From Methanolobus tindarius DSM 2278 (GTDB lineage Archaea; Halobacteriota; Methanosarcinia; Methanosarcinales; Methanosarcinaceae): a stretch of DNA of 64,000 bases. Position 1 is the first letter of the stretch. Every line of letters begins with the position of its first letter. The stretch covers positions 1,772,879-1,836,878 of the forward strand of contig NZ_AZAJ01000001.1 of NCBI RefSeq assembly GCF_000504205.1, written 5' to 3'. Positions 1 through 64,000 of the stretch are shown here, piece by piece. Under the pieces are notes generated by a model. It saw only the letters and a list, made by a program, of their open reading frames with translations. It searched no databases and was not told the origin of the DNA. A program made the translations under genes and the position numbers.

Positions 1-1
1 C

Positions 2-517
2 AGGAAAATGAATCTCACTTCAGGTGGTCTGCTTCTTGATGATATGATAAGGGATTCCCAGATAGCCAAGACCCGAATGGGAGATGAGGCGGAACAAAAA
101 CTTGGAGAGCTTCTGGAAAAAATCGATTTTACAAATCCTGTTCCGGTTTCGGTTCCAGTTGATGAGATGTTTTCTGAAAACACAGGTGAACAGGAACCAC
201 AATCAATTGATGAATCTTTAGTTTCCGATTCCGCAAAAGAAAAAGTTTCCAATAATATTTCTCAGCATGCGGAAAGGAAACCAGAACCTGAAGTTTCAGG
301 TTCAAATTCTGATTCATTACCGGAAGAGAATGTGGGACAGAATGGAAATGAACCTGTAAATAATTATGGAAATGTGTTGCAGCCGGAAAAAGAGGATTCC
401 ATTTTGTCAAAAGATAAAACAGAATTATCAGAGCCTGAAAAGCAGTCTTCTTCTGAGAAAAAGAAAGACGATGACACTCCAAAACCACGACAGTATAATC
501 TGGGTGATTACCTGTGA
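2..517 (+). CDS. mre11: C-terminal part of Mre11 nuclease (partial)
   Basis: The reading frame is open to the left edge, so this is the 3' end of a gene. It encodes about 170 residues: a short folded part (about the first 45) and then a low-complexity tail rich in Glu, Ser, Pro and Asn that ends in GDYL. None of the phosphodiesterase motifs of Mre11 lie inside the window. The call rests on the 4-base overlap with rad50 and on the usual mre11-rad50 order in Methanosarcina-type archaea, where Mre11 carries a long, poorly conserved C-terminal tail. Mre11 is the nuclease of the Mre11-Rad50 break-repair complex. The ATG at position 8 could be taken as a start, but no ribosome-binding site can be seen there. 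Confidence 0.72.
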   Translation, partial: RKMNLTSGGLLLDDMIRDSQIAKTRMGDEAEQKLGELLEKIDFTNPVPVSVPVDEMFSENTGEQEPQSIDESLVSDSAKEKVSNNISQHAERKPEPEVSGSNSDSLPEENVGQNGNEPVNNYGNVLQPEKEDSILSKDKTELSEPEKQSSSEKKKDDDTPKPRQYNLGDYL

Positions 518-3177
518 TGCTAAAACGCCTGAAAGTTGAAAACATCAGGAGCTACAAGGAGCTTGACCTTTCTTTCAAGGATGGGGTAACTGTAGTTTCA
601 GGTGTAAACGGAAGTGGGAAATCCAGTCTTCTTGAGGCATGTTTCACGGGACTTTTCGGGAGCAAAACACTGGATAAGGAATTCGTTCTCTCCGATATCA
701 TCACAAAAGGTGCTTCAAAGGCATCAATACTGCTTGAATTCAAACAGAATGGTCATAACTATTCTATTGAACAGTCTTTCAGAAACGATCCTGAAAAGGG
801 GCGTGCTTCCAATACAAAATCTGTCTTTAAAAGAGACGGAGAAATAATATTTGATCAGGCAACCCGGACCTATGAAGCTGTTACCTCACTTCTGAATATG
901 GACGAAGAGGCGTACAGGAACTGTGTTTATATTCGGCAGGGTGAGATTGATGTGCTGATCAACTCCAAACCGAAAGACCGCCAGAAAATGATTGATGACC
1001 TGCTGCAACTTGGAAAGCTGGAAGAGTACAGGGAGAGAGCTTCAAGTGCAAGGGTTGGTGTAGGAAGGCACCAGAGGGACAATGAAAGGCGAATTAAGGA
1101 AATGCATGCGGAGATACAGCTAATTGAAGATTCAGATCCAAGCGGAAGGCTGGCAACCCTTAGAACAAGGTCTTTGCAGATTGATGAGGAAATCACATCC
1201 CTGAATGAGAAAAGGGATCAGGCGCGTAGCCTTATTGACGAAGTTGCAAAAAAGTTGTCCGAATTGAGTGAGCTTTCATCCAAAAAAGAAGCTGTTAAGC
1301 AGCAGATAAAGGAACTTACAGATCGTAAATCACTTTCTTTTGTTTCTATTGATAATCTATCAAAGGATATTCGTTCTCAAAAAGATGCTCTGGAGATTAA
1401 AAAAGCACGGATTTCTGAAATAGAATCAAAACTTTCTGTTGATTCTAAGGAGACGGATTCCCTTGTAGCTAAAATGGATGAGGAAGAGCGTTCTGTTCGT
1501 GACAGGCTGGCTGAAGTTAAGAGTAAGAAAGCGGTTGCCGAAAAAGATATTCTCAACATGGGTCAATCGATAAAAGATGCTGATAAACAGTTAAAGGCTC
1601 TTGAAGATGGGATGAAGGACGTACAGTCCAGAATAGAATCTGTTCACTCTGAAACTAAAAATCATAAACTTAATATCGCTGAACTTGAGAACACGCGTAA
1701 GGAAATAGTGTCTACAGTTTCTTCCCTGGGATTCAGCCTTGAGAAACTTGAAAATATTGATGATGTTCTTGATCTTGTAAATGATCAGCAGAAAAGGTTC
1801 CATGGTCAGGAATCTGAACTGAAGGTAAAGATTTCAGAATTGAAATCCCGTCTCGAAAAATCAAAAAAGCTTCTGGAAGCCGGGAAATGTCCAACTTGTG
1901 GTCAGGAGCTGAAAGGTTCCTGTGTGGAGCAGTCCACAGTTGAGGATGATGAGGCGCTGGCAAAGCTGGAATCTGAATTTTCGGAGTTGCAGGTCAGGCA
2001 GACTGAAACTGAAGCCCGGCTTGAGAAAATAAAGTCTGCAAGAAGCTGTAAGTCAGATATTGATGCTGTTCTGCGGGATATTAGTGCTGAGAAGGAAGCA
2101 ATTGAACGTGACGGGAAACGAGTTGAGGAATACGTTCTTCGTATAAAGGAAGATGAGACCAGGATTAAGGAACTGATGGCAGGTCAGCAGTCTCTTGAGA
2201 AAGCCCTTGAAGGAACCCAGGCCTTAATTCAGCAGATAAAACAGGATGAGGATTCTGTGCAGAAAGAGCATTCTTCTGTGCTTGAAAAACTTGCTTTACT
2301 CAGGGAAATGCAGAAAGCACTTGCTGAATCTGAGAAGATAAACTCTGAGATTGTGCAGATGAATGACAGGATAAAAGGCATTCAGGAAATGATCTCTTTA
2401 TTTGAAGCCCAGATTGGCGAAAAGAAAGAATCACTTGAGGAGATCGATAAGGGTATTGGTGAATTCAATAAGAATGAACTGGAAATCCTGAGTAAGAAAT
2501 ACAATACTGCATTTGAGAATATCAATTCCATGATAGGCAAGCTGAAGCTTGAAAAAGATGAGGTTATGAAGAAAGCCGGTATGGCTGAAAATGAACGTAA
2601 GAGACTTTCTGATATGAAAAAGAGTCTCACTGTGTTTAAGAATAAGGGTGATTTCCTGCGGGCTGTGTACTCAGATGCGGAAAACCTTGAGAGTATGTAT
2701 ATGCGTATCCGGGCTCAGCTGCGTTCAAGTAATATACAGACCCTTGATACTCTTATTAATGAGATTTTCACGTTCATGTATTCCAATAATGCGTATTCTC
2801 ACGTTACGCTGGATGCTGATTACAACCTGACTGTTTTTGAGAAGGACGGAACCGCGCTTGAACCTAAACTTCTCAGTGGTGGCGAGAGAGCACTCTTTAA
2901 TCTGGTGCTTCGTTGTGCTATCTATCGTTTACTGTCTCTTGGAAATTCAACGCAGGTAGGAGAGGGACTTCCTCCACTGATAATGGATGAACCGACGGTT
3001 TTCCTTGACCGTGGGCATGTACACCAGTTGATTAAGCTTGTTGATATGATGAGGGATATTGGAGTTGCCCAGATACTCATTGTCTCCCATGATGAATCGC
3101 TGATTGATTCTGCAGACCATGTATTTGCAGTTGAAAAAGACCCCATTACAAATAATTCTGCTATATTTGCCCGGTAA
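514..3177 (+). CDS. rad50: DNA double-strand break repair ATPase Rad50
   Basis: Rad50 is the SMC-like ATPase that tethers DNA ends with Mre11. Walker A GVNGSGKS lies at residues 30-37. A long coiled coil of about residues 175-740 is broken at its apex by the zinc hook CPTC (459-462). The ABC signature LSGGERALF is near residue 786, and Walker B with the catalytic Glu (LIMDEPTVFLD) near 823. The length of 887 aa is normal for archaeal Rad50. The frame opens with GTG at 514 directly followed by ATG at 517; the ATG gives the usual family start M-L-K-R-L. The gene overlaps the mre11 stop, so the two are translationally coupled. All key ATPase residues are present. Confidence 0.97.
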   Translation: MMLKRLKVENIRSYKELDLSFKDGVTVVSGVNGSGKSSLLEACFTGLFGSKTLDKEFVLSDIITKGASKASILLEFKQNGHNYSIEQSFRNDPEKGRASNTKSVFKRDGEIIFDQATRTYEAVTSLLNMDEEAYRNCVYIRQGEIDVLINSKPKDRQKMIDDLLQLGKLEEYRERASSARVGVGRHQRDNERRIKEMHAEIQLIEDSDPSGRLATLRTRSLQIDEEITSLNEKRDQARSLIDEVAKKLSELSELSSKKEAVKQQIKELTDRKSLSFVSIDNLSKDIRSQKDALEIKKARISEIESKLSVDSKETDSLVAKMDEEERSVRDRLAEVKSKKAVAEKDILNMGQSIKDADKQLKALEDGMKDVQSRIESVHSETKNHKLNIAELENTRKEIVSTVSSLGFSLEKLENIDDVLDLVNDQQKRFHGQESELKVKISELKSRLEKSKKLLEAGKCPTCGQELKGSCVEQSTVEDDEALAKLESEFSELQVRQTETEARLEKIKSARSCKSDIDAVLRDISAEKEAIERDGKRVEEYVLRIKEDETRIKELMAGQQSLEKALEGTQALIQQIKQDEDSVQKEHSSVLEKLALLREMQKALAESEKINSEIVQMNDRIKGIQEMISLFEAQIGEKKESLEEIDKGIGEFNKNELEILSKKYNTAFENINSMIGKLKLEKDEVMKKAGMAENERKRLSDMKKSLTVFKNKGDFLRAVYSDAENLESMYMRIRAQLRSSNIQTLDTLINEIFTFMYSNNAYSHVTLDADYNLTVFEKDGTALEPKLLSGGERALFNLVLRCAIYRLLSLGNSTQVGEGLPPLIMDEPTVFLDRGHVHQLIKLVDMMRDIGVAQILIVSHDESLIDSADHVFAVEKDPITNNSAIFAR

Positions 3178-3298
3178 GCGGTGGTTAAAGTGCCCGTTGA
3201 ATGGGAGAAATGCAGATCAAATTAAATAATTATTTATTGCTTGAATAAAATACAAGAGACAACCATAAGGTATATTATACTTTTATTCATATATTAAC

Positions 3299-4228
3299 GT
3301 GGTATTTTCGCGTAACAGCGATGAGGGACTGAATGGATTTGCGAGGCTTTTCATGAACACTGAAAACAGGGACTTTGTCATTGAACGCCTTGAGCGGCAG
3401 CTCAAGGAAAAAGAAGCAGAATTAGACGATATTAAAACCAATCTCCGGGAGTCTATACTCCGTGAGATCAGAAGTGATCTTAAGAACGACCTTGATTTTA
3501 ACAATCGCATTGCTCAGCTTGAACGTAAGGTCCAGTCCATAAACAGTAATCTTAACGGGATAATGGATGAACTTCTTGACCAGAAATCAATGATTAGAGC
3601 ATTGAAAGAGCTCCCTGTTTCAAAAGAAAGAAAAGCTGAGCCAAAAGCCACACTAAATCTAACACCTGATCCAGCACCAGCACCTAAAGTTGAAAAGCCA
3701 GTTTCAGAAGCTGCGCCTGTTGAATACTCAAGTCCCAGGGTTTACAGGCCGGAACCAAAACCTGTTTCAGCTTCAAACAATGCTTCGCAGCCAAAAAGTG
3801 TATCACCTTCATCGATGGTTCCTCCATCAAATCCCTCAGTTCCTAAAGACCCCGCATCTTATGCAAGCAAGTCAAATCCAAAAGTTTCCATCAGATCTGC
3901 AGAGCCTGAACAGGTTTCCAGACAAGCTCCTGCTTCACAATCATCAAATATGAGTTTTAATGTGAGGGAAGTTCCTTCTGTGAAGCGCCCTGAGATTCCT
4001 GAACCTGAACCAAGGTCAGAATATATTATTGCAGAAACGGATGATGAGCGCCAGATGAGACTCAACAGGACGTCACGGCAGGAAAGAGATTCCTGCAATT
4101 ATATCGTTGCTGAAGAGGATAAACCGGATTCATGCAATGATAAGAACAATAAAGATTCTGATTACGAGTCCATAGAGGCACGTGAGGATGAAGATGCGGT
4201 AATAATGACTACCACACGAAAAAAATAA
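3299..4228 (+). CDS. Coiled-coil and disordered protein of unknown function
   Basis: No family is recognised. From the GTG at 3299 it is 309 aa. An in-frame ATG at 3353 (residue 19), just before the coiled coil, is an equal or better start; neither has a strong Shine-Dalgarno site. Residues about 22-105 are strongly charged heptad-like sequence (RLERQLKEKEAEL, QLERKVQSINSNL), predicting a coiled coil. The remainder is rich in Pro, Ser, Ala and Lys with an acidic C-terminus, and probably disordered. A TATA-like stretch at about 3271-3281 suggests its own promoter. It lies between rad50 and smc on the same strand, 27 bases before smc, so a role as a chromosome-associated or adaptor protein is possible, but this is inference from position only. 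Confidence 0.75.
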   Translation: MVFSRNSDEGLNGFARLFMNTENRDFVIERLERQLKEKEAELDDIKTNLRESILREIRSDLKNDLDFNNRIAQLERKVQSINSNLNGIMDELLDQKSMIRALKELPVSKERKAEPKATLNLTPDPAPAPKVEKPVSEAAPVEYSSPRVYRPEPKPVSASNNASQPKSVSPSSMVPPSNPSVPKDPASYASKSNPKVSIRSAEPEQVSRQAPASQSSNMSFNVREVPSVKRPEIPEPEPRSEYIIAETDDERQMRLNRTSRQERDSCNYIVAEEDKPDSCNDKNNKDSDYESIEAREDEDAVIMTTTRKK

Positions 4229-4254
4229 TCTTTTCATAAAAACAGAGGATTTAC

Positions 4255-7200
4255 GTGCACATCAAGGAACTTGAGTTTATAAACTTCAAATCCTTCGGAA
4301 AAAAGGTAAAAATACCTTTTTTTGATGGTTTCACTACCATATCCGGTCCAAATGGTAGTGGGAAATCTAACATAATAGACGGTATTCTCTTTGTGCTGGG
4401 TCTTTCAAGTTCCAGAACCCTGAGAGCTGAAAAACTAACTGACCTTATATACAACGGCGAAGGTTCCAAAAAACCAGATTTTGCCCAGGTTACCATTCGG
4501 TTTGACAATACTGACCGTGAGATGCCATTTGATGCAGATGAGATTTCCATCACAAGAAAGATCAGGGAAACTGATTCCGGATATTACAGTTATTTCTATT
4601 TTAACGGCAAGGCAGTAAGCCTCGGAGATGTTCATAATTACCTTGCCAAAGCCCGTGTAACTCCTGAAGGATACAATGTTGTGATGCAGGGAGACGTTAC
4701 CCGTATCATCAATATGACTCCCGGTGAAAGACGTAAGATAATTGATGAGATTGCCGGAGTTGCTGAATTTGACAGTAAGAGGGACAGGGCACTCAGCGAA
4801 CTTGAGATTGTTCGTGAAAGGGTTGAAAGAGTCGATATTATTATTGAAGAGGTTGGTCAGCAGCTTGAAAAGCTAAAGACTGAACGTGATCAGGCTCTTA
4901 AATACCAGTCTCTCAAAGAAGAGAAAATGAAATTTGAGGGTTTTGTCCTGCTGGCAAAACTGAAAGATGCCAAAGTAGAACTCACAAGTGTCGCAGATGA
5001 TATTCTTGCAAAAGAGGAAGTTCTTGCCAAACTGGAAGTTGATTTAGAGGCAAAGAGAGTTGCTGTGGATAAACTTGAGCAGGAACTTGAGGAAATGACC
5101 CTGAACATCCAGAGAATGGGTGAGGATGAACAGATCCAGATCAAGAAGGATATTGAAGGAATCCGCGGTGAAGTTTCAAGGTGTATGGACACCATTGAGA
5201 TTTCTGAAAAAGAGATGGAAGATGTTGAATCCAGAAGAAGAAAAGCCTTTGTGGATATCGATGATATAAAAGGTAAGCTTGAAGAACTGGATTCAAAAAT
5301 ATCAGAAGAGGCAATGCGTAAGGAAAGTATTCTTGCTGAGATGTCCGAGCGCAAAACAGAGCGCATGCTCCTGCAAAGCAAGATTGCTGATGTGGATGCT
5401 AAGTTTGCGCAGACCCGTGATGAGTTAAGCAAACTCAAATCCCGGCTTGAAGAAGTGAAAAATGAGAAAAACGAGCTCATGCGTCAGGAAGATCGTCTGC
5501 TTGATTCCCAGAGAAGAAAGTCTGTTGAGGCAAGGGATATTGAAAGTGAAATCGCAGATGCGAAGTCTAAAGCGGAATCTTCAGGCAGTGACACAAAATC
5601 CGTAGAATATGATATTGATAAACTCAATGAGAAGATCGATGCCCTGACAAAGGACATGGATGATCTTGAGTTCACACGTTCCCAGTTAAAGGTTATTGTT
5701 AAGGAATTTGAGGACGAGCTTCGAAAGCATGAGAATGATTATGCAAGAATCGAGGTTCGTGTCAGAGCTGCAGAGGACCACAGCAGGTATTCCAAAGCCG
5801 TAGACATGGTGATGAATGAGAAGAAACACCACGGTCTGCCGGGAATCTATGGTACTATTGCAGAACTTGGTAGTGTTGACCAGAAGTATTCCAATGCTCT
5901 GGGAATTGCAGCCGGCGGTCGTATGCAGGCAGTTGTGGTTGAAAATGATGAGGACGCATCAAGAGCTATCTCTTTCCTGAAACAAAGGCGTGGCGGCAGG
6001 GCAACTTTCCTTCCTTTGAACAAGATGGAAGGCCGCAGGCCTTACAAGGATCTTTCTGACAGGGAAGGTGTGATTGGCTATGCAATTGACCTGATTGATT
6101 TTGATAATAAATTCGAGGCAGCATTCTGGTACGTTTTCAGGGATACTCTGATTGTTGATACTCTTACCAACGCGCGCCGCCTGATGGGAGGACTCAGGAT
6201 GGTCACTCTTGAAGGTGAAGTTATTGAAAAGAGTGGTGCGATGGTTGGAGGTTCCCAGCAGCAGAAATCCGGTCTTTCTTTTGCAGCATCTGAAAAAGAT
6301 AAGCTTGTAAAGATAGCTGAAAAGATAACCGAACTTGATTCCAAGCGCAGTAATGCAATCAAGAAATTGGATCAGGTTGAAGGTCATGTGGCACAGATCA
6401 ACCGTGAGATACATGAACATGATAAGGAAATCTCCAAGAAGCAGATGCAGCTTGAAGAGATCTCAGGCAGGGGCGAGCGTCTTGAACAGCTTATTGAGGC
6501 AAAGAGTCAGGAACTTGCAGAAATCGAGGAAGCCCGCAAACAGCTCAGGGAAGAAATGGATTCCACACTCACAAAGAAGCAGGAGCAGGAAGAACTTGTC
6601 GTTTCACTTGAAAAGGACATTGAGGTTCTGGAAGAGAAACTGGAAGGTTCCGAGGTTCCTGAACTTAACAGGCAGGCTGAGCAGCTTGATGAGGAAATCA
6701 GGCGTCTGGACGGTCGCGTAAGGGATATTGACTCCACTCTTAATGCTCTGAATCTTGATCGTGATTATGCATCTAATAAGATCGAAGAGAACAGGGAACT
6801 CATCAAATCCATGGATGAGAAGAAGAGCACTCACAAGCAGCGTGTTTCCGAACTAAAGAATAAGATAGCCGAACTTGAAGAGTTACTCAAAGAGAAACAG
6901 CAGCGTGAAATGGAACTTGCGGATGAGCTTAAGGAATTACAGCAGGAACGTACCCGCTTGCATGATGAACATCTTGCATTGAAGAAAGAATTTGATAAAT
7001 TCAAGGCAAGGTTCGATGAAGGCAACAGACAGATGATGGCTCTTAACGCAACAAAGGAAGCCCTTGATGAGCAGGTAAACGATCTTACTGAGGAGATTCA
7101 GAGGCGTGGTATCGAGGAAACAGAAGAAGTTCCTAATTATGAGACCGTACGCACAAGGATAGCATCTATTGAAAGGGCAATGGAGCGCCTTGAACCTGTG

Positions 7201-7779
7201 AATATGCGTGCAATTGATGAATATGATGAAGTTGAATCAAGACTTGATGAGCTTGTTAGCAGGCGTGACACTCTCTCATCTGAAAGAGAGCAGATTCTTG
7301 AGCGTATAAAACAGTATGAACAGCTCAAAAAGGATACTTTCATGGAAACCTACAATGGTATTAATGAACCATTCAAGGAAATATTCCATGAGCTTTCCGA
7401 TGGAATTGGAGAGCTTGTTCTTGATAATTATGAAGACCCATTTGCCGGTGGTCTTACACTTAAGGCACAGCCAAAGGAAAAGACACTGCAGCGTCTTGAA
7501 GCGATGTCAGGAGGAGAGAAGAGTCTGACTGCGCTTTCATTTGTTTTCGCTATTCAGCAGTACAGGCCGGCACCTTTCTATGCATTCGATGAAATTGACA
7601 TGTTTCTTGACGGAGCAAATGCCGGAAGGGTTGCACAGCGCGTGAAAAAGGCAGTTAAAAATGCTCAGTTTATCGTTGTGTCCCTGAGAAAGCCAATGAT
7701 TGAAGCCGCAGAGCGCACAATCGGTGTTGCAATGCAGGAAAATAACATTACAAGTATAACGGGAGTGAAATTACGTTGA
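4255..7779 (+). CDS. smc: Chromosome segregation ATPase SMC
   Basis: SMC is the core ATPase of the prokaryotic condensin complex. Walker A GPNGSGKS lies at residues 31-38. Two long coiled-coil arms (about 165-500 and 670-1010) flank a hinge of about 510-660, where GLPGIYGTIAELG and the Gly-rich GGRMQAVVVE and GAMVGGS stretches are visible. The ABC signature MSGGEKSL is near residue 1084 and Walker B FAFDEIDMFLD-like sequence near 1108. At 1174 aa it has full family length with all motifs intact. The start is GTG with a GAGGA ribosome site 5 to 9 bases upstream. The stop overlaps the scpA start by 4 bases, so the subunits are probably made together. No intein is present. Confidence 0.97.
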   Translation: MHIKELEFINFKSFGKKVKIPFFDGFTTISGPNGSGKSNIIDGILFVLGLSSSRTLRAEKLTDLIYNGEGSKKPDFAQVTIRFDNTDREMPFDADEISITRKIRETDSGYYSYFYFNGKAVSLGDVHNYLAKARVTPEGYNVVMQGDVTRIINMTPGERRKIIDEIAGVAEFDSKRDRALSELEIVRERVERVDIIIEEVGQQLEKLKTERDQALKYQSLKEEKMKFEGFVLLAKLKDAKVELTSVADDILAKEEVLAKLEVDLEAKRVAVDKLEQELEEMTLNIQRMGEDEQIQIKKDIEGIRGEVSRCMDTIEISEKEMEDVESRRRKAFVDIDDIKGKLEELDSKISEEAMRKESILAEMSERKTERMLLQSKIADVDAKFAQTRDELSKLKSRLEEVKNEKNELMRQEDRLLDSQRRKSVEARDIESEIADAKSKAESSGSDTKSVEYDIDKLNEKIDALTKDMDDLEFTRSQLKVIVKEFEDELRKHENDYARIEVRVRAAEDHSRYSKAVDMVMNEKKHHGLPGIYGTIAELGSVDQKYSNALGIAAGGRMQAVVVENDEDASRAISFLKQRRGGRATFLPLNKMEGRRPYKDLSDREGVIGYAIDLIDFDNKFEAAFWYVFRDTLIVDTLTNARRLMGGLRMVTLEGEVIEKSGAMVGGSQQQKSGLSFAASEKDKLVKIAEKITELDSKRSNAIKKLDQVEGHVAQINREIHEHDKEISKKQMQLEEISGRGERLEQLIEAKSQELAEIEEARKQLREEMDSTLTKKQEQEELVVSLEKDIEVLEEKLEGSEVPELNRQAEQLDEEIRRLDGRVRDIDSTLNALNLDRDYASNKIEENRELIKSMDEKKSTHKQRVSELKNKIAELEELLKEKQQREMELADELKELQQERTRLHDEHLALKKEFDKFKARFDEGNRQMMALNATKEALDEQVNDLTEEIQRRGIEETEEVPNYETVRTRIASIERAMERLEPVNMRAIDEYDEVESRLDELVSRRDTLSSEREQILERIKQYEQLKKDTFMETYNGINEPFKEIFHELSDGIGELVLDNYEDPFAGGLTLKAQPKEKTLQRLEAMSGGEKSLTALSFVFAIQQYRPAPFYAFDEIDMFLDGANAGRVAQRVKKAVKNAQFIVVSLRKPMIEAAERTIGVAMQENNITSITGVKLR

Positions 7780-8627
7780 ACGAAATAGCAGAAGATGTGG
7801 AAATGGTTCAGGCAGTCGACATTGCCCAGATAACTGATGTTTCGTTACCTTGTACCATTGACCCTGAATTCGTTGAGACTTTAAGAGGTCTTGGTGTTGA
7901 TGAAGCCCTTCTGGAATTCCCGGAAGATGTCCTCAGTGAACCTGTTGAGATCCTCATGAATCTTGCAAAAGATGGTGCAATTAATCCATGGGATATTGAT
8001 ATTGTCAATGTTACTGATATGTTCCTTGAGCGAGTAGAGGTTATGCAGATGCTTGATCTGCGCATCTCCGGACGTACACTCCTTTATGCAGCAATCCTTT
8101 TACGTATGAAATCAACTGGAATTGTCCAGGAAGAAGAGGAAGAAGACTGCTTTGACATGTTTGCAGATGAGCTGGATTTCTATGAGGTTGATGAATATCC
8201 GGTTCCAAAATTACCAATCAGGCGCAGGGCTACCCGTCCTGTAACGCTTCAGGAACTTATTGTTGAACTTCGTAAGGCTGAGAAGGTAGAAACTCGCAGG
8301 AAAGACCGCAGTGTTCACCGCAGGCTTGAAGAAAAGGCCGCAGTAACCACAGATGATGTCCTTGGAATTGCACACGAAGAGGATATTCTGGGACGTGTAA
8401 AGGACATGGGTGAAATGCTTGAAAAATCGTTTGAAGATTGTGATTTTGTGGTCCTTTCAGATCTTATGACAGACGACAGGTCGGAGAATATAATGACTTA
8501 TGTTTCATTGCTGTTCCTTGCTACCGAAAAGAAAGTATGGCTTGCCCAGAAGGAACTTTTCGGTGAATTGTATGTGTATCCATGTGATGAAGCATGTGAT
8601 ATTGTAACTGCAACAGAGGCTGTGTGA
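7776..8627 (+). CDS. scpA: Segregation and condensation protein ScpA (kleisin)
   Basis: ScpA is the kleisin that bridges the SMC heads. The N-terminal part carries the typical kleisin helix with NLAKDGAINPWDIDIVNVTD (about residues 72-91) and the segment LRISGRTLLYAAILLRMKS. A long acidic linker (EEEEEDCFDMF) and a basic region follow, and the C-terminal winged helix has FLATEKKVWLAQKELFGEL, which contacts an SMC head. At 283 aa the length is normal for archaea. The start is TTG, overlapping the smc stop (TTGA), which indicates translational coupling. scpB follows after 15 bases. Confidence 0.93.
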   Translation: MNEIAEDVEMVQAVDIAQITDVSLPCTIDPEFVETLRGLGVDEALLEFPEDVLSEPVEILMNLAKDGAINPWDIDIVNVTDMFLERVEVMQMLDLRISGRTLLYAAILLRMKSTGIVQEEEEEDCFDMFADELDFYEVDEYPVPKLPIRRRATRPVTLQELIVELRKAEKVETRRKDRSVHRRLEEKAAVTTDDVLGIAHEEDILGRVKDMGEMLEKSFEDCDFVVLSDLMTDDRSENIMTYVSLLFLATEKKVWLAQKELFGELYVYPCDEACDIVTATEAV

Positions 8628-8642
8628 GGTGTATTCACAGTT

Positions 8643-9749
8643 ATGAGTGATAAGGAAGTAATCGAAGCAGCTCTTTTTGCTGCCGGGGGAGCACTTGATG
8701 CTACAACTCTTGGCAGGCTGATAGGCAAAAATAAAACAAAAGCCATTCCTGTTGCCCTGGAGCTTGTAAAGGAATATGCTGAAAGGGAATCAGGCCTTGA
8801 GGTTCTGGACCTTGGCGAACGTTATGTCATGCAGGTCAAGCCCAAATATACCGATGATGTAAGACCTCTGGCTCCAAAAGAACTGAGTGCACCGATGCTT
8901 CGCACACTTTCCATGATAGCCTATCATCAGCCGCTTGTCCAGTCTGATCTTGTTGATATGCGGGGTAATTCCGCTTATGATCATATCAGAGAACTAAAGG
9001 AAAGGGGATTTGTTGAAGCGCTTCCGCACGGCAGGACAAAGATTCTCCAAACTACTTCTCTGTTTGCTGATTATTTTGGTCTTGAATCCAATGATCCTGA
9101 ACTTGTCAAAAAGAAGATCATTGAACTTTCCCGTGTACAGAGCGGACAGAGTGGTCTTAATAAATGGCTTGGAAGGCGGTTTATTGGTGTTACTCCGATG
9201 TATGAGTCACTTATGCAGCTTTGCGGTATAAGGGAATATAAAGTTATCAATGCTTATGACCCTACCGAAGAGGAACTTGATGAGCTTGATGATGTTTACA
9301 AGCTGGTAATCTCCAAAGGTTATACTGAGAAAGTAAGTAAATACTATGATGGGGAGATTATTGAGGCTAGCTCCACGACATTTGATGACCTCATAGATTC
9401 TATAAATCTGCTTGAAAACGTGTCAGATACCGACACTGCAAAATCAAGTATAGAATCCATAGGTGAGCTCAAGGAACGCTATGTTTCAAAAGCTCTTGTG
9501 ATTAGCAAGAAAGTCCAGCCTGCAACAGAAATGGTTGCGCGCATTGTCAGTGATCTGCGTCTTGGTGTTTCATCAACCGGGATTGTAATCGCTCCTGACT
9601 ACGGACAATCCAGTGACGGCGTTGACATTTCAGAGGGTGCTGATATTTTGATACCTACACACAAAGGCATGAATGGTGACCTTATAGAAAGGGTATGCAG
9701 CAAATATGATGCCGTTATTGATGGTCTCAAAAAGCTTGAAGATGAATGA
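8643..9749 (+). CDS. scpB: Segregation and condensation protein ScpB with C-terminal extension
   Basis: ScpB binds ScpA and completes the SMC-ScpAB condensin. The first 170 residues are the two winged-helix domains, with family stretches IEAALFAAGGALDATTL, LRTLSMIAYHQPLVQSDLVD and a GRTKILQTTSLFADYFGL-like end. The protein is 368 aa, against about 180-200 for most ScpB. The extra residues (about 175-368) contain a hydrophilic region followed by a segment with alternating hydrophobics and Gly (VISKKVQPATEMVARIVSDL, GADILIPTHKG) that I do not recognise as a named domain. It is the last gene of the smc-scpA-scpB run; the next gene, tbp, has its own promoter. Confidence 0.9.
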   Translation: MSDKEVIEAALFAAGGALDATTLGRLIGKNKTKAIPVALELVKEYAERESGLEVLDLGERYVMQVKPKYTDDVRPLAPKELSAPMLRTLSMIAYHQPLVQSDLVDMRGNSAYDHIRELKERGFVEALPHGRTKILQTTSLFADYFGLESNDPELVKKKIIELSRVQSGQSGLNKWLGRRFIGVTPMYESLMQLCGIREYKVINAYDPTEEELDELDDVYKLVISKGYTEKVSKYYDGEIIEASSTTFDDLIDSINLLENVSDTDTAKSSIESIGELKERYVSKALVISKKVQPATEMVARIVSDLRLGVSSTGIVIAPDYGQSSDGVDISEGADILIPTHKGMNGDLIERVCSKYDAVIDGLKKLEDE

Positions 9750-9821
9750 GATGGGGAATTTGTATTAAATTTTACTCAAAAAGTATTAAAACTTTTACTA
9801 TTTTATCAGTTCCTTAAAAAC

Positions 9822-9853
9822 CTATATAAACAAGAGGGTATAAGCTTATATAC
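9822..9853 (+). promoter_or_regulatory. tbp promoter with two TATA-like boxes
   Basis: A purine-rich BRE-like stretch and CTATATAAA lie at 9822-9830. A second TATA-like box, CTTATATAC, lies at 9845-9853, about 23 bases downstream, where transcription from the first box should begin. The Shine-Dalgarno ATGAGGA is at 9884-9890, before the ATG at 9898. Confidence 0.65.
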
Positions 9854-9897
9854 TGAATTGTTGAATATTAGCCCGCTTTAAATATGAGGATTATACT

Positions 9898-10449
9898 ATG
9901 TCAGATTACAACATCAAAATTGAAAATGTGGTCGCATCTACCAAGCTTGCTGAGGAGTTCGATCTTACAAAAATAGAAGCTGAATTTGAGGGCGCGGAAT
10001 ATAACAAACAGAAATTCCCCGGTCTTGTCTACCGTGTTTCTGACCCAAAAGCCGCATTTTTGGTCTTCACTTCCGGTAAAGTTGTATGTACCGGTGCAAA
10101 GAATGTGGATGATGTTCACACTGTCATAGGCAATATGGCCCAGAAACTTAATGACATTGGCATCAAGACAATCGAGAATCCTGAAATTACAGTTCAGAAT
10201 ATTGTTGCGTCAGCAGACCTTCAGGCAGTCCTGAACCTTAATGCAATTGCAATCGGTCTTGGTCTTGAAAACATTGAATACGAGCCAGAGCAGTTCCCTG
10301 GTCTTGTTTACCGCATTGACGATCCTAAGGTCGTTGTACTTATTTTCAGTTCTGGAAAGCTTGTGGTCACCGGCGGCAAATCACCTGAAAATTGTGAGCA
10401 GGGTGTTGAGGTCGTAAGACAGCAGCTTGACAGCATGGGTCTGCTTTAA
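9898..10449 (+). CDS. tbp: TATA-binding protein TBP
   Basis: General transcription factor that binds the TATA box and recruits TFB and RNA polymerase. The 183 aa consist of the two pseudo-symmetric TBP repeats: [12 protein letters not shown]...[30 protein letters not shown] and [12 protein letters not shown]...[30 protein letters not shown] in outline. The saddle motifs FPGLVYR and SGK-V-TG occur in both halves. The length is typical for archaea. A GAGGA ribosome site precedes the ATG. It stands alone with its own promoter between scpB and a glycosyltransferase gene on the same strand. Confidence 0.98.
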
Positions 10450-10475
10450 GACCTTTCATTTCTATTTATATAGAG

Positions 10476-11405
10476 ATGTCAAACGAAAATGTTTGTATTT
10501 TGTTGCCCACTCTGAATGAAGAGGCTACCATTGGTCAGGTCATCAGGGATTTTCGCTCTGAAGGCTTTGACAATATTCTTGTAATTGATGGTAACAGTAA
10601 GGATAAGACTCGTGAAATAGCTGAAGCTGAAGGTGCCAGGGTAGTTGTCCAGACCGGTAAAGGAAAAGGTCAGGCAATTAAACAGTCCTTTGAGTTAATA
10701 GAAGAGGACTACGTTGTCATGGCAGATGGTGATGGCACAAACCTTGCAAAGGATGTTCATGCTGTTCTTGGTCCGGTTCTTGAAGGCAAAGCCGATCATG
10801 TTATGGGAAACAGGCTTGTGGATTACGAAGAAGGTGCTTTTACCAGACTCAACCTTTTCGGGAACAAGGTAATAAACAAGATGTTTGGCATGGCTTATGG
10901 TGTGTGGCTTGAGGATATTCTTACAGGTTACAGGGCTTTTAATAAGAAAGCCATCAAGTCCTTTGAGCTTACAAAAATGGGATTTGAGGTAGAATCTGAG
11001 ATCACAATAGAAAGTGTGAAAAAAGATCTGCGCATAGAAGAAGTCCCGACAACTTACCTGGCAAGACATTCAGAAGGTGCTACAAAATTGAATCCGCTAA
11101 AAGATGGCTGGAGAATTGGATCTACCATCTATAAAATGGCAAAACTTCATAATCCGATGTTCTATTTTGGAATAATCGGCGGTGCGTTTATCCTCGCAGG
11201 TATTCTTGTTGGCAGTTTTGTTGTTGTCCAGTGGTTCCAGGGTGTTACACGCATTCCTATGACTATACTTACTACGTTGCTGGTAGTAGCAGGTTTCCAG
11301 ATGTTCATTTTTGGAATGCTCAGCGATCTCATGGTTACCCTTCACAGGGAAAACATGCGTATGCTCCGTAAAATCACTGAAATTGCCGAAAAGGACGATG
11401 ACTGA
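10476..11405 (+). CDS. aglJ: AglJ-like membrane-anchored glycosyltransferase family 2
   Basis: A family 2 glycosyltransferase that probably moves a sugar from a nucleotide donor to dolichol phosphate. The GT-A fold covers residues 1-230, with ILLPTLNEEATIG at the N-terminus and the metal-binding DXD-type MADGDGT near residue 83. GYRAFNKKA and the acceptor-side region RHSEGATKLNPLKDG follow. Two hydrophobic helices at about 225-250 and 262-285 anchor it in the membrane. This architecture matches AglJ, which adds the first sugar of the S-layer N-glycan in Haloferax. A Dpm1-like dolichol-phosphate sugar synthase is the alternative. The gene sits 26 bases after tbp, with an AT-rich stretch TATTTATATA just upstream. 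Confidence 0.8.
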   Translation: MSNENVCILLPTLNEEATIGQVIRDFRSEGFDNILVIDGNSKDKTREIAEAEGARVVVQTGKGKGQAIKQSFELIEEDYVVMADGDGTNLAKDVHAVLGPVLEGKADHVMGNRLVDYEEGAFTRLNLFGNKVINKMFGMAYGVWLEDILTGYRAFNKKAIKSFELTKMGFEVESEITIESVKKDLRIEEVPTTYLARHSEGATKLNPLKDGWRIGSTIYKMAKLHNPMFYFGIIGGAFILAGILVGSFVVVQWFQGVTRIPMTILTTLLVVAGFQMFIFGMLSDLMVTLHRENMRMLRKITEIAEKDDD

Positions 11406-11712
11406 TCTTTCATGGTAACTTGTCCTGAATTCAAAGTTTCAATGATTTTAATGACATTTCATTTTCCCTGTAAACAAAACAATTTTAGTTGAATAGTGGG
11501 TTTTGCATTATTGTCAAAGCTCTATTCCAAGTCGAATCATTATTGCTTATGGGTGTGATTTTGAATATCTTTTTTAGCTTTTATTTATTCACCGCTTAAT
11601 AAAAAATCGGCATCTATAAAGTTAACTTGACTTTATCTAAAGTTTATTTTTTGACAAACATTATATACGATTTAGTTATTGTAGGTTACATCTAAATCTT
11701 GAGGTATAAACA
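11406..11712. other. Intergenic region upstream of thiC
   Basis: About 300 AT-rich bases with no ORF worth reporting. The distal half shows nothing I can interpret. The proximal half holds the inverted repeat at 11616-11636 and the TATA box TTATATA at 11661-11667. The predicted transcript start, about 11690, leaves only a short leader with TTGAGGT as ribosome site. No CTGAGA thiamine-riboswitch core is present. Confidence 0.7.
11616..11636. promoter_or_regulatory. Inverted repeat, candidate thiC operator
   Basis: ATAAAGT (11616-11622) and ACTTTAT (11630-11636) form a perfect 7-base inverted repeat around a 7-base spacer. Inside it, AAGTTAACTT (11619-11628) is itself a perfect palindrome. It sits about 25 bases upstream of the thiC TATA box, where an activator, or a repressor blocking TFB, could act. 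A thiamine-responsive regulator is a reasonable candidate but cannot be shown here. Confidence 0.45.
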
Positions 11713-13002
11713 ATGACAATAGTTACAGATGCAAAAAATGGTAAGATCACAGAAGAGATGAAGATCGTTGCCGAGGTTGAAGGCAAGGATCCTGAATTCA
11801 TCAGACGTGGTATCGCAGCAGGAAGAATCGTAATCCCAATGACACCATACAGGGATATCAAAATCTGTGGTATGGGCGAAGGTCTTACAACCAAGGTAAA
11901 CGCATCTATTGGTGCATCATCAGACATCGTTGACCTTGACATGGAAGTTAAGAAGGCAAAGGCAGCAGAGGCAGCAGGTGCTGACACACTTATGGAGCTC
12001 GGTACCGGTGGAGACTTCCTTGGTATCAGGAAAGCTGTTTGTGACGCAATCTCCCTTCCAGTAGGATCAGTACCACTCTACCAGGCATTCATCTCAGCAG
12101 CAAGAAGAGATGGTTCCATTGTTCACATGACAGAGGACGACCTCTGGAGTGCAACCGAAGAACAGGCAAAACTCGGTACAAACTTCATGGCTATCCACAC
12201 TGGTGTCAACAACATTGTCCTTGACAGATTGAAGGCACACGGCAGATACGGTGGTCTCTGTTCCCGTGGCGGTGCATTCATGAGCACATGGATGCTGCAC
12301 AACGAGAAGGAAAACCCACTTTATGAAGACTTCGATTACCTTTGTGAGATCCTCAAGGAACACGAAGTTACCCTTTCAACCGGTAACGGAATGCGTGCAG
12401 GTGCAGTAGCAGATGCAACTGACAGGGCACAGGTCCAGGAACTTATCATCAACTCCGAATGCGCACAGAAAGCACATGACAAATACGACCTTCAGGTAAT
12501 CGTAGAAGGACCAGGCCACGTACCACTTGACCAGGTAGAGACAAACGTCAAGCTCATGAAGGCAATGAGCAATGGAAAGCCATTCTACATGCTTGGTCCA
12601 CTGGTATCAGACATTGGTGCAGGCCGTGACCACATCGTAACAGCAATCGGTGCATCAGCTTCCGCAGCAGCAGGCTGTGACTTCCTCTGTTACGTAACAC
12701 CAGCAGAACACCTTGCACTTCCAAACCTTGAAGATGTAGTTGAGGGTGTCAAGACATCAAAGATCGCAGCTCACGTTGGTGACATGATCAAATATCCGGA
12801 AACAGCTCGTGAAGTTGACCTTGCAATGGGCAGAGCACGCGCAAGACTTGACTGGGAGGAACAGTTCAAGCTCGCACTCGATCCGGAACTTGCAAGAAAG
12901 ATCAGAACAGAGAGAGCTTCAGCAGATGAAGACGCATGTACAATGTGCGGTGACTTCTGCGCTCTTAAGATTGTCAATTCAAACTACGACCTTTGCAAAT
13001 AA
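11713..13002 (+). CDS. thiC: Phosphomethylpyrimidine synthase ThiC
   Basis: A radical SAM enzyme that converts aminoimidazole ribotide to HMP phosphate, the pyrimidine half of thiamine. Family stretches include TVDIVDLD-type barrel sequence, MSTWMLHN, LSTGNGMRAG, VIVEGPGHVPLDQV, MLGPLVSDIGAGRDHI and CDFLCYVTPAEHL. The C-terminal iron-sulfur motif is CTMCGDFC, i.e. CX2CX3C, one residue shorter than the CX2CX4C of the bacterial enzyme. At 429 aa it has the length of the short archaeal form. Codon use is strongly biased to GCA, ATC, AAG, CCA and GGT, unlike its neighbours, which suggests high expression. A strong hairpin terminator overlaps the stop codon. Confidence 0.96.
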   Translation: MTIVTDAKNGKITEEMKIVAEVEGKDPEFIRRGIAAGRIVIPMTPYRDIKICGMGEGLTTKVNASIGASSDIVDLDMEVKKAKAAEAAGADTLMELGTGGDFLGIRKAVCDAISLPVGSVPLYQAFISAARRDGSIVHMTEDDLWSATEEQAKLGTNFMAIHTGVNNIVLDRLKAHGRYGGLCSRGGAFMSTWMLHNEKENPLYEDFDYLCEILKEHEVTLSTGNGMRAGAVADATDRAQVQELIINSECAQKAHDKYDLQVIVEGPGHVPLDQVETNVKLMKAMSNGKPFYMLGPLVSDIGAGRDHIVTAIGASASAAAGCDFLCYVTPAEHLALPNLEDVVEGVKTSKIAAHVGDMIKYPETAREVDLAMGRARARLDWEEQFKLALDPELARKIRTERASADEDACTMCGDFCALKIVNSNYDLCK

Positions 13003-13038
13003 TGCCTGTGGGCATTATTTACTTTCTCTTTTCTTTTT
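12997..13038 (+). terminator. thiC terminator hairpin
   Basis: AAATAATGCC (12997-13006) and GGCATTATTT (13011-13020) pair perfectly around a TGTG loop. A pyrimidine-rich, T-rich tract follows to about 13038. The stem includes the thiC stop codon. Confidence 0.75.
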
Positions 13039-13202
13039 GAAATCTACACAAAATCATTTTCTTTTTTTTCCTTAATATTTTTAAAATCACTATCAACAAT
13101 AGTTTTTCATCACAAAAAAATGCAAATATTTTTATAATTACGTATCCTCAATATTATTGTGGGACACGTAGCAAATATGGCTAAATGGGTTTTTTGTGCC
13201 CG

Positions 13203-13219
13203 ACAACATAGTATGTTGT
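13203..13219. promoter_or_regulatory. Inverted repeat before the first histidine kinase
   Basis: ACAACATA (13203-13210) and TATGTTGT (13212-13219) form a perfect 8-base inverted repeat around a single G. It lies 20 bases before the GTG start of the kinase gene. It could be an operator for autoregulation or part of the 5' leader; the single-base spacer fits a protein site better than an RNA hairpin. Confidence 0.4.
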
Positions 13220-13238
13220 ATCTATGGGGGTTTAACCT

Positions 13239-14459
13239 GTGAATCCTTCTGATGAAGATAGAAGGCAGGCTGATCTTCGAAACAAGATTATCGGGTTGAG
13301 TGAAACTTCTCATAGGAAGAATTATTATCCTCAGTTAAAGGAGCAGATTAAAGAACTTAAGCAGGCAATGCGCGCCCTGAAGGAAAGTGAGGAAAAGTAC
13401 AGGACATATGTAACCATATCGCCTTATCCTATTTTTGTAATTGATCTCGATGGTAAATTCCTTGATGTAAATCCTGAGGCCTGCAGGGTTGCAGGTTACT
13501 CAAGTGAAGATATACTGAAAAAGCGTATTTCTGATTTTATTCTTCCGTCTCGTGTGGATAATTACGAGGTAACTTTTCACAAACTGCAAACTGAGGGGAA
13601 ACTATCAGGTGAGTTCCCTTTCATTAACAAGACCCAGGATCTTTTTTATCTGGAACTCCATGCGGTGCAGATTCCCGGTAACAAGTTCCTTGCAATATGC
13701 ATGGATATAACTGAAAGGAAAAAAGCTGAAGATGAGATGTTAAGGGCAAAAATTATTGCAGAAAATGCTAACCGTACCAAGAATGAATTTCTGGCAAATA
13801 TGAGTCATGAATTGCGTACACCTTTAAATTCTGTTATCGGATTTTCAGATATGTTACTGGGTGGTGCAGGCGGTGAACTCAGTGAAAAACAGCTTCGTTA
13901 CCTTACTAATATATCCAACAGTGGAAAACATCTCCTTAGTATTATTAATGAGATCCTTGATATTTCCAGAATAGAGTCAGGGGAAATGACAATCAATAAA
14001 CAAAAAATTCTCCTTGGTGAAGTATATGAAGAAATCCATTCAATCCTGAAACAACTTGCAGACAACAAGAGTATTGATTTCCAGATGCCTCTTGAATCTG
14101 AAGAAACCTATGTGTATGCTGACAAAGTCAAACTAAAGCAGATATTTTATAATCTTGTTACCAATGCCATCAAATTCACAGAAAAAGGTGGCTCTGTTTT
14201 AATTGATTCGACTATCGATGATAAATTTGTACATATCTCTGTAATTGATAATGGAATTGGTATTGACAGTGAAGGAATGAAAAGACTATTTAACCCCTTT
14301 GTGCAACTGGATTCTTCTGAATCCCGCAAATATGAGGGTACCGGCCTTGGACTTGCACTATCTAAAGAGCTTGTTAATCTCCATGGCGGCGATATATGGG
14401 CTGAAAGTGAACCTGGTAAAGGAAGCACTTTTACTTTCACTATTCCTGTATGTCAGTAA
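13239..14459 (+). CDS. PAS-domain sensor histidine kinase
   Basis: Cytoplasmic histidine kinase of 406 aa without membrane segments. Residues about 12-45 are a basic and helical module (LRNKIIGLSETSHRKNYYP) shared with the kinase at 15875-17029. A PAS domain follows (about 60-165, ending CMDITERK). The HisKA dimerisation helix carries the phospho-acceptor His in MSHELRTPLNS (about 189). The HATPase domain has N box FYNLVTNAIKFT, G1 IDNGIGID and G2 GTGLGLALSKEL. Start is GTG after a GGGGG ribosome site. No response regulator gene is adjacent; it is followed after 238 bases by an ErcA-like alcohol dehydrogenase gene, which suggests a common pathway. Confidence 0.93.
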   Translation: MNPSDEDRRQADLRNKIIGLSETSHRKNYYPQLKEQIKELKQAMRALKESEEKYRTYVTISPYPIFVIDLDGKFLDVNPEACRVAGYSSEDILKKRISDFILPSRVDNYEVTFHKLQTEGKLSGEFPFINKTQDLFYLELHAVQIPGNKFLAICMDITERKKAEDEMLRAKIIAENANRTKNEFLANMSHELRTPLNSVIGFSDMLLGGAGGELSEKQLRYLTNISNSGKHLLSIINEILDISRIESGEMTINKQKILLGEVYEEIHSILKQLADNKSIDFQMPLESEETYVYADKVKLKQIFYNLVTNAIKFTEKGGSVLIDSTIDDKFVHISVIDNGIGIDSEGMKRLFNPFVQLDSSESRKYEGTGLGLALSKELVNLHGGDIWAESEPGKGSTFTFTIPVCQ

Positions 14460-14697
14460 CAGTTAATCTTGCATTTTTTTATACATCATTGAAAATCAGG
14501 GTATGTATTTTCAGCTTTTTATGCCGATTCTTTCTGTTTTTAGTTATGATATATTATGAGCCAAAGACTTTTATAAAAAAACAACTTGATATTTTATGTG
14601 GGAAAATCTGACCTTTACATAGCGTAATTGTATAAGATTCATAGAAATATTTAGTGTATATCAAAATACGAACCTGTTTTCAGGGGTGGTATGTAGT

Positions 14698-15888
14698 ATG
14701 AGTGGGAAATGTAGTAAAAATACGATTAATATGTCTCATGGAATTCTTCCAACCCGCAAATTCTCCGCGCCGGAAATTATTCTGGGTGATGGCTCCAGAA
14801 ATCTAATTGGCCAGTATGTCAACAGTCTCTCCGGCAGAAATATCCTGCTGGTAACAGATCCGGGTGTCATCAAAGCGGGCTGGGCCGGGGAAGTTGAAGA
14901 TAGTATCAATTCAGAAGGAATAGACATTGTAGTCTATAACAAAGTCTCTTCCAACCCCAGATCCTCTGAAGTGATGCGGGGCGCTGAACTTTATGAGAAT
15001 GAAGGATGCGATCTCATTGTGGCCGTCGGAGGCGGTAGTCCTATGGACTGTGCCAAAGCAATAGGTGCTGTAGCTTCAAATCAATGTAGTGTTCTGGAAC
15101 TTGAAGGTGTGGATGAAGTTGCTATGCCCGCCCCACCTTTGATATGTATTCCAACCACTGCAGGTTCTTCTGCTGATGTATCCCAATTTGCTATAATCAA
15201 CGATGAAAAAGAGAAGCGTAAATTTGCCATAATCAGTAAAACCATGATAGCAGATCTGGCTCTTATAGATCCCGAAACCACGCTTTCAATGGATTCTCAA
15301 CTGACTGCTGCTACTGGTATGGATGCTCTTTGTCACGCTTTTGAATCATATGTTTCAAATGCCTCCTCTGTGATGACTGACATGTATGCACTGGAAGCAA
15401 CAAAACTAATATCGGAGTATTTGCCCAAAGTTTATGATGAACCTGATAATCTTGTTTACAGGGATAAGGTAATGCTTGGCAGCATGTATGCAGGACTTGC
15501 ATTTTCAAACGCCAGCTTGGGTCTTGTTCATGCAATGGCTCATAGTCTGGGTGGATATAAGGATTCTCCGCATGGGGAATGTAATGCTCAGCTCCTGGGT
15601 CCGGTTGTCGAGTTCAATTATTCTTTTGCATCTGAAAAGTATAAGGAACTTGAAGCAGCTATGTTGGGAACTAAGTCTGTAGGTGACAAAGGCCCCGAAG
15701 GGGTTGTAAATGCGCTTTTGGACATTACTGAACATCTGGAAATAAAACCCGGATTGGCATGCATGGGCGTAAAAGACAGTGATATTGAACTTCTCAGTAA
15801 AAATGCATTCAAAGACCCGTGTCTGGCTACGAATCCCAATCCGGCTAAAATTGAAGATATAGCGAGAATTTTCCATGATTCACTCTGA
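14698..15888 (+). CDS. ErcA-like iron-containing alcohol dehydrogenase
   Basis: A group III (iron-type) alcohol dehydrogenase of about 396 aa. GGGSPMDCAKAIG is the NAD-binding signature. Metal ligands appear as Asp in SADVSQFAI, His in GMDALCHAFE, and two His in LVHAMAHSLGG and SPHGECNA. The N-terminal pattern RKFSAPEIILGDGSRNL and the VTDPGVIKAGWAGEV stretch match the ErcA group, iron dehydrogenases linked in Pseudomonas to sensor kinases controlling ethanol oxidation. I chose ATG 14698, with GGGGTGG upstream, over the GTG at 14686. A TATA-like box lies near 14655-14662. It lies between two histidine kinase genes and overlaps the second, so a regulatory or sensing role is more likely than bulk alcohol oxidation. 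Substrate unknown. Confidence 0.85.
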   Translation: MSGKCSKNTINMSHGILPTRKFSAPEIILGDGSRNLIGQYVNSLSGRNILLVTDPGVIKAGWAGEVEDSINSEGIDIVVYNKVSSNPRSSEVMRGAELYENEGCDLIVAVGGGSPMDCAKAIGAVASNQCSVLELEGVDEVAMPAPPLICIPTTAGSSADVSQFAIINDEKEKRKFAIISKTMIADLALIDPETTLSMDSQLTAATGMDALCHAFESYVSNASSVMTDMYALEATKLISEYLPKVYDEPDNLVYRDKVMLGSMYAGLAFSNASLGLVHAMAHSLGGYKDSPHGECNAQLLGPVVEFNYSFASEKYKELEAAMLGTKSVGDKGPEGVVNALLDITEHLEIKPGLACMGVKDSDIELLSKNAFKDPCLATNPNPAKIEDIARIFHDSL

Positions 15889-17029
15889 AGAGGATGTTGA
15901 AATGAATGATCTCAGGCAGAAAATCATTGGATTAACTGAGACCTCCCATCGCAAGAGTTATTATCCTCAGCTTAAGGAACAAATCAATGAACTTAGCATT
16001 GCCATGGATGCCCTGCAGGAAAGTGAAAATAAGTACCGTACTCTTGTTGAGAATGTGAACATTGGTATAATCAGAACCGAACCCTGGGAAGGTGGAAGAA
16101 TTATTCAGGCAAACCCGGCTCTGTGCAAGATGCTGGGATTTGAGAATGAAGATGAACTATTGAATTATCCTGTAGAAGGCATATATCTTCATCCGGAAGA
16201 TCGTGCAGAGTTGATGGATAAATTGAAGCAACTTGGAAAAATTAAAGATCATAAAATCAAATTTAAGGTAAGGGATGGTTCTACTATTCTCTGTTCTCTT
16301 ACCCTTTCCGCACAATATGATTCTGATGGTAATATCAAGTTTGTGGATGGTGTAGCTGAAGACATCACCGAGAAAGAACAAAAGGCAGAAGCCCTCAGGC
16401 AGGCAAACAATAAACTAAATCTTTTAAGTTCGATAACCCGTCATGATATAGTTAATCAGGTAATGGTTCTGGAAGGATATTTACTGCTGCTGGCAGAGAA
16501 AGTAAAAGATCCTGAACAACTTGAACTGATACAGAGAATGAAGGGCAATATCAGGTCTATAGATAAGCATATAATGTTCACCAAGGATTATCAGGAAATA
16601 GGAATTCATGCACCCGAATGGGTAAATCTTCGGGCTGCTCTGAAGGATGCTATGGTATCATTGGATAATTCTCTGGTTGATATTCATATAGAATCAGGGA
16701 GCTATATGATTTTCACCGATCCAATGGTTAGGAAAGTTTTTTACAATCTCGGAAACAATGTGGTGAAACACAGCCGGGCTGAACACCTTTACATTACTAC
16801 TGATGAACAGGATGATCAGTTGCTGGTTGTTTTCCAGGATGATGGAATCGGTATTGAGGACAAGAAAAGGTTGTTTAAAAAAGGTAGTTCCTCTTCTGGA
16901 TATGGACTTTTTCTTTCAAAAGAGATCCTTTCAATTACAGGCATTGGAATAAGAGAAATCGGCGCTTCTGGTGAAGGTGCTCGCTTTGAAATCATTTTTC
17001 CGCAAGGACAGTACAAATCTGTTCAATAA
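15875..17029 (+). CDS. PAS-domain histidine kinase, partner of ErcA-like protein
   Basis: A cytoplasmic kinase of 384 aa. Residues about 12-40 (LRQKIIGLTETSHRKSYYP) repeat the N-terminal module of the kinase at 13239-14459. A PAS domain follows (about 48-170, ending VAEDITEKEQ). The acceptor His lies in SSITRHDIVNQV (about 190), a different HisKA subtype from the first kinase. The HATPase domain has FYNLGNNVVKHS, QDDGIGIED and GYGLFLSKEIL. The start at 15875 overlaps the ErcA-like gene by 14 bases; an in-frame ATG at 15902 is an alternative. The overlap indicates co-transcription and possibly coupled translation with the dehydrogenase. Confidence 0.9.
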   Translation: MIHSEEDVEMNDLRQKIIGLTETSHRKSYYPQLKEQINELSIAMDALQESENKYRTLVENVNIGIIRTEPWEGGRIIQANPALCKMLGFENEDELLNYPVEGIYLHPEDRAELMDKLKQLGKIKDHKIKFKVRDGSTILCSLTLSAQYDSDGNIKFVDGVAEDITEKEQKAEALRQANNKLNLLSSITRHDIVNQVMVLEGYLLLLAEKVKDPEQLELIQRMKGNIRSIDKHIMFTKDYQEIGIHAPEWVNLRAALKDAMVSLDNSLVDIHIESGSYMIFTDPMVRKVFYNLGNNVVKHSRAEHLYITTDEQDDQLLVVFQDDGIGIEDKKRLFKKGSSSSGYGLFLSKEILSITGIGIREIGASGEGARFEIIFPQGQYKSVQ

Positions 17030-17101
17030 TGTCCAGTGATATGGATGCTTACAGCATAATTTAAGTATGTATTTATAGCAAAACTGACAGAATTCATATA
17101 C

Positions 17102-17881
17102 ATGTCAGTAATTACTCTCACTACTGATTTTGGTTCCCTTTATCCTGCATCCATGAAGGGCGTGATACTCAGCATAAATCCGGGTGCTACAATTGTTGAT
17201 ATAACTCATTCAGTTCCTCCAATTGATATAAGAGCAGGTGCTTTTGCTATCTATTCTGTGGTCAAGCATTATCCTGCCGGAACAATTCATGTGGGTGTTA
17301 TTGATCCGGGAGTAGGCACCGGCCGCAATGCAATAATTGTCAAAGCAGCTGATCATTGGTTTGTAGGACCTGATAATGGTCTTTTGATACCTCCGGCACG
17401 TCTGCTGGGGGATATTGAGGTCTATGAAATTATAGAGGGAAAGCTTTCTGAAAATATCTCATCAACGTTCCATGGAAGGGATGTTTTTGCACCGGCAGCT
17501 GCATATTTGTCAAATGGCAGGGAAGTTCTTGAAATTGCCCGCAAGACTGATGACTATGTTGATATGGACTTTTCAGGTTACATTATAGAGAAACAATTCA
17601 TCGAAGCAACTGTTATTTATGTGGATGATTTCGGGAATATAATCACCAATATACCCGGTGACAAGGTTCTTGATGAAATAGAGCCGGGCACGATTCTCTC
17701 AATATCCGGCAGACAAATGTCTTTCCTGAAAACGTATGGGGAAGTTTCAAAATGGGGTCTTATTTCGCTAATCGGAAGTCACGGGTTCTTTGAGATAGCT
17801 GTGAACCAGGGCAGTGCTTCACGTTTGCTCCATCTGAGCAATGGAAACAGCTTAAGAATAGGAATTATGGGCAGAACTTAA
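17102..17881 (+). CDS. SAM hydroxide adenosyltransferase family (DUF62) protein
   Basis: A member of the family that hydrolyses S-adenosylmethionine to adenosine and methionine and includes the bacterial fluorinase and chlorinase. Seen are ITLTTDFGS at the N-terminus, DITHSVPP, HVGVIDPGVGT, FVGPDNGLLIPP and the C-terminal YVDDFGNIITNIP. At 259 aa it has normal length. The hydrolase triad of this family (Asp, Arg, His) is probably present (TDFG, the Gly-Arg after PGVGT, and TFHGRDVF), so water rather than halide is the expected nucleophile. It has its own TATA-like stretch (TATTTATAG near 17070) and is convergent with the next gene, 10 bases away. Confidence 0.88.
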   Translation: MSVITLTTDFGSLYPASMKGVILSINPGATIVDITHSVPPIDIRAGAFAIYSVVKHYPAGTIHVGVIDPGVGTGRNAIIVKAADHWFVGPDNGLLIPPARLLGDIEVYEIIEGKLSENISSTFHGRDVFAPAAAYLSNGREVLEIARKTDDYVDMDFSGYIIEKQFIEATVIYVDDFGNIITNIPGDKVLDEIEPGTILSISGRQMSFLKTYGEVSKWGLISLIGSHGFFEIAVNQGSASRLLHLSNGNSLRIGIMGRT

Positions 17882-17891
17882 CTGCCCATAT

Positions 17892-18530
17892 TCATTGTTT
17901 TGTCCTGAGGATATACACACAGCACATTGCAACTATGGCTATTATTGCACCGTTCTGCCCGGTTTTCGGACTTTCTTCTTCAGATGTGGTTTCCATATCA
18001 ATTTCCTGAGTCTCCATTTCCACATCACCGACTGCTATCTCTGAATTTATTATTGTTACTGGTAGCTTGTCTCCTGCAGAGTTGGTAATAACTACATTTT
18101 TCATCTCAAGACCAGTAATTCCGGAATTGTCCTTTGCCTGAAGCTTGATGGTGGCAAAAACATCTCTGTCAAGCATGGTATCATCTCCCATTATTACTGA
18201 ATAGATATTGGTTACAGTTCCGAGTTCATTGTCTATTGTTCCTTTTGAGAATATTGTGCTTTCTCCGCCCTGCTTGAAGAAGTTGCCTTCGGTTATGGAT
18301 ACTACTTCTACAAGTGTGGGGTCATATGCCAGTTGCATCTCTGCACCGGAAACATTGGCATCACTTTCTATCATTATATCAAGCGTGAATTCTTCGTTTT
18401 CCTCAACCTGTAATTGTGATGGGCTCAGGGTAACTGCTATCTCCGCACTTGCAGTCCCTGCGAGTAACAAGCTTAAAAGAATAAATAAAGAAACGGTTGT
18501 GAATATCCTGCATTGTCTGATATATGGAAT
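17892..18530 (-). CDS. Secreted cohesin-domain protein with C-terminal anchor (probable AUU start)
   Basis: A cohesin-like beta-sandwich (about residues 32-160: VTLSPSQLQVEENEEF, AEMQLAYDPTLVEV) is followed by an acidic linker, SPKTGQNG and a C-terminal hydrophobic helix with basic end, so an exported, membrane-anchored protein of 212 aa is likely. The first usual start codon in frame is TTG at 18470, in the middle of an evident signal peptide (VSLFILLSLLLAGTASA). The frame is open further up, and ATT at 18530 has an excellent ribosome site (AGGTGATC at 18540-18533, 7 bases from AGG to the codon), giving a complete signal peptide. No dockerin partner is seen in the window. Confidence 0.75.
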   Translation of the reverse strand: MPYIRQCRIFTTVSLFILLSLLLAGTASAEIAVTLSPSQLQVEENEEFTLDIMIESDANVSGAEMQLAYDPTLVEVVSITEGNFFKQGGESTIFSKGTIDNELGTVTNIYSVIMGDDTMLDRDVFATIKLQAKDNSGITGLEMKNVVITNSAGDKLPVTIINSEIAVGDVEMETQEIDMETTSEEESPKTGQNGAIIAIVAMCCVYILRTKQ

Positions 18531-18615
18531 ATGATCACCTTCAATTATTCTATATAATTATTGGTGAGTTATTATATTAAAAACATTGCAGGTAATATCC
18601 CTGGTGAATTGGTCT

Positions 18616-19590
18616 TCACATCCATTCATAGTGCCTTGCAACTTCGGTATTGAAATTATACATGAGGCTGTTTTCAACATAACCAAAGAAAAGGCATTTC
18701 TGGCAATTATGGGCTTTCTCTTTTCGGAGGTCCTTTGTCCTTTCCCAAAACTTTGCAATACCTTCGTTGATGTGTCCGATTTGTTCCCGATATACCCTGC
18801 AGTTTTCTATACTGCCATCGGCCGTTACGTCAAGTATAATGTCATTTGCATGGCAGGTAAAATCAGGTTTCAGGTCACGGACCATTTTAAGATATGTATA
18901 AGAGTTAATTATCGGATAAGCTTCCTTTTTCATCTCGATTATCCTGTCTACGGTCTGATGATATTTTGCGATATCTCGAATTCCCATTCTGTTCCATGTG
19001 TCTGTTTCTATTCCCTGGAATTCGTACATTGGCTCGAATGATATTTTCACATGCAGGTCTTTTGCCATTGTTATGAGTTCTTCGATATCCTCTAGATTCT
19101 TTCCGCTGATTACGCAATTAAGGAGAAGTGGATTTTCAATTCTGTCTTTTGCTTTAAGGATTCCTGGCATTATCCTGTCAAGATCAACACCTCTGATATC
19201 CTTGTAACTGGAGGTCCCATCAACAGAAACAGAAAGATAGTCAAGGTCTGTGAGTTCATCTATCCGTTTTTCAAGTAAAAGTCCATTGGTTATGAGGGAT
19301 GTTACCATTCCAATGCTTTTAGCATGAGCCAGAATTTCAGGAAGATCTTTCCTGAGAAGTGGTTCCACTGTCCATGCATTATATACAAGAATTCCAAAAT
19401 CTCTGGCTTCATCAAGAAGTTTGAAGATGTCCTGGAGTTCCATCTCCGAACCTTCTGTTTTCCAGTACTCGCAGAATGAACATTTCATGTTACATCTGGA
19501 ATTGATGGCATGGGACAACACAAAGGGACGTTTTCTGATATGCATTTGCCAGACAGCTTTTGCAGCAATGAATGGTGAATATTTAGCCAT
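18616..19590 (-). CDS. Radical SAM protein of unknown substrate
   Basis: The radical SAM cluster motif CNMKCSFC is at about residues 33-40, followed by barrel sequence with LITNGLLL, YLSVSVDGTSSYKDIRG and LNCVISGKN. A C-terminal pair CQKC near residue 296, with CRVY upstream, suggests an auxiliary metal or SPASM-like site. At 324 aa it resembles the MoaA/PqqE/HpnH group, and the SVDG stretch is typical of it. No partner gene or peptide substrate is adjacent, so I give no reaction. It is on the minus strand, divergent from cbiM, and separated from the cohesin gene by about 85 AT-rich bases. Confidence 0.85.
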   Translation of the reverse strand: MAKYSPFIAAKAVWQMHIRKRPFVLSHAINSRCNMKCSFCEYWKTEGSEMELQDIFKLLDEARDFGILVYNAWTVEPLLRKDLPEILAHAKSIGMVTSLITNGLLLEKRIDELTDLDYLSVSVDGTSSYKDIRGVDLDRIMPGILKAKDRIENPLLLNCVISGKNLEDIEELITMAKDLHVKISFEPMYEFQGIETDTWNRMGIRDIAKYHQTVDRIIEMKKEAYPIINSYTYLKMVRDLKPDFTCHANDIILDVTADGSIENCRVYREQIGHINEGIAKFWERTKDLRKEKAHNCQKCLFFGYVENSLMYNFNTEVARHYEWM

Positions 19591-19692
19591 AGTGATTATC
19601 CGTTTTTATTGTTCTACCACTTTCTATTTTATATATCTTGGTTTTGATGATTCGGGAAAAGGTAATACGAATATTAATGATGTTAGTTCATT

Positions 19693-19706
19693 AAGTATAT
19701 ATACTT
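19693..19706. promoter_or_regulatory. Palindrome between radical SAM gene and cbiM
   Basis: AAGTATATATACTT is a perfect 14-base palindrome in the divergent intergenic region, 75 bases before the cbiM start. It can be a TATA box usable in either direction or a repressor site overlapping one. It does not match the spaced NikR site known from bacteria. Confidence 0.4.
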
Positions 19707-19780
19707 CCTAGTGTGTATCCACAAGTGTTACAAAATAGGACTATTTTCATATCATGTTTATAACTTAATGAGGATTTAAA

Positions 19781-20431
19781 ATGCATATTCCGGATTCCTT
19801 TATACCAATTGGTCAGGCAATTGTTTATTGGGTGATTGCTCTGCCTTTCATATTTATGTCCCTCAAATGGGCTAGAAAAGAACTTGATGACATGAAAGTG
19901 CCCATTCTCGCAGCACTTGCAGCAGGCATATTTGCCATACAGGCATTGAACATTCCAATCGGGATGGGTACCAGTGGTCACATGGTTGGTGCAGTCCTTG
20001 TTTCCATTATATTTGGAAGTCCGTTTGCAGGCGTTCTCGTACTTACACTTGTGCTACTGGTTCAGGGTTTCATTTTTGGTGACGGAGGAATCACAACAAT
20101 GGGTGTAAACATCTTTAATATGGGTGTCATCTCCGGTTTCACTGGATACTACCTGTTTGTTGCACTGAAGAACAAGATCGGTATCAAATCAGCTTCGTTT
20201 GTAGGTGCATGGATTGGTCTTCTGGTCTCTGCTCTTGCCTGTGCGGTTGAAATGTCAATTGCAGGTACATTCCCACTTGTAGCAGGTCTTACAACAATGG
20301 GTCTTTACCATCTGATCATCGGTGTAGTTGGTGAAGGTCTCATTACAGCAATTGTGATCACAGCAATTGAAAAGTCAAGACCTGATCTTTTAGATTCATC
20401 AGTTACAAATTCAAAAGGTGTGAGGGCATGA
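19781..20431 (+). CDS. cbiM: CbiM/NikM, substrate-binding membrane subunit of ECF cobalt/nickel transporter
   Basis: The integral membrane S-component that selects Co2+ or Ni2+. The N-terminus MHIPDSFIP has the Met-His start whose amino group and His ligate the metal in this family. Six to seven membrane helices follow, with the family stretches IGMGTSGHMVGAVL, LVLLVQGFIFGDGGITTMGVNIFNMGV and VVGEGLITA. The length of 216 aa is normal. A GAGG ribosome site precedes the ATG. Its stop overlaps the start of the N subunit by 4 bases. Cobalt and nickel cannot be told apart from sequence alone; methanogens need both. Confidence 0.93.
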   Translation: MHIPDSFIPIGQAIVYWVIALPFIFMSLKWARKELDDMKVPILAALAAGIFAIQALNIPIGMGTSGHMVGAVLVSIIFGSPFAGVLVLTLVLLVQGFIFGDGGITTMGVNIFNMGVISGFTGYYLFVALKNKIGIKSASFVGAWIGLLVSALACAVEMSIAGTFPLVAGLTTMGLYHLIIGVVGEGLITAIVITAIEKSRPDLLDSSVTNSKGVRA

Positions 20432-20742
20432 GTGTGACAGCAGGTTCCAATATGAACATGAAATTCCTTTATGCAGGAATTGCCATTGCTTTGTTGATTG
20501 CTATTGCAGCTCCTTTCCTGGCATCTTCAGATCCCGACGGTCTTGAAAGTGCAGCAGGGAGTGTTGTGGAAGAATCAAAATTAGCTGAAATGGAAGAATC
20601 AGCTCCTTTTCTAGAGTCTCCAATGCCGGATTATGCAATTGCAGGACAGGGCAAAATGGGTGAGGTAATTGCAGTGGTTGCAGGTACTATCCTTGTTCTT
20701 GGCATCAGTTTCGTATTAGGGAAAGCAATGAAGAAGGAATAA
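20428..20742 (+). CDS. CbiN/NikN-like small membrane subunit with PDGLE motif
   Basis: A 104-aa protein with two membrane helices (about residues 12-31 and 80-97) and a periplasm-facing loop carrying SSDPDGLE, the PDGLE signature of the N subunits of cobalt and nickel ECF transporters. It begins inside the cbiM stop codon, so M and N are made together. After it comes a run of pyrimidines (20743-20780) that may terminate transcription and also separates it from the convergent Q gene. The gene could equally be called cbiN or nikN. Confidence 0.88.
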   Translation: MSVTAGSNMNMKFLYAGIAIALLIAIAAPFLASSDPDGLESAAGSVVEESKLAEMEESAPFLESPMPDYAIAGQGKMGEVIAVVAGTILVLGISFVLGKAMKKE

Positions 20743-20788
20743 TTATTTTCCTTTCTTTCCTTCCTTTCTTTTTTTCTCCATTTTATTC
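20743..20788 (+). terminator. Pyrimidine-rich terminator between convergent transporter genes
   Basis: A tract of C and T, with TTTCCTTTCTTTCC, then poly-T, directly follows the stop of the N subunit. Oligo-T tracts end transcription in archaea without needing a hairpin. Confidence 0.5.
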
Positions 20789-21595
20789 TCAGGCTAAAAA
20801 AGCCACAACCATTATTCCAATGGTAATCATCGAGAACAGAATATCACTTGTTTTCAGCTTGTTTTTATGCACATATATTTTATCTGCACTTGAATACCCT
20901 CTGCATAACATACTGATATAAGTTCTTTCACCCTGTTCGTATGAACGAATGAATAATGAACTGATGGTGTATGCAACCTGTTCGAGTATCCACTTATGTG
21001 GTACATCCTTGTTCCATAAGTAGAACAGACGAGTCTTCTGTGCAACTCTGATACGTTTAAGGATGATCCAGAATACGAAAAGGTATCTGACCATCATTGA
21101 TAGGATGAGTGTAAATTCTGCTGGCATTCCAAGACGCCTTGCAGAAGTTACCATGTCGTTCATTTTCATAGTAGATGACATTAGTACAATTGCAGTGATG
21201 CAGACAATATATTTTGCAAGAAGTATGAGACCAAAAGATATGCCTTCATAGGTTACTGTTATGCCCAACGGGAGATCAAGCGGATAAACTGTGAATGAGT
21301 CTATAAATGGTTGTCTGACAAAAGGTTGTATCAGGACTATGGCAAGTCCAAATGGCAGTATTGAAAGAAATCTCATTATGGTATAAACTGGATTAAGTCT
21401 TGCAATTGCCATAAGTGTTATTATATAAAGCTCCAGAATTATCAGCTTTGAGAAATTTGTCTCATCCATGCGTGGCAAACTTACTGCAAAAACGATAATT
21501 GCAATGACTGCAAGTATCTTTGCTCTCCCATCAAGTCTGTGGATGGGGCTATTCTTGTATGCTTCCCTTTCAATGTCCGTGAGTGTGATTTCCAT
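20789..21595 (-). CDS. cbiQ: CbiQ/NikQ, transmembrane (T) component of ECF transporter
   Basis: The T-component couples the ATPase to the S-component. The 268 aa begin with a short cytoplasmic stretch (SPIHRLDGRAKIL, typical of the family) and contain about five membrane helices. The coupling helices with the Ala-Arg-Gly type motif appear as TSARRLGMP and SMLCRGYSS. It is on the minus strand, immediately after cbiO (11-base gap), so cbiO-cbiQ form an operon that converges with cbiM-cbiN. A stop and T-rich sequence separate them. Confidence 0.92.
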   Translation of the reverse strand: MEITLTDIEREAYKNSPIHRLDGRAKILAVIAIIVFAVSLPRMDETNFSKLIILELYIITLMAIARLNPVYTIMRFLSILPFGLAIVLIQPFVRQPFIDSFTVYPLDLPLGITVTYEGISFGLILLAKYIVCITAIVLMSSTMKMNDMVTSARRLGMPAEFTLILSMMVRYLFVFWIILKRIRVAQKTRLFYLWNKDVPHKWILEQVAYTISSLFIRSYEQGERTYISMLCRGYSSADKIYVHKNKLKTSDILFSMITIGIMVVAFLA

Positions 21596-21606
21596 TGGCA
21601 GGCCTT

Positions 21607-22449
21607 TTATTTATTATTAATAAGTCGAATGATCTCATCCTTTGCATCAGGTGGTGTGATCTTTATATCAGCATCAAACCCTGATTCCTGAAGTAATTCG
21701 AATACCTCTGCAATACGCGGCATTCTAAGGTGGGCATTTTCAAGCAACTCATGTTTTTTGAATATCTCTTTTGCAGTCCCTCTGGCTTCTATCCTGCCGT
21801 GATGCATAATATAGACCACGTCTGCAAAAAGAGGAACAATATCTACATCATGCGTTGAAAGAATGACCGTTATGCCGAACTTTTTGTTCATGCCATCGAT
21901 TATTTTCATTATATTCTCGGCACTCTGGGGGTCAAGTCCTGCGGTTGGTTCGTCAAGTACAACAACTTCCGGTTGCATTGCAAGCACTCCTGCAATAGCC
22001 ACCAGTTTCTTCTGTCCTCCACTGAGGTGATGTGGTGAACGTTCTTCAAAACCTGAAAGGTTTACAAGTTCCAGAGCTTTCTTCACTCTATTGTTCACTT
22101 CTTCCATATCAAGACCCATGTTAATTGGTCCGAAAGCCACATCCTGCTCAATTGTCGGCGCAAGAATCTGGTCATCAGGATTCTGAAAAACGATGCCCAC
22201 TGTGTGGCGTACTGTCCTGATGTTCTTCTTTGATATCTGCTCCCCTTTTACAAGTATTTCTCCGGATGCAGGTTTTAATATCCCGTTGAGATGTTTGAAA
22301 AGTGTGGATTTGCCTGCTCCGTTTGCTCCCAGAATTGCTATCTTCTCCCCAGGATAAAGGTCAAGGTCTATGTTGTCAAGAGCTTTTGTTTTGCTGCTTG
22401 CATAAAAATAGGATACTCCTTTTAGCTGAACTATGGGTTTTTGGTTCAT
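21607..22449 (-). CDS. cbiO: CbiO/NikO, ATPase of ECF cobalt/nickel transporter
   Basis: The ABC ATPase of the transporter. Walker A GANGAGKST is near residues 35-43, Q-loop VFQNPDDQ, signature LSGGQKKLVAIAG and Walker B VVVLDEPTAGLD, with the switch His in STHDVD. The C-terminal 40 residues are the usual ECF ATPase extension. The frame extends to TTG 22470, but the ATG at 22449 begins the natural family start (MNQKPIVQLKGVSY). It is first in the minus-strand pair cbiO-cbiQ. Confidence 0.93.
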   Translation of the reverse strand: MNQKPIVQLKGVSYFYASSKTKALDNIDLDLYPGEKIAILGANGAGKSTLFKHLNGILKPASGEILVKGEQISKKNIRTVRHTVGIVFQNPDDQILAPTIEQDVAFGPINMGLDMEEVNNRVKKALELVNLSGFEERSPHHLSGGQKKLVAIAGVLAMQPEVVVLDEPTAGLDPQSAENIMKIIDGMNKKFGITVILSTHDVDIVPLFADVVYIMHHGRIEARGTAKEIFKKHELLENAHLRMPRIAEVFELLQESGFDADIKITPPDAKDEIIRLINNK

Positions 22450-22681
22450 TTTGGTCACGCTGCTTTGCAACCGGCCAAAAAGCCTGTTTTTGACAGGGAG
22501 CTTTTCATTCTACATAAGAATCCTGTTATAAATACTTGTTTGGTGTTACCAAATGAAATTATTTTTTTATTCAAGTGATTAAAAAATGAATTAGTTTTGC
22601 AGTTTTTACCTTTTTATCAGGTGACAAGAATTATTATAATGATACTAAGCTATATCTACTAACAGGACAAACATAGTATCG

Positions 22682-24313
22682 ATGTTCAGGAAGATCCGCA
22701 GGTACATTACTATTTTCAGGGTATTTTCAAAGTATAATCTTTTTAGCCTTATTTATAGTGAGGTTAACCAGTATTATGTTTCCAACAGAAGAAACCCCTG
22801 TGTACTGGATTCCAAGAACAGGGACAATGCTGTAAAACTCAGAAAAGCCCTTGAGGAATTGGGACCAACATTCATAAAACTGGGTCAGATACTTAGCAAG
22901 AGGCCTGATATTGTTCCTGCTATATATATAGAGGAACTGGGGAATCTTCAGGATAATGTGAATCCTCTTGGTTTTGATACGATGAAAGTGGCTTTTGAGG
23001 GTTTTAGTTGCAGCATTGGAACTGAGGAGATCAATGAAACTCTTGAGCATTCTAATTTTGACATTCATGAGATTTTCGATGAATTCAATACTGAGCCAAT
23101 AGCATGTGCTTCAATAGCCCAGGTCTATGAAGCAAAACTCGATGGAAAAAAGGTCGCTGTAAAGATAACAAGGCCCAATCTGATAAATACAATAAATCTT
23201 GATCTTGCAATTCTCAGTGACCTTAAACCTCTGATTGTGAAGATGCTGGGTCTGGGTAAGAATTTTGACATTGATGGTTTCCTTTATGAATTCAGTGAGC
23301 TTCTCAGCCGTGAGCTCGATCTGAGTAATGAAGCAAGGAATATCAGGCGTTTTGAAGAGAACTTTGCAGATGTGAAAGAGGTTCATGTTCCGCATATCTA
23401 TGACGATTTTTCCAATGAGAATGTTCTTGTCATGGATTATATGGAAGGCGTTACCATCAGGAAACTTTCAGATGTGTCTGCTGAAAAGAAAAAATGGTAT
23501 GCAGATATCATCAGTAAAAGTTACCTGAAACAGGTTTATATTGATGGGTTCTATCATGCTGATCCTCATAGTTCAAACATAATCCTGCAGGAGGATGGTA
23601 TTGCTTACATCGATTTTGGTGCTGTGGGTACTATTGATGATGAACTTCGGCGCAACATGCTCAACCTTTTTTATGGTATTTACAAGAAAAGACTGGATGT
23701 TGTATTTGAATCATTCATGAAGATTACGGGAATAAACAAGGAAGATATCAATGTACGTCGTTTCAAGCTGGATCTTGATGACATTATATCGAAGCAGAAT
23801 TATTCATCCGGTGAACGTCAGAGTGATAATTATGCGACCCTGGGACTGAAGTATGATCTGTCTCTTCCAACTGAGTTCTCAACACTTGAAAGGGCTCTTA
23901 TTCTCATCGAAGCTAATTGTCTTGAACTTGATCCAAGATTTAACCTGCTGGAAAATGCAAAACCTGTTATCATGAAGGTTTTGATGAAGCGGTATTCACC
24001 ATTTGAGGCTTTTGAGTACCTGCAGCTTGAAGGTGACAGGTATCTGGAAATTATCAAGGAACTGCCTCAGGGTGTCAACGATGTTATTGAGACCATCAGG
24101 GGTTATAAAATCGAAAGATTTGAAAAGAAGACCGATGAAATCAGGAAGTATAAGACAATTGATTCAATTTCAAAATATACCTTCCTTCTTGGTATTCTTC
24201 TTGCATCTTCATACTTTGCAATAAGTGGTGAAGGCTACCTGCCTGTAATGGGTATTGTGGGATTTATGAGTGCTATATTCCTTTTTGCAGTTATGTTTGT
24301 GAAGGATTCCTGA
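22682..24313 (+). CDS. ABC1/UbiB-family protein kinase-like protein
   Basis: An atypical kinase of the AarF/UbiB/ADCK group, 543 aa. The family KxGQ motif appears in GPTFIKLGQILSKRPD, and the nucleotide-binding Ala-rich loop as ACASIAQVYEAKL with Lys in VAVKITRP. Catalytic stretches are FYHADPHSSNI and YIDFGAVGTID. Two hydrophobic helices at the C-terminus (about 500-540) should anchor it in the membrane. Bacterial and mitochondrial members support ubiquinone synthesis. This organism has no ubiquinone, so a role in methanophenazine or isoprenoid lipid metabolism is an inference only. It stands alone with a leader of AT-rich sequence. Confidence 0.9.
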   Translation: MFRKIRRYITIFRVFSKYNLFSLIYSEVNQYYVSNRRNPCVLDSKNRDNAVKLRKALEELGPTFIKLGQILSKRPDIVPAIYIEELGNLQDNVNPLGFDTMKVAFEGFSCSIGTEEINETLEHSNFDIHEIFDEFNTEPIACASIAQVYEAKLDGKKVAVKITRPNLINTINLDLAILSDLKPLIVKMLGLGKNFDIDGFLYEFSELLSRELDLSNEARNIRRFEENFADVKEVHVPHIYDDFSNENVLVMDYMEGVTIRKLSDVSAEKKKWYADIISKSYLKQVYIDGFYHADPHSSNIILQEDGIAYIDFGAVGTIDDELRRNMLNLFYGIYKKRLDVVFESFMKITGINKEDINVRRFKLDLDDIISKQNYSSGERQSDNYATLGLKYDLSLPTEFSTLERALILIEANCLELDPRFNLLENAKPVIMKVLMKRYSPFEAFEYLQLEGDRYLEIIKELPQGVNDVIETIRGYKIERFEKKTDEIRKYKTIDSISKYTFLLGILLASSYFAISGEGYLPVMGIVGFMSAIFLFAVMFVKDS

Positions 24314-24436
24314 TTATTTTTTAGTTCATAGATTCAATAATTGTAAATTTTATTTATGGTCAGGTTCATACTAATTATGGGAGTAAGCAGTTAATCCTGA
24401 TTTCTGTTAACAATTAATAGGGGAAGGTGTGTTAAA

Positions 24437-25069
24437 ATCAATCATGTAAAAGGAAATAATTTTGGATGGTTATTTGGTGGAAGACACTATGATTTTTTTG
24501 CAACAATCCTTGGTTTTGGAAATACATATTACAATCAGGTAGCTGAAGCTCTTCCGCTTGAAAACAGAATGTCTGTTCTGGATCTTGGATGTGGGACTGA
24601 ATCTGTAGGTATTGCAATTTCCAGGCAGCTTGGAGGGGATGTGGAAATACATGGGCTTGATCTGTCGGGTACACAGCTGGATTATGCAGCTATAAAAAGC
24701 TCAAAATCAGGTACTTCTCTGAATCTTTATAGGGGTTCAATGGATCTTCTGCCATTTACCGATGAATCTTTTGATCTTGTAGTCACTTCTGTGGCATTCT
24801 GTGAGACAACGTCTGAAGTACGAAAGGGTGCTATCAGGGAAGTTTCTCGTGTTCTAAAGGACAAGTCCTGTTTTGCAATTGTTGATTGTGCAAAACCAAT
24901 AATGGGACTTGATACTGTAATGATGCTTCCTTTCTTTATGTTTAAAGAAACAGCTGAAAGCTGGAATAATCATTATCCTGATATTTGCAGGGAAAACAAC
25001 CTGATTCTTGAAAATGAGATTTATATCAAATCTTATGTAAAATGCCAGCTTTACCGGAAAGCTGATTAA
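24437..25069 (+). CDS. Class I SAM-dependent methyltransferase (probable non-AUG start)
   Basis: A UbiE-like methyltransferase. The SAM motif VLDLGCGTESVG follows an N-terminal helix region with GGRHYDFFATILGFGNTYY, which belongs to the family and lies upstream of the first ATG at 24569. Between the in-frame stop at 24398 and that ATG there is no ATG, GTG or TTG in frame. A clear ribosome site GGGGAAGGTG (24420-24429) lies 9 bases before ATC 24437, the most likely start, giving 210 aa. GTT at 24431 is less well spaced. Motifs LLPFTDESFDLVV and EVSRVLKDKSCF-like sequence follow. Alternatives are a lost start codon (pseudogene) or a sequencing error. Substrate unknown. Confidence 0.7.
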   Translation: MNHVKGNNFGWLFGGRHYDFFATILGFGNTYYNQVAEALPLENRMSVLDLGCGTESVGIAISRQLGGDVEIHGLDLSGTQLDYAAIKSSKSGTSLNLYRGSMDLLPFTDESFDLVVTSVAFCETTSEVRKGAIREVSRVLKDKSCFAIVDCAKPIMGLDTVMMLPFFMFKETAESWNNHYPDICRENNLILENEIYIKSYVKCQLYRKAD

Positions 25070-25081
25070 AAAAAGAATATG

Positions 25082-25103
25082 TTGTCCGCACAAAGGCGGA
25101 CAA
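25082..25103 (-). terminator. Terminator of the ribosomal protein operon
   Basis: TTGTCCGC (25082-25089) and GCGGACAA (25096-25103) pair perfectly around a 6-base loop. On the minus strand the hairpin is followed by CATATTCTTTTTTT, a good terminator for the operon ending in rpl12. It may also serve the convergent methyltransferase gene. Confidence 0.75.
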
Positions 25104-25115
25104 GAAGTAGTTTGT

Positions 25116-25424
25116 TTATCCGAAAAGTGCTCCGAGACCAGCCATGCCGCTCTCTTCTGCTGCATCGTCTTCTTCTTCTTCAGCTGCTTCTTCTTCTGCT
25201 GGAGCTGCCTCTGCTGCTGCAGGTGCTGCTGCTGCAGGTGCTGCTGCGACTGCTGCTGTTGCCATTGCTTCCTCGATGTCTACGCCATCAAGAGCTGCGA
25301 CAAGTGCTTTTGCACGTGCGTCGTCGACGTCTATGCCAGCTGCCTGGAGTACTGCTGTTACTGCTTCTTCTGTAATGTCTTTGCCTGCTTTATAGAGTAA
25401 AAGTGCTGCATATATGTATTCCAT
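25116..25424 (-). CDS. rpl12: Ribosomal protein P1/L12
   Basis: Stalk protein of the large subunit, which recruits translation factors. The N-terminal dimerisation domain has [20 protein letters not shown] and [21 protein letters not shown]. An Ala-rich hinge and an acidic linker follow, and the conserved C-terminal factor-binding tail [10 protein letters not shown] is the same as in the P0 protein next door. Length 102 aa is normal. The ribosome site AGGTGAT precedes the ATG. It is the last gene of the operon, before a hairpin terminator. Confidence 0.97.
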
Positions 25425-25478
25425 GTGAAATCACCTTTTATTTATATCAAAGTAAATTTTGTAGTTTGTAAATTCTGA

Positions 25479-26501
25479 TTATCCAAAGAGTGCTCCAAGT
25501 CCGGCCATGCCGTCTTCTTCAGATGACTCTTCTTCTTGTTCTTCTTCCTTCTCTTCTTCTTCAACAGTTTCCGCTGGGGCTGCTGCAGCTGCGCTTGCTG
25601 CCGCACCAAGTGCTTCCTTTAGTTCATCGTCAACTGCTTCTTCATTGTTAGCAGATGCAATTGATGCAACTGAAAGCATTTCGGACTGTGCTTTTCCAAG
25701 AAGCACATCGACGATGCCTGGTTCCAGTACCACTGCGTTGACACCAAGGTTTCGTGACTCTGTGGTTGCTTTTGCAATGAGTGTCTTGATGTTTTCTTCA
25801 GTTGGATATGCTGCGAACACGGATGTGTTGAATGCCTGCTGTGCTGCCAGCACAATGTCTGAGAAGTATTTGTCTTCGTCGATAGCCAGTACATCTGGTG
25901 TGAAGATCATTCCGTTCTCAAAGGCTGCTCTGAGGTCAAGACCTACTTCCATTGGATAGATCTCAAGTCTTGTAAGCATTGCAGCGAGTTTCTGTGAAAC
26001 TGCTTCGCCTTCTTTTGCTACGGCCTTTGTTTCTCTGATTACCACCTTTCCACCGTCGATAGCTGCAGGAATTCCTGCTGCCTGCATATCTCCGAGTATT
26101 GGTCCTGGTGGGAATGATGTTGGGCCCTTTTCGACGATAATGTCACGAGGTGCAATTGCACCTGCTTTGATTGGGGATGGGCTCTTGCTCTTTTCCAGTG
26201 TCTTGAACAGCTTGAATGGGTTCTGCTCTGTGAATACAAGGGCGGTCTGTACGTCTACGTACTCTTCCATGTCCTTTACTTCACTGGATTCGTCAAGTGC
26301 TCTTCTGATAAGTGTGTTTCTCGCAACTTTCAAAACAGCCTTGCCTTTAAGATCCCTTCTCATTTTCTGAAGTTGTTTTGCTGGGATTCCACCAATGCCA
26401 ATGACACCAAAAATAGGGTATTCCTTGATGAGTTCCTTGATTGCCTCAACTTCATCCTTTTTCCACTGAGGGATGTGGGTTGTGTGGTGTTCTTCAGCCA
26501 T
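25479..26501 (-). CDS. rplP0: Ribosomal protein P0 (L10)
   Basis: Base of the ribosomal stalk, which binds 23S rRNA and holds the L12 dimers. N-terminal RNA-binding domain with IPQWKKDEVEAIKELI and FGVIGIGGIPAKQLQKMRRDL, then the archaeal insertion domain (GAIAPRDIIVEKGPTSFPPG), helical L12-binding spine and acidic C-terminus ending [10 protein letters not shown]. At 340 aa the length is typical for archaea. It lies one base after the rpl1 stop, so translation is coupled. Confidence 0.97.
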   Translation of the reverse strand: MAEEHHTTHIPQWKKDEVEAIKELIKEYPIFGVIGIGGIPAKQLQKMRRDLKGKAVLKVARNTLIRRALDESSEVKDMEEYVDVQTALVFTEQNPFKLFKTLEKSKSPSPIKAGAIAPRDIIVEKGPTSFPPGPILGDMQAAGIPAAIDGGKVVIRETKAVAKEGEAVSQKLAAMLTRLEIYPMEVGLDLRAAFENGMIFTPDVLAIDEDKYFSDIVLAAQQAFNTSVFAAYPTEENIKTLIAKATTESRNLGVNAVVLEPGIVDVLLGKAQSEMLSVASIASANNEEAVDDELKEALGAAASAAAAAPAETVEEEEKEEEQEEESSEEDGMAGLGALFG

Positions 26502-26502
26502 T

Positions 26503-27144
26503 TTATACCACCTTCACTGACTTACCCATAGTGGTTGTAACATAAATTGATCTTATGTTGTGCTTGCCCTTTTCAAGGGAGCCTTCCACTCTATTAAGGA
26601 CTGTTTCTACGTTCTCTGCAAGTTTCCGGACTTCCATGTCTCTGCGGCCAACGGATACGTGGAATGTAAGCTTGTCTTTTGATCTTATTCTGATTGAGCT
26701 TCTTGCGCTGTTGATAAGATCAGCCACGTTCTTTCCTGGCGGCAATGGAGTTGGCATTTTACCTCTTGGTCCCAATATGGCACCAAGTGCCTTACCGATC
26801 TGTGCCATATATTGAACTTCTGCAATGAAGAAGTCAAACTCATTGGCAACTGATCTTGCACGTGACTTGTCATCTGCCATATCTGCAAGATCTTCCTCTG
26901 AGAATACGGTTTCTGCGCCAGCATCTTTTGCCTGAAGGCCAACCTCACCTTTCGCAAATACTGCGATCTTGAGGTCTTTACCCAGACCGTGTGGGAGTAA
27001 AATCTCTTCATCAACACGGTTTTTAGGCTGACTCATGTCCAGATTCTTTAAGTTAATAGCGAGCTCAATACCTTCTGAGAATTTTCTCTCAGGTGATTCT
27101 GCTAATAACTTCTCAATAGTTTCTACTATATTTTCGTCTGCCAT
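26503..27144 (-). CDS. rpl1: Ribosomal protein L1
   Basis: L1-stalk protein, 213 aa. Seen are RKFSEGIELAINLKNLD, the phosphate-binding stretch DMSQPKNRVDEEILLPHGLG, and the loop GPRGKMPTPLPPG, which is the most conserved part of the family. In other archaea L1 represses its own operon by binding its mRNA. A folded three-way junction directly upstream of the ribosome site (27151-27204) is a good candidate for such a site. rplP0 and rpl12 follow on the same transcript. Confidence 0.97.
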   Translation of the reverse strand: MADENIVETIEKLLAESPERKFSEGIELAINLKNLDMSQPKNRVDEEILLPHGLGKDLKIAVFAKGEVGLQAKDAGAETVFSEEDLADMADDKSRARSVANEFDFFIAEVQYMAQIGKALGAILGPRGKMPTPLPPGKNVADLINSARSSIRIRSKDKLTFHVSVGRRDMEVRKLAENVETVLNRVEGSLEKGKHNIRSIYVTTTMGKSVKVV

Positions 27145-27150
27145 TCTTTA

Positions 27151-27204
27151 CCTCCCGTAGTGTGAACTCATGGTTCAGGCAGGACCTTAACGGTCTACTA
27201 CGGC
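27151..27204 (-). promoter_or_regulatory. Three-way-junction leader RNA before rpl1
   Basis: In the transcript, CCGTAGT (27204-27198) pairs with ACTACGG (27162-27156). Between them lie two hairpins: GACC-GTTAA-GGTC, then TGAAC-CATGA-GTTCA. The ribosome site GGGAGGT starts at the last G pair of the closing stem, so folding would hide it. This resembles a mimic of the L1 site of 23S rRNA, but the contact bases of L1 have not been matched. Confidence 0.6.
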
Positions 27205-27302
27205 TTTGTCTAGAGTTTCAGGTGTTCAAACCTTATCTCTGTCTATAAGTGGGCACACCAATTAACAGTATTTATATTAAAGTTATTGGTCAAAGCATGG
27301 AA

Positions 27303-27788
27303 TTACCATGCTTCCTGTGCCAGTACATCGTCAAACTGTCCCTCGTCGATAGCTTTCTGGCATTCCTGTGGGGACATACCTTCTGCTGTAACGCCCATTG
27401 GGACACAGGATCCAAGAACCTCTTTTACAGCAGCTTTCAGCTCGTATGAAAGGATATCATCCTTCTTCATGCGTGCAATCTTTGCTGCCTGTGGGATCGT
27501 AAGGTTACCTACGATTGTTGTGTTTGGTTCGCCAGATCCCTTCTGGATTCCGATTTCCTGCATTATAAGTGCAGATGTAGGTGGAGTTCCGACTTCTATC
27601 TCAAAACTCTTGTCGTCTGCAACTATAACTTTTACCGGGACTTGCATCCCATTGAAATCTTTAGTCTTCTCGTTGATCTTGTCGATCACGTCTTTTATGT
27701 TAATTCCAAGAGGACCAAGTGCAGGACCAAGTGGTGGACCTGGATTTGCTTTTCCTCCTGGGACCAATGCTTCTACAACATTTGCCAT
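27303..27788 (-). CDS. rpl11: Ribosomal protein L11
   Basis: Protein of the GTPase-associated centre, 161 aa. The N-terminal domain has the conserved [19 protein letters not shown] with its proline cluster, and the C-terminal domain has the rRNA-binding helices ([30 protein letters not shown]). It is separated from rpl1 by 158 bases that hold the leader structure, and follows spt5 by 52 bases. Confidence 0.97.
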
Positions 27789-27840
27789 TTGAATATCACC
27801 GTTGGATTAAATAATAAATATAAATTCAATTTTCATGCTT

Positions 27841-28308
27841 TCAGGAATTATTCTCTTCATCTTTCCTGAGGACTCTTACAGTATCTCCGCGAATAGTTAT
27901 AGGTATCGGTACAACCGCATCGAACAGTTCTACTGTTATTTCCTCATGTCCTTCATCGACTCTCTTCACACGTGCCTTTTCACCTTTGAAAGGACCGGAT
28001 GTTATTTCGATGATTGCGCCTTCGGAGATACCTGTAACAGTTGGTTTTGGTGTGAGGAAGTGTGATATCTCCTCTATGGAAGATTGCCCTTTTACCAATG
28101 CTCTGGCGTGTGGCACGGTCTGTATTGCCTGTTCCACATCTCCGGGAGACGAAGCTTCTATTAGCACATATCCTTTCAACTCATCCGGTGCAAGTATTGC
28201 CCTGATGTCCAGATGCTCTTTCCTTGCAGATTGAGTTATCATATTTGCTACTGATCTTTCCTGATTCGCAGTTGTTTTAACTACGAATATTGCTGACTCT
28301 GCGGTCAT
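27841..28308 (-). CDS. spt5: Transcription elongation factor Spt5 (NusG)
   Basis: Processivity factor that clamps RNA polymerase together with Spt4. An N-terminal NGN domain (FVVKTTANQERSVANMI, GYVLIEASSPGDVEQAI) is followed by a KOW domain with ISEGAIIEITSGPFKGEKARVKRV in outline. About 155 aa. The frame also opens at an ATG at 28320 inside secE; I prefer ATG 28308, which follows GGGTG and lies 3 bases after the secE stop. Part of the secE-spt5-rpl11-rpl1-rplP0-rpl12 run conserved in Euryarchaeota. Confidence 0.96.
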   Translation of the reverse strand: MTAESAIFVVKTTANQERSVANMITQSARKEHLDIRAILAPDELKGYVLIEASSPGDVEQAIQTVPHARALVKGQSSIEEISHFLTPKPTVTGISEGAIIEITSGPFKGEKARVKRVDEGHEEITVELFDAVVPIPITIRGDTVRVLRKDEENNS

Positions 28309-28310
28309 GA

Positions 28311-28523
28311 CTACACCCATTTAGGCATTTCCACCAGAAGTACATATATAAGGAAACCTACGAATCCGATAGCAAGGATTCCCAGACCCGCAACCTTGGC
28401 TATGGTCAAGAATTCCTCTCTGGATGGTTTCTTTGTTAGTTTGAGTACCCTCAAATATGTCTTCAGGGTTTGGTTTATGTTTGCGCTATTGATGTTGCTT
28501 AAATCAAATGAATTTTCTGCCAA
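28311..28523 (-). CDS. secE: Preprotein translocase subunit SecE
   Basis: SecE/Sec61-gamma, 70 aa. An amphipathic N-terminal helix (INQTLKTYLRVLKLTKKPSREEF) is followed by one membrane helix near residues 48-66. The start is TTG, and the sequence before it (GTTGTGAAG) is only a weak ribosome site. A TATA-like stretch, GATATTATACGG on the minus strand, lies about 65 bases upstream and probably starts the operon. It stabilises SecY in the protein-conducting channel. Confidence 0.9.
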   Translation of the reverse strand: MAENSFDLSNINSANINQTLKTYLRVLKLTKKPSREEFLTIAKVAGLGILAIGFVGFLIYVLLVEMPKWV

Positions 28524-28710
28524 AGTACTTCACAACCGGTTATGATCATTTAATAATGCATGCGTTTATTTTGAAGCCGTATAATATCAGAACTTTGTGT
28601 CTGCTGTATATAGCGCCATCAAAACTACGTCTTTAATAAAATACCTTTCGATTGGATCGCGTATATGTGCAACCCCCTCGAAAGATTCTATGTTAAAAAA
28701 GGGAGAGATT

Positions 28711-29823
28711 CTATTTAACAAAATCGATTCCGTATTTTCGGGTTACGTTCTTTGCGCCACCGTGGCCATATATCTGTGGTGATTTCACACCAGTGACCAC
28801 TATCATTGTGCGCACAGTCTGCTCAAGTTCATCGTTGACCTGAGCTCCCCATATAAGTCTTGCCTCTGGGTCGATTCTGCTGTATACCTCCTGCACAACG
28901 CTTTCTGCTTCTGCAATTGTCATGTCCGGTCCACCGATTACATTGACAAGAGCTGAAGTTGCGCCTGATATATCAACATCCAGAAGAGGACTGCGCAGTG
29001 CTTTCTGTACGGATTCAACTGCTTTTACTTCCCCATCTGCTTCGCCAAGTCCTATCATTGCCACGCCACCATTCTGCATGACTGTCCTGACATCAGCGAA
29101 GTCAAGGTTAACAAGACCTGGTTTTGTGATAAGCTCTGTGATGCCTTTTACAGCTCTCATGAGAACTTCGTCGGATACTTTGAATGCTGCTTGGAGTGGT
29201 AATCTTGGAACAACTTCAAGGAGCTTGTCATTTGGGACTACAATTACCGTGTCTGCAACTTCCCTGAGTCTCTCAAGACCTGCTTCTGCATTTGTTCTTC
29301 TTACCTGGCCCTCTACACTGAAAGGCAGTGTGACAACGGCAATGGTGAGAGCTCCGGCATCTCTTGCAGCTTCTGCAACAATCGGTGCTGAACCTGTTCC
29401 GGTTCCTCCCCCAAGTCCGCATGTAATGAACACCATGTCACTGCCGTTCACCACGGCTGCGATTTCATCAACGCTTTCAAGAGCTGCATCCTCTCCTATC
29501 TGTGGGAGACTTCCTGCACCAAGGCCTCTGGTCTTCTTCTTACCAATGAGTATCTTCTGATCTGCTCTTATATTCAGAAGGTGCTGAGCATCTGTGTTTA
29601 CTGCAATGAACTCTGCGCCTTTTATTCCCTCTTCGACCATTCTCTGAGTACTGTTGGAGCCTCCTCCACCACAACCTATCACCTTGATATTGGTGTGTAG
29701 CTGACGTAGCATCTCCTCTAATTCTGCATTTATGTCTTTATGCTCGGGGCTTGCTGCAGGTGAACTGCGGATGTTTGCCTCCTGTTCAGACCTTGCAAGT
29801 GCCTCTTCTACTATGGATCTCAT
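28711..29823 (-). CDS. ftsZ: Cell division protein FtsZ
   Basis: Tubulin-like GTPase that forms the division ring. The GTP-binding signature [13 protein letters not shown] lies near residue 140, preceded by [15 protein letters not shown] and followed by the T7 loop region [15 protein letters not shown]. The 370 aa include an N-terminal extension of about 45 residues common in Euryarchaeota and a short C-terminal tail. All GTPase residues are present. It lies on the minus strand, 187 bases before secE, in the order known from many methanogens. Confidence 0.97.
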
Positions 29824-29880
29824 TCTTTTTCTCCCTCAAATGAAAATCGTATATTGGATTACAGGTATGATTATATATAT

Positions 29881-31302
29881 TTAATCGGACAACCGGATAC
29901 GCTTTATTTTTCTTTTGTGTACCATCTCGGGCGTGATGGTCTTGCCCTCTAATACTACCGGGTTACCTTTTGCAAGTTCCCCAAGCATTGGCCCGGGAGG
30001 GATATCCAGTTCATTTGCTGCTTTCGGATCAAATTTTTCACTGATGATACAAAGTATATTATCATCAGGAATATATTTAATTTCATAATGCTCTTTTAGT
30101 ATTTTAATGCATTCATTTGTAACGTTCTGCATAGCACTTTTAGTATCTTCGCCTATTCCCAGGATGGTATTTGAAAGAGTTCCGTTATTTCTTTTCATGT
30201 AGATTGGTGCACAGCATGCAAGTATTTCTTCAGTACGCTTCCTGCTAGCTTTTACTGATTCCTGGAATAATTCTTCATTAATGCTGCACAGGACAATTTC
30301 ACCGTCTGGTTTTTCAGTCTCCTGTCGAGATTTTTCAATTTGAGATATAAACATCTCAGTGGCTCTGAACTTTCCATCGGGGCAGAGTTCATTGCACTTA
30401 TTCTTAATGTTCATAAATATGTTCCAGGGTATTTTTCCAATCTCTCTGATGTCACTTTCTCTTAGTATTATATAGTGCAGTTCATTCATGAGTGCGGAAA
30501 GTCTTTCCCTTTCTTTTGCACTCATAGATTTTTTGTCAAAATATGCAAAATCAGCACATGACTTCTCAAAAGCCTGAATTATCATCTTTTTGTCTACAAA
30601 GGCTAGTTGATAGTCCGGGAAATTATGCCCGAATGTAACTTCTGAATCAAGTATCAGTTCTGTTTGCCTGGATGCATAATGCCCTCCTCCAAAACCAACT
30701 GCTACCGGGATATATTCTCCACATTCTTCCCGGGATGTGAACTCTTTAACGGCGTTTATTATAACTTTTGATGCAATATTTCCTGCTTCTGAATCATTCC
30801 ACTGTTTTTCAGAACTTCCTATCTCTGCATAGATCATTGGTGTTTTTAAGTCCGTGGGTCCGTGATGAGTAGACTCCATATTCACCTCATAATCTACTTT
30901 ATCAGAGAATGTTTTCATATTTCTCAGAATAAGGCGCAACATATGTGGTGCAGCCACCGATAACTCCTTGGGTCTTCCTCCGAAATCTGCTTTATCCGGG
31001 TTTCCTGTGAAATGGGCAGTAAGTACAGATCTTCCATCTCCACTTTTGTGTTTTGAGGCGACAACTATCAGATCAGTATCATATCCTGATGACTTCATCT
31101 TCTCATCAATTCTGTCTTCGTAAATATGATGTCCTTCAATTTCCAGTATTCTCATTTCCTGATTTTCATAAACTGAAATGAGTTCTTTCCAGTTATCCGG
31201 AACCTGCTCAATTTTTTTCCAATATTCATTTTGAAGCAGGTGGTATTTTATGTTCTGGCTTGCTGCATCGGCAGCAGAACATAATATGTTGATCTTTTTC
31301 AT
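29881..31302 (-). CDS. dtdA: D-aminoacyl-tRNA deacylase DtdA with C-terminal extension
   Basis: Archaeal and plant-type (GEK1) enzyme that removes D-amino acids from mischarged tRNA. The first 270 residues show the family stretches ASKHKSGDGRSVLTAHFTGN, STHHGPTDLKTPMIYAEIGS and VAVGFGGGHYASRQTE, with His residues that bind zinc. The rest, to 473 aa, is additional; its C-terminus (PPGPMLGELAKGNPVVLEGK, then TITPEMV) looks like the tail found in several archaeal RNA-processing hydrolases. It lies 57 bases before ftsZ on the same strand. Confidence 0.88.
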   Translation of the reverse strand: MKKINILCSAADAASQNIKYHLLQNEYWKKIEQVPDNWKELISVYENQEMRILEIEGHHIYEDRIDEKMKSSGYDTDLIVVASKHKSGDGRSVLTAHFTGNPDKADFGGRPKELSVAAPHMLRLILRNMKTFSDKVDYEVNMESTHHGPTDLKTPMIYAEIGSSEKQWNDSEAGNIASKVIINAVKEFTSREECGEYIPVAVGFGGGHYASRQTELILDSEVTFGHNFPDYQLAFVDKKMIIQAFEKSCADFAYFDKKSMSAKERERLSALMNELHYIILRESDIREIGKIPWNIFMNIKNKCNELCPDGKFRATEMFISQIEKSRQETEKPDGEIVLCSINEELFQESVKASRKRTEEILACCAPIYMKRNNGTLSNTILGIGEDTKSAMQNVTNECIKILKEHYEIKYIPDDNILCIISEKFDPKAANELDIPPGPMLGELAKGNPVVLEGKTITPEMVHKRKIKRIRLSD

Positions 31303-31512
31303 GTTCAGTATCCCTGTCTCTCCGGTCAGTATCAGTGACTTTGATAATTAATTATCTCTCAGTAGCTTTAATGCTTATGATGTATTCATTTGGAATGAAG
31401 TTTTATCATTGTATTGGTCTTTTTGCGCAACTGTATTTGTGCATTGAGGCAGATACTGGCTGGAATCTAACTATTATCTCAAATTATTGTAGTAACATAA
31501 AGATGTGATACT

Positions 31513-32172
31513 TTGGCTGAAATAACAATTAAAGGTGTATTGATAAGAAAACTGGAATATGCAGGTTTCATGGTAAAGTCCGATGAAATGGTCCTTTATA
31601 TTGATCCAAATGGCCTTGGAGATGAACAAATTCCAGAAGAGAATATGGCAGACCTAATTGTTATCACGCACGAACAATATGGTCACTGTGATCCAGATTC
31701 TATCAGGAAGGTTCGCAAATCCGATTGTACTACTCTTATACCTGAAAAAATGAGCTTGCAGTTCAGGGGTGATGCCAGAAGAGTTATGGAAGGCGATTCA
31801 TTAACAGGTGAGTTAAGCATCAAAGGTGTGGATATTGAAGTTCTCCCTGCTTACGCCTCATGTGAGTCAGGTCGAACTCTGGGTGAAGGTGTGGGTTATT
31901 TCTTCACATTTGGGGATCTTAGTATTTATCACGCCGGGCATTCATGTGATATTGCAGATCTGGAATCTCTCTCTCCCGATATTGTAATGTTGCCGCTTGG
32001 TGATGAACAGCTAATTAGCATACAAAAAGCAGAAGAAGCAATAACTAAACTTTCACCAGATTATGTTATTCCTATGTGTTACGACGATGCAACTAATATT
32101 AATATCTCTGGATTTGTGGATCGAATAAAGTCAGAGTGTCCATCCACAGAGGTCTTATTTTTTAAGTCATAG
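31513..32172 (+). CDS. Metallo-beta-lactamase-fold protein with altered metal site
   Basis: A 219-aa protein of the UPF0173/UlaG-like metallo-beta-lactamase superfamily. The fold is recognisable (YAGFMVKSDEMVLYIDPNG, ADLIVITHEQYGHCDP, YHAGHSCD, SPDIVMLPLG). The HxHxDH motif is HEQYGH: the second His is Gln and the Asp is Gly. The GD of the usual AGD is AGH, and the last ligand position in VIPMCYDD is Cys. Zinc hydrolase chemistry is therefore doubtful, unless a different metal geometry is used. The start is TTG. rnp4 follows after 10 bases, so the two may be co-transcribed. Confidence 0.8.
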   Translation: MAEITIKGVLIRKLEYAGFMVKSDEMVLYIDPNGLGDEQIPEENMADLIVITHEQYGHCDPDSIRKVRKSDCTTLIPEKMSLQFRGDARRVMEGDSLTGELSIKGVDIEVLPAYASCESGRTLGEGVGYFFTFGDLSIYHAGHSCDIADLESLSPDIVMLPLGDEQLISIQKAEEAITKLSPDYVIPMCYDDATNINISGFVDRIKSECPSTEVLFFKS

Positions 32173-32182
32173 GTGCTTATTC

Positions 32183-32509
32183 ATGGCAAGATCTCGAAAA
32201 AAAAACAAGGCAGTAGCTCGCAGCATTGCACAGGAGAGAATCGAGTATCTATTCTCCCTTGCAAAAACAGAATTTCCAACGAATCCTGAAATGAGTAAAA
32301 GATATGTCTCTCTTGCACGTAAAATTGGGATGAGGCACAGGGTTAGTATTCCTTCAGAACTTAAAAGAACTTTTTGTAAAAGCTGTGGTTCACTATTAGT
32401 GCCTGGAAATAATTCAAGGGTGCGTCTGAAGGGTAACTCTATAATTATATCGTGTTTGGATTGTGGTAATATCAAAAGATATCCTTATGGTAAAGAAAAA
32501 AGTGAATGA
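32183..32509 (+). CDS. rnp4: RNase P protein component 4
   Basis: Rpr2/Rpp21 homologue, a zinc-binding subunit of archaeal RNase P, which trims tRNA 5' ends. The 108 aa have the helical N-terminus (AQERIEYLFSLAKTEF, SKRYVSLARKIGMRHRV) and a zinc ribbon with CKSC and CLDC. It ends directly against the stop of a convergent small gene and lies near tRNA-Ser and SRP RNA genes. Confidence 0.93.
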   Translation: MARSRKKNKAVARSIAQERIEYLFSLAKTEFPTNPEMSKRYVSLARKIGMRHRVSIPSELKRTFCKSCGSLLVPGNNSRVRLKGNSIIISCLDCGNIKRYPYGKEKSE

Positions 32510-32743
32510 TTATGGATTTATCCATGCAAGCAATTTTGTTGCCAGAAAAGCCACAGCAAATATTATTGCTCCCATGGCTAAATAGAGAAATATATTCCTG
32601 AATACTACTTCTTTTTCGGAACCGGCTTTTATTCCAAGCCCGCCGCAGCACCCTCCTCCGCATGATGTGCAGGAAACATTGCTACTGGATTCAGATTCAT
32701 TATCTGCTTTGTTCAATAAAGGAATTACTGTTTTTTCAGACAT
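32510..32743 (-). CDS. Cys-rich single-pass membrane microprotein
   Basis: No family recognised. The 77 aa have a polar N-terminus, a cluster CTSCGGGCCGG (about residues 24-34) and one membrane helix (about 48-72). The four Cys (two CxxC-like pairs) could bind a metal or form disulfides. The gene abuts the rnp4 stop on the opposite strand. Codon use and the clean start support a real gene, but there is no functional evidence. Confidence 0.65.
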   Translation of the reverse strand: MSEKTVIPLLNKADNESESSSNVSCTSCGGGCCGGLGIKAGSEKEVVFRNIFLYLAMGAIIFAVAFLATKLLAWINP

Positions 32744-32834
32744 TGTATCATATTCTCTCCTTTATTCTATTAGCTCTTTTGCTACTATGGGATGATTACA
32801 TCTGCTCTATGGTTTTGATATTTAAAAAATCAGA

Positions 32835-32919
32835 CGACGAGAGGGGGATTCGAACCCCCGAGGCGCAAAGCACCACAGGATTAGCAATCCTGCGCCATAC
32901 CGGGCTTGGCTATCTCGTC
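32835..32919 (-). tRNA. tRNA-Ser (GCT)
   Basis: Cloverleaf on the minus strand: acceptor GACGAGA with TCTCGTC, a long variable arm as in class II tRNAs, T arm with GGTTCGAATCC, and anticodon GCT in the loop of GGATT-GCTAATCC. The 3' CCA is not encoded. Confidence 0.95.
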
Positions 32920-32976
32920 ACATTTGTAGTGTTCGTTCCTAAATGCAATTCAGGTATTTAACGTTTTCCGGGTTTA

Positions 32977-33298
32977 AGTGACAGGCACGCCCGAAGTCGC
33001 TGCTTTTTCCATTATCAGGTGGTCTGAAATTTCTTCTCCACCCCGCAGCCCTCCAAGCGACGATTGTCTATGGTAGGCCTGCTCCCTTCCGGGCCTGGGC
33101 TGGTTCCCACAGTTAAGATATGAGTACATTCTCTCCAGAAAGCACCTATATCAACGTCATCCAAGCAGGACGGGGTTTCTCAGTTGAAATTACAGGTTTG
33201 AAAATGGTCCAAACATCTTCTTCAGGCTTCGTCCCCCGCGTATCGGCGATTTCGGGTTACAGGTAACGCCGGGCTACCCAGACTAGCCTGCCACCCTT
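32977..33298 (-). ncRNA. ffs: Signal recognition particle 7S RNA
   Basis: About 320 bases on the minus strand. The SRP54-binding helix 8 is recognised by GGCCCGGAAGGGAGCAGGCC around the GGAA tetraloop side of the plus-strand sequence at about 33075-33105. The two ends pair: GTGGCAGGC (33294-33286) with GCCTGTCAC (32987-32979), the archaeal helix 1. It lies directly upstream of tRNA-Ser on the same strand. The ends are accurate to within several bases. Confidence 0.9.
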
Positions 33299-33435
33299 AG
33301 ATATGCATTACAGGTTATAAAAGTATCCATTAGTGGAATTTGTATCGGTGTCTTTGATAATGTTTTATTTATCCCGCGATTGACATGTAAAAGTAATATA
33401 TAGAATGCTGGACAATATTAGATAGGAGGCCTAAA

Positions 33436-33675
33436 ATGGAAGAATTGATTGGATTTGTAACTGGTAACAAAAATCGCCAGAAATTACTTGCTCTCTTAGG
33501 TTCTAAACATCAGCTTGATGCAGGAAAACTTGCCAAGAATATGCACATTGCACGTCCATCAGTGGAAAAAATTGTGGGTGAGTTACTCGAAAAAGAGTTG
33601 ATAGTTCAGGAATCTGATATGTATATGCTTACAGAATTGGGAGAGTCTCTGGAACGCAAGGTTCAGAGCATTTAA
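33436..33675 (+). CDS. Small winged-helix DNA-binding protein
   Basis: A 79-aa protein that is essentially one winged helix-turn-helix domain: NRQKLLALLGSKHQLDAGKL, the recognition helix region ARPSVEKIVGELLEKEL, and a wing YMLTELGESL. It begins with ATG after a GGAGG ribosome site and a TATATAG box near 33400. A small ArsR- or MarR-like regulator is likely. It is convergent with the KaiC-like gene at 33717-35093, 41 bases away. Confidence 0.8.
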   Translation: MEELIGFVTGNKNRQKLLALLGSKHQLDAGKLAKNMHIARPSVEKIVGELLEKELIVQESDMYMLTELGESLERKVQSI

Positions 33676-33716
33676 CTATATTCAACTCTCTTATTTTTTA
33701 GTATCAATCCTCAGAT

Positions 33717-35093
33717 TCATATCAAGGTATCTGTTCTGAGTTTGATTCCACTCTCTGTTATTGCATATTCTTTTATGGAGCGCTTATGCTTTGCACCTCT
33801 GGATTTAGTAACACACATGTATCTGCGGTCTCTTGCTTTGGAATTATGTAATATTAGTACGGAATCCATGATAGATGAAATGTCTATTTTTTCATTTCCC
33901 GGACATTCAGAAGGGGCTATGTCTGTAGTGAACAAAGAAGTGATATTCTTACTTTTGAGGTAACTTGTAATTGAATATATGTATCCTCTAAGTTCAAGGA
34001 TGTCAGGGATAGATATCTCCATGTGGTTAGTACCATCGAAAAAGACTCTTTTAATATCATTTAATTCTGTAATTTCCTTAATCCTGTCCGCATGCTCTGC
34101 AGGATACAATTGGTTTGGGTTTGTGCAGATAAAATGCAAAAGTCCATTGTCTATGTACTTTTCTAAGTTCCATCCTATCCTTCTGGAATCCAGTATCATT
34201 TGATGGGGTGTATCTTCAAAAGTTATGATCATTGCAGCTTCATTATTGTCTAACCCTTGCAATATGAATTGCAATCCGAACAGTTTCTTACCAGTGCCGG
34301 GAACACCTGCCACCAGCAAGCTGTTGTATCGGTATAAGCCACCTTCAAACATACTATCAAGACCAGGGACTCCAATTTCGACCCTGGTGTCATCAAGATT
34401 AATTTCCTTTACTGGTCTTAAGTGTGGATATACCGTAAAACCGGATGAGTTGATGTTGTAAAGATATTTATGTGAGGTAATCTCAGAACGTTTCCCAGGA
34501 TCAATTCCTCTCATTTTTATGAATTCTAGACGATGATCTGCTCTTGTGTTCCTGTCTTCTCTGGTCAGATATACTATTCCGTCAGAGAGGTGACTGACAA
34601 CAGAATTATGGATCTCTGATTTTTGCAATTCCCCAACAAGGAATGTAATCATATTCCTCTCTTGCAACATGGAATCAAGTGTATAAAAAAATCTTCTTTT
34701 TTCCTGTTCAATAAAACCATATCCAAGTGGAGTAATGGGATCAATTACAAGTCTATCTGGTTTTGTCGACTCAATGATGTTTCCAATTTCTATTAATGTA
34801 GTCAATGGATCTTTTTCAGCCAATTGTCTGTTAATAGGGTGGACTTCAAAAGAGTCTTCATAAAAATCGAGTGTTGAGTTGTAAAGTTTCAGTTTTTCAG
34901 GATTTTCGGTTGTAATTGGAATGTAAAGTGCTTTCTCTCCATTTTTGGAAGCGTTTGATAACATCTGGAGTGACATTATGGTTTTTCCCACTCCTGCAGA
35001 TCCTGCTATGAGTATTGTTGAGGGCGACATGATTCCCCCAAGGATTGTGTCAAGTCCTTTGATTCCACACGAAATATGTTTCAATTGGTCCAT
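33717..35093 (-). CDS. Two-domain KaiC-like RecA-superfamily ATPase
   Basis: A 458-aa protein with two KaiC-type domains. The first has Walker A GSAGVGKT (about residue 32-39) and Walker B RLVIDP. The second (from about residue 235, GVPGLDSMFEGGLYRY) has Walker A GVPGTGKK, where the usual Thr or Ser after GK is Lys, and Walker B VFFDG. It resembles the many archaeal KaiC paralogues thought to act in signalling rather than a clock; no kaiA or kaiB is present. A small zinc-ribbon gene and a second KaiC gene lie upstream. Confidence 0.85.
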   Translation of the reverse strand: MDQLKHISCGIKGLDTILGGIMSPSTILIAGSAGVGKTIMSLQMLSNASKNGEKALYIPITTENPEKLKLYNSTLDFYEDSFEVHPINRQLAEKDPLTTLIEIGNIIESTKPDRLVIDPITPLGYGFIEQEKRRFFYTLDSMLQERNMITFLVGELQKSEIHNSVVSHLSDGIVYLTREDRNTRADHRLEFIKMRGIDPGKRSEITSHKYLYNINSSGFTVYPHLRPVKEINLDDTRVEIGVPGLDSMFEGGLYRYNSLLVAGVPGTGKKLFGLQFILQGLDNNEAAMIITFEDTPHQMILDSRRIGWNLEKYIDNGLLHFICTNPNQLYPAEHADRIKEITELNDIKRVFFDGTNHMEISIPDILELRGYIYSITSYLKSKNITSLFTTDIAPSECPGNEKIDISSIMDSVLILHNSKARDRRYMCVTKSRGAKHKRSIKEYAITESGIKLRTDTLI

Positions 35094-35177
35094 GTTATCT
35101 CTGGTTTTTCTGTCGTCTGAATAAATGTTTATTCGTTAATTTAATATATACTTTTATATAATTACTTGTTGGTGAAA

Positions 35178-35324
35178 ATGGTGAATTACAGATGCCCTGT
35201 TTGTGAAGGTAAAATGAATCGTTGGAGATACCCTGTATTAAAAAGGTATGATCACTTTGGCCGCTCACTTGCAATTTACAAATGTGTAGAATGCGGCCAT
35301 GAGGAAATGTTCCCTGATTTATGA
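35178..35324 (+). CDS. Zinc-ribbon microprotein
   Basis: A 48-aa ORF with ribosome site GGTG just upstream and a TATA-like box ATATATACTTTTATAT near 35144-35159. Two CxxC pairs, CPVC (residues 6-9) and CVEC (36-39), form a predicted zinc ribbon. The central part is basic and aromatic (RWRYPVLKRYDHFG). It sits between two KaiC-like genes on the opposite strand and ends 5 bases from the second. Function unknown; a nucleic acid-binding or adaptor role is possible. Confidence 0.65.
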   Translation: MVNYRCPVCEGKMNRWRYPVLKRYDHFGRSLAIYKCVECGHEEMFPDL

Positions 35325-35328
35325 TCAC

Positions 35329-36108
35329 TTAAAACATTGAATATACTTCTTCATGTGGATGGATAACAAATCCACCAGGGGTTATATCGTATGGGTGGAT
35401 CTTCTTACTATGATCGGATCCTCTCATTTTGTATATTTCCATGCTTCGCATTCTGACGTTCTCATGCCGCTTATAATATAGTACTATAGTACCGTCAGTG
35501 ACGAAGTTTTCGACACCAAATCTTGAAGGTTTGGATTCGTCAATTAATTCGCAGGTCATCATTGAAGTAAGGCCAATAACTTCCAGTGTGGTGCTGAGTT
35601 TGAGAAGTTCAATTCTGATTTTTGCAGGATCCTGCAGGTAGAAACTAACAGATGTTGTAGAATCAACAAGCGCACGTTTAGCATTAATTTCTTCCTGTGT
35701 AGCAATAATCTGATCCATCATAGATCTGATGTCAAATGGTCTCACATCAACATATTTTTCCTGAGAAGGAATGCCTATCTTGGTTGAACATGCATCAATT
35801 ATTACAAGTTTGTTTTCATCTTCAAGTGCCTGAAGATCCCATCCGAACTTAAGGACATTTTCCCTTATCTGTTCAGGTCTTTCCTCAGTTGCCACAATTA
35901 TTCCATTCTCACCGTATTTCGTGATTCCGTTGTAGATAAATTGTATGGAAAAATTTGTTTTTCCTGCACCTGATGTGCCTGATATAAGATATGTTCGGTC
36001 GCGTATCAGGCCACCACCACATAATTCGTCAAAACCAGGAATGCCTGTTTTTACACGATTTGTTTCATCTTCCATTGATATTTCTTCAGAAACTGCACCA
36101 TCGAACAT
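35329..36108 (-). CDS. Single-domain KaiC-like ATPase
   Basis: A 259-aa KaiC/RadA-like ATPase. The N-terminus GIPGFDELCGGGL leads into Walker A GTSGAGKT. The catalytic Glu pair of KaiC is visible in VATEERPEQI, and Walker B as KRALVDST. All motifs are intact. It belongs to the family of archaeal signalling ATPases that contains GvpD and ArlH relatives. It shares the 35-36 kb region with the double-domain KaiC and a zinc-ribbon gene; the group may act in one pathway. Confidence 0.87.
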   Translation of the reverse strand: MFDGAVSEEISMEDETNRVKTGIPGFDELCGGGLIRDRTYLISGTSGAGKTNFSIQFIYNGITKYGENGIIVATEERPEQIRENVLKFGWDLQALEDENKLVIIDACSTKIGIPSQEKYVDVRPFDIRSMMDQIIATQEEINAKRALVDSTTSVSFYLQDPAKIRIELLKLSTTLEVIGLTSMMTCELIDESKPSRFGVENFVTDGTIVLYYKRHENVRMRSMEIYKMRGSDHSKKIHPYDITPGGFVIHPHEEVYSMF

Positions 36109-36484
36109 TTTATTGTTTCACTCCTAATGATTAGTAATATCCCTCATTATGTCGAAAATTTTCTGAATTATGCCAGACTTTTATTTCATGTCTCTTTTAT
36201 GTAATAACATATATAAATATGTTGAACTATTCCAGCTTTAATGGCATTGATTTTATAGACATTATTCCACAATTCAAGTTTTGACATCGACGATTTGTGA
36301 AGATTAATTCATCATTTGTCTGTTTTTTCATTTAAATTCCAAAATGAATTCGACATTTACCGTTAATTGCATCGATGTTTGCCAATGCAATGCGATAATT
36401 GTTCATAATTAGACCACAAAAGATTTAATACGGCAATTGTTTAATAGAACACTTGTAATCCAATATGACGGGATTAGGAGGGTG
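36109..36484. other. Intergenic region between kaiC-like gene and S-layer leader
   Basis: About 375 AT-rich bases without a supported gene. Promoters for both directions must lie here. A purine-rich BRE and TATA-like AGATTTAATAC at about 36421-36431 probably drives the S-layer gene, with transcription starting near 36455. The 6-base inverted repeat TTGCAT/ATGCAA near 36367-36395 is weak. Confidence 0.55.
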
Positions 36485-36517
36485 ATGAAGTCTCCTTCGG
36501 CAAAAGACGAACTCTAA
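36485..36517 (+). CDS. Possible leader peptide upstream of the S-layer gene
   Basis: In the S-layer leader, GGAGGGTG is followed by ATG and a 10-codon ORF (MKSPSAKDEL) ending with TAA. The spacing of the ribosome site is short, 3 to 5 bases. After it, GCGAA and TTCGC (36547-36557) can fold and are followed by TTTATTTTTT. A leader ORF plus terminator-like element would allow attenuation; this is inference. The peptide itself may have no function. Confidence 0.35.
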   Translation: MKSPSAKDEL

Positions 36518-36610
36518 TGTTTATCTCAAGCTAGAAGATCAATAGGGCGAAATTCGCTTTATTTTTTGATTCTCACTCTTTTACACGAATTAAATACGGA
36601 GGAAAATTTA

Positions 36611-38620
36611 ATGAAAAGATTTACAACAATCGCATTAGTTGCTCTTCTTGCTCTTGCTGCATTAGTAGTGCCAGCAACAGCTGTAGACGCAACAGTAGAA
36701 GTGCGCAGTGAAGTCTTCAATGGAAGTAACTTTGCTGACATCTTCGATCAGGAAACAGGCGATATCGTAATCAACAGCACGAACTTTGCTGGATTCTGGT
36801 ATGATATCGATGACGACCTTTCAAGTGAAACACTCACAATCATAAATGACTCATCTGTAAGTGGAGAGGCTATTGAAGAAAATGGTCTTGTCTACAATGC
36901 AACAATCGTACAGGCAGACTATGAGGGAGACTTTGGTGGAGAAGCTGGTACAAACGCTGATGGTGACAATATCACATACCCACTCGTCGGTCTTTTTGCA
37001 GACAAGTATGTTGCAACAGATGATGAAGATGCAGGGGAACTTGTAAAGCTTCTTCTCGACACCGATGACAAGTACACTCTCAGAACCGGATCCGCAATCG
37101 AGCTCGCTGGTGGCTATGAACTTACCGCAAAGCAGATCGATGTAGAAGGTGACAAGGTCTGGATGGAACTCTCCAAGGACGGAGAATTCGTCGAGGATGA
37201 AGTTATCGATGTTACAGACGGTGAAGCAACCTGGGACTACGACGTTGATGTCGGAGACCAGTCCGATGTAATCGTCTTCAGATGTCTTATCACCGATGTT
37301 TTCCAGGGTCAGGTAGACAGCCTTGCTGTTGTTGAAGGTCTCTGGCTCATTGACTACGAGGACATCATGGAAGTTGAGACTTCAGATGAGTTCGGAGAAC
37401 TTGAGGTCGACGCAGTTAGTGACACAATTACAATGAAAAACTCCGGTACAATTACACTTTCACAGGATAAGACAGTAGATATTGCAGAAGGACTTATGTT
37501 CATAACTGCAGATTCCACTGACCTCAGATTCGCTCTTGTAAAGGAATACACCGATGCTGGTACCTATGAAGTAAGAGGTTCCATTGCAGGAACAGGTACT
37601 ACTACATGGACTACAAACGAATTTGCAGGTTTCTGGTATGATCTTGATGACAACGAGGGTTCAGAAGAACTTGCTATTCCAGTATCTGGTACAACCGTAG
37701 CAGAAGAAACAATGTTCTACAACACAACCATTGTCCAGACCTCCTATGAGGGAGACTTTGGTGGAGAAGCTGGTACAAACGCTGATGGCGATAATATCAC
37801 ATTCCCTATCATTGGTCTCTTTGCAGAGGAATACGTCTCACTAGACGATGAAGATGCAGGAGAACTTGTAAAGCTTCTTCTTGACACCGATGACAAGTAC
37901 ACACTCAGAACCGGTTCCGCACTCGAACTCGCTGGTGGCTATGAACTTACCGCAAAGCAGATCGATGTAGAAGGTGACAAGGTCTGGATGGAGCTCTCCA
38001 AGGACGGAGAATTCATAGAGGACGAAGTTATCGATGTAACCGATGGCGAAGCAACTTGGGACTACGACGTTGATGTCGGAGACCAGTCCGATGTAATTGT
38101 CTTCAGATGTCTTATCACCGATGTTTTCCAGGGTCAGGTAGACAGCCTTGCTGTTGTCGAAGGTCTCTGGCTCCTTGACTATGAGGACATCATGGAAATC
38201 GAGTCTTCCGATGAGTTCGGAGAACTTGAAGTTGATTCAGTAACAGATACAATTTCAATGTTCAACTCAGGTACCATTACTCTCTCACGTGACAAGGAAA
38301 TCACTCTTGCAGAAGGCTTCATGCTTAAGACAGCTGATGATTCAACACTCAGATACTACCCATTCGTCGAGAGAACAATCGGTGGAACTGTAGCTGAAGA
38401 AGAGGAAGAAGAAACTCCTGAAGAAGAAGTAGTTGAAGAAACTCCTGAAGAAGAAGTAACTGAAGAGACTCCTGAAGAAGAAGTAACTGAAGAAATGCCT
38501 GAAGAAGAACCAGAAGAAGAACCTGAAGAAGAAACCGCTGATGACCAGGCACCTGGATTTGAAGCAGTCTTCGCAGTAGCTGGTCTCCTTGCAGTAGCAT
38601 ACCTCGTCAGAAGAGACTAA
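36611..38620 (+). CDS. Major S-layer protein with tandem DUF1608 domains and PGF-CTERM
   Basis: The structural protein of the cell wall, 669 aa. I chose ATG 36611, which follows GGAGGAAAA, over the upstream frame at 36566. A signal peptide (MKRFTTIALVALLALAALVV) is followed by two Methanosarcina-type S-layer domains at about residues 28-305 and 319-580. Each has the stretch AGFWYD and the long segment GGYELTAKQIDVEGDKVWME. A Glu/Pro tether with 10-residue repeats (TPEEEVTEE) and the archaeosortase signal APGFEAVFAVAGLLAVAYLV with RRD end complete it. The second halves of the two domains are almost identical. A hairpin terminator follows. Confidence 0.96.
   Translation: MKRFTTIALVALLALAALVVPATAVDATVEVRSEVFNGSNFADIFDQETGDIVINSTNFAGFWYDIDDDLSSETLTIINDSSVSGEAIEENGLVYNATIVQADYEGDFGGEAGTNADGDNITYPLVGLFADKYVATDDEDAGELVKLLLDTDDKYTLRTGSAIELAGGYELTAKQIDVEGDKVWMELSKDGEFVEDEVIDVTDGEATWDYDVDVGDQSDVIVFRCLITDVFQGQVDSLAVVEGLWLIDYEDIMEVETSDEFGELEVDAVSDTITMKNSGTITLSQDKTVDIAEGLMFITADSTDLRFALVKEYTDAGTYEVRGSIAGTGTTTWTTNEFAGFWYDLDDNEGSEELAIPVSGTTVAEETMFYNTTIVQTSYEGDFGGEAGTNADGDNITFPIIGLFAEEYVSLDDEDAGELVKLLLDTDDKYTLRTGSALELAGGYELTAKQIDVEGDKVWMELSKDGEFIEDEVIDVTDGEATWDYDVDVGDQSDVIVFRCLITDVFQGQVDSLAVVEGLWLLDYEDIMEIESSDEFGELEVDSVTDTISMFNSGTITLSRDKEITLAEGFMLKTADDSTLRYYPFVERTIGGTVAEEEEEETPEEEVVEETPEEEVTEETPEEEVTEEMPEEEPEEEPEEETADDQAPGFEAVFAVAGLLAVAYLVRRD
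37020..38260 (+). repeat. Tandem duplicated segment inside the S-layer gene
   Basis: Bases from about 37026 to 37430 are repeated 825 bases downstream (about 37851 to 38255) with only scattered, mostly silent differences. The proteins are nearly identical there, while the first 90 residues of each domain have diverged. Confidence 0.85.
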
Positions 38621-38632
38621 ATTTCTAAAATG

Positions 38633-38660
38633 AAGAAGGGTTAATCCCTTCTTTTTATCT
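38633..38660 (+). terminator. S-layer gene terminator
   Basis: AAGAAGGG (38633-38640) and CCCTTCTT (38646-38653) pair around TTAAT, followed by TTTATCTTTTTT. Confidence 0.75.
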
Positions 38661-38697
38661 TTTTTAATAATGAGTTATTTTTCAAAGAGGTGTAACC

Positions 38698-39291
38698 ATG
38701 AAAAAAATATTATTGGTATTAATACTAAGCATTTTAATGTTATCAATCTCCGGTTGCACGGATGAAGTAGTCGAAGAAACGTCTGTGACGACGGAAAATG
38801 TTTCTGAATCCGAAGTCGTTACAACGGCAGATACTATTGCTGATTCAGCAACAATTGTTGATCTTGTACCAACTGAGAATCTTCCGGCAAACTATGAATT
38901 ACTTGGTACTCGTGAACTGTCCGCAGAAACAGTAGGTTCTGATTATTCAGTGGTAGAGGGCGTTGTAGGGGGATTAGAAGGTCTCTATACCTATATGGAA
39001 TCCACAGATGTTTATGTCGATGTTATTGAAACAAGCAGTGCTGAAAATGCTGAAGAATTTATATCTTCATATAAGGATGAATTCAGTAACCTCGTAGTTG
39101 GTGACAGATTTACTGAAACGTCTGTTAACGGGCACTCTGCTGTGCAAATACTTGATTATGCAACAATAGGTACAAACGACGTTAAAAGATATACTTACAT
39201 ATGGAGTAATAGTAAGTTTGTATTTGTTGTAGGCGGCGCAACAGATGATTCTGATGTTCTTCTCACATTGGCCGAATCAACCGGATATTGA
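38698..39291 (+). CDS. Secreted lipoprotein of unknown function
   Basis: A 197-aa protein with an N-terminal signal ending in the lipobox ISGC (Cys 20), so it should be anchored by a lipid. A polar Thr/Glu-rich linker (about 21-62) and a folded domain follow (LLGTRELSAETVGSDYSVVE, AEEFISSYKDEF, RYTYIWSNSKFVFVVGG). I do not recognise the domain by name; similar small lipoproteins occur in methanogens. It follows the S-layer gene with a terminator between them, and a hairpin (39283-39306) overlaps its stop. Confidence 0.8.
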   Translation: MKKILLVLILSILMLSISGCTDEVVEETSVTTENVSESEVVTTADTIADSATIVDLVPTENLPANYELLGTRELSAETVGSDYSVVEGVVGGLEGLYTYMESTDVYVDVIETSSAENAEEFISSYKDEFSNLVVGDRFTETSVNGHSAVQILDYATIGTNDVKRYTYIWSNSKFVFVVGGATDDSDVLLTLAESTGY

Positions 39292-39311
39292 TCCGGGCCA
39301 ATATCCTTTTT
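39283..39311 (+). terminator. Lipoprotein gene terminator
   Basis: GGATATTG (39283-39290) pairs with CAATATCC (39299-39306) around an 8-base loop, followed by TTTTT. The stop codon lies in the stem. Confidence 0.7.
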
Positions 39312-39391
39312 AGTTCCAATTTTATTCTTTTGACAGTCTCTCTTTCAATCGATATGCTTTAATATTACCTTGTCCTTTTAGGTGCTGCACT

Positions 39392-39502
39392 GCCCGGATA
39401 GCCTAGTTGGTTGGGGCGCCAGACTCATAGGGAATAAAATTCCGTGCGTCCAAAATCTCCTGAGATATCTGGAGGTCGCGTGTTCGAGTCACGCTCCGGG
39501 CA
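39392..39502 (+). tRNA. tRNA-Met (CAT), elongator, with intron
   Basis: Acceptor GCCCGGA with TCCGGGC, T arm GTTCGAGTC, anticodon stem CCAGA/TCTGG and anticodon CAT. The mature anticodon loop CTCATAA and the flanking GGAGGTC match archaeal elongator tRNA-Met. An intron of 37 bases (39430-39466) follows position 37. The splice site is a proper bulge-helix-bulge: CTCA pairs with TGAG, flanked by the 3-base bulges TAG and ATA. No CCA is encoded. Confidence 0.93.
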
Positions 39503-39566
39503 CTCTTCCTTATTTTTCTTTTATTTCAACGCAAAGCATATATGTTGCAAGTCAGTAAGGTTAGTC

Positions 39567-42290
39567 ATGAACTTTCAGATACTGGATGCTGATTACATAG
39601 GGCATGAAAGCGGTCCTGTGATCCGTCTTTTTGGTCGAGCTGAAGATGGACAAAGCGTCTGCTGTTTTGTACCGGGATTCGAGCCTTATTTCTATATGAA
39701 TGCAGAAGGGGAGCTTGATAAGCTTGCCACTATGTTAAAAGAAAGATTTGATGTAATCAAAAAGGTTGAGATTGTCCCTAAATATGAACCTGTAGGTTAT
39801 CAGGTTTCAAAGAAACCAATGTTATGTATCACTACAATGGAACCACGCAATGTTCCTGAAATACGTGATGATGTTCTTACTCTCCCCGGTGCTAAAGAAG
39901 TATATGAAACTGATATTCTTTTCAGAAATCGTTTTATGATTGATATGGATCTGCATGGGATGGGTTGGGTCACTGCTGAGGAAGTTTCAGATAGTCAATT
40001 TTCCAACGATCACATTTATTGTGATTCTGTTTTTACGGCTTCTTCTCTCAAAGAAACTGAAAAGCTCTCCATTGCTCCACTTAAGCATGTATCGTTCGAT
40101 ATAGAATGTCTTCCCATAGACGGCTCAATGCCTGTTCCGGAGACATCCCCTGTTATCATGATTAGCATGTCTTTCAGTCCTGCATTCAAAGGTCATGATA
40201 CTCTTGTTCTGGTCTCAAAGAAGGTGGAAGGTGCAGGGGAAGATGTCATGTGTTTTGATTCCGAAACTCAAATGCTTAACAATTTTTTTGAGTTATTCCA
40301 GGAGTATGATGCTGATATAGTATCAGGTTATAACATAAATGATTTCGATATTCCTTATATTGCTGACCGTGTTGCTATTCTTTCCAATTCCGGTGAAATC
40401 CTCCGGCCAACAGTTGGACGTGATGGCAGGGTATTGAGCTACCGTAAGATTGGTAATAGAACAATGGTTTCAATTCCGGGTAGGGTTGTAGTGGATGCAT
40501 TGCCGCTTATACGAAGCCAGTACAGTCTTAAACGTTACACACTCAGGAATGTCTCAAAAGAGCTTCTGGATATGGAGAAACTGGATGTTGCACCATCTGA
40601 GATGGAGGAATACTGGCGAGACGATGGTGAAAAACTCCTGAAATTCATAGATTATGCACGTAGGGACTCTGAGCTTGCAATAGAGCTTTTCCTTAAACTT
40701 CGTCTTCTCGACAAGCACATAGCAGTGGCTCAGGTGAGCGGTTCTCTTCTACAGGAAGTTGTTGATGGCGGCCAGACCTCAATGGTTGATAATCTTCTTT
40801 TGAGGGAATATGGTAAACAGGGTAGAGTTATTCCTCCAAAACCAAGTGATGAGCTTGTAGCAATGAGAAATCGCAGTAGTGAAGGCTTGAAGGGTGGCGA
40901 GGTGCTGGAACCTAAAAAAGGCCTTCTTGAGAATGTTGTAATTCTCGATTACAAATCACTTTATCCTACTATTATGATGGCTCACAATCTCTGTTATACG
41001 ACTGTTGTGGAGCAAGACCGTCCTGCAGAAGATGAAACTATAGTTCCTCCGTCTGGTGGTGAGTTTGTATCTGCAGATGTTTCTAAAGGTATAATGCCAT
41101 CAATTCTTGAAAGTCTGCTTCAGAGGAGAGTTGAGACCAAAAAGAAAATGAAAAATGCATCAGATGCATCTGAATATCGTGTACTTGATGCTACTCAACT
41201 TGCACTGAAAATTCTGCTTAATAGTTTTTATGGTTATTCCGGATATACCCGTGCAAAACTTTACAGTCTGACCCTTGCAAATGCTGTTACCAGTTTTGGC
41301 AGGGAAAATATTCTCAATACACGAGCTCTTGTTAATGGTGGTATAAGTAAGGTTATTCTTAAGGATGGTTCTGCTTATTTCACAGAGGAATTATCATCCA
41401 TTGATCCTGATGATCACGTAGTATCCCTGTCAGTTGTTTATGGTGATACTGACAGTGTCTTTGTCCAGTGCAGTTCAAAACAGCAAATCTCTCTTGATGA
41501 TGCCGGTCTGGTGGGCAGTAAAATAGCTGCAACAGTTTCAGCTTCTCTTCCTGATCCAATGGAACTGGAGTTTGAATCCATTGCAAAACGCGCTTTGTTC
41601 ATTGCAAAGAAGCGTTATGCTATATGGGTTTTTGAACGTGCCGGGGATGAATGGAAAGATGATATAAAGGTAAAAGGTATGGAAACAGTGCGCAGGGATT
41701 GGTGTGAGCTCACATCCAAGACTCTTAACCGTATCCTTGAGCTGGTGCTTAAAGAAGGTAATGTAGAGGCTGCTGTACAACATGTTCGAACTGTGGTAGA
41801 TGGTGTAAGAAATATTGATGTCAAGAATGATTCTGATATTATTGAAGATCTGACTATGACTCGCATGTTCTCAAAAAAGGCAACCAGTTATAAAAATAAA
41901 CAACCTCATCTGACTGTGGCGGAAAAAATAGAAGAAAGGACAGGAACTCCTCCTCCGGTTGGGGAACGTATTCCTTTTGTGATCATAGCAGGCAAGGATC
42001 TTTTTGTGAACCGTGCTGAAGACCCTGAATACGTCAAGGATAACAATATTCCTATTGATGTGGACTATTATATCAAAAAGCAGCTATTGCCGCCTGTAGA
42101 GCGCATTCTGGGCGTTTTTGGAGTGGATATGGCAAACCTTGACTATGATTCAAAGCAAAAAGGTTTGTTTGACTTCTCCGACAAGCCACAGGAATCTCCC
42201 GTTAAAAAGTATGAACAAAAGGAATCAGAAGTAAAAACTCAGCAAACACCTGTGAACAGGAAGTCACAGAGTTCGCTGTTTGATTTCTAA
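39567..42290 (+). CDS. polB: DNA polymerase B (family B replicative polymerase)
   Basis: DNA-dependent DNA polymerase with proofreading, 907 aa from ATG 39567; the frame stays open back into the tRNA, which is chance. Exonuclease motifs are SFDIECLP (about residue 177), GYNINDFDIPYI and YARRDSEL. Polymerase motifs are A DYKSLYPTIM (about 460), B KILLNSFYGYSGY (about 550) and C YGDTDSVFV (about 625), all intact, and none holds an intein. The C-terminus ends in QSSLFDF, with GLFDFSD upstream, i.e. PCNA-binding (PIP) boxes. Confidence 0.97.
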   Translation: MNFQILDADYIGHESGPVIRLFGRAEDGQSVCCFVPGFEPYFYMNAEGELDKLATMLKERFDVIKKVEIVPKYEPVGYQVSKKPMLCITTMEPRNVPEIRDDVLTLPGAKEVYETDILFRNRFMIDMDLHGMGWVTAEEVSDSQFSNDHIYCDSVFTASSLKETEKLSIAPLKHVSFDIECLPIDGSMPVPETSPVIMISMSFSPAFKGHDTLVLVSKKVEGAGEDVMCFDSETQMLNNFFELFQEYDADIVSGYNINDFDIPYIADRVAILSNSGEILRPTVGRDGRVLSYRKIGNRTMVSIPGRVVVDALPLIRSQYSLKRYTLRNVSKELLDMEKLDVAPSEMEEYWRDDGEKLLKFIDYARRDSELAIELFLKLRLLDKHIAVAQVSGSLLQEVVDGGQTSMVDNLLLREYGKQGRVIPPKPSDELVAMRNRSSEGLKGGEVLEPKKGLLENVVILDYKSLYPTIMMAHNLCYTTVVEQDRPAEDETIVPPSGGEFVSADVSKGIMPSILESLLQRRVETKKKMKNASDASEYRVLDATQLALKILLNSFYGYSGYTRAKLYSLTLANAVTSFGRENILNTRALVNGGISKVILKDGSAYFTEELSSIDPDDHVVSLSVVYGDTDSVFVQCSSKQQISLDDAGLVGSKIAATVSASLPDPMELEFESIAKRALFIAKKRYAIWVFERAGDEWKDDIKVKGMETVRRDWCELTSKTLNRILELVLKEGNVEAAVQHVRTVVDGVRNIDVKNDSDIIEDLTMTRMFSKKATSYKNKQPHLTVAEKIEERTGTPPPVGERIPFVIIAGKDLFVNRAEDPEYVKDNNIPIDVDYYIKKQLLPPVERILGVFGVDMANLDYDSKQKGLFDFSDKPQESPVKKYEQKESEVKTQQTPVNRKSQSSLFDF

Positions 42291-42311
42291 TATTTTAGTT
42301 GCTTTTTAAGT

Positions 42312-42962
42312 TCAATTAAGATCTTTTCTTTTGGCTTCTGCAATGTAAACTATACTTTCACATATATTGCATGCATGATCTCCTATTCTTTCAATGTAAC
42401 GGAGCACAAACAGGAGGTGTGATGCGTTGGTAATTATGCTTTCATCTGCAACCATCATTTCAATAAGCTCTTTTTCAATGGAATAGAACATTCTGTCTAT
42501 TTCATCATCTTTTTTTGCAGTGGCTTCCGCAAGTTCGGCATCATTAGTTTCAAAGGCTGTCATTGCCTTTTCAAGCATTCCACTAGCAATTTCTGCCATT
42601 TTAGGGATGTCTACAAGTGGCTTGACATGATCTCCTTCCATCCTTTCTGCAATTTCTGCTATATTGACTGCAAGATCGCTCATTCTCTCTATATCTATTG
42701 CTATTTTAAGGCAAGCTGTAACAAATCTCATATCTTTTGCAGTAGGACTTTGAAGCGCTATTATTTGGGATATTGATTTCTCAATTTTCATTTCATAGTC
42801 ATCAATTGGTTGATCTCCGTCAATAACGCTTTTTGCAATTTCTGTGTCAATCTCTTTTAATGATTTAATGGAATTATTAATAGCCTCGGTTGCAAGTTGG
42901 CCCATGTTTATTACGTCATTTTTCAAAATATCAAGAGATTCATGGTATTTCTCACGTGTCAT
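42312..42962 (-). CDS. phoU: PhoU-like phosphate transport regulator (copy 1)
   Basis: A 216-aa protein of two PhoU three-helix bundles, with KIEKSISQIIALQSPTAKDM and the metal-binding stretch DIERMSDLAVNIAE; the second half repeats it with RYIERIGDHACNICE. The frame opens at 42995, but ATG 42962 follows GAGGAGAG and gives the same length as the neighbouring paralogue. PhoU restrains Pst uptake and signals phosphate sufficiency. It has its own upstream region of about 330 bases with a palindrome, and follows the pst operon on the same strand. Confidence 0.94.
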   Translation of the reverse strand: MTREKYHESLDILKNDVINMGQLATEAINNSIKSLKEIDTEIAKSVIDGDQPIDDYEMKIEKSISQIIALQSPTAKDMRFVTACLKIAIDIERMSDLAVNIAEIAERMEGDHVKPLVDIPKMAEIASGMLEKAMTAFETNDAELAEATAKKDDEIDRMFYSIEKELIEMMVADESIITNASHLLFVLRYIERIGDHACNICESIVYIAEAKRKDLN

Positions 42963-43052
42963 TTTGTCTCTCCTCGTTCTCTTTAGTTCACTCAATATAT
43001 TATGGTTAAATTTTATATTTTTGTAGATTTATATGTTTGGAATGATCGTGTC

Positions 43053-43071
43053 ACTATATATTATATATAGT
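43053..43071. promoter_or_regulatory. Palindrome upstream of phoU, candidate Pho operator
   Basis: ACTATATAT and ATATATAGT are separated by one T. The half site CACTATATAT also occurs upstream of pstS at 47559-47569, as ATATATAGTG on the plus strand. A shared phosphate-regulated site is possible; a simple TATA box is the alternative. Confidence 0.4.
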
Positions 43072-43236
43072 CATATTTAGTTTATTTATTTATCATGCTA
43101 TAAATAAAATGTGATTTTGTATGATGTCTTTTTAAGATGGCATCTATGCTTGATTCAAGCATTATTATCCATTTTTAATAGTTGTTTAATCTTCCAGATA
43201 GCAGAACTAATCTGGTATTTAGAAAAGTGAAAGTTC

Positions 43237-43273
43237 GGTTTAACCATTATAATAATTTATATCTGGTTAAACC
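43237..43273 (-). terminator. Hairpin at the 3' end of the pst-phoU operon
   Basis: GGTTTAACCA (43237-43246) and TGGTTAAACC (43264-43273) form a perfect 10-base inverted repeat around a 17-base AT-rich loop. It lies 17 bases after the phoU (copy 2) stop on the minus strand and may end or stabilise the operon transcript. Confidence 0.5.
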
Positions 43274-43289
43274 TGATTGCCTGTTGCAA

Positions 43290-43940
43290 TTAATTAAGAT
43301 TTACTCTTTTGCCTTCAGTCATGTACACAATACTCTCGCAGATATTGCATGCGTGATCTCCCATTCTCTCAAGATAACGTAATACCAATAGAAGGTGGGA
43401 TGCATTGGATATAATGGCCTTGTCCTCAATCATCATATCAATAAGCAGATTCTGGGTTCCATAAAATAGACGGTCAACTTCATCATCCTTTGAAGCAGTG
43501 TCTTTTGCCAGCTCTTCATCAAGTGTTTCAAAGGCCTTGATAGTCTGTTGCAGCATCTCGTCACATAGATTTGCCATTCTTGCTATATTATTCAATGCTT
43601 CTGAGTCTTCTTTTTCCATACATTTTGCAACATTGGAAATATCAACTGCAAGATCACTCATTCTTTCAAGATCAATTGCTATTTTAAAGCAGGATATCAC
43701 AAGTCTCATATCGCCTGCAGTCGGATTCTGGCGTGCTATTAACTGTGTAGTGCATTTTTCGATTTTCAGTTCGTATTTGTCAATTTCCTCATCGCCCTGA
43801 AATATCTTCTCGGCAAGTTCCGCGTCCTGTGTTTTGAGAACCTGCACAGAGTCTACAATAGCATTATGGGATAATTTCCCCATTTCAATTACGAATTCTT
43901 TAAGTGTATTCAGATTTTGCTGGAATTGATCACGTGGCAT
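43290..43940 (-). CDS. phoU: PhoU-like phosphate transport regulator (copy 2)
   Basis: A second PhoU of 216 aa, clearly paralogous to the copy at 42312-42962. It has KIEKCTTQLIARQNPTAGDM, DLERMSDLAVDISN and RYLERMGDHACNICE. It starts 6 bases after pstB, so it belongs to the pst operon, while the other copy has a separate promoter region. Both copies keep the acidic metal-cluster residues (ER-SD and ER-GDH). Confidence 0.95.
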   Translation of the reverse strand: MPRDQFQQNLNTLKEFVIEMGKLSHNAIVDSVQVLKTQDAELAEKIFQGDEEIDKYELKIEKCTTQLIARQNPTAGDMRLVISCFKIAIDLERMSDLAVDISNVAKCMEKEDSEALNNIARMANLCDEMLQQTIKAFETLDEELAKDTASKDDEVDRLFYGTQNLLIDMMIEDKAIISNASHLLLVLRYLERMGDHACNICESIVYMTEGKRVNLN

Positions 43941-43946
43941 ATAACT

Positions 43947-44717
43947 TCACCCGAATCTGCCGGTGATATAATCTTCAGTTTCTTTCTGCTGTGGATTTTC
44001 AAAAATCTGGTTTGTTTTACCAAATTCTATCAGGTCACCCAGCAGGAAGAATGCTGTATAGTCAGATATCCTGGCAGCCTGTTGCATATTATGTGTTACA
44101 ATGACGATTGTGTAATCTTTTTTGAGCTCGAGAATGAGATCTTCGATTTTACTTGTGGATATAGGATCAAGTGCACTACATGGTTCATCAAAGAGGATTA
44201 CTTCAGGTTTTACTGCAAGTGTTCTTGCAATACAGAGCCTCTGCTGTTGTCCGCCACTTAGGTCAAGAGCAGATGCATCAAGCCTGTCTGAAATCTCTTC
44301 CCAGAGTGCTCCGGATTTGAGTGCATTTTCAACAATTGCCGGCATCTCTTTTTTGCCCATGCTGTGGATTTTTGGTCCATACGCAATATTGTCGAATATT
44401 GACATTGGGAAAGGATTTGGTTTCTGGAAAACCATTCCTACTCTTTTCCTAAGGTCTACAACATCTGTATCCTTGGAGTATATTTCTTCACCACTGATGT
44501 TTACGTGACCTTCTATCCTACAACTGGGAATGAGGTCGTTCATCCTGTTAAGGCATCTCAGAAATGTTGATTTTCCACATCCTGAAGGGCCTATAAAAGC
44601 TGTGACGCTGTTTTTGGGAATATCTATCGATATGTCATGGAGTGCGTGATTGTCCCCATACCAGAGATTAAGGTTTTTAACCTCAATTTCGGTACCGTTA
44701 TCGCTGGTTTCTGGCAT
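43947..44717 (-). CDS. pstB: Phosphate ABC transporter ATPase PstB
   Basis: ATPase of the high-affinity phosphate transporter, 256 aa. Walker [11 protein letters not shown]-loop [20 protein letters not shown], signature [16 protein letters not shown], Walker [14 protein letters not shown] and switch His VTHNM are all present. The FPMSIFDN stretch is characteristic of PstB. It lies between pstA and phoU in the minus-strand pstSCAB-phoU operon. Confidence 0.97.
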
Positions 44718-44755
44718 ATGTTATCCTCTTGGTCTGATATTGAATTAGGCTTAGA

Positions 44756-45622
44756 TTATCTTTTGAGCTTTTTTCTGTAGTGTGATCTAACAGTCACTGC
44801 AACTATGTTCACACTCAGTACGATTATTAGCAGTATCAGGGCAGTACCGTATTGAATCGGTCTTGTCTGGGTAATGCTGGTGCCTGAAGTTGCAAGCACA
44901 TAAAGGTGGTATGGCAGTGCCATGAATTCTGAGTATATTGAATCCGGGAGTCTTGGTAGGAAATATGCTGCTCCTGTTAGCAGAATTGGTGCAGTTTCAC
45001 CTGCTACTCTTCCAACACTAAGGATTGCTCCGGTTATCATTCCGGGAATTGCAGCTGGAAGGACTACTCTTCTAATAGTTTCCCACTTTGTTACTCCAAG
45101 GGCAAGTGAGGCTTCCCTGTACTCTTTAGGTACTGTGAGTAGTGCTTCCTGGCTTGCTCTGATTATAACCGGAAGTATCAGCAGTGCAAGTGTAAGGGAT
45201 GCAGAAAGAATTGAAGGCCCAAAGCCAAGGTACTTTACAAACATTGCAAGTCCAAACAGTCCAAAAACTACGGATGGTGTTCCTGCAAGGTTGCTAATGG
45301 CCATTTCAATTGCCCATGTTGTTTTTCCGGGTTTTGCATATTCTGTAAGGTAAATGGCAGAAAGCATGCCAAGTGGCATTGCAACAGCTATTGAACCTAT
45401 TATAAGGTATGTTGTACCCATAATTGCAGGGTATATTCCACCTTCTGTCATTCTGTGCCTTGGCATCTCTGTTATGAATTCGATACTTAGGGCACTGTAT
45501 CCGTTAGATACTATATAATAAAGAATTACCAGTACAAAGAGAACAACCAGTCCCGTTGCCAATTTCAATATCCCGAAGGCTATCTTTTCGTTTGTTTTTG
45601 CATTGGAAAACATGGCTATCAC
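44756..45622 (-). CDS. pstA: Phosphate ABC transporter permease PstA
   Basis: Membrane permease, 288 aa with six helices. The coupling (EAA) loop is seen as EASLALGVTKWETIRRVVLPAAIPGMITG. The N-terminal GMLSAIYLTEYAKPGK is typical of PstA. The GTG start at 45622 overlaps the pstC stop; an ATG at 45613 is an alternative. It forms the channel with PstC. Confidence 0.95.
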   Translation of the reverse strand: MIAMFSNAKTNEKIAFGILKLATGLVVLFVLVILYYIVSNGYSALSIEFITEMPRHRMTEGGIYPAIMGTTYLIIGSIAVAMPLGMLSAIYLTEYAKPGKTTWAIEMAISNLAGTPSVVFGLFGLAMFVKYLGFGPSILSASLTLALLILPVIIRASQEALLTVPKEYREASLALGVTKWETIRRVVLPAAIPGMITGAILSVGRVAGETAPILLTGAAYFLPRLPDSIYSEFMALPYHLYVLATSGTSITQTRPIQYGTALILLIIVLSVNIVAVTVRSHYRKKLKR

Positions 45623-46506
45623 AGGTCGAACCTATATCTCCTTTTAATGTAGTTGGCTATGATGTTGATTATGAATGTAGTAATGAAAAGTACGGAACCG
45701 ATTGCAAAGAGTGCATGGAAGTGGTCGCTTCCCTGTGGGACTTCTCCCATCTCGAGGGCAATTGTTGCTGTCATCGTTCTGACAGGTGCAAAAAGGCCGG
45801 AGGGGAATCCCGGGATTACGGCTGAGTTACCTGTAACCATCATTACTGTCATTGTCTCGCCGATAGCTCTTCCGATTCCAAGCATGACAGCTGCAGATAT
45901 CCCAGAAAGGGCTGCAGGGACTGTTACTTTGTATATTGTCTGCCATCTTGTGGAGCCCAATGCAAGTGATCCTTCCTTGATGGATCGTGGTACTGCGCTG
46001 ATGGCATCTTCTGAAATTGATATGATTGTAGGCAAAGCCATAATGCCTAGCATGATTGAACCTGTAAGTGCTGTCTGGCCAGTGGGCAGTCCCAGTGTCT
46101 TCTGCACAATAGGTACAAGTATAACAAGACCAAAGAAACCGTAAACAACAGAAGGAATTCCTGCAAGTATTTCGGTTATTGGTTTCAATAAATTAGCAAT
46201 TTTAGGATTAGCAAGTTCTGAAATGTATATTGCTGCTGCCAGTCCAAGTGGGACTGAGAATAATATTGCTCCAACAGTTACTATCAATGACCCAAGAAAC
46301 AGTGGTAATAATCCGAAATGTTCCGGGTCGGCTGTTGGGTACCATTTAGTGTCGGTTAAAAAATTACTAACCGGATAATTTTCAAATAATAATACTCCGT
46401 CACGGAATAAAAAAATACAAAGGAGGAAAAGGACAATAACTGCCACTGCTCCCGATGCAAAGAGGAGCGACTCTATGCCCTTTTCCTTCAGGTATCTGTT
46501 TAACAT
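45619..46506 (-). CDS. pstC: Phosphate ABC transporter permease PstC
   Basis: Membrane permease, 295 aa with six helices. The coupling loop is KEGSLALGSTRWQTIYKVTVPAALSGISA and the family stretch PLGLAAAIYISELANPK is present. It starts 26 bases after pstS and overlaps pstA, so the three are co-translated. With PstA it passes phosphate bound by the lipoprotein PstS into the cell. Confidence 0.95.
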   Translation of the reverse strand: MLNRYLKEKGIESLLFASGAVAVIVLFLLCIFLFRDGVLLFENYPVSNFLTDTKWYPTADPEHFGLLPLFLGSLIVTVGAILFSVPLGLAAAIYISELANPKIANLLKPITEILAGIPSVVYGFFGLVILVPIVQKTLGLPTGQTALTGSIMLGIMALPTIISISEDAISAVPRSIKEGSLALGSTRWQTIYKVTVPAALSGISAAVMLGIGRAIGETMTVMMVTGNSAVIPGFPSGLFAPVRTMTATIALEMGEVPQGSDHFHALFAIGSVLFITTFIINIIANYIKRRYRFDL

Positions 46507-46532
46507 CTATTCCTCTGATACCCGTGTTGTTT

Positions 46533-47450
46533 TTAGTTTACCGGGAAGTATCCGACGTCAGATACTATTTCCTGTCCGGCAGTGCTCATTACATAGTCTA
46601 TGTATTCTTTCGCAAGTCCTGTTGGCTCACCATCTGTGTAGTAGTGAAGAGGTCTTGCAAGTGGGTAGTTTCCTGCCATGATGTTCTCAGGGGTAGCTTC
46701 TACAAAGCCGTTTCCGCCATCAAGTGCAAGTGCTGTGGTTGTATCATCAAGGTATGCGTAACCGATGTATCCGATTGCTCCTGTGTTTTGTCCAACTTCC
46801 TGTACTATTGCACCAGTTGCTGGCTGTACAAGTGCATCTGCGCGGTATTCTTCATCAAGAAGAACTTCTTCCTGGAAGTATCCGTATGTTCCAGAGCTGC
46901 TGTCACGGGTAATTACTGTGATTGTAAGATCTTCGCCGCCGACATCTGCCCAGTTGCTAACGCTACCGTTGTAGATTGACTTAAGCTGGTCAAAGGTAAG
47001 CTCTGTTACTGGATTTTCAGGGTTTACTACTACTGCAATTCCATCCCATGCGATGATATGCTCTACAGGGTTAATGCCGTTTGCCTCTGCATTTTCAATT
47101 TCTGAATCCTTGATCTGTCTTGAAGCCATTGCAATTTCAACTTCGCCGTCTACGAGTGCTGCAATTCCAACACCTGACCCGCCACCAATTACAGTTATGT
47201 CTGCGTCAGGGTTTTCATACATGAACTCTTCAGCTTCTGCCTGGGAAAGTGGAAGTACTGTATCTGATCCTTTGATCATAATGCTTCCGGTAGCACCGGT
47301 GGCTTCTTCTGTTGCAACGTCATCTGTAGTTGTATCTTCGTTATCTACACAACCGATTCCAATGAATGCGGATGCAATAATTAACATTACCACGGAACAA
47401 AGTGTAATGTTTTTGAATAATTTTCCTGATATCATATTCTGGTTCACCAT
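46533..47450 (-). CDS. pstS: Phosphate-binding lipoprotein PstS
   Basis: Extracellular phosphate receptor, about 305 aa. A signal sequence ends in the lipobox GIGC. The phosphate-binding fold shows IMIKGSDTVLPLSQAEAEEF, GGGSGVGIAALVDGEVEIAMASRQI, and the Arg-containing TVITRDSSSGTYGYFQE. ATG 47450 opens the frame; the ATG at 47435, 6 bases after GGTG, is an equally good start. It is first in the operon and divergent from pyrC. The shared region carries direct repeats (47550-47570). Confidence 0.96.
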   Translation of the reverse strand: MVNQNMISGKLFKNITLCSVVMLIIASAFIGIGCVDNEDTTTDDVATEEATGATGSIMIKGSDTVLPLSQAEAEEFMYENPDADITVIGGGSGVGIAALVDGEVEIAMASRQIKDSEIENAEANGINPVEHIIAWDGIAVVVNPENPVTELTFDQLKSIYNGSVSNWADVGGEDLTITVITRDSSSGTYGYFQEEVLLDEEYRADALVQPATGAIVQEVGQNTGAIGYIGYAYLDDTTTALALDGGNGFVEATPENIMAGNYPLARPLHYYTDGEPTGLAKEYIDYVMSTAGQEIVSDVGYFPVN

Positions 47451-47549
47451 TTTTTTATGGATTCTACGTAACTTGTCAGTGAACCATTACAAAATCGATA
47501 CATAAGGGTTATGTACGTACAATATATATTCCTATGACTTAGCTAGACT

Positions 47550-47570
47550 CATATAGTGCATATATAGTGG
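47550..47570. promoter_or_regulatory. Direct repeats in the pstS-pyrC divergent promoter
   Basis: CATATAGTG (47550-47558) and CATATATAGTG (47559-47569) are adjacent direct repeats, 120 bases upstream of pstS. A further CTATATAG lies at 47579-47586. The same half site appears in the palindrome before phoU (43053-43071). They may bind a phosphate regulator or be TATA boxes for the two directions. Confidence 0.4.
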
Positions 47571-47655
47571 ATATGTATCTATATAGATTCTATGTATTTC
47601 TATTATCTCCTGTTTATCATAAAAAGCATATACTTCTATGGGGATATAGGACACT

Positions 47656-49026
47656 ATGCCTGATATTCTTATTAAGAACACCAAAGTCTTTGTTAATAAC
47701 TATCTCCAACCTGCAGAGGTCCTTATTGAAGATGGTAAAATATCCCGTATTGCGAAAGAGATAGATGTTCAGCGCTTAAACCAGACAATTGATGCTAAGG
47801 GTTCACTTACTCTTCCTGCCGGCATTGATGTTCATGTCCATTTCCGAGACCCTGGTTTGATTGAAAAAGAAGACTGGTATACAGGATCCTGCTCTGCAGC
47901 AGCAGGTGGCATAACTACTGTCGTTGACCATCCAAATACCATCCCTCCAACAATTGACAAAAAAACGTTCAAAGATAAGCTCAAGATTGCTAACCGCAAT
48001 TCTATAGTTGATTTCGGACTATATGGTGGAGTAACAGGGAATATTGATAAGCTTCCTGAGTTATGGGAGAGCGGCGCCACAGCGTTTGGTGAGATCTTTA
48101 TGGCAGAATCCACAGGTGCTCTTAATATAGATGAAAAATGTCTTGATGAAGCATTAGGTGTGATGAAACAGCTTGATGCATTGCCATGTATCCATGCTGA
48201 AGATGACAAGATCAGGCTGGAATGTGAAGCATTTCTTAAAAATGATTATGCTCCGGATTCTCATTCTCGCGCACGCCCTAATCATTGTGAGGCACTTGCT
48301 GTTGAGAAAGCAATCAAGTTGATACGAAAAAATGGTGTAAAGGCGCATTTCTGTCATATCAGTGCAATGGAGTCTGTTGGACTTTTGAGAAAAGAGCGCT
48401 ATCTTGATTCCCAGGGTGGATTTGCGCCTACGATCACAAGTGAAGCTGCGCCGCATCATCTGTTCCTTTCAACCAAGGATTGGGATCGACTTGGTTCATT
48501 TGGCAGGATGAATCCTCCTCTGAGGGATCGCAGAAGCGTAAAGATGCTGTTAAATTCTTTAAATGATGGTACAATTGACGTAGTAGCATCGGACCATGCA
48601 CCGCACACCGAGGCTGAAAAAGATGTCGATATAAAGAGCGCTCCTTCTGGAGTTCCGGGCGTTGAGACCTTGGTTCCGTTAATGCTTGTTGCAGTCAAGA
48701 GAAACCTGCTTCCTCTGGGGCGAATGATAGATGTAACAAGTAAGAATCCTGCAAAGATATTCGGCCTGAATCGTTTTTCAAAAGGTGTGTTTGCTGAAGG
48801 TTATGATGCTGACATCATTATAGTTAACCACTCCAGGGTTACTGAAATTAAAGGTGATGATCTCCACAGCAAGGCAGGATGGACTCCTTATGAGGGAATG
48901 GATGGTATCTTTCCTGAATATACCATTGCACGTGGTGAAGTTGTATGGGATGGAGACCTGATTGCACCAAGAGGTCGAGGCAATTTCCTTCCGGGTAAAG
49001 GTTTCAAGTCAGCTGACTTTGAATAA
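47656..49026 (+). CDS. pyrC: Dihydroorotase PyrC
   Basis: Zinc amidohydrolase of pyrimidine synthesis that cyclises carbamoyl aspartate. The metal-binding VHVHFRDPG, the SVCSCAAGGITTVVDHPNT-like part and the C-terminal DVVASDHAPHTEAEK and GVPGVETLVPLM are all present. The frame is 456 aa, type I. Start ATG at 47656. It is divergent from pstS and followed after 80 bases by a KaiC-like gene. Confidence 0.95.
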   Translation: MPDILIKNTKVFVNNYLQPAEVLIEDGKISRIAKEIDVQRLNQTIDAKGSLTLPAGIDVHVHFRDPGLIEKEDWYTGSCSAAAGGITTVVDHPNTIPPTIDKKTFKDKLKIANRNSIVDFGLYGGVTGNIDKLPELWESGATAFGEIFMAESTGALNIDEKCLDEALGVMKQLDALPCIHAEDDKIRLECEAFLKNDYAPDSHSRARPNHCEALAVEKAIKLIRKNGVKAHFCHISAMESVGLLRKERYLDSQGGFAPTITSEAAPHHLFLSTKDWDRLGSFGRMNPPLRDRRSVKMLLNSLNDGTIDVVASDHAPHTEAEKDVDIKSAPSGVPGVETLVPLMLVAVKRNLLPLGRMIDVTSKNPAKIFGLNRFSKGVFAEGYDADIIIVNHSRVTEIKGDDLHSKAGWTPYEGMDGIFPEYTIARGEVVWDGDLIAPRGRGNFLPGKGFKSADFE

Positions 49027-49110
49027 CTATGTTCATAATTTAGAATGTGTGTTCACAATACCATAACATTTTAAATATATAATCACCTATTATGTACATA
49101 TGGTGGTGTG

Positions 49111-50022
49111 ATGAAAACCAAATTCCCCATTCATACTACATTAAGCGCAGATGCTATTAAGGTTCTCGAAAGATACGAGAAAGAACTTGGTGCAAAGAAT
49201 GTTGTACTGGAAAAGGCACTTCTGAATCTTGATTCTACACGTTTCAAGGCCAAGCTTGATACTCAGAATATAGATCGTATCATCAAGAGAGTCACAACTG
49301 GAATTCCAGGGATGGATGATTTCCTGGAAGGCGGATTTCCTAAAGGATTCGCTGTTATTGTGACGGGCCCCCCTGGTACTGGTAAGACTACTTTTTCAAT
49401 GCAGTATCTCATGGAAGGTGTGAAGAATGGCGAGCGTTGTATTTTCTTCTCATTTGAAGAAAGGGCGCAGCAATTAGTGCAGCATTTTGCAAGATTTGGA
49501 TGGGATGTTGGAAAGTTTATTGATGATGGCTATCTGGAAATCTTTGGTATATCGATGTTAACTTCAGAGGAAATGATGGAGATAATAGATTCTCACAAAC
49601 CGGAGAGGGTTGTCTTCGATTCAATGAATGTGCTTACGGCACCAAGTGATTTCCGTACATCTACTTCGTGGCGTGGGCTCCATCGTCTGCTAAAGAAAAA
49701 TCAGACGACTGCTATTCTTGTAACTGAAAAATCTCACGGGATTGAAGTAAAAGAGTATGACGATTTTGATTTCCTTGGTGATGGTGTTGTTTTCCTTGAC
49801 TTTATTCAGACAAATGATATCGATACGACTCCAATGCCTGTGATGGCAGTTCAGAAAATGAGGGCAACACGTGTAGATCATACTCCTCAACCGTTCAGGT
49901 TTACAAATAATGGTATAGCCAAATACAGGGCTCTTAACATTCCTTCAAAGGTTCTGCAGGACCGGATCGAAAAGCGCAGGGCTGAAAGGCTTGGTGGTGG
50001 GATGTCACTGGACGAAGTATGA
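49111..50022 (+). CDS. KaiC-like ATPase with N-terminal extension
   Basis: A 303-aa RecA-superfamily ATPase. Residues 1-62 are an extension with a predicted helix pair (LSADAIKVLERYEKELG, AKNVVLEKALLNLD). The domain begins with TTGIPGMDDFLEGGFP, then Walker A GPPGTGKT, the KaiC Glu pair FSFEERAQQ, and Walker B RVVFDSMN. All motifs are intact. The ATG at 49111 follows GGTGGTG; a GTG one codon upstream is also in frame. It overlaps the convergent membrane protein gene by 18 bases. A role in signalling is inferred from the family. Confidence 0.87.
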   Translation: MKTKFPIHTTLSADAIKVLERYEKELGAKNVVLEKALLNLDSTRFKAKLDTQNIDRIIKRVTTGIPGMDDFLEGGFPKGFAVIVTGPPGTGKTTFSMQYLMEGVKNGERCIFFSFEERAQQLVQHFARFGWDVGKFIDDGYLEIFGISMLTSEEMMEIIDSHKPERVVFDSMNVLTAPSDFRTSTSWRGLHRLLKKNQTTAILVTEKSHGIEVKEYDDFDFLGDGVVFLDFIQTNDIDTTPMPVMAVQKMRATRVDHTPQPFRFTNNGIAKYRALNIPSKVLQDRIEKRRAERLGGGMSLDEV

Positions 50023-50700
50023 TAATAAACTGGCAATAATTGTTGTCAGGTATATTGCTTTAAAGCTACCAGCGCCTCCTATGCTGATAAAGGCGCTACC
50101 TGTTCTTTCTTTATTGAATGTGAGTACTGAGATTATATTGCCTGTCAGGATTCCGCCAACTCCTGCTATGAATGTGACTGATGCAGCATTTTCTGGTGAA
50201 ACTATTAGTGAGAATGGTAATGCTATAAGTCCGATGTAGTCGGGCACGATTAATCCGATTCCTCCCATCATTTCGCAAAGGAGACTTACGGCGACAACTA
50301 CAATGAGCATTATTTCCAGTGCTGTGTTATTTGGTTGTGTCAGCAGGAGGTATATCACTGCAAGCGCAGGGATTATTGCACCGCCAAGATTTGCGGTTAC
50401 TGTTGTATCAAAAACTCTGTCTTTCCCAATATTCAATTCTTTTACTACCGGGACAGAATATATGTCCTCAAGGATAGGTGCATATCTGAATAATTGTTCC
50501 AGTTTTTTAGTTCGCGTCCTGAACAATGGTATCTCGGCAATCGAGCCAAGGAGCATGGTAAAAAGGATGATCATCAGTGCAAAGGAACCAATCGTTCCCA
50601 TTGCAAGTTGTTCTTTGTAACAAAGGGCTGCTGTGGGGAGCAGAATCAGTACAAAAGCTGCGTATGTCCGAATTTCGGAACTATTAGTATATCCTCTCAT
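50005..50700 (-). CDS. DUF1614-like integral membrane protein
   Basis: A 231-aa protein with about six membrane helices. Conserved-looking stretches are GSIAEIPLFRTRT, VTANLGGAIIPALAVIYLLL, GGIGLIVPDYIGLIALPF and the C-terminal FISIGGAGSFKAIYLT. These fit the DUF1614 family, whose function is unknown. The 3' end overlaps the KaiC-like gene on the other strand by 18 bases. Upstream, TATATC-rich repeats near 50745-50770 (ATATACTATTAGTATAT) probably contain its promoter. Confidence 0.72.
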   Translation of the reverse strand: MRGYTNSSEIRTYAAFVLILLPTAALCYKEQLAMGTIGSFALMIILFTMLLGSIAEIPLFRTRTKKLEQLFRYAPILEDIYSVPVVKELNIGKDRVFDTTVTANLGGAIIPALAVIYLLLTQPNNTALEIMLIVVVAVSLLCEMMGGIGLIVPDYIGLIALPFSLIVSPENAASVTFIAGVGGILTGNIISVLTFNKERTGSAFISIGGAGSFKAIYLTTIIASLLSYFVQ

Positions 50701-50788
50701 CTGTCCTCCGATACTAATTAGGATTCCAGAGCTTTAATATTTTTGGTGAGATATACTATTAGTATATCTCTAATTGTTTGTTTATAGT

Positions 50789-51325
50789 TTAGTAGTAATC
50801 AAGTTGTGACTGGAGTAATTCCTGCCTTTTCTTTTCCAGGTAGCTGTAAACACTTCCGTGATTTGCTCCTTCCATAAGCATCTCTATTGCGGTTCTGGCG
50901 ATCTGATTTTGTTCCGGGTTGCCTATTACGCTAACAGTTTTCCCATAGACTGACATTTTCACACCTATCAATCTTTCAGTTATTTCACGTGTTTTGCCAC
51001 CTTTTCCAATGATTCTTCCTTTAAGGCGCAATAATTCTTTTTGAGTTCCTGTTTGTTTTGAAAGATCGATGACTTCAAGCATCAGCATATCATCATCGAA
51101 CATTGCAAATGTCTTGTCAGGATTGAATCCCCTTGCAATTGCATTTATCACGTCTTCTGCCTTCATGGCACCTACCGGGTCGTCACCTGGTATGATCTCT
51201 ACAGTTCCTTCTTCACTGTCAATATCCAGACTTGCTGTTGATTTTTCTTCAATTATCTGTTTGACGCGGCCTTTTGGCCCTATTATTGCGCCAACTCTGT
51301 CTTTAGGAACTTTGATGTGTGTCAT
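50789..51325 (-). CDS. Archaeal double-KH RNA-binding protein (Pno1/Dim2-like)
   Basis: A 178-aa protein with two KH domains: first GXXG loop IGPKGR (about residue 15), second IGKGGKT (about 108). It resembles archaeal homologues of yeast Pno1/Dim2, a factor in small-subunit assembly near the 16S 3' end. The order aif1A-rio1-KH on one strand with gaps of 6 and 20 bases is widely kept in Archaea and fits a role in ribosome maturation together with Rio1. Confidence 0.92.
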   Translation of the reverse strand: MTHIKVPKDRVGAIIGPKGRVKQIIEEKSTASLDIDSEEGTVEIIPGDDPVGAMKAEDVINAIARGFNPDKTFAMFDDDMLMLEVIDLSKQTGTQKELLRLKGRIIGKGGKTREITERLIGVKMSVYGKTVSVIGNPEQNQIARTAIEMLMEGANHGSVYSYLEKKRQELLQSQLDYY

Positions 51326-51344
51326 AATCGTCTACCTTTGTACT

Positions 51345-52154
51345 TTATAGGTCATTTTCTTCGTTTTTAGGTTCTTTGTTCCTGATGGTTGTATATAGCT
51401 GGTGTGGATCTTCGCGAATGCCATATTTCTTGAAATAGCGTGCTATGTTCTCAATATCTCTTATCAGGAATTCTATTGAACGTGGATGTTCCCTGGTTAC
51501 TGACTGGCCCATGTCTATGAACACTGGTTCTTCTGTTTCAGGGATTATGAGTATGTTATATTCACTTAGATCTCCATGGACAAGGTTTGCTTCATTGTAC
51601 AGGAGATCAATGTAATTTATAATTGTGTCGAATGCTTCTTTTGCAGTTTCCTTCTCCATCCTGTAATCTTTTAGTTGGGGAAAAGGTACTCCTTCATTTC
51701 CCATAAATTCCATTACAAGGATGTTGCGCTCTGCCACAATAGGTTCTGGCACTCTAAGGCCTGCTTCTTTTGCACGTACAAGGTTTCTTTGTTCTTTTTT
51801 AGTCCATGCAAATATTATGTCGCGTTTTGAATGCCTCACATTTCTGAAACGTGGGTCTCCGAGGATATAATCTTCCATTGAATTGAAGGTGCTTGAAGAT
51901 ATTCTGTATATCTTCACAGCAATGTCCTTTTCGTTATCTTCAGCAAGGAATACATTTGCTTCTTTTCCTGTGCTGATGGAGCCTCCGATTGCTTCAATTA
52001 TTCCTTTATTAGATAATGTATAAAGGGTCTTTAAAGTGGGCTCGTCAAAGACATTCTCTTTCACTTTAAGAGTATCGGTGTCTTTGCGCCTCATTCTTAG
52101 TTTATCAACTTCTGTATCAATACGCTTTACTTTTCTGGTAACTTCTTTTTTCAT
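51345..52154 (-). CDS. rio1: RIO1-type serine/threonine kinase
   Basis: Atypical kinase/ATPase of small-subunit maturation, 269 aa. The nucleotide loop is GGSISTGKEANVFLAE, with the Lys in IAVKIYR. Catalytic LVHGDLSEYNILI and metal-binding VFIDMGQSV are complete. An N-terminal region with SKGIIEAIGG fits Rio1 rather than Rio2, as no winged helix is seen. It lies between the aIF1A and KH genes. Confidence 0.94.
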   Translation of the reverse strand: MKKEVTRKVKRIDTEVDKLRMRRKDTDTLKVKENVFDEPTLKTLYTLSNKGIIEAIGGSISTGKEANVFLAEDNEKDIAVKIYRISSSTFNSMEDYILGDPRFRNVRHSKRDIIFAWTKKEQRNLVRAKEAGLRVPEPIVAERNILVMEFMGNEGVPFPQLKDYRMEKETAKEAFDTIINYIDLLYNEANLVHGDLSEYNILIIPETEEPVFIDMGQSVTREHPRSIEFLIRDIENIARYFKKYGIREDPHQLYTTIRNKEPKNEENDL

Positions 52155-52159
52155 GTTTT

Positions 52160-52477
52160 TTATCCTTTCAGGTACCCTTTGCGATCAAGCCAGTTTACCT
52201 GTGGACGTGTATACTTCCATATTACGTCTGCTTTCTCGTTCTGGAAGTCCCAAGGGACTGCTATTACAATATCTCCTTCCCGTATCCATGTTTTCTTTTT
52301 CATTGATCCGGGAATTCTGCCCATCCTCACGACGCCATCCATACACCTGAGTCTTACGTGATTTGCTCCGAGCATATTTTCCACGGTGGCTAGAATTTCG
52401 TTGTTTTCTTTACGCGGGGTGCGAACTCTTGTGACTTCGCCTGTGTCTGGAACATTGTTTCTTTTCTTATACTGCAA
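52160..52477 (-). CDS. Translation initiation factor aIF1A
   Basis: A 105-aa OB-fold initiation factor. Typical stretches are [38 protein letters not shown] and [19 protein letters not shown]. It binds the A site of the small subunit. It is first in the operon with rio1 and the KH gene; it is divergent from the rRNA locus, with about 640 bases between. Confidence 0.96.
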
Positions 52478-52846
52478 GCTTATCCCTCTTGCATTTTTGT
52501 GGGTGAGTACTGCTATGTCACTTATATTGTTAAAGCTTGCGTAGCTCTGTTTTTGTTTATGTTTTGTCTCTTTTTATTTCACAATTCATTATTTCCTCCT
52601 TATTATTTAGTTAAAATTAATTAAATACGTTAAGTTTATATGCAATGTGTGGCTTGTATGAACTCCCTCTGAGGTCGCTTAGAGGGGTCATAAGTGCTTT
52701 TCTGCCATAATGGCAGCAAGTTTTATGGCAATGCCACAAACTCCAAATAGGATCAAATCATACAGATATAATCCGAGTGGAAATGTGGGCATTCATATAT
52801 GCTCCAAAGGTTCATCCTTTGGCTTCGAACCGGGTGTTCGAAAGCC
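52478..52846. other. Intergenic region between aIF1A and the rRNA promoter
   Basis: No protein gene is supported. A TATA-like box TTTATAT (52635-52641) precedes three inverted repeats: CCCTCT/AGAGGG (52665-52686), CTGCCAT/ATGGCAG (52702-52716) and TGGCA/TGCCA (52726-52736). Nearer the rRNA promoter CCAAAGG/CCTTTGG (52804-52822) is a perfect 7-base inverted repeat. Confidence 0.6.
52660..52740 (+). ncRNA. Possible small structured RNA upstream of rRNA locus
   Basis: The array of three hairpins starts about 25 bases downstream of a TATA-like box, where transcription would begin. There is no clear terminator, and the elements could instead be protein sites. Confidence 0.3.
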
Positions 52847-52860
52847 TTATATACGATGGT
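52833..52860 (+). promoter_or_regulatory. rRNA operon promoter
   Basis: TTCGAAAGCC directly upstream of TTATATA (52847-52853), the pattern of strong archaeal rRNA promoters. TTCGAA occurs twice (about 52824 and 52838). Transcription should start near 52875. Confidence 0.75.
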
Positions 52861-52970
52861 GTCCTTTGAAGGAGTCCGCGCAAATCGCGCGAAAACACTT
52901 ACAATCACCGCCTTACAAGTGGAGACAGAAGTTTTTTCTGTCTGACGTTGGATTTGGCAGTTCGGTTAAT

Positions 52971-52982
52971 TCTGACCGGTAG
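52971..52982 (+). other. 16S processing stem, 5' strand
   Basis: TTCTGACCGGTA pairs perfectly with TACCGGTCAGAA at 54620-54631, enclosing 16S rRNA. Bulges beside it fit a bulge-helix-bulge site for the splicing endonuclease. A leader hairpin AGACAGAA/TTCTGTCT lies just upstream (52924-52944). Confidence 0.7.
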
Positions 52983-53114
52983 TGTATAACTACAAACAAT
53001 TAAGGAATTAACCAAACTATGTGCAAATAGGAAATTTTCTCTCAAAGAGAGTTCTTTCCGACTGATTCCTAAATGACTTCCAAAATAACAAATCTTTGTG
53101 TGTGATCAACATTA

Positions 53115-54588
<1,474 letters not shown>

Positions 54589-54689
54589 AAGCATGATAGG
54601 CAAAAAGCCTATCACCACATACCGGTCAGAAATCGAAAAACTGTCAGATTCAAGAAAAAAAGGCAAGATTCAATAAGTGAATCTTCTAT

Positions 54690-54762
54690 GGGCTTGTAGA
54701 TCAGTTGGAAGATCGTCGCCTTTGCAAGGCGAAGGCCCAGGGTTCGAATCCCTGCAAGTCCA
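54690..54762 (+). tRNA. tRNA-Ala (TGC)
   Basis: Cloverleaf in the 16S-23S spacer: acceptor GGGCTTG/CAAGTCC, anticodon stem CGCCT/AGGCG with TGC in the loop, T arm GGTTCGAATCC. No CCA encoded. This is the standard spacer tRNA of Euryarchaeota. Confidence 0.96.
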
Positions 54763-54879
54763 TTATTAGTGCACTCACAGAGTAACGTCTGTGGGGAAGG
54801 ATGAAGCGGCTGAAGCAACAACAGCTGCTATGAAATCGTGTATATGCATGCATATATCAGACGCTCACTGGACAAAGTG

Positions 54880-57810
<2,931 letters not shown>

Positions 57811-57870
57811 TTGCTTTGTCCAGGCGAAATCTGATATGTGTATGAGAGTATTCACGATTCATTGATAAAG

Positions 57871-57906
57871 TATTTATACAATGGTTCCATCCATGTATCG
57901 CTCATT
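57871..57906 (+). promoter_or_regulatory. Promoter of tRNA-Cys and 5S rRNA
   Basis: TATTTATACA (TATA core 57873-57878) lies 29 to 34 bases before the tRNA-Cys gene, so these two genes can be transcribed apart from the 16S-23S operon. Confidence 0.6.
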
Positions 57907-57978
57907 GCCAAGATGGCGGAGCGGCTACGCAATCGCCTGCAGAGCGATTCCATTCCGGTTCGAATCCGGATCTTGGCT
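57907..57978 (+). tRNA. tRNA-Cys (GCA)
   Basis: Acceptor GCCAAGA/TCTTGGC, anticodon stem ATCGC/GCGAT with GCA, T arm GGTTCGAATCC. It lies between 23S and 5S rather than after 5S. Confidence 0.95.
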
Positions 57979-58004
57979 TAAACTTTATCGTTCATCGTGA
58001 GTGA

Positions 58005-58128
58005 GTTTGGCGGCCATAGCGGCGGGGCAATTCCTGTACCCATCCCGAACACAGAAGATAAGCCCGCCTGCGTTCTATACTGTACTAAAGTATGAGAGTC
58101 TTTGGGAAATATGGAACGCTGCCATCTC
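58005..58128 (+). rRNA. 5S ribosomal RNA
   Basis: The 5' GGCGGCCATAGCGGCGGGGC and CCTGTACCCATCCCGAACAC are typical. The terminal helix GTGAGTGAG/CTCACTCAC encloses it. Ends accurate to a few bases. Confidence 0.93.
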
Positions 58129-58269
58129 ACTCACACATGATTTCTAAATTCTATTTTCTACAATTCCTTTCTATTACAAATGACTAAACTTACAGTTTTG
58201 GCTGTTTATTTTGGTAATCTAAAATGATTGATTCTTCTTATTTTATTTATCATGAAAATCAATAATGTA

Positions 58270-58284
58270 CGGCGCAAAGCGCCG
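58270..58284. terminator. Hairpin between 5S rRNA and trkA
   Basis: CGGCGC and GCGCCG pair perfectly around AAA. It lies 34 bases after the trkA stop (minus strand) and 140 bases after 5S, between the two convergent transcripts. No long T-run is attached on either side. Confidence 0.45.
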
Positions 58285-58317
58285 CACAGAGTGGTAATAA
58301 AAAATATGTTTGAATAA

Positions 58318-58977
58318 TTAATTATCCACATTTCTACCCATTGCTTCGTTTACATCAGGAATAAAATCTGCTTTTGTAACAATAATAACTTCATCCTTTT
58401 CCCTGAGTTTTGGATCTTTTTCTGCAAGGATGAAATCACTCTTTCGGTAAATTCCAATGAATGCACTATCATCAGGCAACGTTATCTCCGACAATTTTTT
58501 ATCAATCACACTTTCAGTTGCCACAATTCCCATAAACCTAACTTCTGAGCGTACCAGATTACTCAGCTCCATAGTGTTAATTCCTCTAAGCACATCTGCA
58601 ATGTATCTGGATGAAATGCTTGAAGGATTAATCATATAGTAAAATCCAAGCTTATTGGCAACATCCATAAATTGTTTATCGTCTATTTTCAGTATAATCT
58701 TCCCAACTTTTGCATCCCTGGCAATTAAACCAATAAGGATATTGTTCTGATCATTACTGGTACAGGCAACAATAGCATCAGCACTGGGAAGATCCGCTTT
58801 TTCCAGAATATCAGGTCTTGTACCCTCTGCATTTATTACAGTACAATCAAGAGTTTCAGCAAGTTCTTTAGCTATTGTTTCATCTTTCTCAATAAGTATG
58901 ACTTCTTTTCCCTGATCGATCATATTCTTTGTCAGAAGTATCCCAAGTGAACCCGCACCTACAACGATAACTCTCAT
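58318..58977 (-). CDS. trkA: Potassium uptake regulator TrkA
   Basis: Peripheral NAD(H)-binding subunit of the Trk potassium system, 219 aa. The Rossmann motif is VIVVGAGSLGILL (residues 3-15) with IEKDE at the end of the second strand. The RCK_C domain (about 140-215: DKKLSEITLPDDSAFIGIYR) follows. It starts inside the trkH stop codon (4-base overlap). Confidence 0.94.
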   Translation of the reverse strand: MRVIVVGAGSLGILLTKNMIDQGKEVILIEKDETIAKELAETLDCTVINAEGTRPDILEKADLPSADAIVACTSNDQNNILIGLIARDAKVGKIILKIDDKQFMDVANKLGFYYMINPSSISSRYIADVLRGINTMELSNLVRSEVRFMGIVATESVIDKKLSEITLPDDSAFIGIYRKSDFILAEKDPKLREKDEVIIVTKADFIPDVNEAMGRNVDN

Positions 58978-60455
58978 GTTCTCACAATCCTCTTAGTTTT
59001 CCTTTTTCTTTTAATCCATGTTCCCGGCATAAACAGCAGTATCAATGGTATGATTTCAATTCTGCCAAACAACATATCAACAATAAGTACTGCTTTTAGC
59101 ATTGCTGGCATTGCAGCACTGGTGGCTCCTGCAGAAAGCCCTACTGTGCTAAGTGCACTTGATGCTTCAAAAACAGATGTAATGGTATCCACTCCATAAA
59201 GCATGAATATGAATGCTGAAGCTACAAGTATAAGTGTGTAAAGCAGCATAAATGTCACCAGATTGTATATCTCCTCACTTTCGATTATGTGTTCTTCTAT
59301 CTTTATGGGAGTAATAGTCTCTCTTGGAAGGAATAATCTTACAAGCACATTATGTACTACCTTGAAGAGCAAAAGTAGCCTGAAAACTTTAATTCCACCA
59401 GCAGTTGATCCCATACAGCCTCCTATCCACATAATAAATATCAGTACTGCCTTTGATGCTTCCGACAGGATTGACAGGTCAAAAGTAGAGAAACCCGCAG
59501 TTGTAATTGCAGAGATAATCTGGAATAAATTGTCTTTGATTGCTGCATATTCAAAATTCTCTCTGGATAATGTCAAAGCAAATACAATTGAACCAAATAC
59601 TAGGACTGACAGGAAATATTTCAGTTCTTTATCTCTGATAAACTTCTGTGGTTTTTTCAACAGATATGGGTAGAGTACGAAACTAATAGCTCCTAGTATA
59701 CACGAAATACTAATGGCAGTGGGTATCAAATTTCCATTGTAAGCACCTATACTGGCAGTTTGTGTTGAAAATCCACCCGTTGATACGCAGCAGAAGGCGT
59801 GACAAATTGAATCAAAAAGTGACATTCCACTGAGTAGCAGCAATACTATGGAAACAAGTGTTATGACAACGTAAACCTTGCCAAGTGTACGGGTTGTTGA
59901 TATTACAGTTGGTTTTATTTTCATGTCTCCATAATTGGCTTTATACATCCTGAAAGCCGTCGTTCCTGGCCTAATCAGGACTGAAAGCACAATCAGGATA
60001 ATTCCTATACCTCCAACCCATTGCCCCCATGAGCGTGCAAAGAAAAAAACAGGACCGACGTCAGCAGGAGCAACACTGAGTCCGGTTGTAGTAACGGCAG
60101 AGACACTTTCAAAGTAAGCATCAAAGAACGGCATGCCCGTTGACAGTGACATAGGTATGGCGCTTAAGAATGCAGAAATAGGGAATACCAGAGCTACAAT
60201 GATCAGTGCCTCTTTTGTTTCAAGCTCATAGTCCGGTAGAGTGCGGTAAATGAAGGAACCCAGAACAAAAGCAGCTATTGCAGTAACTCCATAATATCCT
60301 GTAGCCTGGAAATTATGAAATATGATTGCTACAATCATCGGAACAACAAGAACAAATGAAAAAGCCAGAAGATAATAACCCATGTACTTGGCTACAGCCT
60401 TGATATGAACAGGGGTATGTAGTTCGTACATATAGTATAATGATGCCTGACTCAT
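58974..60455 (-). CDS. trkH: Potassium transporter membrane subunit TrkH
   Basis: Potassium-conducting subunit, 493 aa with about ten membrane helices and four selectivity-filter loops: TTTGLSVAP, CVSTGGFSTQTASI, TTAGFSTFDLS and STVGLSAGAT. The family stretch WIGGCMGSTAGGIKVFR is present. It is on the minus strand, first of trkH-trkA, and divergent from tgtA. Confidence 0.95.
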   Translation of the reverse strand: MSQASLYYMYELHTPVHIKAVAKYMGYYLLAFSFVLVVPMIVAIIFHNFQATGYYGVTAIAAFVLGSFIYRTLPDYELETKEALIIVALVFPISAFLSAIPMSLSTGMPFFDAYFESVSAVTTTGLSVAPADVGPVFFFARSWGQWVGGIGIILIVLSVLIRPGTTAFRMYKANYGDMKIKPTVISTTRTLGKVYVVITLVSIVLLLLSGMSLFDSICHAFCCVSTGGFSTQTASIGAYNGNLIPTAISISCILGAISFVLYPYLLKKPQKFIRDKELKYFLSVLVFGSIVFALTLSRENFEYAAIKDNLFQIISAITTAGFSTFDLSILSEASKAVLIFIMWIGGCMGSTAGGIKVFRLLLLFKVVHNVLVRLFLPRETITPIKIEEHIIESEEIYNLVTFMLLYTLILVASAFIFMLYGVDTITSVFEASSALSTVGLSAGATSAAMPAMLKAVLIVDMLFGRIEIIPLILLFMPGTWIKRKRKTKRIVRT

Positions 60456-60567
60456 TATATATTATGTAGTAAGTAATTGCAAGTTCCACTTTATCCGTTT
60501 TGATTTGGAACTTATAACGACCTTCCCAGAGGAAGCTTAAATATATCTTAACTTCATCTAGGAACTC
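60456..60567. promoter_or_regulatory. Divergent trkH-tgtA promoter region
   Basis: CTTAAATATATC at about 60537-60548 is a TATA box for tgtA, about 22-25 bases before the ATG, predicting a nearly leaderless mRNA. ATTATATATTATG at 60455-60466 is close to trkH and may belong to its own promoter or leader. Confidence 0.55.
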
Positions 60568-62037
60568 ATGTCACAATTCGATATTATACACAAGGATGCG
60601 GCAGGCCGTATCGGCAAACTCACAACGCCGCACGGTGTGGTGGAAACTCCTACCGTAATGCCTGTTATCAATCCAAATATCCAGACCATAAAACCTTCCG
60701 AAATGAAGGATTTTGGTGCTGAGATCCTTATTACTAATTCCTATATTATCTACCGTAAAGACGAGTTAAGGGAAAAAGCTCTCAAAGACGGTTTGCATGC
60801 ATTACTCGATTATGACGGTCCAATCATGACCGACTCGGGTTCTTTCCAGTTATCAGTATATGGAGAAGTTGAAGTCACAAATCAGGAAATTATCAATTTC
60901 CAGCAAAAGATAGGAACTGATATCGGTGTTCCTCTGGATATTCCAACACATCCTGATGTCACTTATGAGAAAGCAAAGGAAGATATGGATATCACAATAG
61001 AGCGTCTCAAGGAAGCAAGAGGACTTGTGAAAGAAGGCGGTATGCTCCTTGCCGGTCCTGTTCAGGGTGCTACTTACAAAGACCTTCGTGAAGATTGTGC
61101 CCGTGAACTTTCAGATGTCGGTTTTGATGTTTATCCATTTGGTGCAGTAGTTCCACTCATGGAAGCTTATCGCTATTCAGACCTTGTGGATGTAATCGCT
61201 TCAGCCAAAAAAGGTCTGGACCCGGTAGCACCTGTTCACCTTTTCGGTGCCGGTCATCCAATGATGTTTGCACTTGCTGTTGCTCTTGGATGTGATCTTT
61301 TTGATTCTGCAGCCTATGCACTTTATGCAAAAGATAGACGTTACATCACTTCAAGAGGCACCTATCATATAGACAAGCTCAAGTACCTGCCGTGTTCCTG
61401 TCCTGTATGTATGGCACACACAGCAGAGGAGCTTAAAAAAGCTCACAACTGCACTGAACTTCTGGCAAGACACAATCTCTATGTTACATTTGAGGAAATG
61501 CGCGAGGTCAAGCAGGCTATCTGGGAAGGAAACCTTCTGGAACTTGTAGAACAGCGCTGCCGTTCACACCCAAGAATGCTGGAAGCCTTAAAGCAAATGA
61601 CCAATTATTCCTCATGGCTGGAAGAATGCGATCCTTCATCTAAGTCCACTTTCTTCTATTGCGGTCCTGAATCTGCAAAGAGACCTGAGGTTCTTCGTTT
61701 CACCAAACAGCTTGAAAGACTCACCATCAAAGGTTCAGTGCTTATCAGGCCATATCCAACAAAGAAGGACAAAGAGTACGATAATGTCATGGTGTTCAAA
61801 GCACCGTTTGGTTCCTATCCGCAGGATCTTGCAGAGGTGTATCCTTTCAATGCAGAAGTTGTAAGGACTCCTGACTATGAATCCCTGGAAACTGCTTTCC
61901 TTAATACTATAAAGCTGATTGAGTTGAATCCTGAGGCAACCTACACTTTCCTGATGAGAGAAAGTTTTGTCCATCCTCTGGTTGAGAAACTTAGCAAGAT
62001 GGACAACGTAACAGTAGTTCCACCGAAGAGCGAATAA
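60568..62037 (+). CDS. tgtA: tRNA-guanine(15) transglycosylase TgtA (archaeosine)
   Basis: Exchanges guanine 15 of tRNA for preQ0, the first step in making archaeosine. The barrel motifs are PIMTDSGSFQLSVYG with the catalytic Asp region, VPLDIPTHPDVT, and GPVQGATYKDLRE. The zinc site is CSCPVC (about residues 279-284). At 489 aa it lacks the C-terminal PUA domain of the long archaeal form, as in split TgtA of methanogens; the PUA part is expected elsewhere. The predicted mRNA is nearly leaderless. Confidence 0.95.
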   Translation: MSQFDIIHKDAAGRIGKLTTPHGVVETPTVMPVINPNIQTIKPSEMKDFGAEILITNSYIIYRKDELREKALKDGLHALLDYDGPIMTDSGSFQLSVYGEVEVTNQEIINFQQKIGTDIGVPLDIPTHPDVTYEKAKEDMDITIERLKEARGLVKEGGMLLAGPVQGATYKDLREDCARELSDVGFDVYPFGAVVPLMEAYRYSDLVDVIASAKKGLDPVAPVHLFGAGHPMMFALAVALGCDLFDSAAYALYAKDRRYITSRGTYHIDKLKYLPCSCPVCMAHTAEELKKAHNCTELLARHNLYVTFEEMREVKQAIWEGNLLELVEQRCRSHPRMLEALKQMTNYSSWLEECDPSSKSTFFYCGPESAKRPEVLRFTKQLERLTIKGSVLIRPYPTKKDKEYDNVMVFKAPFGSYPQDLAEVYPFNAEVVRTPDYESLETAFLNTIKLIELNPEATYTFLMRESFVHPLVEKLSKMDNVTVVPPKSE

Positions 62038-62191
62038 ATTTTGACAATCTGTTTCTGAATATCTCTTTTTAAGATATTCATATCACTTTTTTCCATTCTT
62101 TAAACCCGAATTTGAGTCTATTTGATTCACCAACCCTAATACTAATATATAATACAGGGAATTAGGTGCTATAATCTATCAGGTGATATAC

Positions 62192-63136
62192 TTGGTTTCC
62201 ACTTCAGGCTCTAAAACACGAAATCCTTATCTTGAGATGTTAAGGCCGGAAATATCTGACATGGACTTAGCCCTGCCTGCAGCCAGCGCTTTACTTGCAT
62301 CTTATCTGGTTACCGGTGGTTTTCCCGGACTAATACCGTTCATCATAGCTGTGATTGGTGGGTATGCGGCAATCACCAGTTCATATGTTTACAACGATTG
62401 CTGCGATATTGATATCGATGCCATAAATCTGCCAGATAGGCCGCTTGTAGCTAATAAACTCAAAAGGAATCAGGCCCTGAAGTATGCAGGACTCTTATTT
62501 TTAGTTGCCAGTGCAGCCGCTCTTTATCTTAATCCAGAATCATTTGTGGTTCTTGTGATTGCTGTTGTAACCATCAGTATATACTCAAAACTCGCAAAAA
62601 GAATGACATTTTTGAGTTTTGTTCCTGTGGGAATTGCATACGGACTTGTGCCCATTGGTATATGGCTTGCTTTTGATCCCGCAGGGTTCCTGAAAACACC
62701 TGATTACGGTTCAATACTTCCACTTCCTGCGATATTCCTTGGTCTGATGATGTGTTTCACAGACTGGGGATTCACACTCTCAGGTGTGGCAAGGGATGTA
62801 GAAGGTGACAGGGCCAGAGGAGCACCAACATTCCCGGTGACATTCGGTATTCCTGCAACATCAAAATTCGTTACATTCATGTGGACAGTAGGTGTTATTG
62901 CTTCCGTTGCAATTGGAATTACTGCAGAGATCGGTCCTATATACTTTGCAGGTGCACTGCTTGCAGGCGGGTGGATGCTCATCCAATCATTTGATTTCAT
63001 AAAGAACCCAACAGAAGAGCGTGGGGGAAGACTTTTCCTTCAGGGCTCAAGATACAGAGGAATAATGTTTGGTTCTCTCATACTCGATGTAATACTTTGC
63101 ATACTCGTACCGGCTTATTCCGGAATCTTATGGTAA
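62192..63136 (+). CDS. UbiA-family prenyltransferase
   Basis: Integral membrane prenyltransferase of about 314 aa. The first Asp motif NDCCDIDIDAINLPDRPL and second motif DVEGDRARGAPTFPV bind the Mg-diphosphate of an isoprenoid donor. About eight to nine membrane helices. TTG 62192 is preceded by AGGTGAT (8 bases from AGG); the frame can also start at GTG 62183 inside that site. A geranylgeranyl reductase-like gene follows after 49 bases. Known UbiA roles in this group of archaea include archaeol synthesis (DGGGP synthase) and methanophenazine synthesis; this copy cannot be assigned to one. Confidence 0.88.
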   Translation: MVSTSGSKTRNPYLEMLRPEISDMDLALPAASALLASYLVTGGFPGLIPFIIAVIGGYAAITSSYVYNDCCDIDIDAINLPDRPLVANKLKRNQALKYAGLLFLVASAAALYLNPESFVVLVIAVVTISIYSKLAKRMTFLSFVPVGIAYGLVPIGIWLAFDPAGFLKTPDYGSILPLPAIFLGLMMCFTDWGFTLSGVARDVEGDRARGAPTFPVTFGIPATSKFVTFMWTVGVIASVAIGITAEIGPIYFAGALLAGGWMLIQSFDFIKNPTEERGGRLFLQGSRYRGIMFGSLILDVILCILVPAYSGILW

Positions 63137-63185
63137 TTCTTATATTTTTGGTAGCTTTGTTAGATTAGCAACTAAGAGGTTCAAA

Positions 63186-64000
63186 ATGGATGCAGATATC
63201 ATAGTAATAGGAGCTTCCCCTGCGGGAGTCATGGCAGCCAGAAATGCATCGGCAAAAGGCTGCAAAGTTATTCTCCTGGATAAAAAGGAAGCAGTGGGAG
63301 TGCCCACTCATCCTGCAAACACATTTTTCAAAGGAATGTTTGACAGGACAGGGGAAGAAGTAGACCAGAGTTATGTAGTTAAGAACCTCAAAGGTGCCTA
63401 TATCATCGCACCTTCCGGGAAGAATGTGATTTTTGAAGGAGATGCTTATTTCCTTGACAGGAAGAAGTTCGATGAATTCTATATTAAGCAGGCCAAAGAT
63501 GCAGGTGCAGATGTTCGCTTCGGTATTGAAGTTCTCAATGTTCTCAAAAATGATGATGGCTTCATTGTAAGCACATCAAAAGGCAAGATTAAGTGTAAAC
63601 TCGTCATTGTTTCTGATGGAATCAACTCAAGGGTCGCTGCACTTCTTGGTATGAAGCCAATTAAACACACTCAGGATATTGCCTGGTCACTTGAGGCTGA
63701 GATTGAGGCAGAAGGCATCGGTGAACCGGATTACTTTGAATATTATGTAGGAAACCATGCTCCTGGGTGGAAATCCACATATTCTCCTTGTGGTGGCAAC
63801 AGAGCTACACTTGGAATGTATGTGCGCAGGCATGGTACAGATGTTTCAGACTTTTTCGATGCATGGCTTGAAAAGTTCAAGGAACTCAAAGGTCTTGATG
63901 ACGTAAAGATCATAAGCAAATCCACCGGTGGCGATCCTATTGTTGCAATTCCCGGTGAGCTTGTGGCTGACGGCGTGATGATAGTCGGCGGTTCAGCAGC
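63186..64000 (+). CDS. Geranylgeranyl reductase-family flavoprotein (partial)
   Basis: The 5' 271 codons of an FAD enzyme; it runs off the window. The dinucleotide-binding motif is IVIGASPAGVMAARNASAKG, with LLDKKEAVG at the second strand. The geranylgeranyl reductase hallmarks follow: YFLDRKKFDEFYIKQAKDAG, VIVSDGINSRVA, EYYVGNHAPGWKSTYSPCGG, and GVMIVGGSAA near the window end. These enzymes saturate isoprenoid chains of archaeal lipids or quinone-like carriers. Its place behind a UbiA gene suggests that both act on the same prenyl compound. Confidence 0.87.
   Translation, partial: MDADIIVIGASPAGVMAARNASAKGCKVILLDKKEAVGVPTHPANTFFKGMFDRTGEEVDQSYVVKNLKGAYIIAPSGKNVIFEGDAYFLDRKKFDEFYIKQAKDAGADVRFGIEVLNVLKNDDGFIVSTSKGKIKCKLVIVSDGINSRVAALLGMKPIKHTQDIAWSLEAEIEAEGIGEPDYFEYYVGNHAPGWKSTYSPCGGNRATLGMYVRRHGTDVSDFFDAWLEKFKELKGLDDVKIISKSTGGDPIVAIPGELVADGVMIVGGSA

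Follow-up and report, generated by a model that had tools for sequence, protein, structure and literature searches.

The rpl1 locus and its predicted promoter

The window, i.e., the whole stretch of 64,000 nucleotides analysed here, belongs to a Methanolobus tindarius genome consisting of one contig of 3,151,883 bases. On its minus strand, a gap of 158 nt separates rpl11 from rpl1, and the element described below lies inside this gap on the same strand. The product of rpl1 is a normal archaeal L1, near to the solved archaeal L1 chains. The following features can be found at the locus and elsewhere in the window:

27303-27788, minus strand: rpl11, upstream of the gap
27270-27281, minus strand: TATA-like box TTTAATATAAAT, a predicted promoter serving rpl1-rpl10-rpl12 separately
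27212-27240, minus strand: second, upstream leader hairpin AGAG-AUA-AGGU...ACCU-GAAA-CUCU, its presence conserved in the genus, its sequence variable
26503-27144, minus strand: rpl1 (ribosomal protein L1, 213 aa)
25479-26501, minus strand: rpl10, downstream of rpl1
25116-25424, minus strand: rpl12, after rpl10
57053-57109, plus strand: L1 binding site of a 23S rRNA, at the position of helices 76-78

From the position of the TATA-like box, a leader of about 105 nt is predicted for rpl1. In related loci of many families, the motif ACCGATA-N-TTTAAAAT recurs at the equivalent position upstream of rpl1 and is likely a conserved BRE/TATA promoter for this gene. The box at 27281-27270 and its counterparts in relatives together suggest that rpl1, rpl10 and rpl12 have a promoter of their own. 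Ribosomal-protein mRNAs of M. psychrophilus have long 5' UTRs, averaging 165 nt (PMC5378194).

The upstream hairpin shows partial covariation within the genus, in an alignment that is imperfect around it. Hairpins of unrelated sequence (GAGACAGGC...GCCUGUUUC, by eye) apparently also lie upstream of the L1 element in other genera and in haloarchaea. A kink-turn, suggested by eye from UGAUGG/CCUGA in some species, was dropped, as others have UAAA/UAAA or are fully paired there.

Architecture of the leader element

The 3' end of the gap reads, on the minus strand, CCGUAG-U-A-GACC-GUUAA-GGUC-CUGCC-U-GAAC-CAUGA-GUUC-AC-A-CUACGG-GAGGUAAAGA-AUG, and can be divided into the following parts, all on the minus strand:

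27198-27203, minus strand: outer stem, 5' strand CCGUAG, resembling 23S helix 76; six pairs, 100% standard
27196-27197, minus strand: asymmetric loop, 5' side, made of a variable N (U in this leader) before an A that never changes; 23S rRNA has GA there
27183-27195, minus strand: hairpin 1, GACC-GUUAA-GGUC, resembling 23S helix 77; both-side changes in all four pairs
27178-27182, minus strand: linker CUGCC, invariant across 27 species of the genus
27163-27177, minus strand: hairpin 2, UGAAC-CAUGA-GUUCA, a family-specific insertion creating a three-way junction
27155-27161, minus strand: outer stem, 3' strand ACUACGG; A27161 faces N27197
27150-27155, minus strand: Shine-Dalgarno GGAGGU of rpl1, its first base also in the stem

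In agreement with the original prediction, CCGUAGU (27203-27197) pairs with ACUACGG (27161-27155) around two perfect hairpins, the helix of the second, GAAC-CAUGA-GUUC, spanning 27176-27164, and the minimum free energy (MFE) fold reproduces this shape. Only six outer pairs are conserved; in relatives the place of the seventh, U27197-A27161, is taken by N.A, and the N before the invariant A can be U, G, C or A. The ribosome site does begin at the end of the stem, which lies 10 nt upstream of the ATG, since GGAGGU starts on the last stem base, 27155 (the 3' end of the 16S rRNA is GGATCACCTCCT). That the stem hides the ribosome site was, however, an overstatement: it occupies one of the six GGAGGU bases and leaves the other five unpaired.

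The fold has an energy of -17.7 kcal/mol, and shuffled sequences average -15.5 (z -0.76; 42 of 200 shuffles equally good). Folding energy alone would not exceed chance for this element, and single-sequence folding, not being significant, was rejected as proof of structure.

Compensatory change in the core helices

Comparison of the rpl1 leader among relatives, proposed at the outset as a check, bears the structure out. Across 45 diverse sequences, scored over the two core helices (10 pairs), standard pairs make up 94.4% of the pair cells, versus 22-54% in slid structures, and both-side changes occur in six of the ten pairs (24 cells). None of 500 shuffles attained this level of covariation. 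While these shuffle counts ignore relatedness, the slid-structure controls retain it. In the outer stem, C-G changes to U-A and G-C to A-U, and the four of its six pairs that are invariant provide no evidence for or against pairing; in hairpin 1, changes from A-U to G-C and others are seen. The count is conservative because, in haloarchaeal sequences, MAFFT places the helix two columns off in the alignment (A1), so that haloarchaeal cells were scored as unpaired. The leader structure is confirmed as real and is kept by compensatory change in both core helices.

A copy of the 23S L1 site

The suggested comparison with 23S helices 76-78 was equally fruitful, the leader core matching the L1 site of the genome's own 23S rRNA. 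The latter reads GUAG-G-AGAC...GUC-GCCAUUGGGAC-ACUAC and the leader GUAG-U-AGAC...GUC...ACUAC, so that GUAG-N-AGAC, GUC and ACUAC occupy matching positions in both and the GAC/GUC of hairpin 1 is common to them. The two differ in that helix 77 of the 23S rRNA runs on into helix 78, with a 3' loop of 11 nt, whereas in the leader it is closed by a 5-nt loop. A bipartite search of the 3.15-Mb genome for GUAGNAGAC...GUC...ACUAC (GUAG-N-AGAC...GUC...ACUAC, free gaps up to 30 nt) gave four matches, namely the leader and the three 23S genes, with no chance matches seen; a reversed control pattern gave 12, so some chance matches could have been anticipated. The count of four is weak by itself; it is the identity of the matches that is telling. 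Judged by sequence, the leader core copies the L1 site that the genome has in its own 23S rRNA.

Distribution across the phylum

The element can be found upstream of rpl1 in 27/27 species of the genus and, within the order, in each of the 59 sampled loci, two of which carry long inserts, and it is recognisable in 111 of the 114 loci sampled over the phylum, haloarchaeal-type and Archaeoglobus-type loci included. In nearly all groups the Shine-Dalgarno sequence and the stem are adjacent. A covariance model (R1), built from the 45-sequence alignment, matches the leader in its own genome at E 1.9e-6; a second match there (E 1.3, C1:671924-672006) falls within the gene of an ABC-transporter permease and was taken as chance. 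In 197 phylum genomes, each at least 90% complete, R1 gives matches at E <= 0.01 in 167, nearly always single. Where the positions of rpl1 and of the R1 match could both be compared (98 genomes), the match lies on the same contig and strand and ends 0-31 nt upstream of the rpl1 match in every case.

Among the misses, five belong to one genus (g3) that does have the element, which escapes R1 because of an insert of 73-75 nt. A further ten misses were looked at by protein: family f10 and some others lack a leader element though rpl1 is intact, and one miss so examined (L139) does have it. The element is therefore not essential everywhere. Families f10, f12 and f15 (L136, L138, L141-L145 and others) are without an L1 leader, and in several of these loci the end of rpl11 is no more than a few bases from rpl1; operator loss may, from this gene arrangement, accompany fusion of the rpl11 and rpl1 transcription units.

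Hairpin 2 as a lineage-specific insertion

What is conserved is a two-helix, asymmetric-loop L1 motif, with hairpin 2 outside the core. The three-way junction of the original prediction is present in the window but is not part of the conserved design, the hairpin being inserted mainly in Methanosarcinaceae. The segment that separates hairpin 1 from the closing strand measures 4-7 nt in most of the phylum, usually starting with G; in most Methanosarcinaceae it measures 17-23 nt with GAAC/GUUC, GGAC/GUUC or AAAC/GUUU, and in one genus 73-75 nt. The second hairpin thus enlarges the L1 loop on its 3' side. It is less well supported than the core, because it is only modestly better than shuffles in single sequences and its four pairs are invariant within the genus.

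Other insertions can be found in the element. A few genera (L029, L035, L061, L067-L070) carry the insert of 73-75 nt, with additional helices, and in sister family f2 (L039-L041, L045, L057) an unrelated hairpin, UUUGC/GCAAA, stands at the insertion point of hairpin 2, as either an independent insertion or a full replacement. We would offer only as a tentative and rather doubtful suggestion that the L1 operator was enlarged in Methanosarcinaceae, with the insert and the CUGCC linker forming a junction that adjusts the affinity for L1 or responds to a further signal (temperature or another protein).

Relation to known L1 operators

Leader L1 operators have been proposed for haloarchaea and Archaeoglobus, and L1 autoregulation has been demonstrated experimentally in Methanococcus. 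An L1 operator was reportedly described in the untranslated leaders of the L1 operons of haloarchaea and Archaeoglobus by Shimmin and Dennis, and by Kraft et al. in 1999. Loci of the haloarchaeal type (CCGUAGGAGCAUCCCUGCGUACUACGGAGG, L093) and of the Archaeoglobus type (CCGUAGGAGGCGUAAGCCGCUGGUACUACGGGG, L088; named Archaeoglobus, L127 and L131) have the same core in the same place and align with the window element, whose 3' side measures 21 nt with the extra hairpin, against some 2-6 nt in theirs.

In Methanocaldococcus and Methanothermococcus loci, located with an M. jannaschii L1 sequence used only for that purpose, the core GUGAAG-G-A-GGC...GCC-GAGAA-A-CUUCAC is found among the first 80 nt of the coding sequence of rpl1, and no leader copy of it was found in the rpl1 loci examined. 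This coding-sequence core agrees with what is reported of the experimentally studied M. vannielii operator. The Methanococcus operator (stem GUGAAG/CUUCAC, G-A, helix GGC/GCC, 3' loop) has the architecture of the window leader, both following the order stem, N-A, helix, 3' loop, A, stem; it differs in its place, about 30 nt into the gene and not upstream of the Shine-Dalgarno sequence, in its stem sequence and in having no second hairpin. The shape contrast originally drawn with a single helix in Methanococcus was thus largely wrong, since it comes down to the extra hairpin. In a small alignment of leaders, 23S rRNA and Methanococcus mRNA the middle was misaligned, and only the flanks were used.

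Repression by archaeal uL1 of its own message through rRNA mimicry is known (PMC10931766). The L1/L11 leaders of bacteria (E. coli rplK-rplA and others) follow the same uL1 logic (PMC10931766) but differ from the window element in gene order and sequence. Archaeal finds of a multi-genome study of ribosomal leaders were S15, eL15 and L4 leaders, L1 not being among them (PMC7247131). No family of Rfam 15 matches the window element at gathering thresholds, the best chance match being THF-II (12.5 bits versus 41 needed). L1 leader regulation being already known in kind, the window element would extend it, with a family-specific insertion.

Proposed mechanism and alternative explanations

A motif like the 23S L1 site, a place near the translation start of rpl1 and compensatory change, three features expected of an L1 operator, are found in this leader, which very probably serves ribosomal protein L1 as a translational operator that imitates the L1-stalk site. 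In the proposed mechanism, the core, with a stem of 6 bp, an N-A bulge, a short second helix and a short 3' loop, mimics this site of the 23S rRNA, and L1 in excess over new 23S rRNA would bind to it. Bound L1 would clamp the stem ending at GGAGGU, block 30S entry at rpl1 and so lower L1 and, by coupling, also L10 and L12 from the same message. As the stem by itself leaves five Shine-Dalgarno bases free, repression would most likely be due to L1, which on binding would stabilise the stem and keep the 30S subunit out. L1 autoregulation in Methanosarcinales, as originally predicted, is supported in this form by the 23S-site match, the phylum-wide position before rpl1 and the covariation, although without the supposed contrast to Methanococcus.

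The element could instead act in processing or mRNA stability, with L1 or an RNase governing the life of the message. The upstream hairpin would fit such a role, and a paper cited in PMC10134880 reportedly links mRNA processing with ribosomal-protein synthesis in methanogens; yet the position of the element against the Shine-Dalgarno sequence in nearly all groups points to translation initiation, and this explanation is very unlikely. Regulation by the stem alone, through temperature- or folding-dependent masking of the ribosome site and without L1, is very unlikely. Although the stem ends at the Shine-Dalgarno sequence, and Methanolobus psychrophilus uses long 5' UTRs for which stem-loop masking of ribosome sites has been predicted (PMC5378194), five of the six bases are outside the stem, the predicted pairing of these bases changes with the folded length, and a mere stem explains neither the single-stranded N-A nor the match to the 23S L1 site. 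That the ligand is another protein of the operon, L10 or L10-L12, can be considered given that rpl10 and rpl12 lie downstream and that bacterial L10 complexes autoregulate (PMC10931766), but it is highly improbable for a core that copies the 23S L1 site and precedes rpl1, not rpl10. Chance palindromes in an intergenic gap, with which the z-score alone would agree, are refuted by the covariation, the matches in 167/197 genomes and the 98/98 positions before rpl1, and their probability is negligible.

With the preferred reading of an L1 operator, a covarying covariance model is now defined for the archaeal L1 operator, to which no Rfam entry corresponds, and one operator design would have been kept across the sampled phylum, with lineage-specific insertions and some losses. 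L1 autoregulation becomes testable in the genetically tractable Methanosarcina and Haloferax, for which the exact residues to mutate are given.
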